This document shows positions 1 to 41,432 of a stretch of 41,432 bases of DNA, piece by piece. A program made the position numbers and the translations under genes. Below the pieces are notes generated by a model that saw nothing but the letters and a program-made list of their open reading frames with translations, was not told the origin of the DNA and did not search any database. Origin of the DNA: an uncultured Burkholderiales bacterium (GTDB taxonomy: Bacteria; Pseudomonadota; Gammaproteobacteria; Burkholderiales; Burkholderiaceae_C); NCBI GenBank assembly GCA_903828695.1, contig CAIKNE010000041.1:1-41432 (forward strand), written 5' to 3'. Position 1 is the stretch's first letter. Every line of letters begins with the position of its first letter.

Positions 1-989
1 CACCCAATTTTGACAAACTATATGCAGACCAGGTCAACTACTTACATTATGTATTTCCAAGATCAGACAGAGAGTACAAAGAACCGATAAGGCAAACCTC
101 CTCGGATGATTACAAAATTCCAACATGGCAGTACGACCAAGTTGTACAGATTCTTCAAAAAATTCTTAGAGATGAATTTGGCGTTCTAGAAAATGACATC
201 GTGAGAATGTCAGCGCATATTTTAGAGCTTATAGAAGAATCTAGAGCTCAGTCAGACGACATGAACTCCCATATTTGGAAGCCAGCTGATGTAAGTTTAC
301 TCAATATTAAAAAGTTTTATGAAACCAACGGACATGTTTCCAAATTAGATTACGACGCAAACGAAGTAAAAGTCGTTGACGGACTGAGCTTCCCCATTAG
401 TGCGAAGATTATCCCAAGAGATAAAGTTCTCCAACTCAATGCGATCTCAACACACGACGCGGGCTTACCCAAGGAAGAAGTTAATGAAATCGCTGAACTG
501 TTGTCCCAAAAATTCAGTCGATTAACAATCGAAACCACTCTAAACGGGAAAAATGCCAGCATTATTGCTCGACACAACTTACCCTATGAAAACTACGTTC
601 CTAAACGTTTATTTTTGCGTTTAACCAAAAAATTTGCGGAAGCTTTTGTTGAAGTCCACGATTATTACAAGGCTCAATCAGCCAAAATAATAAGTGAAGG
701 ATTAAACATTCGTCGCGAGAAAAACAATCTTATTATTGAACAAAATAAAAAGTCGGATATATACAAACAATCTCCACTGGAATTAATAAAAGATTTGAAA
801 GATAACCGTGTAGATGAAATGCTAGTGTTAGCTTTATTTGAGAATCATTACAATGTTGCTTTAGACATACTTCATACCGACGTGAATAGATATATATGCA
901 AAGTCAAAGATAAGACATATTCATATGAATTTCATCAACTAAAAAGTCTACTGATCAATAAAATTGAGAAAAAACTTTCAGAGAGATAA
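1..989 (+). CDS. unrecognised protein, 5' end outside the window
   Basis: The reading frame is open from the window edge (first full codon at 3) to the stop at 989, so the GTG at 201 is an internal codon and not the start. About 328 residues are visible. The protein is hydrophilic, with no signal peptide or membrane segment in view. The middle part, roughly visible residues 85-225, has alternating strands and helices with a conserved-looking tract around LTIETTLNGKNASIIARHN, faintly reminiscent of YbjN-type or secretion-chaperone-like folds. The C-terminus is Lys-rich and helical. I do not recognise the family and give no function. It is followed by two small secreted proteins on the same strand, with no evidence that the three work together. 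Confidence 0.7.
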   Translation, partial: PNFDKLYADQVNYLHYVFPRSDREYKEPIRQTSSDDYKIPTWQYDQVVQILQKILRDEFGVLENDIVRMSAHILELIEESRAQSDDMNSHIWKPADVSLLNIKKFYETNGHVSKLDYDANEVKVVDGLSFPISAKIIPRDKVLQLNAISTHDAGLPKEEVNEIAELLSQKFSRLTIETTLNGKNASIIARHNLPYENYVPKRLFLRLTKKFAEAFVEVHDYYKAQSAKIISEGLNIRREKNNLIIEQNKKSDIYKQSPLELIKDLKDNRVDEMLVLALFENHYNVALDILHTDVNRYICKVKDKTYSYEFHQLKSLLINKIEKKLSER

Positions 990-1036
990 TTTCCAACTTT
1001 TTTCTTCAAAAAAGAAACACTCAAAATCCTTATTGC

Positions 1037-1435
1037 ATGAGAATTATTTTCACACTTTTTTTGATATTTACAAGTTTTTGCGCTCATTGCGAAATTTCTC
1101 GTCAATGGATTCCAATACAAGATGAAAAGCAACTAATCACTGCGTACCTAGACATCAACAGCATTGTGTATTTTCAAAAAGAAATCATTCAAGCGCAGTA
1201 CCTGGTTAACTACGGCCTACAACCAGCAAGTCATCCAAGATTAGGCAGATCATCTATCGACACCATTGAGATTGATTGCAGCAAAAAAACCAAATATCGC
1301 ACTCTAAATACACAATGGTTTGAACAAAACTTTGCAAAAGGAAAATCAACCGAGGATAAAAAAATTGATCCCAGTTGGCACTTACCCCCTTTTGACACTT
1401 ACTCAAAAGTCATCATCAAAAGCTTATGCCAATAA
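1037..1435 (+). CDS. small secreted protein, surface-adhesin-E-like domain
   Basis: A 132-residue protein with a clear Sec signal peptide (hydrophobic residues 3-15, probable cleavage near the Cys-Ala-His-Cys segment at 15-18). The mature part has the pattern of the surface-adhesin protein E-like family: a Y-x-D-x-x-S-I segment near residue 36, a central strand ending in V-N-Y-G, an I-D-C near residue 80 and a final Cys. The two distant cysteines may form a disulfide. Members are periplasmic or surface proteins of poorly known role, often small and found in many betaproteobacteria. No strong ribosome binding site is visible before the ATG. It is followed within about 45 bases by another small exported protein. 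Confidence 0.6.
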   Translation: MRIIFTLFLIFTSFCAHCEISRQWIPIQDEKQLITAYLDINSIVYFQKEIIQAQYLVNYGLQPASHPRLGRSSIDTIEIDCSKKTKYRTLNTQWFEQNFAKGKSTEDKKIDPSWHLPPFDTYSKVIIKSLCQ

Positions 1436-1478
1436 CCTATAGGTGAATTTTTACCGAGATCGTATTTATATAGTTTCC

Positions 1479-1847
1479 ATGAAAATATTCAATATATGCA
1501 CTTTATTTGCGTCTTTTTATTTTGCACTATTTACCAGCCTTTCGTTCGCTGATACAAAACCTGCCTATATGGTCTCGGAGATCACTTATCTAGACAAAGA
1601 CAAATATATTAGCCTCTACTCTGTAGAAGCAAAAAAAGCATTTATAGAATTTGATGCGGTGTTTATAGCAAGTACCGATGACAAAATTGTAGTTCGAGGC
1701 GATAGCCCAGGGCATAGAGTTGTTATTGCAAAATTCCCTTCATTAGATAAGGCAAATGCATTTATAGCCTCTGAAAAATATAAAAAATTACGTGAATTAG
1801 GATCTCCGTTTTTCATCAGTAGATCCTATATAGTCGAGGGTAACTAA
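1479..1847 (+). CDS. DUF1330-family protein with signal peptide
   Basis: The preferred start is the ATG at 1479 (122 residues), because it directly opens a signal peptide (MKIFNICTLFASFYFALFTS, cleavage after SFA). A GTG at 1443 would add 12 residues before it. The mature protein has the DUF1330 dimeric alpha/beta-barrel pattern: A-Y-M-V-S-E-I near the start, then I-V-V-R-G-D, then V-V-I-A-K-F-P-S-L-D-K-A-N-A-F and an S-E-K-Y-K-K-L-R helix. DUF1330 proteins are related to small heme- or aromatic-binding monooxygenase folds, but most have no known activity. Export from the cytoplasm is the less usual form. The downstream hairpin at 1907-1937 probably ends this transcript. Confidence 0.7.
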   Translation: MKIFNICTLFASFYFALFTSLSFADTKPAYMVSEITYLDKDKYISLYSVEAKKAFIEFDAVFIASTDDKIVVRGDSPGHRVVIAKFPSLDKANAFIASEKYKKLRELGSPFFISRSYIVEGN

Positions 1848-1906
1848 CCGGGCGTTAAACCCAATTAGACAGAATAATTCGATTACCGTATGTCTACACA
1901 TACGTA

Positions 1907-1937
1907 AACCAGCAAAGTCGTCCTTTGAACTGGTTTT
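1907..1937 (+). terminator. putative rho-independent terminator
   Basis: A hairpin built from AACCAG/CTGGTT (1907-1912 with 1930-1935) and CAAAG/CTTTG (1913-1917 with 1923-1927), with loop TCGTC, a two-base AA bulge and a short T run after it. It lies between the convergent DUF1330 and amidohydrolase genes. A second small hairpin, CGTATGT/ACATACG, sits just upstream at 1887-1904. Confidence 0.45.
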
Positions 1938-1947
1938 CCATTCTGAA

Positions 1948-3129
1948 TCAAGTACCTATTCTTAATAACTTAGAGGCATTACCCCCCAGGATAGCTGCTT
2001 TTTGAGCATCTGAAATAGGAGTTTTCAAGACCTGCTCAACAGGAAACTCTTCCCAGGGTATTGGGCTATCTGTTCCGATCACGACTTGAGAAGACCCAAC
2101 TTGAGCTATTAAATGTCTTAAGCCTTCGGAGGTGAAGACCAATGAATCAAAAAATATTTGGTTCAAATATTCAGTTGGCTTTTTCTTCAGAACCACATCG
2201 GGATTGCAATTAATGGGCGATACGAAACAAGAGTGATCCATTCTAGGAGCGTAGGAACCCAGAAACCCTCCTCCGTGCGCTGCCAGTACCTTTAAATTCG
2301 GGAACTTATCGAATACACCTTCATAAATCAGGTGTTGAAGTGCAATCGTAGTATCCAAAGGATTCCCAATTACATTAGACATCCAACCATTGCCCTTGAA
2401 ACGAGACGACAACTGCGCAGTACCTTGAGGGTGAATAAAAAGCACTGCACCCAGTTCCTCAGCCTTAGCCCAAATTGGATGAAAACGAGGATCAGCATGC
2501 TCCACTCCCGCAACATTGGCTTGAATAGCTACCCCTTTAAAGGCTGGGTTTTTCATTAGCTCAGTTAACTGTTCAACAGCTAAGTCTGGATATTGCGTGG
2601 CAATTGAACCAAAAGCCGCAAAGCGAGTCGGGTATGCACCACACAGATCTGCTAAATTGTCATTGTTGATTCGGCAAATCTCCTTAGCCAGGTCTCGATC
2701 CTTGGCGTACCAAAAGGTATTGACTGACAAAACTTCCATGTCAACGCCTTTAGCGTCCATGTTCTCAATTCGTCGTTGTATAACTTCTGTTGCGCTCACT
2801 GGAATATAGTGCTCAGGCCCACCTTTTACAGCCCCATTAACACTTGTGCCTTTACCAGCCAGTGCTACCGCCTCCGGAAAAAAACAATGTGCATGCGCAT
2901 CGATAACCTTGACTTTTTTACCCTGATACATATAAGGTTTTCGCTTTGTACCTGCTAATGGGTGGCGGTGACTCAAGGAGGGCTCATTTCCCGCATCTTT
3001 CCCCCCCCTATCCCACTGGGGATTCAGTAATGGATTTGTAGTAATCTCTTGCGCATTGCAACAATTACAGAAGTAGATACTGGAGGCACTAGCCCCAAGA
3101 CCTGCCATAAATGATCGTCTAGTCGTCAT
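1948..3129 (-). CDS. Tat-exported amidohydrolase (amidohydrolase_2 / ACMSD-like)
   Basis: A 393-residue metal-dependent hydrolase or decarboxylase of the ACMSD/amidohydrolase_2 family. The N-terminus carries a twin-arginine signal (TTRRSFMAGLGASAS), so the enzyme probably folds in the cytoplasm and acts in the periplasm. Expected metal and catalytic residues are present: D-A-H-A-H (His79, His81), His233 in FIHPQG, His285 in LAAHGGG and Asp344 in GTDSP. A good ribosome binding site (GGGAG) precedes the ATG at 3129. The C-N-C-C-N segment at residues 21-25 could allow lipid attachment or disulfides after export. It is divergent from the NodB, HMGL and CaiB genes and may share their pathway. The substrate is unknown; family members act on small aromatic or heterocyclic carboxylates and lactones. 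Confidence 0.85.
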   Translation of the reverse strand: MTTRRSFMAGLGASASSIYFCNCCNAQEITTNPLLNPQWDRGGKDAGNEPSLSHRHPLAGTKRKPYMYQGKKVKVIDAHAHCFFPEAVALAGKGTSVNGAVKGGPEHYIPVSATEVIQRRIENMDAKGVDMEVLSVNTFWYAKDRDLAKEICRINNDNLADLCGAYPTRFAAFGSIATQYPDLAVEQLTELMKNPAFKGVAIQANVAGVEHADPRFHPIWAKAEELGAVLFIHPQGTAQLSSRFKGNGWMSNVIGNPLDTTIALQHLIYEGVFDKFPNLKVLAAHGGGFLGSYAPRMDHSCFVSPINCNPDVVLKKKPTEYLNQIFFDSLVFTSEGLRHLIAQVGSSQVVIGTDSPIPWEEFPVEQVLKTPISDAQKAAILGGNASKLLRIGT

Positions 3130-3482
3130 AATTACACTCCCTTATAGGTCATTTTAGAGTAGCTAAATTTGATTTGGTATTATGGCAATCCCTTTTATTT
3201 CGACAAAGTACTTCAAAACAAGCGGGCCTGGCTGGGGGGAGTATCTTCAAGCACTTCAGTTCAGGTGATTAACAAGAAATCCAATAACTCTAGAACCATA
3301 GTTAGAATCAACGGTCTTGACCATCAACTTTTAATCTATTCTTATGTGGCTGCAAATTTGACAAGAATCGTTAATATTGAAGAGAAAATCAAATTATTTA
3401 AAAAACAGCCTTAGACAATTAAAGTGTTGATCAAAAGCCGGCAACCTTTCGAGCTTCACACATAAACCAGGAGTAAGTATTC
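3130..3482. other. divergent intergenic region
   Basis: This region of about 350 bases separates the amidohydrolase from the divergent NodB-fold gene and should hold both promoters. A TTG-initiated frame at 3169-3414 (81 codons) has no ribosome binding site and I do not support it as a gene. Its residues around GLDHQLLIYSYVAANLTR faintly resemble the effector-domain tail of a LysR regulator, so it could be a regulator remnant. A ribosome binding site (AGGAG at about 3470) serves the gene at 3483. Confidence 0.4.
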
Positions 3483-4349
3483 ATGAGTTCAGTATATAAA
3501 CCAGAAAATGTAATTCGATTAGGGAAGGATTTTGTTTGGCCAGGGGATAAAAAAGTAGCCGTTGTAATTGATGTGGCCTATGAGTGCTGGTCTGATGGTA
3601 GTTACTCTGGCATAGGTCCTATGGGCAATGTTTTAAAACCTGGATTCATTGATAACAATGCTATTTCCTGGGGCAGGTATGGTGTTTTGCAAGGAATTCA
3701 CCGAGTTTTACGAATTCTGAAACAACACAACGCAAAAGCATCCTTTATGACAAACGGCGTGATAGCTGAGTTGTACCCGGCTGATGTGAAGCAAGTTTTC
3801 GAAGAGGGACATGATATTTATGGCCACTCTTATGCCATGGATGTCATACCCACTTATCTAGACCAGAGCGCCGAGATTGCGAATATTAAAAGAACAACCG
3901 ATCTTATAGTGAACGCATGTGGCTATACACCGAAAGGTTGGATCAGCCCCCGACTAACCGGAAGCAGCAAAACATCTGAACTCCTAATCGAAAACGGTTA
4001 TAAATGGCATAGTGACTGTATGGATGATGATCTTCCTTATCTAGAAAAGTATCCTACTGGAGATATTATGGCCATTCCATTTACGATGGAAATCAATGAC
4101 ATGCCCCACTCCGTAAGGTACGGAAATTCACCAGGAGAATTAGTGCATGATTTTCTAAAAACGATTGATTGGATGACTAAATTTGAGCCGAATGCAACGC
4201 TCATGAACTTTACAGCTCATACCCACGTTTACGGCAGACCGGCTGGGGCTTTAGTATTTGACCAATTAATTGAACTTGCTTCAAATAGAACAGACATCTG
4301 GCTAACTACAAGAGAACAAGTCTACGAATACGCCAAAAAATATTTCTAA
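3483..4349 (+). CDS. NodB-fold (polysaccharide deacetylase-like) hydrolase, PuuE-type
   Basis: A 288-residue cytoplasmic protein with the NodB homology fold. No signal peptide is seen, and the size and F-V-W-P start fit the small-molecule branch that includes the allantoinase PuuE and cyclic imide hydrolases rather than the cell-wall deacetylases. Asp30 in VVIDVAYE is the probable catalytic base. The metal motif His-x3-His is altered: His115 is present in GHSYAMD but position 119 is Met. PuuE-type enzymes, as I recall, lack a full metal triad too. The R-Y-G-V-L-Q-G segment near residue 65 and the late T-A-H-T-H-V segment are also typical. It lies 23 bases before an HMG-CoA-lyase-like gene, suggesting ring opening or amide hydrolysis ahead of CoA chemistry. 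Substrate unknown. Confidence 0.75.
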   Translation: MSSVYKPENVIRLGKDFVWPGDKKVAVVIDVAYECWSDGSYSGIGPMGNVLKPGFIDNNAISWGRYGVLQGIHRVLRILKQHNAKASFMTNGVIAELYPADVKQVFEEGHDIYGHSYAMDVIPTYLDQSAEIANIKRTTDLIVNACGYTPKGWISPRLTGSSKTSELLIENGYKWHSDCMDDDLPYLEKYPTGDIMAIPFTMEINDMPHSVRYGNSPGELVHDFLKTIDWMTKFEPNATLMNFTAHTHVYGRPAGALVFDQLIELASNRTDIWLTTREQVYEYAKKYF

Positions 4350-4372
4350 CATAACACACGCTCAAAGTTAAA

Positions 4373-5305
4373 ATGAATTCGTCTCCAACAGATGTGTTGA
4401 TTAGTGAAGTTGGGCCGCGTGATGGACTTCAATCCATTAAAACTGTCATGTCAACAAGTGACAAACAGAAATGGATTGATGCACTCTATAAGGCAGGTGT
4501 AAGTGAGATTGAAGTCGCTTCATTTGTTCCACCTAAGTTGTTACCCCAAATGGCAGATGCAGCCGAGGTTGTTAGATATGCCAAAACACTAACAGGTTTA
4601 ACAGTCATGGCGTTGGTTCCTAATTTAAAAGGAGCAATAGCAGCCATTGAAGCTGGCGTACACAAATTAACCATTCCCGTCTCTGCAAGTGCAGCACACT
4701 CTATGGCAAATGTCCGTAAAACACGTGAGGAAATGGTTGATGAAGTCAGGCAAATAGTGCAATACCGTAACGATTGGGCTCCATTAGTCAAAGTAGAGGC
4801 CGGTATATCAACTGCATTTGGCTGTACGCTGCAGGGGCTAGTTTCTGAGGATGAGGTCATTTGGCTGGCAGAGGCAGTCACCACTGCCGGAGCTGATGAG
4901 TCAGGCTTATCAGATACGACCGGCTACGCTAATCCAGTGCAAATCAAACGACTATTTAAACGACTCAAAGAGGCTATCGGCAATAAAGCTGGAGCTGCTC
5001 ATCTGCACAATACACGTGGACTTGGATTGGCAAACTGCTTGGCGGCTTATGAAGTTGGCGTTACTTCCTTTGACTCTTCCTTGGGGGGGTTAGGGGGGTG
5101 TCCATATGCCCCAGGTGCATCAGGAAATGTTGTAACTGAGGATTTAGTATTTATGTTTGAAGCTATGGGGATTAAAACTGGAATCAATTTAGATCTCCTA
5201 TTTCAGGCAAGGGAACCACTTCAATCCGGCGTACCCCATGAAACCCTTTATGGAATGGTTCCTGAAGCTGGAGTTCCCAAAGGCTTTGAGGCTGCGACAA
5301 AATGA
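4373..5305 (+). CDS. hydroxymethylglutaryl-CoA lyase-like enzyme
   Basis: A 310-residue TIM-barrel lyase of the HMGL-like (DRE-TIM) family. The hallmark E-V-G-P-R-D-G-L-Q (Arg16, Asp17), the metal ligands His210 and His212 in AAHLHNTRG, and the flexible loop with the catalytic Cys243 (GGLGGCPYAPGASGN) are all present. HMGL cleaves 3-hydroxy-3-methylglutaryl-CoA into acetoacetate and acetyl-CoA; relatives cleave similar 3-hydroxyacyl-CoAs. It is a cytoplasmic enzyme of full length. Its stop overlaps the start of the CaiB-type transferase by four bases (ATGA), so the two are translationally coupled, and this enzyme may act on the CoA ester that the transferase makes. A role in leucine breakdown is less likely, because no carboxylase or dehydrogenase of that pathway is nearby. 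Confidence 0.85.
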   Translation: MNSSPTDVLISEVGPRDGLQSIKTVMSTSDKQKWIDALYKAGVSEIEVASFVPPKLLPQMADAAEVVRYAKTLTGLTVMALVPNLKGAIAAIEAGVHKLTIPVSASAAHSMANVRKTREEMVDEVRQIVQYRNDWAPLVKVEAGISTAFGCTLQGLVSEDEVIWLAEAVTTAGADESGLSDTTGYANPVQIKRLFKRLKEAIGNKAGAAHLHNTRGLGLANCLAAYEVGVTSFDSSLGGLGGCPYAPGASGNVVTEDLVFMFEAMGIKTGINLDLLFQAREPLQSGVPHETLYGMVPEAGVPKGFEAATK

Positions 5306-6495
5306 AATCAATGAACAAACTGCCCTACGAGGGAGTAAGAGTTATAGAGTTTTCACACATGGTGATGGGACCCACCTGCGGGATGATACTGGCTGACTTA
5401 GGTGCGGAAGTTATTAAAGTGGAACCCATTGAGGGCGATAAAACAAGGAAGCTACTAGGCTCTGGCGCTGGATTTTTTTCTATGTTCAATAGAAATAAAA
5501 AAAGTATCGCCGTCGATATGAAAACGCCTGAAGGCATCGAAATAATAAACAAGTTAGTTTCTACCGCAGATGTGATTTGTGAGAACTTTAAACAGGGAAC
5601 TATGGCTAAACTGGGTTTAGACTATGAAACCTTAAAGAAGAAATACCCGAAACTAATATATGTGTCACATAAAGGTTTTCTTCCTGGACCTTACGAACAT
5701 CGTACCGCCTTAGATGAGGTGGTGCAGATGATGGGCGGATTGGCTTATATGACCGGCCCAGAGGATAGACCACTGAGAGCTGGAACATCTGTCAATGACA
5801 TTATGGGAGGAACATTTGGAGCAATTGGAGTAATGGCAGCTCTGCGCCAAAGGGAAGTCACAGGGGAAGGACAAGAAATTCAGAGCTCACTTTTTGAAAA
5901 TAATGTATTTCTTGTAGGTCAGCATATGATGCAGTACGCTGTTACAGGAGTTGCACCAAAACCTATGCCAAGTCGAATTTCGGCCTGGGCAATCTACGAT
6001 GTATTTGAAGTGGCAGGTGGAGAAAAGATTTTTCTAGCAGTGGTATCAGATACTCAGTGGAAGATTTTTTGCGATGCCTTTGGTTTTTCTGATTTATTCA
6101 ACGATCCCTCATTGCATTCGAACAACCAAAGAGTAAAGGCTAGATCAACGCTGATACCTGAAGTCAGAAGCCGGATAGCCGGACTCTCAGCAAGTTACGT
6201 CAGTAATATTTTTGAAAAAAACAGCTTGCCGTTTGCCCCGATTACTAGACCTGAAGAGTTATTCGATGATCCTCACCTAGAGGCTACAGGTGGGTTGGCC
6301 AAACTCACAATCACGGATGGATCCAATGCCGGCAAAGAGACTAAAACCCCTTTATTGCCCTTGACGATAAATGGTGAGAGATTAGGAATACGAGCTAACA
6401 CCCCCAAAACAGGCGAGCAAACACATGAGATTCTTTTCGAACTAGGATATACAGCAGAAGAAATCACAAGATTCGCAAATAAGGGATCAATTTAA
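5302..6495 (+). CDS. CaiB/BaiF-family CoA transferase (class III)
   Basis: A 397-residue family III CoA transferase. Typical segments are R-V-I-E-F-S-H near residue 13, GPTCGMILADLGAEVIKVEP near 23-42, the catalytic aspartate Asp166 in G-T-S-V-N-D-I-M-G-G, and the late A-P-I-T-R-P-E-E-L tract. Such enzymes move CoA from a donor thioester to a carboxylic acid by an aspartyl-CoA intermediate. The gene overlaps the HMGL-like lyase upstream by ATGA, and in-frame ATGs at 5302 and 5311 are both possible starts. The pair suggests activation of a hydroxy-dicarboxylic or branched acid to its CoA ester followed by lyase cleavage. The real acid cannot be read from sequence. The stop lies only 7 bases from the convergent lipoprotein gene. 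Confidence 0.88.
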   Translation: MKSMNKLPYEGVRVIEFSHMVMGPTCGMILADLGAEVIKVEPIEGDKTRKLLGSGAGFFSMFNRNKKSIAVDMKTPEGIEIINKLVSTADVICENFKQGTMAKLGLDYETLKKKYPKLIYVSHKGFLPGPYEHRTALDEVVQMMGGLAYMTGPEDRPLRAGTSVNDIMGGTFGAIGVMAALRQREVTGEGQEIQSSLFENNVFLVGQHMMQYAVTGVAPKPMPSRISAWAIYDVFEVAGGEKIFLAVVSDTQWKIFCDAFGFSDLFNDPSLHSNNQRVKARSTLIPEVRSRIAGLSASYVSNIFEKNSLPFAPITRPEELFDDPHLEATGGLAKLTITDGSNAGKETKTPLLPLTINGERLGIRANTPKTGEQTHEILFELGYTAEEITRFANKGSI

Positions 6496-6502
6496 AATTG
6501 CT

Positions 6503-6904
6503 TTAATAAATAGATTCAAACAAAGCTCCTTCACAGATATTTTTTGGATTTGAACTATCATAATTATTAAGAACATATGCACCGTCTACATTTAGCATCA
6601 AAGTCATAATTCTTTTCGGTTCATTGGCGACCACCAAATTCCATCTATTCCTCCCGCTCCCTTCAGCTTTACCAGAATAACGCTCAAGAACAACATCTCC
6701 CGCGGCAAAGGACGCAGTTGAAGTCTTTACAAAGTTAAACGTATTACTTTTCTTATATAGCTCAATTCTTACTACCATTTCATTTTGACACTTAAACAAA
6801 TAGGTTTGCTTATCTAGCCCATCTCCACTTGAGCGCGAAAAATTGTCACCTATCGAACAAGCCGTCATTAAAAATAAATTTATTATTATGATTAAATTTT
6901 TCAT
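6503..6904 (-). CDS. small putative lipoprotein
   Basis: A 133-residue protein with a lipoprotein signal peptide: Lys3, a hydrophobic run, then L-M-T-A-C with Cys16 as the likely lipidated residue. The mature part is beta-rich, with F-K-C-Q near residue 40, R-W-N-L-V-V near 88 and a Cys near the C-terminus, so one disulfide is possible. The pattern is faintly like MliC-type lysozyme-inhibitor lipoproteins (Y/F-x-C start, small beta-barrel), but key motifs are not clear and I do not assign it. It is convergent with the CaiB gene. The region upstream (6905-7153) is very AT-rich and holds no gene that I can support. Confidence 0.6.
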   Translation of the reverse strand: MKNLIIIINLFLMTACSIGDNFSRSSGDGLDKQTYLFKCQNEMVVRIELYKKSNTFNFVKTSTASFAAGDVVLERYSGKAEGSGRNRWNLVVANEPKRIMTLMLNVDGAYVLNNYDSSNPKNICEGALFESIY

Positions 6905-7153
6905 TATGGTATTTTAAATACAAAACCACATGAATGTTTGAGATCATAAATAATACTTATTTAATTATGATAATTATGTTTAATATAAAAACTATTACAC
7001 CATAAGGTGAAAGGCAGCTTAAAACAATTTCACCAAGAAAATAATACTAATTAGCGCATATTTGCCGAGATAAAAATTAATGACAAAATTGCGATTTAAG
7101 TCTAGATGTTGCTATTTATAACAAGGGACGAACTCTAGGTAATTTACTAGAAA

Positions 7154-7780
7154 TCATTTATCCAAAAGAGGATTAATAGTGCGCAAGGCATCCAAATATA
7201 TTTTTTCTTTGAACATATCAGGCCTATCCAGATATTCCAAAATCCACTCTAAGCTATCTTGCCCCCAAAACACTTGATGATTAATTCGTAAACTGGGAGC
7301 GCCAAAAACGCCCTCTTGTGCGGCTTTATTTGTGGAGTCCACTAACGCTAATTTAATGCTTTCATCGCTAGGCTTAGGCGTATCCGAGGGTAAATCAATG
7401 GCAAGACAGAAATCACCCCATTCCAGTTCGGGATCGTGCCCCTTAGCCCAGACAAAATCAAATGCTTTATCAAGCGTCTCCAAGTCAGCATTTATTTGCA
7501 GCAATAACCTTTGAGCTGGCGCTGAGGCAAAAGGGTGTCTAGCGGGAAACTTAAACGGTAAATTTAATTTTTGAGCTCTCCACACGCAAAATTGGTATGT
7601 GTGAGCTCTTTTTTCAAAAACCTCAGCTGGACCCCGGTTATTTTGAAGTCGAAATAGACCTGGAAGAAAAATAGGAACCGCAATGATCTCCAATCTATCT
7701 TCGAGCACCTTCCTAGATTTAAGAAAAAAATAGGTATACGGAGAAATGATGTCGTAATAAAAATATGCTTTTGTCTTCAT
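7154..7780 (-). CDS. 2-hydroxychromene-2-carboxylate isomerase family protein (DsbA/kappa-GST fold)
   Basis: A 208-residue thioredoxin-fold protein of the HCCA isomerase/kappa glutathione transferase family. The N-terminal Y-D-I-I-S-P-Y (Ser13-Pro14-Tyr15) replaces the Cys-x-x-Cys of DsbA and provides the glutathione-activating serine. The C-terminal G-V-F-G-A-P-S and F-W-G-Q-D-S-L motifs are typical. HCCA isomerase itself acts in naphthalene breakdown, but most genomic members act on unknown glutathione conjugates. It follows the aldo/keto reductase by 50 bases on the same strand, so both are probably in one transcript for detoxification or catabolism of an aldehyde or aromatic compound. Cytoplasmic, full length. 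Confidence 0.8.
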   Translation of the reverse strand: MKTKAYFYYDIISPYTYFFLKSRKVLEDRLEIIAVPIFLPGLFRLQNNRGPAEVFEKRAHTYQFCVWRAQKLNLPFKFPARHPFASAPAQRLLLQINADLETLDKAFDFVWAKGHDPELEWGDFCLAIDLPSDTPKPSDESIKLALVDSTNKAAQEGVFGAPSLRINHQVFWGQDSLEWILEYLDRPDMFKEKIYLDALRTINPLLDK

Positions 7781-7830
7781 ATCATTAATCTCAAAAAATG
7801 GAAGCTATATTGGGAACGCTATTTGTATAT

Positions 7831-8823
7831 TTAACCCTTTTCGCTATCCAAGTGCGACATCATGAGTTCTGCATACCTAGTCCCCGAGGCAATACCTATT
7901 GGAAATGATTCATCCAACAAGTGCAACTCTTGCTGACTTAATTTGATGTCCAATCCTTTAAGAGAATCCTTTAATGTTAGAGTTCTCCTACTCCCTACCA
8001 GTGGGAATATATCCACCCCTTTAGCCAATACCCAAGCAATAGCAATCTGAGGGATAGAAGCGTGTTTCTCTTTTGCCATCTTTCTTAGGGGCTCTAGCAA
8101 GGCCAGATTTTGTTTGAGGTTGTCACCTACAAACCGGGGACTGTGACTGCGAAAGTCACTTTGAACTATAGGTTTATCACCCCAATTGGGATCAAAAAGG
8201 CCACGCGAAAGGACACCGTAAGCGGTGATTCCAACCCCTAACGCTCGGCAGGTCTTCAGTACTGATTGCTCGATTCCTCTTGACAGTAAGGAATACTCAA
8301 TTTGTAAATCCGAGATAGGATGAACTGAGACCGCCCTCTTGATTGTCTCGCTACCCATCTCTGATAGCCCTATATATTTGACGTATCCCGCTTTGACCAT
8401 GTCTGCAATAGCACCAATGGTTTCCTCAATGGGTACAGTAGGATCTAACCTGGCAGGTCTATAAATATCTATGTATTCAGTTTTAAGTCGCTTCAAACTA
8501 TAAGCCAAGGACGACTTTACCGCAGCGGGTCTGCCGTCAAAGCCATGCCATCCTCCACTTGGATCCCTTTGAGCTCCAAATTTAACGCTTAGCAGATATG
8601 ACTCACGAGGAACGCCATCGAGCGCTTCGGCCAGTAAAAGCTCGTTATGTCCCATGCCATAAAAATCACCCGTATCCAGTAAATTGACTCCTGAGTCAAG
8701 GGCTAATTTAATTGTCGCAATGCTCTCTTGTCGATCCGCAGGACCATAGAAATCGGACATTCCCATACACCCTAAGCCCACCAATGAGCTTGAGGGACCA
8801 TTTCTGCCAAGATTATTTTTCAT
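7831..8823 (-). CDS. aldo/keto reductase
   Basis: A 330-residue NADPH-dependent aldo/keto reductase. The TIM-barrel signature G-L-G-C-M-G-M-S is at the start, and catalytic Asp50, Tyr55 (D-T-G-D-F-Y-G) and Lys81 (S-V-K-F-G) are present. The usual catalytic His is replaced by Ala124 in Y-R-P-A-R-L-D-P; I recall this RPARLDP form from a recurrent aldo/keto reductase subgroup, so it is not a mutation peculiar to this gene. The late G-S-R-R-T-L and L-D-E-S-F segments fit cofactor binding. It probably heads an operon with the HCCA isomerase-like gene. It is divergent from the DMT transporter across a 274-base gap in which I see no gene. Confidence 0.87.
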   Translation of the reverse strand: MKNNLGRNGPSSSLVGLGCMGMSDFYGPADRQESIATIKLALDSGVNLLDTGDFYGMGHNELLLAEALDGVPRESYLLSVKFGAQRDPSGGWHGFDGRPAAVKSSLAYSLKRLKTEYIDIYRPARLDPTVPIEETIGAIADMVKAGYVKYIGLSEMGSETIKRAVSVHPISDLQIEYSLLSRGIEQSVLKTCRALGVGITAYGVLSRGLFDPNWGDKPIVQSDFRSHSPRFVGDNLKQNLALLEPLRKMAKEKHASIPQIAIAWVLAKGVDIFPLVGSRRTLTLKDSLKGLDIKLSQQELHLLDESFPIGIASGTRYAELMMSHLDSEKG

Positions 8824-9097
8824 AGATTAACTCCAATATTAAGCAAAATGTTTGTTCAATCAAAATTTATGCTCAAATTTCTAGTCAAGCATCATTAATC
8901 GATCAATGTTTTTTTGAAATGAATTCAGTCGTAAATTGAATGAAATCCCTACGATTTTCAAAGAATTTAAAACACACCAAGCACTTCAAAAACTTAAGTC
9001 ACTAAGTGAGCGTTGATTGAACGGCTTCCCAACCAAGCGCTACCAAGGGTAATCCATAGGGCGATTATGCTCTGATTTTAATTCCATTGAAAGCACA

Positions 9098-10024
9098 ATG
9101 GGAACCATGAGCACACCTGAACTTTCAAGACCAGTGAATAAACTTTCAACTCAAGCATTTCTAACCTTGCTGTTGATCGGCTTCATAATGGGGGCCAATC
9201 ACGTCTGTGCACGCTTTGCATTCAATGATGGCCTAAGTGTGATGACCGCCGTATGGGTAAGATCAAGTGTTACGAGTTTAATTATCTTGGGCTTAATCAT
9301 TTACCAAAGGATTCCCAGATCTATTTCAAGTTCGCACATTAAGTATTTAATTATTGTAGGAATACTGATCACCATTCAAAGCACAAGTCTCTATGCGGCA
9401 GTTGCAAGAATGCCAGTTGCATTAGCACTCCTAGCTTTTAATACTTATCCACTTTTTGTTGCACTTTTGGCTAGACTAATCTACAAAGAAGTCATAGAGT
9501 CAAAGGTAATATGGTTAATGCCCATCATTCTCGTTGGACTTGGTTTAGCACTGGATGTCTTTGGTGTAACAACAGCTGCAGGAGCTTTGGAACAGTGGAG
9601 AGTAATAGGCTTGGGTGTTGCTTTTGCATTAACAGCGTCGCTAAGTTTCTCATTCGCATTACTATTAACACAGCACCGAACATCCGGCTTAGACGGACGA
9701 ATAAGGTCCGTTATAACTCTAGGGATGGTGTCTTTATTAACACTGGCTATTTGTATGGTCCAAGGTGGGCCAGTGTGGCCTGAGCATTTTTCAGGATGGA
9801 TAGGATTATTATTACTGACTATTCTTTACGGAACGGGGTTCACCATTATGTTCACCGTTTTACCTCGTTTGGGAGCTGTTGGAAACACTTCTATTATGAA
9901 TGTAGAGCCAGTCTGCGCTCTTGTATTAGCCTGGCTTATCTTAGATCAGCATGTATCCATGTCGCAAATATTGGGAGCTTTAGTTGTCGTGACAGGAGCG
10001 ATCATGCTGGGACTTCGAAAGTAA
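9098..10024 (+). CDS. DMT-superfamily (EamA) transporter
   Basis: A 308-residue inner-membrane protein with ten predicted hydrophobic segments arranged as two EamA repeats (roughly residues 19-150 and 170-305). This is the pattern of drug/metabolite exporters such as RhaT- and EamA-type permeases. Members export amino acids, drugs or metabolites; specificity cannot be inferred. Both ATG 9098 and ATG 9107 are possible starts; the second has GGGA a few bases upstream. The gene is convergent with the alpha/beta hydrolase at 10060 and divergent from the aldo/keto reductase. Confidence 0.85.
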   Translation: MGTMSTPELSRPVNKLSTQAFLTLLLIGFIMGANHVCARFAFNDGLSVMTAVWVRSSVTSLIILGLIIYQRIPRSISSSHIKYLIIVGILITIQSTSLYAAVARMPVALALLAFNTYPLFVALLARLIYKEVIESKVIWLMPIILVGLGLALDVFGVTTAAGALEQWRVIGLGVAFALTASLSFSFALLLTQHRTSGLDGRIRSVITLGMVSLLTLAICMVQGGPVWPEHFSGWIGLLLLTILYGTGFTIMFTVLPRLGAVGNTSIMNVEPVCALVLAWLILDQHVSMSQILGALVVVTGAIMLGLRK

Positions 10025-10059
10025 CCCAATGTTCACTCCAAATAGACGTTCATCAGAAC

Positions 10060-10863
10060 TTAATTTAAGAACTCTCTTAGTAGGTCTAAAACCACATCTG
10101 GAGCCTCTGCCATCAGCGCATGCCCTACGCCTGGAATAATCTCTAACCGTACACCCTTAATTTGCTCTGCTAACTTAAGCGCAGCCTTTGCGGAGGTCAT
10201 TCTGTCCTGAGCTCCCGCAATAATTAAAGTAGGTACGCAAAGTGCACTTAACCTCTCTTGGTCGACACTATAGTTATTACATGCACATAAATCAATGTAA
10301 AACACGCCTTTAATTTGACGCTCCATCAACCGTTGGTTAACACCTAGCATCCACATCCCTGGAACGGTATTGCGTCCGATTTGGGCCCGAGTTGAATGTG
10401 AGAAATTATTAACCATTGAGATGGCTTTTGCCTCGTTATTTTGTGCTGCATCCAGAAGGACATCGGATACTGGCATGGGAAGGGAAGTTCCAATTAAAGC
10501 TATTTTCTTGATTCGATCAGGAAATGCACATGCGACATCTAAAGCAACGAGGGATCCCATGCTGTGGCCAACAATATAGGCTTGTGAGATATTGAATAGG
10601 TCCAACAACTGATGCGTCCAGTTGGCAAGCTCCTCAACAGTTTGTAGTGGACTCCCTTCACTCAAGCCATGCCCAGGTAAATCTGGCGCAAAGGTGTTAT
10701 AACCGTGGTGAGCAAACCACCTACTTTGCAATGCCCAACACGAGTGATCTTGTTGAGCACCGTGGATAAAGATAATGGAGGGTTTATTTGATGAGATCTG
10801 AGCTTGGGCATCAGCTTTACCCAAATAAACAAATGCACTTTGCGCGTTAATCTCTATTTTCAT
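10060..10863 (-). CDS. alpha/beta hydrolase
   Basis: A 267-residue alpha/beta-hydrolase with an intact triad by position: nucleophile Ser101 in G-H-S-M-G, Asp220 in A-G-A-Q-D and His248 in G-V-G-H-A. The oxyanion motif H-G-A-Q is at residues 34-37 and the D-L-P-G-H-G-L-S segment near 61-68 is typical of the esterase/C-C hydrolase branch. No signal peptide, so it is cytoplasmic. It starts one base after the metY stop (TGA-C-ATG), so it is translationally coupled to metY. A role removing acyl groups (homoserine esters, or an ester substrate linked to sulfur metabolism) is possible but is only inferred from that coupling. Confidence 0.85.
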   Translation of the reverse strand: MKIEINAQSAFVYLGKADAQAQISSNKPSIIFIHGAQQDHSCWALQSRWFAHHGYNTFAPDLPGHGLSEGSPLQTVEELANWTHQLLDLFNISQAYIVGHSMGSLVALDVACAFPDRIKKIALIGTSLPMPVSDVLLDAAQNNEAKAISMVNNFSHSTRAQIGRNTVPGMWMLGVNQRLMERQIKGVFYIDLCACNNYSVDQERLSALCVPTLIIAGAQDRMTSAKAALKLAEQIKGVRLEIIPGVGHALMAEAPDVVLDLLREFLN

Positions 10864-10864
10864 G

Positions 10865-12160
10865 TCACACCCTTGCAGCAGCCGTTAGGCCTTTTTTAAG
10901 ATCATCGATCAAATCTCTTGGGTCTTCCAGCCCAATGGATAACCTTATTGTTCCTGGATGTATACCTGATAGTATTAAATCTTGATCCGACATTCTGAAA
11001 TGAGTTGTAGATGCGGGGTGAATGACCAGGGACTTGGCGTCACCTACATTGGCAAGATGAGAAAAAACATTCAAAGCTTCTATGAATCGTTTTCCAGCCG
11101 CTCTCCCTCCTTTTAGATTAAAGGTAAATACAGACGAACTCCCTTTCGGTAAAAGTTGCTTGGCCAATTGATGGTCTGGATGACTTTCTAAATCAGGGTG
11201 CACAACCGATGAAACTTCCCCTGCTTCGATCAACCTTTCTTGCAAATAACCCAACACTGCCCTCGTATTCTCAATATGTTTGGCCATTCGCAAACCCAAA
11301 GTTTCCATGCCCTGAAGGATATGAAAAGCTGACATCGGGCTCAAACAAGCTCCAAAGTCCCTGAGTCCTTCACGCCTTGCTCGTAATAAAAAAGCGGCTA
11401 CTGTTGACTCATCAGAAAAATTCATTCCATGAAATCCAACGTATTCCTCCGCTAGACCGGGAAACTTCCCACTAGCACGCCAATCAAACTTACCCGAATC
11501 AACGACAACTCCACCAATCACAGTACCGTGTCCACTGAGAAATTTGGTTGCAGAGTGGAAAATTAAATCCGCACCAAAGTCAAAGGGTTTGAGCAAATAA
11601 GGGGTAGTGAAGGTAGCATCCACTAATAAGGGAAGGTTGTGGGCGTGCGCAATATCGGATACCACGGATATATTTAAAACATCCAAACCTGGATTGCCTA
11701 ATACCTCGCCAAATAGTAGCCTTGTCTCTGGCCTAATTGCTTGTGACCAAGCCAAGGGATCGCGTGGATCGACAAATGTTGTCGTAATTCCAAAACGCGG
11801 TAAGGTATATGCAAGTAAATTATGGGAGCCGCCATAAAGGGACCTACTCGCAACAATATGCCCGCCAGTGCCCATTAGGGTTGAAATCACCAAATGCAGA
11901 GCAGCCTGTCCAGAAGCAACGGCAACGGCGCCCACTCCCCCCTCTAGGGCAGCAATTCGCTCCTCGAATACGGCTGTGGTTGGATTAGAAATTCTAGAAT
12001 AAACATGCCCTCCCCGCTCCATGTTAAAAAGTGAGGCCGCATGATCTGTATCTTGGAACACATAGGAGGTCGTAAGGTAAATGGGCTGGGCTCTGGCACC
12101 AAACTCCTGATCGGGCGTCTGACCAGCGTGCAACGATAAAGTATCGAACTTGAATGGCAT
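10865..12160 (-). CDS. metY: O-acetylhomoserine sulfhydrylase (Cys/Met PLP enzyme)
   Basis: A 431-residue PLP enzyme of the Cys/Met metabolism family, matching the long O-acetylhomoserine aminocarboxypropyltransferase type (about 430 residues) rather than the shorter MetB/MetZ type. The start L-H-A-G-Q-T-P-D is typical. Tyr54/Arg56 in VYSRISNPT bind phosphate, Asp181 contacts the PLP ring nitrogen and Lys206 in S-A-T-K-F-L-S-G-H-G forms the Schiff base. It makes homocysteine from O-acetylhomoserine and sulfide in the methionine pathway. It is the first gene of a pair with the coupled hydrolase downstream. Confidence 0.88.
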   Translation of the reverse strand: MPFKFDTLSLHAGQTPDQEFGARAQPIYLTTSYVFQDTDHAASLFNMERGGHVYSRISNPTTAVFEERIAALEGGVGAVAVASGQAALHLVISTLMGTGGHIVASRSLYGGSHNLLAYTLPRFGITTTFVDPRDPLAWSQAIRPETRLLFGEVLGNPGLDVLNISVVSDIAHAHNLPLLVDATFTTPYLLKPFDFGADLIFHSATKFLSGHGTVIGGVVVDSGKFDWRASGKFPGLAEEYVGFHGMNFSDESTVAAFLLRARREGLRDFGACLSPMSAFHILQGMETLGLRMAKHIENTRAVLGYLQERLIEAGEVSSVVHPDLESHPDHQLAKQLLPKGSSSVFTFNLKGGRAAGKRFIEALNVFSHLANVGDAKSLVIHPASTTHFRMSDQDLILSGIHPGTIRLSIGLEDPRDLIDDLKKGLTAAARV

Positions 12161-12219
12161 ATTCTTTAACCTTTAACTGGATCGGTGTGTTTAATTTTCA
12201 AGTAATAAGCTCGATCTTT

Positions 12220-14334
12220 CTATTGCAAGACTTTACTCTCAACAGCCTCTTTTATTAATCGTTCTGCATCTTCTTTTAAGAGAAACCCTGCTTTCATGGC
12301 CCTATTTGTGGCTTTCTTTACCGCGTCGACATAACCGTCGTGCGAAACATATCGCTCCTCAAGAGAGAGTCGGGGGTCGCCGTTCAAGCTTCTCTCATGA
12401 GATGTTCTTGCAAAGGGAATCATTCCCCCAACGTAATCACAAATTTGACCTCGGTGAAAAGGTTTTACATTTCCAGAGGCGATATTCCATCCCAAGTAAG
12501 TCCCCAGGGGGGCCTCCAAAAGCACGACAGGGACGCCCCCTAATTCATTACCATCTGCATTTACTTTGGGTGCGTACATTGGCAAAATTTGTTTAATCGC
12601 AGGGGGCACGTTGCTAATTTCTCCGTACCCCTCATCTCCATTGAAATTCTTTCCCCAGTCATAATCTATCAGGGGCATGATGAAATCTGCCTCTGGAGCA
12701 GTTGAACGCAACTGGGGGATTGTGGGAAAGCCAATTGCAATTTTATTTGCAGGGGCTAAGGTTTTGTCTTTAAGAGTTGGCCATTGACTCTTGGGCGGTT
12801 CAACTCCTTTCATGACCCAATTTCTGAAATGAACTCTTAATGCATTCACAGTCTCAGTATGGGGCACGGGATTGAGTGGATAAAGACCAACCCCGTAATT
12901 ATTTCCTGGGCAGGCGGCACCCTCTGTGGGTAATCCAACACCCGGTAAACTTGAGTTAAAGCCACCACTACCGCCACCGTGATTAGAGCTAGCAATGTAG
13001 TAGCGACGAACATTAGACGGCAAAGGCAAATCTGACTTACCGTCCGTTCCAACCCATTCTGGTGTTAATTTAAGCGCCCAAACTTCTGCAGAGCCGAAGT
13101 GCTCTATTATTTTGGGACAGGTATGGGTTTGTGTACAACGGTCCAACAAACCTATAGATCGACCTCCACGGGCTTTGTCTTTGTAAGGCAACCACCACTG
13201 CGGGCCTTCGCTTCCAACTTGGTAGAGTTCCAGTACACCGTCTGGCTGAGCCCATCTAAAATTCAAAGAAATACGTCTTCCTGCAATGATAGGCCATAGC
13301 CCGTCGTGAACTTGAGCTCCATCTTCATTTTGATTAAATCCAAGATACAGCCACCCACGAAGGAAATTGCCAGACTGAGATACCCCACGGCCAATGCTGT
13401 GAGTAACTAAACCAGCTATTGGATTAGGTGTACCAAAATCATCGACTTTAGAATTTTTAAAGAAAAAACCTAAATCACGCCATGCTGCAAATCCAATGCC
13501 CAAGACATATGCGTCCTGCGAGGGAAATACAACTTGATACAGTTTTGAGATATCAAATCCATTGCGCAAGCATATCTGCGTAGGATCAGGTACGCCCGGA
13601 AATGGATTAGAGGAGTCACACCTTCCCCAAGACCAGTCTTCTGCTGGGATAGGAGTTTCACCAATGACTTCGCCGCGTGTAGACTCCGCAACTCTTGAAA
13701 CCATTTTGGACTGCGATGTGTCAAGTGTGGAGGGTTTATAAGGTACGGGATTAGTTTGAACAATCAAAGGCTGGGAGTTAGGACCACCTCTATTGACGAT
13801 TCTCCCAAGAACGTTACCAGAAATAGAGGTGCCGTCTGGGTTATGCGCAATCGGCACTTGTAACCAGTGAGACCTATCCACTCCAGCCGTGGACCTAACT
13901 GAGGTCGCTCCAGAGTTATCGCCTTGCCAAGCACTAGTCAAATCTATATCGCCATTTGTTCTTTCTGCAATGACGTTGGCCCGCCTCAAGCCTCTATTGG
14001 GTACTTCATGCCACATTAAGCCACTTGCCTTTGTAGCATCTAGGGGACGGGTTAAAACAAAGGTAGCAACGTAATGAACTTTACCGTCTTTTTCCTTTGC
14101 AAGCTCAATATCATTAATAATTCTGTTCTTTGAGCTCTTCGGATCAATTTCTCCAAAGGCCCTACCAGCAATTTGCACAGAATCAACGCCACCGGTCTCG
14201 GACGCAGGCAGAGGCTTTGTCTCGTCCACAATGATTTTTATGACTCTTGCATTAACCGACAAAGGAGAAAAAACGAAAAGGAAAATCAAGATGCTAATGC
14301 AGTTACTTACTTTGTATATAAAAGATTTATTCAT
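12220..14334 (-). CDS. secreted alpha/beta hydrolase domain protein (Abhydrolase_10-like)
   Basis: A 704-residue exported protein. A signal peptide covers residues 1-29 (hydrophobic 11-24, cleavage near VNA). The body matches the large alpha/beta-hydrolase-domain family with the nucleophile motif G-V-S-Q-S-G-N-F-L-R (probable nucleophile Ser319 or Ser321; the family motif reads GvSQSGrfLR). Several cysteines (near residues 239, 255, 393, 399 and 465) may form disulfides in the periplasm. Such proteins are large esterase-like enzymes of uncertain substrate. It lies downstream of ugpE on the same strand with a 178-base gap, so it may be independent. An esterase outside the cytoplasm would suit the glycerophosphodiester genes, but this is inference. 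Confidence 0.72.
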   Translation of the reverse strand: MNKSFIYKVSNCISILIFLFVFSPLSVNARVIKIIVDETKPLPASETGGVDSVQIAGRAFGEIDPKSSKNRIINDIELAKEKDGKVHYVATFVLTRPLDATKASGLMWHEVPNRGLRRANVIAERTNGDIDLTSAWQGDNSGATSVRSTAGVDRSHWLQVPIAHNPDGTSISGNVLGRIVNRGGPNSQPLIVQTNPVPYKPSTLDTSQSKMVSRVAESTRGEVIGETPIPAEDWSWGRCDSSNPFPGVPDPTQICLRNGFDISKLYQVVFPSQDAYVLGIGFAAWRDLGFFFKNSKVDDFGTPNPIAGLVTHSIGRGVSQSGNFLRGWLYLGFNQNEDGAQVHDGLWPIIAGRRISLNFRWAQPDGVLELYQVGSEGPQWWLPYKDKARGGRSIGLLDRCTQTHTCPKIIEHFGSAEVWALKLTPEWVGTDGKSDLPLPSNVRRYYIASSNHGGGSGGFNSSLPGVGLPTEGAACPGNNYGVGLYPLNPVPHTETVNALRVHFRNWVMKGVEPPKSQWPTLKDKTLAPANKIAIGFPTIPQLRSTAPEADFIMPLIDYDWGKNFNGDEGYGEISNVPPAIKQILPMYAPKVNADGNELGGVPVVLLEAPLGTYLGWNIASGNVKPFHRGQICDYVGGMIPFARTSHERSLNGDPRLSLEERYVSHDGYVDAVKKATNRAMKAGFLLKEDAERLIKEAVESKVLQ

Positions 14335-14512
14335 ATTATTAAATTCGTTTATCTATACGGATCGACAATTCAAGGTTGTCAAACTATATAGTTTCCTAAC
14401 CCGCTAAAACAGACTTATATGAGCACCAAAATATCAAAACTGCTTGACCGAAAGCCGTATTGAATAAGAATTCAAAAATTCTTTGACAACATAAGAAAAT
14501 TAGTTCCAATAT

Positions 14513-15364
14513 TTATTTCTCAGAATCGACAAGTCCCTTCACAAACCATTTTTGCATTCCAACGACCACCAAAGCTGGGGGCACCATTGCTAATATTGCA
14601 CAAGCCATAACCAGATTCCAAGTTATTTGCGTATCGCCCCCAGTACTTAAGTTATGTATTCCCATAACGATAGGATACATTTGTTCATCCGTACTAATCA
14701 GTAAGGGCCATAGATATTGATTCCAACCATAAATAAACTGAATCACAAATAACGCAGCAATACTTGTCCTGGAAAGTGGCAACAAAATATGCCAGAAGAA
14801 ACGCCACGGTGAGGCACCGTCCATCTTAGCGGCTTCTGTTATTTCGTCTGGCAGAGTTAGAAAAAATTGTCGGAATAAAAAAGTAGCTGTGGCTGATGCT
14901 GTCAAGGGAACGATTAATCCAGTATATGTATTGACCAAACCAAGATCTGCAATTACTTTATAGGTCGGAACAATTCGCACTTCAACGGGCAACATTAACG
15001 TTAGGAAAATACCCCAAAATACTAATTTCCTAAATGGAAATCTGAAATAAACAACCGCGAAGGCACTCATAATTGAAATCACTATTTTTCCAGTTGCCAC
15101 ACCGAGAGCCATTACCAGGCTCACCCAAAGCATTCTGCTTACAAGGAGCCTACTATTAAATCCAGAATCATTACCGGTGAGAATAGAATAATAATTTTCA
15201 AACATCTTTGAGCCAAACCACAAAGGAACAGGGCTTTGAGACATCTCCTGGGCCGAGTGGGTAGACGCAACCAATGCAAGATAAATAGGAAAAGCAACCA
15301 CTGCCACACCCAAGCACAAGATAAAATGAGAAAAGTAGTCAAGAATTTTATTTTGCTCAACCAT
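14513..15364 (-). CDS. ugpE: sn-glycerol-3-phosphate ABC transporter permease UgpE
   Basis: A 283-residue inner-membrane permease of the MalG/UgpE type with six hydrophobic segments. The EAA loop E-A-A-K-M-D-G-A-S-P-W-R-F-F-W is at about residues 177-191, and the preceding R-I-V-P-T-Y-K and the N-Q-Y-L-W-P-L segment are characteristic of UgpE. It pairs with UgpA three bases upstream and with the UgpB receptor to import glycerol-3-phosphate or glycerophosphodiesters. In most genomes ugpC, the ATPase, follows; here an unrelated hydrolase does, so the ATPase must come from elsewhere. Confidence 0.9.
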   Translation of the reverse strand: MVEQNKILDYFSHFILCLGVAVVAFPIYLALVASTHSAQEMSQSPVPLWFGSKMFENYYSILTGNDSGFNSRLLVSRMLWVSLVMALGVATGKIVISIMSAFAVVYFRFPFRKLVFWGIFLTLMLPVEVRIVPTYKVIADLGLVNTYTGLIVPLTASATATFLFRQFFLTLPDEITEAAKMDGASPWRFFWHILLPLSRTSIAALFVIQFIYGWNQYLWPLLISTDEQMYPIVMGIHNLSTGGDTQITWNLVMACAILAMVPPALVVVGMQKWFVKGLVDSEK

Positions 15365-15367
15365 GAT

Positions 15368-16255
15368 TTAATAATTAACTCTGCTCTCAATGTAGCGAAA
15401 CTGAATGATTGTCAAAATAATCACAATACACATAAGCACTATAGATTGAGCTGCAGAACCACCCAAATCCATAGCTTTAAAACCGTCAAAATAAACTTTA
15501 TAGATTAGGATTGAAGTATCTTTTCCCGGCCCCCCTTTGGTAGTCGCATCCACGACTCCAAAGGTATCAAAAAAAGCATAAACGGTATTAGCAACCAATA
15601 GAAAAAATGTTGTCGGAGACAGTAAGGGAAGTTGGATCGTCCAAAAACGACGTACAACTGAAGCACCGTCAATTGCAGCTGCCTCAATGAGAGACTTTGG
15701 AATATTTTGCAGTCCTGCCAAAAAAAAGAGAAAGTTATATGAAATCTGTTTCCAAACTGATGCAACAACTATCAATATCATTGCGTGATTACTATTGAGT
15801 AATATATTCCACTGGACCCCAAACTTAACCAATAGGTTGGGTAATAATCCAATAGAGGGTGCAAATAAAAAGAGCCAGATGATCCCAGCAACTACTGGAG
15901 CAACTGCATATGGCAATATCAGCAGTGTTCTATAAATAAACTTACCGCGTACAACACGGTCTGCAAAAAAAGCTAATAACAAGGATATAGAGATACCAAT
16001 AAAAGCAACGGATACTGAAAAAATTGCCGTCGTTTTAAATGAAGCCAGATAGGACTCATCTTGCCATAGCGATCGAAAATTATCCAAACCCGACCACTCT
16101 ACTGAACTACCGAATGGGTCCGATTGCTCAAACGACTGAACTAACGCCTGACCTGCTGGCCAGAAAAAAAAGACGAGAACGATAAAAATCTGGGGAGCTA
16201 ACAATACCCAAGGTATCCAAGATGATTGGAAGAAAACCTTTTTATCATTACTCAA
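15368..16255 (-). CDS. ugpA: sn-glycerol-3-phosphate ABC transporter permease UgpA
   Basis: A 295-residue inner-membrane permease of the MalF/UgpA type with six hydrophobic segments. The EAA loop E-A-A-A-I-D-G-A-S-V-V-R-R-F-W is in the expected place in the second half, and T-K-G-G-P-G-K-D-T is the usual UgpA motif following it. It forms the transmembrane channel with UgpE. A strong hairpin lies between ugpB and this gene and may lower its expression relative to the receptor. The ugpE start follows 3 bases after this stop. Confidence 0.92.
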   Translation of the reverse strand: MSNDKKVFFQSSWIPWVLLAPQIFIVLVFFFWPAGQALVQSFEQSDPFGSSVEWSGLDNFRSLWQDESYLASFKTTAIFSVSVAFIGISISLLLAFFADRVVRGKFIYRTLLILPYAVAPVVAGIIWLFLFAPSIGLLPNLLVKFGVQWNILLNSNHAMILIVVASVWKQISYNFLFFLAGLQNIPKSLIEAAAIDGASVVRRFWTIQLPLLSPTTFFLLVANTVYAFFDTFGVVDATTKGGPGKDTSILIYKVYFDGFKAMDLGGSAAQSIVLMCIVIILTIIQFRYIESRVNY

Positions 16256-16274
16256 AATTTAGACATCCAAAAAC

Positions 16275-16295
16275 AAGGGGCTTTATGAGCCCCTT
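16275..16295 (-). terminator. hairpin between ugpB and ugpA (attenuating terminator)
   Basis: A perfect 8-bp stem, AAGGGGCT with AGCCCCTT (16275-16282 with 16288-16295) and a 5-base loop, followed on the minus strand by TGTTTTTGG. It sits in the 56-base gap between ugpB and ugpA. Such hairpins after a receptor gene often cut transcription or protect the 5' message, giving more receptor than permease. Confidence 0.6.
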
Positions 16296-16311
16296 TTGAT
16301 TTTTATGATTG

Positions 16312-17616
16312 TTATTTATTGGCTTTTTCAAACTTATCCAACAATTCGTTACCACGCTTTGCAATATTTTCCAAAGCATCCTTGGCTGATTTCTTGCCCG
16401 CCCACACTTGCTCTAGCTCTTCATCCTCTATAGAGCGTATTTGAACATAGTTACCAAGTCGAATACCCCGAGATTTATCAGTGGTTTTACGGATCATCTG
16501 ATTGACAGCCACATCAGTTCCTGGATTTTGTTTATAAAAACCAGACTCATCCGTCAACTTAAACGCCGCTAAAGTAACAGGCAAATAACCAGTCCGCTTA
16601 TGGTTTGCAGATTGCACCGCAGGACTGGATAAGTAATTAAAGAACGATGCGACACCTTTGTATTCCTCTGGCTTCTTGCCTGCGAAAGTCCACAAACTCG
16701 CGCCTCCAATCACCGTATTTTGAGGAGCACCGGGGACATCTGGATAATAGGGCAGTGTTCCAACCGCAAACTTAAATTTGGCGTTCTTGCTTACACCGGC
16801 GTAAATTGATGAAGAGCCGAAGGTAATAGCGCACTCGCCAGAAATAAAGTTTGCATCAGGACTATTTCCCCTACCTTTGTAAACAAATAGGCCCTGTTGG
16901 GACATATTAGCCAAATTTTCAATATGTCTGATCAATAAAGGTGAGTTTGAGACTAAGCGCGCGTCCATGCCCAACAATCCATTACCTTTTGTAGCGAACT
17001 CGCTGTTGTGCCAAGTTGAAAAACTCTCAAGTTGAGTCCATCCCTGCCAAGAAGTTGTTACTGGGCATGTGTGTCCGCTGGCTTTCAATTTTCCAGCAAC
17101 CAATGCTATCTCTGGCCAAGTTTGAGGTAATTTATCTGTAGAAATTCCTGCGGCTTTGAGGGCGTCCAAATTGACCCACATGACCGTGGTGGAACTGTTA
17201 AAGGGGAAGGACATCATTTGACCACTGGGTGCGGTGTAATATCCAGAAATTGCTGGCACATATGATTTAGGATCAAATTTATAGCCTGCATCGCGCATTA
17301 ATTTATCTACAGGTACCACTACCCCTTTGGATGACATCATTGTGGAGGTACCAACCTCAAATACTTGCAGTATGTTGGGAGCATTGCCTGCACGAAACGC
17401 CGCAATAGCTGCGGTCATGGCCTCATCGTAACTACCTTTAAAAACTGGAACTATTTTGTAGTCTTTTTGATTTGCATTAAAGTCCTTTGCGATGTCGTTA
17501 ACCCAGTCTCCGAGTGCCCCAGACATTGAATGCCACCAAATTATTTCTGTCTCAGCATGGCCCAATGCACAACTAAATGCCAATACAAAGAGGAGTAAAG
17601 TCTTTTTAAGATACAT
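16312..17616 (-). CDS. ugpB: sn-glycerol-3-phosphate-binding protein UgpB
   Basis: A 434-residue periplasmic receptor (family 1 solute-binding fold). The signal peptide is residues 1-21 (cleavage after GHA). The mature start T-E-I-I-W-W-H-S-M-S-G, the A-A-I-A-A-F-R-A-G-N-A-P-N-I-L-Q segment and the F-P-F-N-S-S-T-T-V-M-W motif are those of UgpB. It binds glycerol-3-phosphate or glycerophosphodiesters for UgpAE. A good ribosome binding site (AAGGA) precedes the ATG. The 159-base leader between ugpQ and ugpB holds several TTGTC-like repeats on the minus strand, but not a clean Pho box. Confidence 0.92.
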   Translation of the reverse strand: MYLKKTLLLFVLAFSCALGHAETEIIWWHSMSGALGDWVNDIAKDFNANQKDYKIVPVFKGSYDEAMTAAIAAFRAGNAPNILQVFEVGTSTMMSSKGVVVPVDKLMRDAGYKFDPKSYVPAISGYYTAPSGQMMSFPFNSSTTVMWVNLDALKAAGISTDKLPQTWPEIALVAGKLKASGHTCPVTTSWQGWTQLESFSTWHNSEFATKGNGLLGMDARLVSNSPLLIRHIENLANMSQQGLFVYKGRGNSPDANFISGECAITFGSSSIYAGVSKNAKFKFAVGTLPYYPDVPGAPQNTVIGGASLWTFAGKKPEEYKGVASFFNYLSSPAVQSANHKRTGYLPVTLAAFKLTDESGFYKQNPGTDVAVNQMIRKTTDKSRGIRLGNYVQIRSIEDEELEQVWAGKKSAKDALENIAKRGNELLDKFEKANK

Positions 17617-17775
17617 GGTTTTCCTTTGGTAACTGAATCAATATCGGGTGAGTTTATTACACATCCTTGCTGAAATATGAAGCTATGATGACAATCGACA
17701 ATGGCTGTAACAAGGTTTTATTCATTATTTACTCAATCGTGGTTGTTCAATTTTTGCAAATGAAAGAATCAAAAA

Positions 17776-18522
17776 TTACAGTCGATTTGATGGAAAAATA
17801 TCCACGCGGTCAGTAATTATTCCATCTACACCCATTGCCAGGAGCCGCAGTACGACCTCGTTTTGATTAACCGTATAACTGAGTGTTTTTAATCCGAGTT
17901 GCCTCGCACTTGCGATTCGCTCGCTAGTCCATACGTCATAATGACAGACTAGCACTTGACAGCCTAGGGTTTTAGCCGAAATTAAAGTATCTTCATCCCA
18001 ACTATGTGCCAAAAGACCGATCGCAAGCTTGGGCGCTACTTTCTTAGCACTGGTAAGTGAGGCGACGCTGAATGAGGTTAGCAAGGGTTTTTTAGGATGA
18101 CTTGCCCATAACTTTTCAGCATATTGCGCAACTATACGTCCCGTTTCATCATCTTGACCGGGTGTCGGCTTAATTTCAATATTAAGATCGTAATTGTTTG
18201 AAATACAAAACTGAGCTACCACGCTAAGCGTTGGAATTCCTTCCCCCTTAAACTGACTGGAGTGCCATGCTCCGGCATCAAGTTTTTGTAATTCACTCCA
18301 AGGCTTTAATCCTGCGATACCCATTCCATTTGTAGTTCGCTCCAACTCAGCGTCATGTAATAAGAACGGAACATTATCGGAACTCAACTTAACATCACAC
18401 TCAAACATTGTGTAGCCGTAATCTGCGCCTAGTTTAAAAGCGGCAAGTGTATTTTCTGGCGCCAGGCGACCAGAACCTCTATGCGCTATCCAATACGGAT
18501 AGGTCCAATTAGATGCGGTGAT
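17776..18522 (-). CDS. ugpQ: glycerophosphodiester phosphodiesterase, apparently starting at ATC
   Basis: A cytoplasmic GDPD that cleaves glycerophosphodiesters into glycerol-3-phosphate and an alcohol. The first ATG in frame is at 18408, but the 38 codons before it encode the essential N-terminus: Trp-Ile-Ala-His-Arg-Gly, then A-P-E-N-T-L, then Glu41/Asp43 and His56. All are needed for catalysis. The frame is blocked by TGA at 18547-18549, and no ATG, GTG or TTG lies between it and the HRG codons. The ribosome binding site AGGGG ends 7 bases before an ATC at 18522, giving 248 residues, close to E. coli UgpQ. An ATA at 18528 is too near that site. I therefore place the start at ATC 18522. A sequencing error or frameshift is the alternative. 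The gene lies between glpK and ugpB. Confidence 0.8.
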   Translation of the reverse strand: MTASNWTYPYWIAHRGSGRLAPENTLAAFKLGADYGYTMFECDVKLSSDNVPFLLHDAELERTTNGMGIAGLKPWSELQKLDAGAWHSSQFKGEGIPTLSVVAQFCISNNYDLNIEIKPTPGQDDETGRIVAQYAEKLWASHPKKPLLTSFSVASLTSAKKVAPKLAIGLLAHSWDEDTLISAKTLGCQVLVCHYDVWTSERIASARQLGLKTLSYTVNQNEVVLRLLAMGVDGIITDRVDIFPSNRL

Positions 18523-18748
18523 TTTTATACCCCTACGAAATGTTCTTCATCGGAATTTTACTGTGGCATCTAATGATCTAGACAAGTCTTTAAGAACTTG
18601 AAGGCTTCGCACTTTCTTGTTGAATGTCTACTAATATTGCTCTTGCCGTGAATGATCCCAGAGTCTAGGACTAGAGTCCCAGTTGAACCCGCCCCCATAT
18701 AGGGTTTACCCGCAAATGCAAATTAATGACAAGGCTTTAAATCTGCGA

Positions 18749-20248
18749 TTAGTGTCGTCGCAAAATTGCCTGGCTAACAGCGAATTCCCAGCTTTGCATG
18801 TGTTCTTCAGCCTTTAAGCTATCAATGGAGGGAAGAAAGCGTTTTTCTTCCCTCCACAGATTGGACAATTCCTCTGTGTTTTTAAACACTCCTGCTCCCA
18901 ATCCTGCCAAGTAAGCGGCCCCAAGTGAAGTAGTCTCAGTTACAACAGCTCGAACCACGGGTATGCCTAGTAAGTCTGCCTGAAACTGCATCAATAAATC
19001 ATTTACACACGCTCCACCGTCTACTCTCAACTCTTTTAAGGGTTCCCCGCCTGATTGCACACAATCCAAGCTCATCGCTTTTAATATGGCAGCGCTTTGA
19101 AATGCAATACTTTCAAGGGCTGCCCGGGCTATGTGCGCAATAGTCGTTCCGCGTGTTAACCCACTGATCAGGCCGCGGGCATCTGCGTTCCAATAAGGGG
19201 CCCCCAGTCCGGTGAAACCGGGCACAAAGATAACGCCACCAGAATCTGAGACTGTTTCTGCCAGCTTTTGAACGTGTGTGCTTTCCTTAATAGCTTGTAA
19301 TCCATCCCTAAGCCACTGGACCACAGCACCGCCAATAAATACACTTCCTTCAATTGCAAAAAAAGTTTGTGTATCGATTTGAGCAGCGCTGGTGGTGAGA
19401 AGATTGTTTTTAGAAATCTGAAAATTCTCACCCGTATGCATCAACATAAAGCACCCTGTACCGTATGTGTTCTTTGCCATGCCTGCTTTAAAACAGGCTT
19501 GACCAAATAGGGCACTTTGTTGATCTCCGGCAATACCTGAGACTAAAATTTTTTGTCCTAAAAATTCGGCATCAATTTCTGCGAATGCGAAGACAGACGG
19601 GTGTACTGTTGGCATTAAACTTAACGGAATACCCAGCATCTCAAGTAGTCTTGCATCCCATGTGTTGGTCCGAATATCAAATAGCATGGTCCGTGATGCA
19701 TTACTCACATCGGTTGCGTGCACCCGCCCCTTAGTAAGCTTCCACAACAGCCAACTATCAACGGTCCCAAAAGCAAGCTCACCACGATTTGCACGATCTA
19801 AGGCACCAGGAACATTGTCAAGCAACCATTTCAATTTAGTTGCTGAAAAGTAGGCGTCAACGATCAACCCAGTTTTATCTTGAATGTATGCAGCGTATCC
19901 GCTTGACCTAAGTTCAATACAAGTAGGCTCCGATCTTCTATCTTGCCAAACGATAGCGTTATGAATGGGGTTGCCTGATAGACGGTCCCATACCACTGTA
20001 GTCTCTCTTTGATTGGTTATTCCAATAGCCTTAATTTGGCCTGGCCTGAGCCCCGATTTTGACAAAGCTTCTCTTGCAGTATGCAGTTGCGAATTCCAAA
20101 TTTCCTCTGGATTGTGCTCAACCCATCCTGCGACGGGATAAATTTGTGAAAATTCTTGTTGGGAGGAGGAAACAATATGTCCTAGTTCATCAAAAATAAT
20201 ACTCCGCGAACTTGAAGTACCCTGGTCGAGAGTCAAAATAAACGACAT
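18749..20248 (-). CDS. glpK: glycerol kinase
   Basis: A 499-residue FGGY-family kinase of full length. The phosphate-binding start L-D-Q-G-T-S-S-S-R-S, the glycerol-site segments near N-Q-R-E-T and W-Q-D-R-R, G-I-A-G-D-Q-Q-S-A-L-F-G, and F-V-P-G-F-T-G-L-G-A-P-Y-W are all those of GlpK. It phosphorylates glycerol to glycerol-3-phosphate with ATP in the cytoplasm. It stands upstream of ugpQ and ugpBAE on the same strand, so glycerol entry and glycerophosphodiester uptake meet at glycerol-3-phosphate. No glpF or glpD is in view. The 233 bases upstream (20249-20481) hold no gene I can support and probably contain the promoter. Confidence 0.93.
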   Translation of the reverse strand: MSFILTLDQGTSSSRSIIFDELGHIVSSSQQEFSQIYPVAGWVEHNPEEIWNSQLHTAREALSKSGLRPGQIKAIGITNQRETTVVWDRLSGNPIHNAIVWQDRRSEPTCIELRSSGYAAYIQDKTGLIVDAYFSATKLKWLLDNVPGALDRANRGELAFGTVDSWLLWKLTKGRVHATDVSNASRTMLFDIRTNTWDARLLEMLGIPLSLMPTVHPSVFAFAEIDAEFLGQKILVSGIAGDQQSALFGQACFKAGMAKNTYGTGCFMLMHTGENFQISKNNLLTTSAAQIDTQTFFAIEGSVFIGGAVVQWLRDGLQAIKESTHVQKLAETVSDSGGVIFVPGFTGLGAPYWNADARGLISGLTRGTTIAHIARAALESIAFQSAAILKAMSLDCVQSGGEPLKELRVDGGACVNDLLMQFQADLLGIPVVRAVVTETTSLGAAYLAGLGAGVFKNTEELSNLWREEKRFLPSIDSLKAEEHMQSWEFAVSQAILRRH

Positions 20249-20481
20249 GATAATTAAGTGTGAATACTTTCAAAGTTCAACTGATGTAAACATTACCTTC
20301 ATGTTCTACGCCCAGTTTGAGTACTCATTTTAAAGCTGAGAACGGTGGAGAATGTCTAATAAGGACTGTTAATTACACCATAAAGAGAGTAATGAGCAAG
20401 ACTTGGAGGAACGTACGAGATGATATAAAAATTTACAGAAAATGTCTATCTTTCAATTATGAAAGCTACATTTTGTTCTAT

Positions 20482-21186
20482 CTAAACCTCTAGCCACTCT
20501 TTGCGAATGCTTTCATTTAATTTTAAAGATTCAGCCGATCCTTCAAATACTATTTTCCCATGCCCCATCACTAAAACACGGTTGGAAATATCTAGGGCAA
20601 TTGTTAGCTTTTGTTCAATCAACAAAATTGCCAACCCCTTATCCCTTAATAACAAAAGATTTTGCTTAACTAGCTCAACAATTTTAGGAGCTAAACCTTC
20701 TGTGGGCTCATCAATGATGATCAAAGAGGGATTACCCATCAAAGTGCGTGATAGAGTAAGCATTTGTTGTTCACCGCCAGAAAGTACGCCTGCTGGAACA
20801 AATTCTCGCTCTTTAAGTCTTGGGAACATAGTGTAGATATCCTCAAAACTCCACTGAGCGAAGGTTGATACTAGACTACGCTTTTGAATTCCTAAAGATA
20901 GATTTTGTTGAACAGTTAAGTTAGGAAATATCTCTCGTGATTCGGGGACATATCCAACACCCAAACGCGCTATTTGAAAGGGCTTGAATGTTGCAAGGGA
21001 TTGAGAATTCCATTCTATTACACCCGACCACTCCACCTGTCCGACTATGGACTTGGCTAAGGTGGAACGACCAGAGCCATTTCGTCCCAATAGGGACACA
21101 ATCTCGCCAGCGTTTACACTCATCTCAACCCCATGAAGAATGTGGCTTTTGCCGTAATAGGCATGCAGTTCAGATATCTTAAGCAT
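20482..21186 (-). CDS. livF: branched-chain-type ABC transporter ATPase LivF
   Basis: A 234-residue ABC ATPase of the LivF type. The Walker A loop reads G-R-N-G-S-G-R-S-T: the invariant lysine is Arg40 (codon CGT at 21067-21069). The signature V-L-S-G-G-E-Q-Q, Walker B L-I-I-I-D-E-P-T-E-G-L and the switch His equivalent region (L-L-I-E-Q) are intact. The motif Y-V-P-E-S-R-E-I-F-P-N-L-T-V is typical of LivF. It pairs with LivG to drive LivHM. It is the last gene of livKHMGF, 15 bases after livG. Confidence 0.9.
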   Translation of the reverse strand: MLKISELHAYYGKSHILHGVEMSVNAGEIVSLLGRNGSGRSTLAKSIVGQVEWSGVIEWNSQSLATFKPFQIARLGVGYVPESREIFPNLTVQQNLSLGIQKRSLVSTFAQWSFEDIYTMFPRLKEREFVPAGVLSGGEQQMLTLSRTLMGNPSLIIIDEPTEGLAPKIVELVKQNLLLLRDKGLAILLIEQKLTIALDISNRVLVMGHGKIVFEGSAESLKLNESIRKEWLEV

Positions 21187-21201
21187 ATGAAGTCACCTTA
21201 T

Positions 21202-21951
21202 TCAAGCTGGCACCCCTAAATACGCCTCTTGAACTGCTTTATTTGCGCGGATATTAGAAGGAGTATCAAAGGCAATGATTTCACCATAGACAAGTACTGC
21301 AATTTTATCGGCTAGACCAAATACCACGCCCATATCGTGTTCAACTGTTAAGAGTGTCTTACCCTTTGTGACCTCAATGATTAACTCCAAAAAGTGAGCG
21401 GTCTCTGGGTTACTCATACCAGCAGTAGGCTCATCAAGTAAGATCACATTGGATCCTGAGCCAAGAGTAACTCCAATCTCAAGTGCCCTTTGCTCGGCAT
21501 AACTCAGTTGGCTGACAGAGGTGTTGCGCTTTTGGTCTAGTCTTAATGCATACAACAGATCATTCGCCCGCTCATTTACATCATGCATTGCGCTCAGAAG
21601 CTTAAGGTTATAGTAGGTGTGGCCTAGACTCCAAAGTACAGAGCAAGACAAATTCTCAAAGACGCTGAGATTAGGAAAAAGGTTCGTTATTTGAAAACTT
21701 CTTGCCAATCCAAGTCTGTTGATTTCAAATGGCTTCTTACCGTGTATGGGTACCCCGTTGAGTAGTACTTCGCCACTGGTAGGGCCAAATTGACCACTAA
21801 TCAAATTAAAAAGGGTAGACTTACCAGCACCATTGGGGCCAATAATAGCCACTCGCTCACCAGGCAAAACCGATAAGTTCAAATCTCGTATGATCTTTGT
21901 TTGGCCAAAGTTCTTACAAAGATGATTGATTTCAAGTGAGAATTCACTCAT
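21202..21951 (-). CDS. livG: branched-chain-type ABC transporter ATPase LivG
   Basis: A 249-residue ABC ATPase of the LivG type with a normal Walker A (G-P-N-G-A-G-K-S-T, Lys44). The signature reads L-S-Y-A-E-Q (149-154) where LivG usually has L-S-Y-G-E-Q; this G-to-A change is mild. Walker B is V-I-L-L-D-E-P-T-A-G, followed by the switch histidine in T-V-E-H-D-M. The C-terminal G-E-I-I-A-F-D-T-P and Q-E-A-Y-L-G motifs are typical of LivG. Its start overlaps the livM stop by four bases. Confidence 0.92.
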   Translation of the reverse strand: MSEFSLEINHLCKNFGQTKIIRDLNLSVLPGERVAIIGPNGAGKSTLFNLISGQFGPTSGEVLLNGVPIHGKKPFEINRLGLARSFQITNLFPNLSVFENLSCSVLWSLGHTYYNLKLLSAMHDVNERANDLLYALRLDQKRNTSVSQLSYAEQRALEIGVTLGSGSNVILLDEPTAGMSNPETAHFLELIIEVTKGKTLLTVEHDMGVVFGLADKIAVLVYGEIIAFDTPSNIRANKAVQEAYLGVPA

Positions 21952-23306
21952 AAATTTACACCTAACTTGGCGTGCTCTTTACTAGACTCAGCTTGCAGTA
22001 GATTGTCTTTAATTAATTCCGACAGTTCTAAGCTACACGTCAAAGCTGAACGTTTAATCAGATGAAAGACAGTGTAACTTATCAGTCCCCCTGCAGCACC
22101 CATCAACCACACAAATGGATCAGTTGGATTAATTTGTAATCCTGCAAATACCATATCAAAGCTTATATCATCGGTGAGTTGAAGTTGATATAGCATCTCA
22201 ATGATTAAACTCACACTCATCACAAGCGGGATCAAAGAAAGTAACAATAACAGATAGTGAGCCCACAGTGCGTAGAAACGGCGAAGTACAAGCCGCCCCT
22301 CAAGTGATCCTAACCTGCTTAACTGAACAACCTTACGCAGAAGGTTCGTGTTATTAACAATGACTCCGGCTATCCCACCTGGTAAATAAAGGACACTCAT
22401 GAAAAAAATTAATCCCAAATATAAAAGCCATGCTTTTGTTAATTTAGAGAATAAATTGTAGGTGAGCACAAGCAATGCGGCACCGATTATCGGTCCAAAG
22501 AATACATTGATGCCACCCAAGTACGTGAACAAGATGTAAGCGCCAGAACGCACGGGCCCAACAACTTCACTGTTAACAAGCTCAAAATTTATCGCTGAAA
22601 GTCCACCCGCTACACCGGCAAAGAAACCTGAAACTGTGAATGTAATCCACCGAATATGCGCAGTGTTGTAGCCTAAAAACTCAACACGAACTGGATTGTC
22701 TCTCACAGCATTGAGTAATTTACCGAGAGGAGTTTTAGTGAAAAAATAAATGAGTGCTACACAAGCAAAACAATAAGTTGCGATTAAATAATATACCTGT
22801 AGCTGCGAGCCGTAAGTTACACCAAAAACCGAATGCCCCGTGACTCGGTTACCTGACAATCCAGCCTCGCCACCGAAGAAGTCAGAAAACATAAGGGCCA
22901 TAGAGGCAATAAGCTCTGATGTCCCAAGGGTTATCATTGCAAAAGTAGTGCCCGATTTTCTTGTACTGACAAAGCCTAGCAAGTAAGCGAGTGCTAAGGA
23001 ACCTATGCCACCCAAAAGTGGAAGCAACGTGACTGGCACAAAATACTCAGTCCTCCCCCAAGCATTGAGTGCATGCATCGCAAAATAGCCCCCCATACCC
23101 GTATAAACAGCATGACCAAAGCTCAGCATTCCTCCCTCACCTAACAATAAATTAAACGAAAGACAGGAGATAATCACAATCCCAATTTGAGAAATAATGG
23201 CAAGCGAAAAATTAGATGTAAAAAATTGAGGCGCTAAAAGTAAGACTGCAACAAACAGTAGCCAAATCAGCTTTCCTTCTAAATTTATATGTCTTATCTG
23301 CGTCAT
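21948..23306 (-). CDS. livM: branched-chain-type ABC transporter permease LivM with C-terminal extension
   Basis: A 452-residue inner-membrane permease. Residues 1-317 form a normal LivM with the N-L-L-L-G-E-G-G-M-L-S-F-G-H-A motif and the T-P-L-G-K-L-L-N-A-V-R-D-N-P-V-R cytoplasmic loop. It then continues with about 135 extra residues, including two further hydrophobic segments (about 349-370 and 397-417) and a Glu/Lys-rich tail. I recall this extension from Burkholderiales Liv systems, so it is probably a subfamily trait, not a fusion unique to this genome. It overlaps livG by four bases and livH by one. Confidence 0.9.
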   Translation of the reverse strand: MTQIRHINLEGKLIWLLFVAVLLLAPQFFTSNFSLAIISQIGIVIISCLSFNLLLGEGGMLSFGHAVYTGMGGYFAMHALNAWGRTEYFVPVTLLPLLGGIGSLALAYLLGFVSTRKSGTTFAMITLGTSELIASMALMFSDFFGGEAGLSGNRVTGHSVFGVTYGSQLQVYYLIATYCFACVALIYFFTKTPLGKLLNAVRDNPVRVEFLGYNTAHIRWITFTVSGFFAGVAGGLSAINFELVNSEVVGPVRSGAYILFTYLGGINVFFGPIIGAALLVLTYNLFSKLTKAWLLYLGLIFFMSVLYLPGGIAGVIVNNTNLLRKVVQLSRLGSLEGRLVLRRFYALWAHYLLLLLSLIPLVMSVSLIIEMLYQLQLTDDISFDMVFAGLQINPTDPFVWLMGAAGGLISYTVFHLIKRSALTCSLELSELIKDNLLQAESSKEHAKLGVNL

Positions 23307-24373
23307 TACTTTGCCCCTAACAATCCACTTGGCCTAAAAATTAGTATTAAGACAAGTAACAGATATGGCAACATAGGTGCAATTTGTGAAATCGACAAAT
23401 TGAAAATTGAACTATGACTTAGACTTGCACTTAAGTTAATTCCCAAATTCGCAAATACGTTAAGTAAAGTTGTGTCCATGGAAACCGCAAAAGTTTGAAT
23501 AATTCCAATCAATAGGGAAGCCAAAAAGGATCCAATCAATGATCCGATTCCCCCGACAACAACAACAACAAAAATAACAGAACCAACTGTTTCTGCCATA
23601 GCTGGCTCAGTAATGAAAGTGCTACCCCCAATTACACCTGCAAGCCCCGCAAGCGCAGTACCGATCCCAAATACCAGCATCAACACACTTGGTACGTCGT
23701 GCCCCAGAGCCTCAACCATATGCGGATAGGACAAAGCCGCCTTGATAATTAGTCCAAGTCGTGTATAGGTGAGGATAATCCACAGGAGGATCACCATCAA
23801 TACAGCGGTCAACATGATAAAGAACCTATTGATTGGGAACGGTGTGCACTGAACAGTATCGTTGGCGGGATTAGACACGTTGATAGCTTCAGCTGTATTT
23901 AGCTTACACAAACTGTTGAGTAAATCGGTCCCTTCCCACCGCCAAATCCACTGAATATGGTGGGCTTGATCACTGACAAGGGTTACAAATGGGCCCTGCA
24001 ACTCAAGGGGAGGAGTAAATGCGACAGTTGATCGACCCCAAATGATTTGAACAATTTCCAGAACCAAATAAGACAAACCAAAAGTCAAAAGTAATTCAGG
24101 TACATGTCCCCCCGAGTAAACCTTTCGTAATGCGTAGCGTTCAAAAAGTGCTCCGAGCAGCCCCATTAAAACAGGAGCAAAAAGTAAAGCTGGCCAAAAC
24201 CCGACATACTGACTTATAGCAAAGCCTGCATACGCCCCAAGCATGTAAAAGGATGCATGTGCAAAATTAAGCACCCCCATCATGCTGAAGATAAGCGTTA
24301 AACCCGCACTCAGCATAAAGAGCAGCAACCCGTAGCTCAACCCATTGAGCAATGAGATAACGTAAAACTCCAT
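23306..24373 (-). CDS. livH: branched-chain-type ABC transporter permease LivH with loop insertion
   Basis: A 355-residue inner-membrane permease, longer than the usual 290-310. The L-N-G-L-S-Y-G-L-L-L-F start, the L-N-F-A-H-A-S-F-Y-M-L-G-A-Y motif and the A-L-S-Y-P-H-M-V-E-A-L-G cytoplasmic loop identify LivH. An insertion of about 50 residues (about 124-180) lies between hydrophobic segments, on the predicted periplasmic side, and contains two cysteines (156 and 176) that could form a disulfide. This insertion seems to go with the LivM extension as a subfamily feature. Ends and overlaps by one base with livM. Confidence 0.9.
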   Translation of the reverse strand: MEFYVISLLNGLSYGLLLFMLSAGLTLIFSMMGVLNFAHASFYMLGAYAGFAISQYVGFWPALLFAPVLMGLLGALFERYALRKVYSGGHVPELLLTFGLSYLVLEIVQIIWGRSTVAFTPPLELQGPFVTLVSDQAHHIQWIWRWEGTDLLNSLCKLNTAEAINVSNPANDTVQCTPFPINRFFIMLTAVLMVILLWIILTYTRLGLIIKAALSYPHMVEALGHDVPSVLMLVFGIGTALAGLAGVIGGSTFITEPAMAETVGSVIFVVVVVGGIGSLIGSFLASLLIGIIQTFAVSMDTTLLNVFANLGINLSASLSHSSIFNLSISQIAPMLPYLLLVLILIFRPSGLLGAK

Positions 24374-24404
24374 TTGGTGCCCTATTGACTTTGACTACAG
24401 CGCA

Positions 24405-24425
24405 CGAGCCCAGTGGGTGGGCTCG
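24405..24425. other. hairpin between livK and livH
   Basis: A perfect 8-bp stem, CGAGCCCA with TGGGCTCG (24405-24412 with 24418-24425), around a GTGGG loop in the 102-base livK-livH gap. On the minus strand no T run follows, so it is more likely an mRNA-stabilising element that favours receptor expression than a terminator. Confidence 0.45.
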
Positions 24426-24475
24426 GTCTTATTTATAAACACCATTAAAAGCATGGCTCTACAGTACAGTGCAGA

Positions 24476-25705
24476 TCAAGGCATTTTCATATTACAAGTT
24501 GTTGGAGTGCTAGAGACATAGGGCTCAAAGGTCTTAACGACTGCCAGAGTCATGCCAGTGCTCTCGGGACTGTAAGGGAACTTCTTATCTGTTTTCTGCC
24601 AAACAGAAATATAAAGAGGTTGTTGGAGCTGATGATCGTACTTTCTCATCTCAAGTGCACCGTTAACGCTATCAAAATGTAGGCCGTGGAGTTGAGCAGC
24701 AACTTTAACAGGATCAGTTGACTGTGCCTTATTCATTGCCAAGCTAAGCGCATTGAAAATATGAACAACCGCGGGAATGTACAGATCGTCATTGAACCTT
24801 TTTTTGTACTCAGCCATCAACGAATCCATCTTAGGCCCCATAGCATATGAGCCATTGGAGACTTGGTATATCTTGCCAGCTCCTGAAGTGCCAATGGCAG
24901 TCGGTGTTCCAGTGGTGTTCACATAGTAGGTGTAAAACTTACCTGTGTAACCACCTTCATTTGCTGCCTTGATGAGAAGTGCCAAATCGCTACCCCAATT
25001 ACCAGTAATGACAGTATCAGCACCTGAGGCTTTGATTTTTGCGATATAGGGGGTAAAGTCTCTGACCTTTGCTAAGGGGTGAAAATCCTCTCCTACTATT
25101 TGAATGTCTGGTCGTTTGACAGCCAGATTTTCTTTAGCATACTTTGCTACTTGATGACCATGGGAATAATCTTGGTTGAACAGGAATACTTTCTTAATGT
25201 CGCGTTGATCTTTCATAAAAGTAGTCAGCGCTTCAATTTTCATGGATGTATCAGCATCAAATCTAAAGTGCCAGTAACTGCACTTTGAATTGGTGTAATC
25301 AGGATCTACGGCTGCGTAATTTAAATATACAACTTCCTTACCCGGATTACGCTCATTGTTTTTATTAACTGCTTCTATGATTGCACCAGCAACTGCAGAG
25401 CCGTTACCTTGAACGACATAATGAATTCCCTGATCAACCGCAGATGTAACCGCGTTGATACTCTCTGCTGGACTGAGTTTATTGTCAATCCCAATAATTT
25501 CAAATTTAACACCAGCAGGATTGGATTTGTTGAATTCTTCTGCCAGAAATTTAAAGCTCTTCAGGCCGTTACTCCCCACAGGAGCCATAAGACCCGACAA
25601 GGGGTCAATCCAAGCGATCTTTACAGTCTCCCCCTTTTGGGCAAAGGCACTGGGATTGAGCATCAAGAAAGTTAATATGAGTAAAAAATATTTTAATTTA
25701 ATCAT
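24476..25705 (-). CDS. livK: branched-chain-type ABC transporter periplasmic receptor LivK
   Basis: A 409-residue receptor of the Leu/Ile/Val-binding (type I periplasmic) fold. The signal peptide is residues 1-22 (cleavage after AFA). The mature protein starts with V-K-I-A-W-I-D-P-L-S-G-L-M-A-P-V-G and keeps the V-V-Q-G-N-G-S-A-V ligand-loop region and V-I-T-G-N-W-G-S-D. Two cysteines (Cys143-region and near the C-terminus) are present. It is the receptor for livHMGF. It lies divergent from a beta-oxidation gene group, so the ligand may be a carboxylic or acyl compound rather than an amino acid; this is inference. Confidence 0.9.
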   Translation of the reverse strand: MIKLKYFLLILTFLMLNPSAFAQKGETVKIAWIDPLSGLMAPVGSNGLKSFKFLAEEFNKSNPAGVKFEIIGIDNKLSPAESINAVTSAVDQGIHYVVQGNGSAVAGAIIEAVNKNNERNPGKEVVYLNYAAVDPDYTNSKCSYWHFRFDADTSMKIEALTTFMKDQRDIKKVFLFNQDYSHGHQVAKYAKENLAVKRPDIQIVGEDFHPLAKVRDFTPYIAKIKASGADTVITGNWGSDLALLIKAANEGGYTGKFYTYYVNTTGTPTAIGTSGAGKIYQVSNGSYAMGPKMDSLMAEYKKRFNDDLYIPAVVHIFNALSLAMNKAQSTDPVKVAAQLHGLHFDSVNGALEMRKYDHQLQQPLYISVWQKTDKKFPYSPESTGMTLAVVKTFEPYVSSTPTTCNMKMP

Positions 25706-26136
25706 TGAATTCGACCCGTTTAAATTTAAAAAAAACTCTTAAGGGTCAAGCCTATTCTTTTTTATGTTGTTTGCGTTAGAGGGTTAGCCCTACCCACTCT
25801 CGTATTTTGAGCTCGAAGATTTCAATTGATATTACGAATTAATAGGGTTTATTCGAAGGTCTTGAGTACCGAATTAACGCTATATTGACAAGATCGTATT
25901 TGATTTTCTAACACCTTTTACGCCGGTGGGAATTGGGATTTTAAGATTCTTGCAATAAAAATGTAGGCCATTTTAATAATGAATTGGAATATTCACGCCA
26001 TGAACTCTAATTTCTTAAATTCACACTGAACGAAGTGCGAGAGCAGTTGGTGTCTTAGTTCATACTTAAGAAAAGCAATGCCAATTCCGATTTGTTCTAC
26101 CTTGGTTTTTAAAGTCTTCAAAAATAAGGATTATCT
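25706..26136. other. divergent intergenic region livK / fadB-like
   Basis: This 431-base AT-rich gap between the divergent livK and FadB-like genes must hold promoters for both. A TTGACA hexamer is at 25885-25890, but its 17-base-spaced partner (CTAACA) is poor. A ribosome binding site AAGGA at about 26126 serves the FadB-like gene. I see no gene in it. Confidence 0.5.
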
Positions 26137-28221
26137 ATGAGCTTGGTAACGTCTAGCTTGGTTCAACATGTCCAAGTCATTACATTACTTAACCCACCCG
26201 TAAACAGTTTGGGACTTCAACTTAGACGAGACTTGGTGCAGGCATTAAATTTGGCAATGGCAGATCCAACTGTGCAAGCAGTAATGCTGACTGGAAGTGA
26301 AAATGCCTTTAGCGCAGGGGCAGATATTAAAGAGTTCACCACCGCCTCAGCAAATTCAGATCCGAACCTACTGACAGTCATAGATCTAATCGAACACGCA
26401 CCCAAACTTGTGATTGCCGCTATTCAGGGAACCTGCATGGGAGGGGGATTTGAGTTGGCTCTAGGTTGTCACTACCGAGTTTGCTCGAGTAATGCTAACT
26501 TTGCCCTACCAGAGATTAAATTGGGACTGATACCAGGTGCTGGTGGTACACAAAAATTACCACGCCTGATCAATCTTGAGGAGGCGCTAAACATCATGTT
26601 AAAGGGAGAATCTTTTGGCAGCGCTGTGGCTCAAAAACTCGGCGTTGTTGATCAACTTATTGAAGGAGACTTTATTAACAATGCAGTTCTCTTTACGGAA
26701 AAACTAATCATCGATAAAAAACCACTTCAACGCATCAGAGATTCCAAAGTCAAATACCCTAACGCGCAGGCCTACTTAGATTTTGCAAAAACAACACTCA
26801 AGGCAATCTCCCCCAACTACCCTGCACCACTTGCATTGATTGAGAGTTTGAAGAGCGCTTGCATGGACCCATTCAGCGTCGGCATGCAAACCGAGAGGAA
26901 GTTATTCATCGAATTAATGAATACCTCTCAGTGCAGGGCTTTGCGTCACGCCTTTGTTGCACAACGCTCTTGTAACAAAATACCTGATATTCCACAAGAA
27001 ACTCCCACCCGTCATATCAACTTAGTTGGGATTATTGGTGCGGGAACTATGGGCGGGGGAATAGCCATGAATTTTCTGAATGCAGGTATCCCAGTCACTT
27101 TGCTTGATTCTAATGAAGATACATTAAAAAAGGGGATTTCGATTATTCGAAAAAATTACGAAAATAGTCAACAAAAGGGCAAGTTATCGCAGACCGATTT
27201 TGATGCCAGAATGGGTCTGCTAACACCAACCCTCAAGATGGACGACCTTGCGCAATGTGATTTAGTGATAGAAGCTGTTTTTGAGGAAATATCCGTTAAG
27301 GAACAGGTCTTCAAAGAATTAGATCGATTGATGAAACCAGGTGCTATTTTGGCGACGAACACATCAACACTTGACGTAGATCGGATTGCCTCTTTTACTA
27401 CTAGACCCAGTAGTGTGATTGGTTGCCATTTCTTCAGTCCTGCTAATGTAATGAAGTTACTGGAAGTTGTACGAGCCAAGGAGACGGCTAAAGACGTTAT
27501 TGCGACTATCATGAAGTTATCAAAAACCATCAAGAAAACCGCTGTTGTCTCAGGCGTGTGTGATGGATTTATTGGTAACCGTATGCTGGAGCACTACATC
27601 CGAATGGCGGTTATTCTGGTTGAACAAGGGGCTACGCCCACCCAGGTCGATAAAGCTTTGGAGAATTGGGGCATGATCATGGGCCCTTTTAGGATGAGCG
27701 ACTTGGCGGGCAACGATATCGGTTGGGCCATCCGAAAAAGACGCTATATAGAAAAGCCTCAGGTCATTTACTCCAGGCTTGCAGATGCGATCTGTGAAGC
27801 TGGGCGCTTTGGACAAAAAGTCGGGCAAGGCTGGTATAAATATGAACCCAACAACCGCAAGCCACTGGCTGATCCAGCCGTTACCCAAATTATTGAGGGA
27901 TTTCGTAGTAAAAACAATATCAAAATACGGGCATTCACGGACGCTGAGATTATTGAACGCACTATCTACGCACTGATTAACGAGGGTGCTCGACTCCTTG
28001 AGGAAGGTATTGCCTTGCGGGGGAGTGATATTGATGTGGTCTACCTAACCGGTTACGGATTCCCAGCCTTTAGAGGGGGACCCATGAAATACGCAGATGA
28101 GATAGGCTTGGTTAAGGTTTGTGCTGCGATGAACCGAATCTTTGAAGAGTCTAACGATCCTTTTTGGCAGCCTGCATCACTCTTAACAAACTGTATCAAC
28201 CAGGGCACAGCCCTAAGCTGA
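26137..28221 (+). CDS. bifunctional enoyl-CoA hydratase / 3-hydroxyacyl-CoA dehydrogenase (FadB/FadJ-like)
   Basis: A 694-residue two-domain protein. Residues about 1-190 are an enoyl-CoA hydratase (crotonase) domain with F-S-A-G-A-D-I-K-E-F, G-G-G-F-E-L-A-L-G-C and catalytic Glu in A-L-P-E-I-K-L-G-L-I-P-G-A-G-G-T. From about 295 it is an NAD-binding hydroxyacyl-CoA dehydrogenase with G-A-G-T-M-G-G-G-I, then H-F-F-S-P-A-N-V-M-K-L-L-E-V-V, and a C-terminal helical domain near G-F-P-A-F-R-G-G-P. It does the hydration and oxidation steps of beta-oxidation. The length and domain order fit the peroxisomal-type (EHHADH-like) bacterial enzymes. It starts a group with a thiolase 59 bases downstream and an acyl-CoA ligase. 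Confidence 0.92.
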   Translation: MSLVTSSLVQHVQVITLLNPPVNSLGLQLRRDLVQALNLAMADPTVQAVMLTGSENAFSAGADIKEFTTASANSDPNLLTVIDLIEHAPKLVIAAIQGTCMGGGFELALGCHYRVCSSNANFALPEIKLGLIPGAGGTQKLPRLINLEEALNIMLKGESFGSAVAQKLGVVDQLIEGDFINNAVLFTEKLIIDKKPLQRIRDSKVKYPNAQAYLDFAKTTLKAISPNYPAPLALIESLKSACMDPFSVGMQTERKLFIELMNTSQCRALRHAFVAQRSCNKIPDIPQETPTRHINLVGIIGAGTMGGGIAMNFLNAGIPVTLLDSNEDTLKKGISIIRKNYENSQQKGKLSQTDFDARMGLLTPTLKMDDLAQCDLVIEAVFEEISVKEQVFKELDRLMKPGAILATNTSTLDVDRIASFTTRPSSVIGCHFFSPANVMKLLEVVRAKETAKDVIATIMKLSKTIKKTAVVSGVCDGFIGNRMLEHYIRMAVILVEQGATPTQVDKALENWGMIMGPFRMSDLAGNDIGWAIRKRRYIEKPQVIYSRLADAICEAGRFGQKVGQGWYKYEPNNRKPLADPAVTQIIEGFRSKNNIKIRAFTDAEIIERTIYALINEGARLLEEGIALRGSDIDVVYLTGYGFPAFRGGPMKYADEIGLVKVCAAMNRIFEESNDPFWQPASLLTNCINQGTALS

Positions 28222-28280
28222 TCTCTTTAAAACTCCAGCCAATAACTTCAAACCTGTGAATATCAAATTAGGAGAACTCC

Positions 28281-29459
28281 TTGAACCGTGCCGTAATCCT
28301 CTCTACAGCTCGAACCGGATTAGCAAAATCTTGGAAAGGAGCGTTCAATATGACCCACGGAGCTACGCTTGGCGCGCACAGCGTCAGCGCTGCTGTCGAA
28401 CGAGCAAAGATCGACCCCAGTGAAGTGGAGGATGTGCTGATTGGGTGCGCAACGCCAGAGGGAGCAACAGGTGCAAATATTGCCAGACAAATTGCACTCA
28501 AAGCGGGTCTGCCTGTGAGCGTAGCAGGAGTCACCATTAACCGCTTTTGCTCCTCTGGACTACAAGCTATAGCAATGGCTGCACACCACGTTATGGTTGA
28601 GTCCGCACCAGTTGTTGTCGCGGGTGGAGTAGAGTCGATCTCTTGTGTTCAACAGCAGATGAATTTACACATGCTGCGTGATCCTGCACTAGCAGCCCAA
28701 AAGCCTGAGATTTACTGGAACATGCTTCAAACTGCAGAGCAAGTCTCAAAGCGTTACAACATCAGTAAGGACAGGCAAGACCAATACGGTGTGAGGAGTC
28801 AACAAAGAGCAGCCAAAGCACAGGCTGAGGGTCTCTTTGATCAAGAAATTGTCCCTATGCAAGTGACGATGGGGGTGGCTGACCCAAAAACTCAGCAGAT
28901 CATGACTCGAGAGGTCACTATAAATAGCGACGAGGGGATAAGAGCGGATACGACGATGGAAGCGGTTTCGAAAATTCGCTCAGCGCTGCCCGGTGGAGTC
29001 ATTACTGCAGGAAATGCAAGTCAATTTTCGGATGGATCTAGCGCGGTTGTAGTAGCCGATGAGAAGTTTGCTGAAAGGCGTGGTTTACAACCATTGGGTA
29101 TTTTTAAAGGATTCGCAGTCGCAGGGTGTGAACCCGATGAAATGGGAATTGGTCCCGTATTTGCTGTTCCCAGACTATTGGAGCGAAACGGGCTTAAGGT
29201 GAGCGATATTGGGCTTTGGGAGCTTAACGAGGCATTTGCTGTGCAGGTGCTTTATTGCCAAGAAAAGCTCGGTATCGACGACTCAATTTTGAATGTAAAC
29301 GGAGGAGCCATTGCAGTAGGACATCCTTACGGTGTATCAGGTGCACGATTGGTAGGACACGCTCTCATCGAGGGAAAAAGAAGAGGGGTAAAACACGTAG
29401 TCGTCACTATGTGCATTGGAGGCGGGCAAGGAGCCGCTGGACTGTTTGAAGTCTGTTGA
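28281..29459 (+). CDS. acetyl-CoA acyltransferase (3-ketoacyl-CoA thiolase)
   Basis: A 392-residue thiolase with all three catalytic residues: Cys90 in N-R-F-C-S-S-G, His348 in G-H-P-Y-G-V-S-G and Cys378 in M-C-I-G-G-G-Q-G. It cleaves 3-ketoacyl-CoA to acetyl-CoA and a shorter acyl-CoA. The start codon is TTG at 28281, chosen because a strong AGGAG ribosome binding site ends 6 bases before it. It lies after the FadB-like gene and before the acyl-CoA ligase in one likely transcript. Confidence 0.92.
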
Positions 29460-29513
29460 AAGCGGATTGAAAATATGCATTATCTGCATGACTAAATAGA
29501 GGCTTACAAAGTT

Positions 29514-31205
29514 ATGTCCGATCTTCATTTTTCCTTTTGGCCCAAAAATCACCCAAAAGAACTGGAAATTCCCCAAACCTCGATTTGGCAAAATATCCTC
29601 GTAACTGCCGAACGGGTCCCTGATAAAACCTTTATCCTTTACTACGATACTCCAATCACCTTTGGCGAGTTTAAGAACGAGTGCGAGGATTTAGCAGGCT
29701 ACTTACATCAAGATTGCAGCATAAAGAAAGGAGACCGTGTACTTCTATTTATGCAAAACTGTCCCCAGTTTCTAATTTCATACTACGCAGTACTAAGAAT
29801 TAACGCAGTGGTTGTGCCTATCAACCCGATGAATCTGACACTAGAGCTCGAACACTACATCAAGGACTGCGGATCCAATACCATTGTGGTTTCTCAAGAA
29901 CTTTTACCTCAAGTCCTACCTATTCTTTCGCAAAAACCCAGACTGCTCAAACACGTCATTGTGAGCTGCTACCAGGACTACCTACTCCGCCCAACAGACC
30001 TACGCCTGCCTGAATTTTTGAAGACCCCAAAAATTAATTTGATAAATGAGCGATCCAGCAATCCAGGTCTTGTGCTTTGGCAAGATGCACTAAAGTCACG
30101 CATCACTCCCCCACCGCACAACTGGACACCGGATGATCTTTGTGTAATGCCCTACACCTCAGGCACCACCGGTAAGCCCAAAGGCTGCATGCACACACAT
30201 CAAACAGTAATGTCCACCATCCTTGCAAGTGAGCATTGGTTCAATGCGAAAAGCGAGGATATACGCTTGGCAGTACTCCCTCAGTTTCACGTAACGGGTA
30301 TGCAAAGTGGAATGAACTGCCCCGTATTTGCGGGCTCCACCATCGTACTTTTATCAAGGTGGGACCGTGAGTTAGCAGCGCAGTGCATCCAGCGCTACAA
30401 AGTCACCTCCTTTAGTTGCATACCTACGATGGTGGTTGATTTCCTTGCCAATCCAAATCTAGCCCAGTACGACCTGAGCTCTTTGGTGAGGATGAACGGG
30501 GGTGGAACTGCTATGCCCCAAGCCATTGCGCAAAAACTATTGGAGATGGGTTTAACTTTTATTGAGGGTTACGGCTTGTCGGAGACGATAGCACCCAGTC
30601 ATATCAATCCGCCCCACCGCGCTAAAAAACAGTGCTTAGGAATTCCTATTTATGGGGTTGATTCTTTTATTGTTGATCCAATAACCCTAGAGCGTGTACC
30701 CCACGGCGAGTCGGGAGAGATTGTGATTAGCGGTCCACAGGTATTCAAGGGCTACTGGAACAGGCCACTTGACACTGAAGCGGCCTTGATTAACATCAAC
30801 GGAAAAATCTATCTCAGAACTGGAGATTTGGCACGGGAGGACGAAGACGGGTATTTTTTCATGGTTGACCGTTTGAAGCGGATGATAAATGCTTCAGGCT
30901 ATAAGGTGTGGCCAGCAGAAGTGGAGTTAATGTTATACCGCCATCCGTCTATTCAAGAAGCATGTGTAATTTCAACCAAGGATGCCTACAGAGGAGAAAC
31001 GGTCAAGGCACTTATCGTACTCAAAGCTGAGGCTAAGGGAAGGACTAAGGAGGAAGAAATCATTCATTGGTGCCAACAAGAGATGGCAGCTTATAAGGCA
31101 CCCAAATTGATTGAATTTGTCGACAATCTACCCAAATCAGGTTCAGGTAAGATTTTATGGCGCCAATTACAAGATGTCGAGATCAGTAAGAACCTCCCTA
31201 GCTAA
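29514..31205 (+). CDS. AMP-forming acyl-CoA synthetase
   Basis: A 563-residue ANL-superfamily ligase. The AMP-binding P-loop Y-T-S-G-T-T-G-K-P-K-G, the E-G-Y-G-L-S-E-T segment, the hinge Y-L-R-T-G-D-L and D-R-L-K-R-M-I-N-A-S-G-Y-K-V-W-P, and the C-terminal catalytic lysine in P-K-S-G-S-G-K-I-L are all present. It activates a fatty or other carboxylic acid to its acyl-CoA with ATP. With the FadB-like protein and the thiolase this supplies a full beta-oxidation core except for the acyl-CoA dehydrogenase, which is not in the window. Chain length preference cannot be judged. Confidence 0.9.
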   Translation: MSDLHFSFWPKNHPKELEIPQTSIWQNILVTAERVPDKTFILYYDTPITFGEFKNECEDLAGYLHQDCSIKKGDRVLLFMQNCPQFLISYYAVLRINAVVVPINPMNLTLELEHYIKDCGSNTIVVSQELLPQVLPILSQKPRLLKHVIVSCYQDYLLRPTDLRLPEFLKTPKINLINERSSNPGLVLWQDALKSRITPPPHNWTPDDLCVMPYTSGTTGKPKGCMHTHQTVMSTILASEHWFNAKSEDIRLAVLPQFHVTGMQSGMNCPVFAGSTIVLLSRWDRELAAQCIQRYKVTSFSCIPTMVVDFLANPNLAQYDLSSLVRMNGGGTAMPQAIAQKLLEMGLTFIEGYGLSETIAPSHINPPHRAKKQCLGIPIYGVDSFIVDPITLERVPHGESGEIVISGPQVFKGYWNRPLDTEAALININGKIYLRTGDLAREDEDGYFFMVDRLKRMINASGYKVWPAEVELMLYRHPSIQEACVISTKDAYRGETVKALIVLKAEAKGRTKEEEIIHWCQQEMAAYKAPKLIEFVDNLPKSGSGKILWRQLQDVEISKNLPS

Positions 31206-31263
31206 GCAATGATTTGATCAGCTTACTAGAGTTTCTTTTAAATTGGTTTTAAATTTCTTTACT

Positions 31264-32025
31264 ATGAACTCATTACAATCTTTTCACACAGACGAACAAA
31301 AATACCGACTTGAGTTAGCAGCCTGTTACCGTATTTTTGCACTCATGGGTTGGACTGAAATGATCTATAACCATATCACCCTTAGACTTCCCCCCTCGGT
31401 CTGCGGTGATGAGTCGCACTTCCTAATCAATCCCTTTGGACTGCATTACAGCGAGATCACAGCGAGTAATTTAGTCAAAATCGACTTAGATGGTAATATT
31501 TTAGATAACTCCACATACCCCATCAATCCGGCGGGCCTGGTACTTCACAGCGCTATGCACGCGAATATAAGCGGTGCGCACTGTATCATGCACACCCATA
31601 CTACAGCAGGAGTCGCGGTTGCGTGTATGAAAGATGGACTAGATCAAAGCAACTTTTACAGCGCACAACTTCATAACCTTGTCGCTTATCATGACTTTGA
31701 GGGAATAACGATAGATCCCCAGGAGGCACCTAGACTCCTTAAGAGTATTGGGACACGACCAGCAGTCATACTTAGGAATCATGGTTTGCTAGCATGGGGA
31801 GAAACACTTCCCCTCACCTTCTCTGTCCTGTGGACTTTACAAAGAGCCTGTGAAATACAAGTCGCGACTTCAAGTATGGGTCCAACACTCAAAGTAAGCG
31901 ACGCTGTTGCAGCTAAGGCGACAAAAGATTCATTTCAATTTGACTCATCAAAGGGCGCCGGTCAAGACCTTTTTGATAGTCTCGTGCGCCGTGTGGACAA
32001 ACTAGATAGCAGCTATCGCTCTTAA
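31264..32025 (+). CDS. class II aldolase/adducin family protein
   Basis: A 253-residue zinc-dependent class II aldolase/adducin-fold protein. The start ATG at 31264 is preferred over a TTG at 31243 because family members begin near this point. Metal-binding histidines are in M-H-T-H-T, with a later His in R-N-H-G-L-L-A-W-G. The N-H-I-T-L-R-L and I-N-P-F-G-L-H segments are also typical. Family enzymes are sugar-phosphate aldolases, epimerases or decarboxylases. This gene follows the acyl-CoA ligase by about 60 bases and may be in the same transcript, but the substrate is unknown. Confidence 0.8.
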   Translation: MNSLQSFHTDEQKYRLELAACYRIFALMGWTEMIYNHITLRLPPSVCGDESHFLINPFGLHYSEITASNLVKIDLDGNILDNSTYPINPAGLVLHSAMHANISGAHCIMHTHTTAGVAVACMKDGLDQSNFYSAQLHNLVAYHDFEGITIDPQEAPRLLKSIGTRPAVILRNHGLLAWGETLPLTFSVLWTLQRACEIQVATSSMGPTLKVSDAVAAKATKDSFQFDSSKGAGQDLFDSLVRRVDKLDSSYRS

Positions 32026-32074
32026 CGATGTGCGGTAGTGTTTAAGGCTGGCGGGTTAGGGAATTATTCCTAAA

Positions 32075-32119
32075 CCTTAACCGACCTTAACCAACTTTAA
32101 CCAACTTTAACCGACTTTA
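32075..32119. repeat. short tandem repeat, decamer (C/T)TTAACC(G/A)A
   Basis: Four and a half copies of a 10-base unit (CCTTAACCGA, CCTTAACCAA, CTTTAACCAA, CTTTAACCGA, then CTTTA) occupy the junction between the convergent aldolase and Bug-receptor genes. Just before it, GGTTAGGGAA and TTCCTAAACC around 32055-32078 can form an imperfect hairpin that might end the aldolase transcript. Confidence 0.75.
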
Positions 32120-32127
32120 TATGAAAC

Positions 32128-33159
32128 TTAATCTGCGCTAAATCCAACTTGCTTTACGATTGGCTCCCATTTTAGGGTATCGCGTTTGAGGACATCTACA
32201 AACTCTTGAGGGGAAGACGACAAAGCCTCTAACCCAAATGTATTTAAACCATCGATCACATCCTTAGAGGTAAGAGCAATCCTTAGCGCAGCATTTAAAC
32301 GAGCAACCACATCGGGTGGCGCCTTTGGAGGCAAAAAGATTCCAAAGTATTCGTTATAAACCATATCCTTGTAGCCCAGATCATTGAATGTGGGGACCTC
32401 TGGAGCAAAACGACTTCTTTTAGCACCCGAGACCACTAACATTCTTACTTTGCCTGTAGATACGTGCTGAATGACGTCTCCAATAGGAGCCGACACTGCA
32501 GCCAGATTTCCCCCTAATAAATCAAGCATAGCCGGCTGTGAGCCCCTGTAGGCAACGTGTTGATAATTGATCCCCGCCAAGCGACCTACGAGCATCCCTA
32601 CGAAGTGAGGTGTTGACCCAGCAGCTGGGGAACCAAAATTAGCCAACTGCGGGTTGGCTTTACTCCAACTTAAATAATCCTGTAAGGTTTTAACACTGAG
32701 TGGCACCATAGGGCCGACGGCAAAAACCAGGTCAAACACACATGCCAACGAGACAGGCGTTACGTCAGCAACTGGATCATAGGGAAGTTTTTTGTAGATA
32801 TGAGGATAAATTGTGAACATAGAACTCGGTGACTGAAGCACTACAGTTCCATCTAGGGGCTGGGATTTAATGTACTGAATTGCAATTTGCCCCCCCGCGC
32901 CCGTGCGGTTATCGACTACAGCAGATTTTGCATAATCGGGGGCCATTTTGCTTGCCAACCTGCGACACAAGGTGTCCGAGGTACCTCCTGCAGAAAATCC
33001 AGTAACTATCCTAAGATTATCTAGAGAAGTGCTTTGAGCCAACAACGACTGTTCAAGTAAAGATGAAACAGCAAGTCCTACACCGCTTTGGATCATTGAG
33101 CGACGGGAAATGAACGAAGAGGAATCATTGAATGGAGATAAGGGGTGAAGCTCTGACAT
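32128..33159 (-). CDS. Bug-type (TctC) tripartite tricarboxylate-type receptor, orphan
   Basis: A 343-residue periplasmic solute receptor of the Bug/TctC family. The start ATG at 33159 is chosen because GGGAG lies just before it; a TTG at 33171 would overlap that site. A twin-arginine-like signal (S-R-R-S-M-I-Q-S-G) opens the protein. The mature part has I-V-T-G-F-S-A-G-G-T-S-D, D-N-R-T-G-A-G-G-Q-I-A and Q-Y-I-K-S-Q-P-L-D-G-T, the family's ligand-binding loops. No TctA or TctB membrane genes are nearby. Such orphan receptors are common in Burkholderiales. The ligand is an unknown carboxylate. Confidence 0.88.
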   Translation of the reverse strand: MSELHPLSPFNDSSSFISRRSMIQSGVGLAVSSLLEQSLLAQSTSLDNLRIVTGFSAGGTSDTLCRRLASKMAPDYAKSAVVDNRTGAGGQIAIQYIKSQPLDGTVVLQSPSSMFTIYPHIYKKLPYDPVADVTPVSLACVFDLVFAVGPMVPLSVKTLQDYLSWSKANPQLANFGSPAAGSTPHFVGMLVGRLAGINYQHVAYRGSQPAMLDLLGGNLAAVSAPIGDVIQHVSTGKVRMLVVSGAKRSRFAPEVPTFNDLGYKDMVYNEYFGIFLPPKAPPDVVARLNAALRIALTSKDVIDGLNTFGLEALSSSPQEFVDVLKRDTLKWEPIVKQVGFSAD

Positions 33160-33462
33160 TATTTCTCCCAAAAAAACTGGATACAGTGTTAATCTTGTAA
33201 TTGAAGCTAAAAAACATCTTCCACACCTAAAATTATGCCTTTATGTTATGGAAAAAGCTGGTGGAAAAATAAGGAAAAACTAGTGAGTAACCCTTGAAAA
33301 CAGGTGGGTTTCAATAACTCAAGTTAATTCTCGAAGAACACACTCATATCGAATAAAGAATTAAATAAAGTTCTCAAGAAACTAAAAATAGATCATTTAG
33401 GCAAAAAGTAGCGTCAGGTTATCCAATAAAATGAGTGCGTAAAATAAATAATAAATTTATAG

Positions 33463-34545
33463 ATGAATAGTATGTTTCAAAAAATTAAAATGCGTTTAGC
33501 ATCTGAATATAAGTATCTTACTGCTGTGAACTCAAGCGACAGACCCTGGGAAATGCCAGTAGCAGCATCGTTGTCCATGGGATTACCTTTATTGATCAGT
33601 GTGCATTTTGATCATTTGAACTACGGCCTTGCAAGCTGCCTCGGTGGGATGATATTTCTCTATCTGCCAAGTACACCCATGTATCACAGGATGACCACGC
33701 TCATGACGTGCTCATTTGGGATGATTACATGCTATAGCCTTGGAATTTTGTGCCAATTCAATCCGCAACTAATGGTGCTCTCTCTAAGTATCATAGCAAT
33801 GGTTGTAAGTATGGCCTGCCGCTTCTTCATGCTCCCTCCCCCGGGTAGTTTATTTTTCATCATGGCAGCCTCTATTGGAATGTACACCTCAGTCGATGTT
33901 CTCCAAGTGCCCTTTGTGATTGGTCTAATGACCCTGGGCTGCGTACTAGCGCTGGCAGTAGCTTTTGTGTACAGTCTCTATATTTTAAGAATAAGACCTG
34001 CCAGTCCAATTCCTACAATTCAAAAACCAAACTTTGATTTTGTTATATTTGATTCAGTGATCATTGGATTTACAGTTGGTATATCGCTATTACTCGCCAT
34101 CACACTAGAACTGCCCAGACCTTACTGGGTACCTATTAGTTGTCTTGCAGTACTCCAAGGCGTAACCGTGCGCGCTGGATGGAATAGTCAACTTCAAAGG
34201 ATTTTGGGGTCATGCTTGGGTTTATTTTTTTCCTGGTTTTTACTTACTCTCTCGCTTGGCCAGTTATCAATCTGTTTTGTCATGATGGGCTTGAGTTTCA
34301 TCATTGAGACATTAGCAGTAAGGCATTTCGGACTAGCCGTTGTATTTCTTACCCCTTTGACCATTTTCTTAGCTGAAGCAACCAGATTTGGTCTTGATGA
34401 CCCATTTGTTGTGATTCGCTCGCGAGTTACAGATACATTACTGGGATCAATGATTGGCGTTGTGTGCGGTCTTTGCTTACACAGCGAAAAATTTAGAACA
34501 GTTGTTGGCCATCAGATGCGAAAATTAGTACCCGGTCGCTTTTAA
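33463..34545 (+). CDS. FUSC-like inner-membrane protein
   Basis: A 360-residue membrane protein with about ten to eleven hydrophobic segments in two groups (roughly residues 28-175 and 190-345) joined by a short loop at P-A-S-P-I-P-T. The second group has P-R-P-Y-W-V-P-I-S-C and T-V-R-A-G-W-N-S-Q-L-Q-R-I-L-G-S, the pattern seen in FUSC/aromatic-acid-exporter-type membrane domains. The cytoplasmic domain of the full-length YccS/AaeB proteins is missing, so it is the short form. A role in export of aromatic or other acids is possible but is not shown. It is convergent with the ion-channel genes. Confidence 0.68.
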   Translation: MNSMFQKIKMRLASEYKYLTAVNSSDRPWEMPVAASLSMGLPLLISVHFDHLNYGLASCLGGMIFLYLPSTPMYHRMTTLMTCSFGMITCYSLGILCQFNPQLMVLSLSIIAMVVSMACRFFMLPPPGSLFFIMAASIGMYTSVDVLQVPFVIGLMTLGCVLALAVAFVYSLYILRIRPASPIPTIQKPNFDFVIFDSVIIGFTVGISLLLAITLELPRPYWVPISCLAVLQGVTVRAGWNSQLQRILGSCLGLFFSWFLLTLSLGQLSICFVMMGLSFIIETLAVRHFGLAVVFLTPLTIFLAEATRFGLDDPFVVIRSRVTDTLLGSMIGVVCGLCLHSEKFRTVVGHQMRKLVPGRF

Positions 34546-34621
34546 ACCGACTGTATTAAATGAATATTCAGAAAGAACCTAGCTTTCTCGACAAGCGTTA
34601 GAAACTAACTAACAAAAATCA

Positions 34622-36223
34622 TCAATCGATTGATTGGGGAGATAACAAATTAAATATTTTCAACTCATCCGAGTCAGATCCATATTGCTTTGAGAGATCG
34701 AATTGAAGGTTCTGCGCTTCTGAGGCTGTTATCAAAAAAAGTAGCTGATCAATTAAAGTCTGAAACTGTTGCGATGCATATTCAGGATGGTCTAGGACAT
34801 TAATTATTAATCCACTGAACTGCGCTTTACCTGCTTGTGACTCCTTATACTCTCTTTCGGCCTCATCCATAATTCGTTGTCGAGAGGAAGTAGAAATGTG
34901 CAAACGTTCAGCTTCCTTGTTAATTTCTAGTAGGCTTTCTTGATTTAGAGTACCTGTTGCAAATATTTTTGCCACCTTCCGTTTCAGTGCCTCTCGATCC
35001 TGTTGCAATTGATCAGTGAAAGCCGAAGCAAGCACGCCAGCTGGTATTGCAAATATACCAACGCCGATCAATGCAACCACAGAGGTCATCATACGTCCAA
35101 GCGGAGTAACTGGCGTCATATCTCCATATCCAACAGAAGATAGAGTAGTCATAGCCCAGTAAATTGACTGGGGAATATTGGTAAACACATCGGGTTGAGC
35201 GTCATGCTCTAGTAAATACCCCAAGCTTGCTGTTAAAAGAATCAAGAGAAATAAAACAAACATCGCAGATAAGATGATTGGTTTTTCGCGCTTTAAAACA
35301 CCCCCGAGCGTTTGGGTAGCTGAGGAGTACCGCGTCAGCTTTAACAGTCGCATGAGTCTAAAGACTCGTAAAAATCTTAGATCAACTTGGTAAGTTATGA
35401 TCGCTTCAAGAATGAAAGGAAGAATAGTAACCAGGTCAATTAGTGCTTGATTGCTTTTTGCATAGCCTAAGCGTTTCCACTTAAACTGATTGAATGCTGG
35501 ATTTTCTGGTGCAACATAAAGTCTGGCTAAATATTCAATTGTAAATATTGTGAAAGTTACAACATCAACCCATTGAAATAAAAGATAAAAAATTTGATGT
35601 ACCGAATTTACGGATTCAATAAGTACACAAATAATTGAAACAGCGACCCAGAAAACAATGAAGTTATCAAAATATATCTGCAATTTTCCTGATTGATCTG
35701 TAGGCTCAAGCAGAGAATATATTTTTTGCCTAAAAGTATTGTTTTTGTTTAATTCAAGAAACTCTCCAACTGCAGGAATCAAGAGTCTCGAGAATTTGAA
35801 CATTCTAAACAATCGGAACAAACGCAGTACCCGAAGTAATTCCACATCAACCGTCATAAATAGGGCTATATAAAACGGCGCTATTGCAACTAGATCTACC
35901 ACCGCGTAAATACCAACTAGATGTCTTAGTCTTGGATACTTGAAGTTTGCGTAGTCAGGGTTATTTGGCGCTGTAAACCATCTAAACAAATACTCAACAG
36001 TAAAAATACCAACAGCAATAATATCAAAAACATGCAATTCACCCAGATAAAGAGCTTGAACCTCAGGAATGTGCTCTAAGACAATTGAAAATACACTTAC
36101 TACGATTAACCAAGCTATTGCTTTTTCCACTAACTTAGCAAATCCATTTGTATTTGCAGTATCAAAAAACCAGTAATAAAGCATTGAACAGACACTTAAT
36201 GGGGAGTTAAACTGTTGTGACAT
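34622..36223 (-). CDS. double-voltage-sensor potassium channel, paralog A
   Basis: A 533-residue inner-membrane channel. Sensor 1 (about 30-150) ends in an S4 with Arg131, 134, 137, 140, Lys143 and Arg146, one charge every third residue. Sensor 2 (about 185-300) ends in another S4 with Arg283, 286, 289, 292, Lys295 and Arg298. Only one pore follows: S5, then T-L-S-S-V-G-Y-G-D (VGYGD at 364-368) and S6 with A-I-P-A-G-V. Residues about 165-200 (F-R-Q-K-I-Y-S-L-L-E-P) look like the N-terminus of an ordinary bacterial Kv channel, so sensor 1 appears fused in front. The remaining cytoplasmic tail of about 130 residues is helical. It lies 8 bases after paralog B on the same strand, so the two are co-expressed and may form mixed tetramers. 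Confidence 0.88.
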   Translation of the reverse strand: MSQQFNSPLSVCSMLYYWFFDTANTNGFAKLVEKAIAWLIVVSVFSIVLEHIPEVQALYLGELHVFDIIAVGIFTVEYLFRWFTAPNNPDYANFKYPRLRHLVGIYAVVDLVAIAPFYIALFMTVDVELLRVLRLFRLFRMFKFSRLLIPAVGEFLELNKNNTFRQKIYSLLEPTDQSGKLQIYFDNFIVFWVAVSIICVLIESVNSVHQIFYLLFQWVDVVTFTIFTIEYLARLYVAPENPAFNQFKWKRLGYAKSNQALIDLVTILPFILEAIITYQVDLRFLRVFRLMRLLKLTRYSSATQTLGGVLKREKPIILSAMFVLFLLILLTASLGYLLEHDAQPDVFTNIPQSIYWAMTTLSSVGYGDMTPVTPLGRMMTSVVALIGVGIFAIPAGVLASAFTDQLQQDREALKRKVAKIFATGTLNQESLLEINKEAERLHISTSSRQRIMDEAEREYKESQAGKAQFSGLIINVLDHPEYASQQFQTLIDQLLFLITASEAQNLQFDLSKQYGSDSDELKIFNLLSPQSID

Positions 36224-36231
36224 ATCAATTC

Positions 36232-37836
36232 TTATTTCACAACAGTTTTGGAAAGAACATCACATATGTTAATTGCCTGCCGATTTGGAGGAAGAATTTC
36301 AGTCAATTTCTTAACCAACAAATCATGGCCTAAAACTTTGTGCAACAACTTCAATTGCGCAACTATGATGCCGAATTGATCAGCCGTGTATGTGGGATGC
36401 TTTTTAACATCTAACATCAAATGCCCGTACTGAACCAATTGAGCTTCACGATCCCTTAGGTCCTGCTTAGCTTCTATCAAAATCTTATGAAATTGCTCGG
36501 TAGTCAAATGTAGGCGCTCGGATTCAGCCATGATTGACTCATGGGAAGATTGGTCAAGCTCTCCATTTTTGTAAGCATCGACTATTTTTCTTCGAAATTC
36601 TTCGCGATCTAATTTAAGTTGATCCGTAAAGGCTGAGGCTAGCAAACCTGAGGGGATGGCAAAAATACCAATGCCTGCTAAAGCAGTCATCACAGTTAGC
36701 ATGCGACCCAGTGTAGTGACAGGAGAAATATCACCGTAGCCAACACTTGCAAGTGTGATGATTGCCCAGTAAAGTGAAACAGGAATATTCGGGTATTTAT
36801 CTGGCTGAGCATCGTGTTCGAACAAGTAACCAAGGCTAGCGGTTAAAACAACGAGAAGCATCATGACGAATATGGCTGCAGCCATAACAGGCCACTCCCG
36901 CTTAAAAACCTTGAACAATGTTTGCGTTGCGGAGTTATACCTTGTTAATTTAAGCATTCGCATCAGTCTAAAGACACGCAAAAAACGTAAATCAAGATTG
37001 AACGGGAGAAAATGCTCAAATATAAAAGGTAATATCGTGACCAAATCAATCAACGCCTGACCAGACACAACATGTGACCAACGGGGCCATTTAATATCTT
37101 TAAAAATAGGCTTTTCTGGTGCACTGTAGATTCTGGCAATGTATTCAAGGGTGAAAATTGTAAAAGCGGCTACATCAATCCAATGAAACTGATCAGCAAA
37201 CAAGCGATGTACAGAATCTACTGACTCGATGACCACGCAAAATATTGACAATGCAATCCATGAAACGATGAAATTATCAACAAAATAATGAAGCCGACCT
37301 GAATGTCCCGACGGCTCCATGAGAGCAAATATTTTTTGTCGAAAGCTTCTGTCTTGATTCAAGCGTTTGAACTCGACCCATGCAGGAAGAATTTGACGTG
37401 AAAATTTAAGCATCCTCAACAAACGCAAGAGCCTTAGCACGCGCAGCATCTCCACATCAACATTTATGAACTGAGCGAAGTAAAAGGGAGCAATAGCAAT
37501 AAAGTCCACCAGCGCATAAAAACTCACTAAATATCTTAATCGCGGATATTGATATTCTTTGAAGGCTTCGTTACTTTTGGCGGTATAAACACGCAATATG
37601 TACTCTATGGTGAAGACTAAAGTGCTTATTAAATTTAAACCATCTAAAGTCCCTTTATATTGAATCTCAAGTTCTGGAATATGCTCAATCATCACTGCCA
37701 CAATACTTATGATGATAATAAGAGCAATTGATTTCTCAACTTGACGACCATATCCTTGGCTTTGGCGTGTATCAAAAAGCCATGAATACAATAGTTCAGA
37801 GAGTTTCCATTTTGGATGGTCGTTGAGTTTGGGCAT
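36232..37836 (-). CDS. double-voltage-sensor potassium channel, paralog B
   Basis: A 534-residue paralog of the next gene with the same sensor-sensor-pore order. S4-1 has Arg132, 135, 138, 141, Lys144, Arg147; S4-2 has Arg284, 287, 290, 293, Lys296, Arg299. The filter is T-L-A-S-V-G-Y-G-D (VGYGD at 365-369), selective for K+ by motif. S2 segments carry F-T-I-E-Y and F-T-L-E-Y with acidic partners for the gating charges; S3 has D-F-I-A-I-A-P and D-L-V-T-I-L-P. The tail keeps the paralog's G-x-L-x-x-x-S...S-E-R-L-H-x-T pattern but differs at the very end. It is the first of the two channel genes; the BLUF gene lies 146 bases upstream on the same strand. Confidence 0.88.
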   Translation of the reverse strand: MPKLNDHPKWKLSELLYSWLFDTRQSQGYGRQVEKSIALIIIISIVAVMIEHIPELEIQYKGTLDGLNLISTLVFTIEYILRVYTAKSNEAFKEYQYPRLRYLVSFYALVDFIAIAPFYFAQFINVDVEMLRVLRLLRLLRMLKFSRQILPAWVEFKRLNQDRSFRQKIFALMEPSGHSGRLHYFVDNFIVSWIALSIFCVVIESVDSVHRLFADQFHWIDVAAFTIFTLEYIARIYSAPEKPIFKDIKWPRWSHVVSGQALIDLVTILPFIFEHFLPFNLDLRFLRVFRLMRMLKLTRYNSATQTLFKVFKREWPVMAAAIFVMMLLVVLTASLGYLFEHDAQPDKYPNIPVSLYWAIITLASVGYGDISPVTTLGRMLTVMTALAGIGIFAIPSGLLASAFTDQLKLDREEFRRKIVDAYKNGELDQSSHESIMAESERLHLTTEQFHKILIEAKQDLRDREAQLVQYGHLMLDVKKHPTYTADQFGIIVAQLKLLHKVLGHDLLVKKLTEILPPNRQAINICDVLSKTVVK

Positions 37837-37982
37837 TTTTTAAACTAAGCTGATTCAAAATCCGTCATTTGAGTCGAGTTCTGGCATGGCGTGAAAAAGG
37901 TGATTACAACTCCAGTTTCTTGACTAAATCGTATTTGCTTATTTTTTGACATAAGTCACCGATAAGGATACAAAAGTATATG

Positions 37983-38396
37983 TTATATTCTTGTCCAAAT
38001 TTTCTTGATCATTTGATAAGTTTCGATATCCACATCATTTAAACCGTTCATTATTTCTGAAAACTGGGGGAATTGATGAGCAAACTCCTCAGCATTGAAT
38101 AACTTCATAGACCACTCTGGAAAACGACGCTGTTTAATATTTGATACCCCTAGTAGATTAATATTTTGATGTCTTTTGTCATTTTGAATTCTCTTAAATG
38201 TTTCCTCAACATCAGCTCTGTGGCCCTCCAGTATTTGACCGAAATATCCATAATCAAAGAAAAGTATTCCCGTAATATCCTTAGACTTATTCATTACTAA
38301 TGCGGCATCAGTAATTTGTGATAAGTTCGACAAATTAAGTTCCTTTGATATTGCGCTGAAGTACTTTAATTCAATTAAGTCTTTATTTCGATCCAT
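37983..38396 (-). CDS. short BLUF-domain blue-light receptor
   Basis: A 137-residue BLUF protein (start ATG 38396; an ATG at 38432 would add a 12-residue basic lead with no ribosome binding site). All flavin-switch residues are present by motif: Tyr12, Asn36 in V-M-N-K-S-K-D-I-T-G-I-L, Gln54 in Y-F-G-Q-I-L-E-G, and Trp95 and Met97 in R-R-F-P-E-W-S-M. BLUF domains bind FAD and respond to blue light by a Tyr-Gln hydrogen-bond change. There is no attached effector domain, only a helical C-terminal cap of about 35 residues, so it should signal by protein contacts as PixD-type proteins do. It sits upstream of the double-sensor channels on the same strand, which suggests but does not prove a common role. 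Confidence 0.9.
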   Translation of the reverse strand: MDRNKDLIELKYFSAISKELNLSNLSQITDAALVMNKSKDITGILFFDYGYFGQILEGHRADVEETFKRIQNDKRHQNINLLGVSNIKQRRFPEWSMKLFNAEEFAHQFPQFSEIMNGLNDVDIETYQMIKKIWTRI

Positions 38397-38432
38397 GATT
38401 TTCTTTCGAATTTTGAATTTACACCTCAGCAT

Positions 38433-38913
38433 CTACGAGGTAACTGTTCAGCTTAATGCTTATCCTACTGGCCAGTTTACGTTTAGCTTATTGAAAGGAC
38501 ATTTTTATACCTATCTAGCATAATTGCAATTTCAGCAAATCAATTTGACACAAATCAAGGTATCGAAACAACCAAAACATTTGCTTCAACAAGCAAACCG
38601 TCAGCTACTTTTCTCGCTTCATCTAAGTTGTACTGTTTTGTACTTTCTCGTTGCCACTTGTGATCGATTTGATAGCGACACTGCCAAATTTGACTGCGTG
38701 GTCGTTGAAACACGACTAACGAGTGGGGTTAGAGTAGGTGCGTAGTGCCTTGTTTCTCCGTCATAAGGCTTTAATCCCTTGATATTTCAAACTTTTGCTT
38801 ACGCTATATCTGGGAGCGGACACAAGTCAAGTGCTTAGTCGGCGCGTAGCCTAAGGGATAGCCACTTTGTTAGTGACCGCTTACGCCATCAATGTCATAT
38901 AAACTGGTTTTTA
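38433..38913. other. gene-poor region with short repeats
   Basis: About 480 bases with no gene I can support. A TTG-initiated frame of 73 codons at 38524-38745 has no ribosome binding site and an implausible composition. The part at 38780-38900 has several short inverted and direct repeats: GCTTACGC occurs twice (about 38799 and 38879), and GTCAC/GTGGC with a GGCG/CGCC pair around 38840-38887 can fold. It may be the remains of a mobile element, next to the tRNA-like piece. Confidence 0.4.
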
Positions 38914-38971
38914 TGGTGTGACGTGCGGGGGTCGAACCCACGAAAAGCGGATTAAAAGAAGTCTACGTCAG
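38914..38971 (-). pseudogene. degenerate tRNA-Lys(UUU)-like sequence lacking the D arm
   Basis: On the minus strand the sequence ends in ACCA (38914-38917) and has a 7-base 3' acceptor strand (38918-38924), a T arm GTGGG-TTCGACC-CCCGC (38925-38941), a 5-base variable loop, a 3' anticodon strand and the loop CTTTTAA (38952-38958), anticodon UUU. This 3' half is a good tRNA match. The 5' half is not: the D arm is absent, and the 5' anticodon strand does not pair. A TGACGT (38965-38970) pairs with the acceptor. It is most likely a broken tRNA or the 3' tRNA fragment left at an attachment site by an integrated element. Confidence 0.5.
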
Positions 38972-38999
38972 TGAAAAAATAAGATCATCGCCTTATGCG

Positions 39000-39037
39000 A
39001 CCTGTAACCTCTTGCGTTACCAGGTTATTCCTTTTTG
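39000..39037 (+). terminator. putative terminator hairpin
   Basis: ACCTGTAAC pairs with GTTACCAGGT (39000-39008 with 39016-39025) with one bulged C and loop CTCTTGC, followed by a T-rich tail TTATTCCTTTTTG. It stands between the tRNA-like piece and the VapC remnant, so it may belong to a lost gene. Confidence 0.45.
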
Positions 39038-39055
39038 TTAAATAAGGCATCTTGA

Positions 39056-39277
39056 AACTCTCTCGGCAAGTTGCAAAACGCCAAAACCGCAACCACTTTG
39101 GAGATCGGTAGCTTAATAGAGTCCAATAAGTTATACGATTCAGGTTGTGGGGCAATAGACATCTCATTGTTACCCCCTACCATGATTACCGCGGATGCCA
39201 AACTTTGGACAAAGGACAAAAAGTTAGAAACACTTGCAAAGAAATTAGGTGTTTGTTTTAAACCTAACTTGCACTGA
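39056..39277 (+). pseudogene. C-terminal remnant of a VapC-type PIN-domain toxin
   Basis: About 73 codons are open after an in-frame TGA (39053-39055). They match the C-terminal half of PIN-domain RNase toxins: A-K-T-A-T-T-L-E-I, then G-C-G-A-I-D-I-S-L-L (the third catalytic aspartate), then L-W-T-K-D-K-K-L (the fourth acidic site) and A-K-K-L-G-V. The N-terminal half with the first catalytic Asp (usually V-D-T-S/T) is missing in all frames I checked just upstream, and no antitoxin gene is present. I judge it non-functional. It lies close to the tRNA-like fragment, as toxin-antitoxin debris often does at island edges. Confidence 0.6.
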
Positions 39278-39496
39278 CGCAGCGAATCCTTTAAACGACC
39301 AGTTATTGTCAGACACCCCATTAAAGCACCAGACCCCTATATGCACGTGCTCCTATACGCAGTGTTGAATTCAACAACCAAGCCCTAAATCCTAGGTACT
39401 GATAGCCTGACCAATTTGAGTTCTTCACAATTTATTTCACTCTCAAACCTGGGTAGGGTATTCCCTTAAATCGTGCGTTTTTGAAATTGGAGATAT

Positions 39497-39520
39497 TTTG
39501 GTGCGCAGTCATGCACCAAA
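39497..39520. promoter_or_regulatory. palindromic enhancer-like site TTTGGTGC-N8-GCACCAAA
   Basis: A perfect 8-bp inverted repeat with an 8-base spacer, centred about 115 bases upstream of the -12 element of the sigma-54 promoter, a usual distance for an activator site. The half-sites TGGTGC and GCACCA are those of NtrC boxes, though NtrC sites normally have GCACC first and GGTGC second, the opposite order, so another activator is possible. Confidence 0.5.
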
Positions 39521-39610
39521 CATAGCTTAAGACCAAAGGATTCTTAAGTTTCGAGTAGTTTTTTGGGTGTGATTACCTCGTTTTAAAGCAATTAAATCGG
39601 AATCTATCAA

Positions 39611-39626
39611 TGGCACGGAGTGTGCA
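39611..39626 (+). promoter_or_regulatory. sigma-54 (RpoN) promoter
   Basis: TGGCACG-N4-GTGCA matches the sigma-54 consensus TGGCACG-N4-TTGCA with one mismatch. The invariant GG and GC are separated by exactly 10 bases. It lies about 32 bases before the start codon of the solute receptor gene, on the correct strand, with a palindrome upstream. Confidence 0.7.
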
Positions 39627-39657
39627 AACGAATAACTGATTCATTTTGGAGTTGCTC

Positions 39658-41271
39658 ATGAAACATATTTCGATAAAAGCGCCCGCCTGGTTAGCCGCCT
39701 TGCCTCTGACCTTTTTGTTATTCAGTGGTTTACATGCAGAGACGACAGCGAGATACGGAATCTCTATGGCGGATATTCCCCTAACTACTGGGCAACCCGA
39801 CCGTGGAGCAGGTGCCTACCAATTCACAGGGCATACTATTTATGATCCCTTAATTGCATGGGAAGCAAATATTGGCACAAGACCCGGGAAACTTATTCCT
39901 GGCCTAGCAACCTCATGGAAAGTAGACCCTGCAGATCACAAGAAATGGTTATTCACGATACGCAAGGGCGTGAAGTTCCACGACGGATCAGACTTTAAAG
40001 CCTCCTCTGTAATTTGGAACCTTGACAAAGTTCTCGCTGATAAATCCCCTCAGTTTGATGCAAAACAAAGCGCTCAAGTTAGGCCACGGATCCCATCCAT
40101 CGCCACTTACCGCTTAGTTGACGATTACACAGTTGAGATCACCACGAAAAGTGTGGATGCACTATTCCCATACCAACTTCCCTGGTTCTTAATTAGTAGC
40201 CCTGCCCAGTGGGAGACCTTGGGTAAAGATTGGAGTAAATTTGCAACCCAACCCTCAGGCACTGGTCCATTCAAATTAGACAAACTGGTTCCCCGTGAGC
40301 GTGCAGATTTGGTTAAGAACGTTAACTATTGGGACAAATCACGCATCCCTAAAACAGATCGCATTGTCCTCATCCCTATTCCAGATGCTATGACCCGCGC
40401 CAATGCCCTTTTGAATGGACAAGTCGATATTATCGAATCCCCACCACCTGATGTGTTGCCGCAACTTAAAAGCTCCGGCTTTAAACTCGTGACCAATATC
40501 ACCCCCCATGTATGGCCCTATCACTTCTCAACATACCCTGGCTCACCTTGGACGGACATCCGTGTTCGCAAGGCAGCAAACCTAGCAATTGATCGCAACG
40601 CTATCGTTAAACTCTTGAATGGTTTAGCAACGCCAGCGAAGGGTCAGCTTGATAGCACTAGCCCTTGGTTTGGCAAACCTGCATTCAAAATAGTCTATGA
40701 CTTAAAGGCTGCCAAAGCCCTCATGGCTGAAGCGGGCTACAGCCCAAGCAAGCCACTGAAAGCGAAAATCATCATCGCTCAAGGCGGTACAGGACAAATG
40801 CTCTCCCTGCCTATGAATGAGTTTATCCAGCAAAGCTTGGCGGAAATCGGTATCCAACTTGAATTTGAAGTCGTTGAACTCGAGAACCTCTACCTGCACT
40901 GGCGCAGTGGGGCCAAAGCGGACATGAATGCGGGCAAAGACATCACTGGCATTAACCTGGGTTACGTTACAGCGGATCCGTTTTATGCACTAACCCGATT
41001 TGTTGACAGTCGCTACATTGCACCAAATGGTGTGAACTGGGGAGGTTACTCCAACCCAAAGATGGATAGTACGTTAGATACTCTACGCAACAACTTTGAC
41101 GCCAAGGTTCAGGACGGCCTCCTTGCTGAAGTTCACCAAAAAATGGTAGATGATGCATTGATGCTATGGGTTGTTCATGATGTTAATCCGCATGCGATGT
41201 CACCGAAAGTGCAAGAGTTTGTTCAAGCTCAACACTGGTTCCAAGACCTCACCACGATACGAATGAAGTAA
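39658..41271 (+). CDS. family 5 ABC transporter solute receptor (DppA/NikA type)
   Basis: A 537-residue periplasmic receptor (family 5 extracellular solute-binding protein). The start ATG at 39658 is preferred to a TTG at 39646 because GGAG precedes it by 6 bases. The signal peptide is residues 1-27 (cleavage after HA). Typical segments are I-Y-D-P-L-I near residue 61, P-G-L-A-T-S-W, F-T-I-R-K-G-V-K-F-H-D-G-S near 95 and S-G-T-G-P-F-K near 200. It delivers peptides, opines, glutathione or metal complexes; the ligand is not readable. Its stop overlaps the next permease start by one base (TAATG). The sigma-54 promoter upstream points to nitrogen or similar control. Confidence 0.9.
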   Translation: MKHISIKAPAWLAALPLTFLLFSGLHAETTARYGISMADIPLTTGQPDRGAGAYQFTGHTIYDPLIAWEANIGTRPGKLIPGLATSWKVDPADHKKWLFTIRKGVKFHDGSDFKASSVIWNLDKVLADKSPQFDAKQSAQVRPRIPSIATYRLVDDYTVEITTKSVDALFPYQLPWFLISSPAQWETLGKDWSKFATQPSGTGPFKLDKLVPRERADLVKNVNYWDKSRIPKTDRIVLIPIPDAMTRANALLNGQVDIIESPPPDVLPQLKSSGFKLVTNITPHVWPYHFSTYPGSPWTDIRVRKAANLAIDRNAIVKLLNGLATPAKGQLDSTSPWFGKPAFKIVYDLKAAKALMAEAGYSPSKPLKAKIIIAQGGTGQMLSLPMNEFIQQSLAEIGIQLEFEVVELENLYLHWRSGAKADMNAGKDITGINLGYVTADPFYALTRFVDSRYIAPNGVNWGGYSNPKMDSTLDTLRNNFDAKVQDGLLAEVHQKMVDDALMLWVVHDVNPHAMSPKVQEFVQAQHWFQDLTTIRMK

Positions 41272-41432
41272 TGTGGTCTTATATAGTCAAGCGACTGCTA
41301 TATGCAATTCCAATTGCACTAAGCGTAACAGTAGTCTCCTTCATGCTAGTGTATCTAGCACCAGGGGACCCCCTCAATGCATATGTTCAAATCATGGCTG
41401 CCCAAAACAACCCACCCAGCAGCACAACAAGC
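41271..41432 (+). CDS. ABC transporter permease DppB-like, partial at the window edge
   Basis: The first 54 residues of a permease: M-W-S-Y-I-V-K-R-L-L-Y-A-I-P, a hydrophobic first membrane segment, then Y-L-A-P-G-D-P-L-N-A. The R-L-L-Y-A-I-P start and the A-P-G-D-P motif are typical of DppB/OppB-type inner-membrane permeases. It overlaps the receptor gene by one base, so both are in one operon. The rest lies outside the window. Confidence 0.88.
   Translation, partial: MWSYIVKRLLYAIPIALSVTVVSFMLVYLAPGDPLNAYVQIMAAQNNPPSSTTS

Follow-up and report, generated by a model that had tools for sequence, protein, structure and literature searches.

A putative bacterial K+-type channel pair with two voltage sensors and a single pore in each subunit

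The coupling of voltage sensors to ion channel pores is a long-standing question that has mostly been studied with one sensor per pore subunit. Two-pore channels (TPCs) carry two sensors per chain with a pore after each, and in Hv1 and the voltage-sensing phosphatases a voltage-sensing domain (VSD) without a pore of its own is used as a module. VSDs are able to conduct protons alone, as in Hv1, whose S4 arginine ladder contains a tryptophan. Here, we describe two adjacent genes with a different layout in a window of 41,432 nucleotides, the whole stretch of DNA analysed, from an uncultured Burkholderiales bacterium. Both lie on the minus strand with 8 bases between them, and their open reading frame coordinates are exact: P2, the first gene of the pair (36232..37836), encodes 534 residues and P1 (34622..36223) encodes 533. 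The two proteins are 51% identical over their alignment and the genes are probably transcribed together. The first-pass annotation had claimed for each protein two sensors, six positive charges spaced by three in each S4 and just one pore, and these features are all present. Pfam domain searches found two Ion_trans stretches and one Ion_trans_2 pore per protein, above the curated cut-offs (155.5 and 145.2 bits against 25 for Ion_trans; 61.5 and 54.8 bits against 22.5 for Ion_trans_2), and the order in both is S1-S4 (VSD1), S1'-S4' (VSD2), S5-pore-S6 and C-terminal helices. The more specific model NF040645 (K_channel_Meth) scored 46.4 and 50.8 bits, below its NCBIfam cut-off of 300.

All features lie on the minus strand. 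In P2, VSD1 (residues 30-150; 37387..37749) contains the conserved acidic residues E51, E78 and D111 and ends in an S4 helix (S4-1; 37393..37455) with the charges R132, R135, R138, R141, K144 and R147. A conserved linker and pre-S1' helix (residues 151-179; 37300..37386) lead into VSD2 (residues 180-301; 36934..37299), whose S4 (S4-2; 36937..36990) bears six charges from R284 to R299. The S4-S5 linker, S5, pore helix, filter and start of S6 follow (residues 303-412; 36601..36930), with the filter SVGYGD at 36730..36747, and the end of S6 and a C-terminal helical region, modelled as helices to residue 533, occupy 36235..36600. The parts of P1 were positioned by alignment to P2 and not by a model of its own: VSD1 (residues 29-149; 35777..36139), linker and pre-S1' (35690..35776), VSD2 (35324..35689), and S4-S5, S5, pore and S6 start (34991..35320, with Ion_trans_2 at residues 324-403), the filter SVGYGD lying at 35120..35137. 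Its charges are R131, R134, R137, R140, K143 and R146 in S4-1 and R283, R286, R289, R292, K295 and R298 in S4-2. The one SVGYGD per protein fits the K+ signature (T/S-V-G-Y-G-D), and on this motif we assign both pores to the K+ type.

An AlphaFold2 model of P2 built on 77 relatives (pLDDT 82.3, pTM 0.71) has ten membrane helices. Eight of them are sensor helices that precede S5, the number implied by the first-pass annotation: S1 30-51, S2 61-84, S3 106-123 and S4 128-159 in VSD1, then, after the pre-S1' helix (165-173), S1' 180-204, S2' 207-241, S3' 259-276 and S4' 283-301 in VSD2. Confidence in the VSD1 blocks is 83-93, and from S4-S5 to S6 (S4-S5 303-313, S5 315-340, pore helix 351-363, S6 375-423) it is uneven, with blocks of 60-88. 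The S4-S5 helix of about 11 residues resembles that of Kv-like channels, for which PMC7576140 gives 11.1 +/- 2.2 residues. A model of P1 made from four sequences only was poor (pLDDT 61.6) and was not used. In a Foldseek search of the PDB with the P2 model, the best 50 of 730 matches were Kv and KCNQ channels with query-normalised TM-scores of 0.24-0.34. P2 VSD1 taken alone, without VSD2, matches solved VSDs of Kv4, KCNQ, Nav and other channels with E-values down to 5e-5; among the solved-structure matches listed, no chain aligns over VSD1 and VSD2 together.

Both sensors are strongly conserved in their charged residues. Across 77 full-length proteins the S4-1 charges, in order, are retained in 75, 77, 77, 77, 77 and 77 and those of S4-2 in 77, 77, 77, 77, 77 and 76, a pattern that chance does not explain. 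The counter-charges in S1, S2 and S3 (E51, E78 and D111; E204, E231 and D264) are kept in 75-77 of the 77 by count, and the per-residue conservation of the alignment gives the three in P2 VSD1 as invariant. Linker residues A152, F156, N160 and R166 (P2 numbering) are invariant in all 77 proteins, and the N-terminus and C-terminal region are the least conserved parts. A VSD1 retained merely as a spacer would be expected to lose these charges and counter-charges. Compared with the closest relative, the dN/dS of VSD1 is 0.047 in P2 and 0.051 in P1, and the substitution pattern indicates that both sensors are under purifying selection. The P1 linker, with few changes, gives 0.096 against one relative (L009) and 0.185 against another (L010), a weaker constraint than that on the P1 sensors.

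Many related bacteria have kept the layout almost unchanged. Within the genus, 49 of the 61 genomes sampled carry a full-length double-sensor copy, but in a phylum sample only 2 of 398 genomes do. The genome of the window has four such genes; a candidate fifth copy, a fragment on contig C145, was rejected because it overlaps the copy on contig C33, with one residue different by eye, and four copies were therefore counted. None of the 92 plasmid records with a match covers 80% of P2, nor does any of the 11 matching phage records, and with VSD1 plus linker as the query 5 plasmid records matched, none at 80%. The P2-P1 tandem recurs in L009 and L010. Relatives also have pairs of single-sensor channel genes; of the 25 loci where such a pair was found, 18 have it immediately downstream of a double-sensor gene, and the two subunits have altered filters, SGYGN and SGWGN.

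Several lines of evidence bear on the origin of VSD1. In trees of 27 thinned proteins the VSD1s fall on one side of a branch and the VSD2s likewise (support 98 and 99), and we reject a recent tandem duplication of VSD2 since the two sets separate. VSD2 groups with some single-sensor Kv-like channels, apart from VSD1 (support 87, not starred), and such channels (open frames of 318-402 residues) match the double-sensor profile only from about position 150-167, just before S1'. A sister family without VSD1 (392-451 residues, stop to stop) has the core and C-terminus in common with the double-sensor proteins, and 10 of its 13 members carry a closely similar linker motif near the N-terminus. The core tree places the double-sensor proteins in one group, except that it also takes in a long-branched protein without VSD1 (L111); an AU test did not reject a single clade for the double-sensor proteins (p 0.213). 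The tree separation and the existence of the sister family therefore support a VSD1 that was added as a module, or one that was lost in the sister family, and the trees do not strictly separate the two. Homology thus agrees with the first-pass claim that the second sensor and pore make up a complete Kv-like channel, and with its claim of an added first sensor up to this choice between gain and loss. Since the sister family has none, the core can do without VSD1.

We favor, with moderate confidence, a model in which P1 and P2 are voltage-gated K+-type subunits and VSD1 is a working second sensor that biases the gating of VSD2 and the pore. Each subunit would consist of a Kv-like core (pre-S1', S1'-S4', S4-S5 linker, S5-P-S6) with an extra complete sensor at its N-terminus, and four subunits would surround one presumably K+-selective pore with eight sensors. 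As is usual in Kv channels, VSD2 would gate the pore by way of the S4-S5 linker. VSD1 would also move with voltage and, by means of its long S4 and of the linker with the pre-S1' helix, would pass a bias on to VSD2. Such a bias could shift the voltage range or the steepness of opening; the response, serving K+ efflux or the control of membrane potential, would probably become steeper or proceed in two steps. More tentatively, and with less expectation of being right, we speculate that all eight sensors work, two in series per subunit, and that in relatives the double-sensor subunit co-assembles with the downstream-encoded SGYGN and SGWGN subunits into heteromeric voltage-gated channels.

Other explanations can be weighed against this model. 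VSD1 could be a membrane module for assembly or targeting, joining P1 to P2, building other heteromers or binding a partner, that does not drive gating. Paralogous channel genes often adjoin, both in the tandem and in the downstream single-sensor pairs, the VSD1-free core exists, and S4-1, its charges aside, varies more than S4-2 (whole-segment entropy 0.78 vs 0.36). A passive module, however, would not need six charges and matching counter-charges that are nearly invariant, and we consider this explanation rather unlikely. It is less probable still, and in our view quite doubtful, that VSD1 itself conducts, as a proton channel or gating-pore leak with its own route across the membrane, joined to a K+ channel. 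The proton conduction of lone VSDs lends the idea some appeal, but S4-1 of P1 and P2 lacks the tryptophan of the Hv1 ladder, its charges are unreplaced except for R132 in two of the 77 proteins, and the 40 matches of VSD1 to solved structures are Kv, KCNQ, Nav and NaChBac-type chains, with no Hv1 among them. Hv1 is a VSD alone, and in P1 and P2 a full K+-type pore follows.

We reject as very improbable the descent of these proteins from a two-pore channel that lost its first pore, even though removing that pore from the TPC ground plan gives the same overall order. Only about 30 residues lie between S4-1 and S1' in P1 and P2, with no S5-P-S6 remnant, part of this stretch is invariant in 77 proteins, and no relative with a first pore appeared among the survey matches listed, in surveys not tuned to such proteins. 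Finally, the window comes from a draft genome of 161 contigs, in which two genes could have been joined by an assembly or annotation error; the relatives refute this, since the same order runs without a stop in 75 open reading frames outside this genome, also in the single-contig genomes G906 and G080.

The two-sensor subunit and its VSD1-less sister family offer a natural test of how extra gating charge affects the steepness and range of gating. They suggest that a Kv core can acquire a further sensor at its N-terminus and that this sensor can keep all its charges, which bears on the modular evolution of the superfamily, and they provide a lead for the design of channels with a changed voltage response.

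The first-pass annotation knew of no described family with this layout, and the VSD-VSD-pore order is likewise absent from the solved-structure matches listed and from the papers listed in searches of an open-access library, which misses most subscription papers. The searches made thus point to a variant not found described, a predicted Kv-like K+-type channel with a second sensor per subunit. An annotated protein that aligns in one piece is the 'ion transporter' WP_159082572.1 (L154) from a plasmid of the alphaproteobacterium Gemmobacter aquarius, 36% identical over P2 64-408, with a similar linker. It has fewer S4 charges than P2 in both sensors and is annotated only as an ion transporter; as this divergent relative has only part of the charges, VSD1 may therefore not sense voltage in some members. 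When the phylum sample was searched with the Gemmobacter protein, one match (G263) started in the VSD1 region; it was rejected because it runs over a stop into the gene upstream, which is unrelated. TPCs resemble P1 and P2 in having two sensors per chain but differ in their second pore and in the length between S4-1 and S1', and Kv-like 6TM-6TM chains also duplicate the sensor module but have two pores, whereas P1 and P2 are 4TM-6TM. The pore-less VSD of Hv1 and the voltage-sensing phosphatases has its counterpart here in a module placed ahead of a complete K+-type channel. Single-sensor bacterial Kv-like channels (e.g. L101-L108) share pre-S1', VSD2 and pore, and the sister family in addition the C-terminus, both without VSD1. 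The membrane part of solved Kv channels (Kv4.2/4.3, KCNQ, Kv1, Kv2 and Shaker, with 15-27% identity to P2 among the matches listed) aligns with VSD2, the S4-S5 linker and the pore. P1 and P2 share with them the Ion_trans and Ion_trans_2 domains, a charged S4 with spaced arginines and counter-charges, and a K+-type filter, and depart from their rule of one sensor per 6TM subunit: each carries two sensors, with ten membrane helices in the P2 model.

The two genes lie on the minus strand of the window, P2 (534 aa) at 36232-37836 and P1 (533 aa) at 34622-36223, in the same direction and 8 bases apart, and their products align with 51% identity. In each protein Pfam finds two Ion_trans stretches and a single Ion_trans_2 pore. 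The sequences, together with a model of P2, give the order as a pre-S1 segment, a first sensor (VSD1, S1-S4) with a long S4 helix (S4-1) reaching residue 159, a short pre-S1' helix, a second sensor (VSD2, S1'-S4'), an S4-S5 helix of ~11 residues, S5, a pore helix, the filter SVGYGD, S6 and C-terminal helices; the model, built from a 77-row alignment, has a pLDDT of 82.3 and a pTM of 0.71. All eight sensor helices precede S5, which upholds the first-pass annotation's proposal of two sensors before one pore. The K+-type filter and the long S4-S5 linker point, on family knowledge, to a Kv-type tetramer; Kv-like linkers measure 11.1 +/- 2.2 residues, according to PMC7576140. Upstream of P2 is a BLUF blue-light sensor gene (37983-38432, minus strand; Pfam 96 bits); at 89% identity it also adjoins the same gene pair in L009, the closest relative, and it has no match in L010, another relative.

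Searching 84,980 species genomes with the VSD1-linker-VSD2 region yielded 379 relatives, whose best 80 loci were taken further. Among open frames from these loci and L090, the window's own genome being excluded, 75 have a profile match that starts by position 20, ends at or after 500 and covers more than 440 positions, a few running to a contig end. The 77-row alignment comprises 74 of these, P1, P2 and one own-genome paralogue. Across its rows, which are not independent since several share a genome or contig, the six S4-1 charges occur in 75, 77, 77, 77, 77 and 77, and the six in the second S4 in 77, 77, 77, 77, 77 and 76. The VSD1 counter-charges E51, E78 and D111 (P2 numbering) are each present in 77 of 77 rows, as are E231 and D264 of VSD2, with E204 in 76. 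Mean column entropy is 1.36 in VSD1, 1.34 in the linker between S4-1 and S1', 1.25 in VSD2 and 0.65 in the pore, against 2.21 at the N-terminus and 2.22 at the C-terminus. Relative to L009, dN/dS for P2 and P1 is 0.047 and 0.051 in VSD1, 0.035 and 0.096 in the linker, 0.013 and 0.024 in VSD2, and 0 in the pore, with no non-synonymous changes. Relative to L010, synonymous counts are mostly saturated, and the P1 linker value of 0.185 comes from few changes.

The architecture, its conservation and the selection acting on it are shown directly; beyond these, we favor a model in which VSD1 moves in response to voltage, since six charges and three counter-charges would not survive passive use. It would act via S4-1, the linker and the pre-S1' helix, because a covalent path with invariant residues runs there, and the voltage response would be expected to be steeper or two-step. 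The physiological role is perhaps control of membrane potential or K+, which is a guess. That VSD1 instead serves as an assembly module is possible but rather doubtful, and that it forms a proton path is improbable. Descent from a two-pore channel by decay seems more improbable still, and an artefact is scarcely credible with the layout recurring in 75 open frames outside the window's genome.

How VSD1 came to precede VSD2 and the pore can be approached through 13 loci (L111, L113, L114, L128-L136 and L139; open frames of 392-451 aa) that encode the same VSD2, pore and C-terminus and lack VSD1. An unrooted tree was built from 58 cores, each running from VSD2 to S6 and 11 of them from these 13 loci. 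In it a starred clade (97/88) holds ten VSD1-less proteins, drawn from the same genus and from another family of Burkholderiales, and lies next to the double-sensor clade (98/93). The eleventh, L111, sits on a long branch inside the double-sensor clade; an AU test did not reject a single clade of all double-sensor rows (p 0.213). The motif N(K/R)G(R/K)(T/S)xRQK, which closely resembles the double-sensor linker, occurs in 10 of the 13 loci, the pattern being unmatched in L111, L134 and L136, and three aligned examples start in a stretch that aligns with the end of S4-1. VSD1 was therefore gained by, or lost from, such a core, and single-sensor channels outside both groups, likewise without VSD1 in their sequences, favour gain. 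A quick tree on few columns, with 76 sensor domains from 27 of the 77 double-sensor proteins (thinned) and 22 single sensors, places the VSD1s together on one side of a branch (98) and the VSD2s on another (99), with VSD2 joining some single-sensor channels (87, not starred). The VSD1-less family offers a natural control for VSD1.

The window's genome, counted within every survey sample, carries four double-sensor genes: P1, P2, one on contig C5 and one on C33 that is truncated where the contig ends; the fragment on C145 probably represents its N-terminal part. Matches at 1e-40 occur in 59 of the 61 genomes of the genus, and 49 genomes have at least one match spanning profile positions <=16 to >=531 (69 such matches in total). 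In-frame stops are listed for some genus matches (G862:C9:389777-391339; two places on G873:C20); to judge from open frames of 523-564 aa, the stops may fall close to the ends of the matches. Full-length matches occur in 2 of 100 family genomes, both of this genus. The counts at higher ranks are lower bounds, because three or four best candidates were scored per genome under strict cut-offs that could miss divergent double-sensor proteins: 5 of 399 order genomes at 1e-100 (double-sensor genes in the window's genome, G684, G474 and G828; a VSD1-less gene only in G712), 1 of 321 in the class at 1e-100, the window's own, and 23 of 398 in the phylum at 1e-65. Among these 23, the match starts before position 140 only in the window's genome and G474; in the other 21 it begins at 150-167, in open frames of 318-402 aa.

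These profile surveys covered Pseudomonadota, other phyla being reached via the first scan alone. Named records among the best 80 loci are mostly Burkholderiales (Limnohabitans, Polynucleobacter, Polaromonas, Rhodoferax, Paucibacter and unnamed Comamonadaceae bins); single bins labelled Alphaproteobacteria (L039) and Methylococcaceae (L070) may be misbinned. A divergent outlier on a plasmid of the alphaproteobacterium Gemmobacter aquarius (L154, 1216-2691), annotated 'ion transporter', is a double-sensor channel 36% identical to P2 over 64-408, with some S4 charges absent from both sensors. Searching the phylum with it gave matches in 65 of 398 genomes at 1e-30, reaching well into VSD1 only in the window's genome and G474; an apparent third, G263, was rejected because its match continues past a stop into a gene that is unrelated.

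Two overlapping frames (stop to stop) that encode single-sensor channels of ~305 and ~330 residues, whose filters read SGYGN and SGWGN, occur as a pair in 25 loci (for example L064 6665-7582 and 7548-8540; L137 3093-4010 and 3976-4974). Of these loci 21 belong to the best 80, and some share a contig. In 18 loci the pair follows immediately after a double-sensor gene or the truncated end of one; six loci start at the pair, their upstream side falling outside the sequence, and L138 has no double-sensor gene directly upstream. In the examples sampled by the core tree (L064, L074, L076, L085), the double-sensor neighbour belongs to the L003 type and differs from that of the window. The pair's pore loops (TITSGYGN, TI(I/V)SGWGN) are one residue shorter than the neighbour's TLASVGYGD, and one copy in L023 reads AGWGG. 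The pair was not found in the window's genome, where both companions match only double-sensor genes and fragments at 29-41% identity. This arrangement hints that double-sensor subunits may partner in heteromers, with the pair as possible partners. In G684 (L110), the gene just upstream of the double-sensor gene (1486-3075) encodes a single-sensor channel (42-1007) whose TVGYGD filter is normal, perhaps an older form of the neighbourhood. Some clusters also contain, on the opposite strand, a third type of channel (L013 2770-3813; L064 9427-10476; also L004 and L006). It has ~350 residues, the filter TTTGYGD and a long insertion separating S5 from the pore, and genes resembling it are present elsewhere in the window's genome.

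Among known structures, the PDB sequence search found no chain spanning both sensors in the best 60 of 236 matches to P1 or the best 60 of 70 to the profile; the best listed, which align over VSD2 and pore, are Kv4 and KCNQ, followed by Kv2, Kv1 and Shaker. In the Foldseek search the best 50 of 730 rows belong to Kv and KCNQ channels, and P2 VSD1 alone matches 40 chains of Kv4, Nav, KCNQ and NaChBac types. In open-access full-text literature, with few subscription papers and bioRxiv preprints among it, the VSD-VSD-pore order appears in no title or abstract opening among the matches listed. Provisionally, we regard the double-sensor order as undescribed, and set it beside the eukaryotic tandem channels of the 6TM-6TM type described in PMC7576140.
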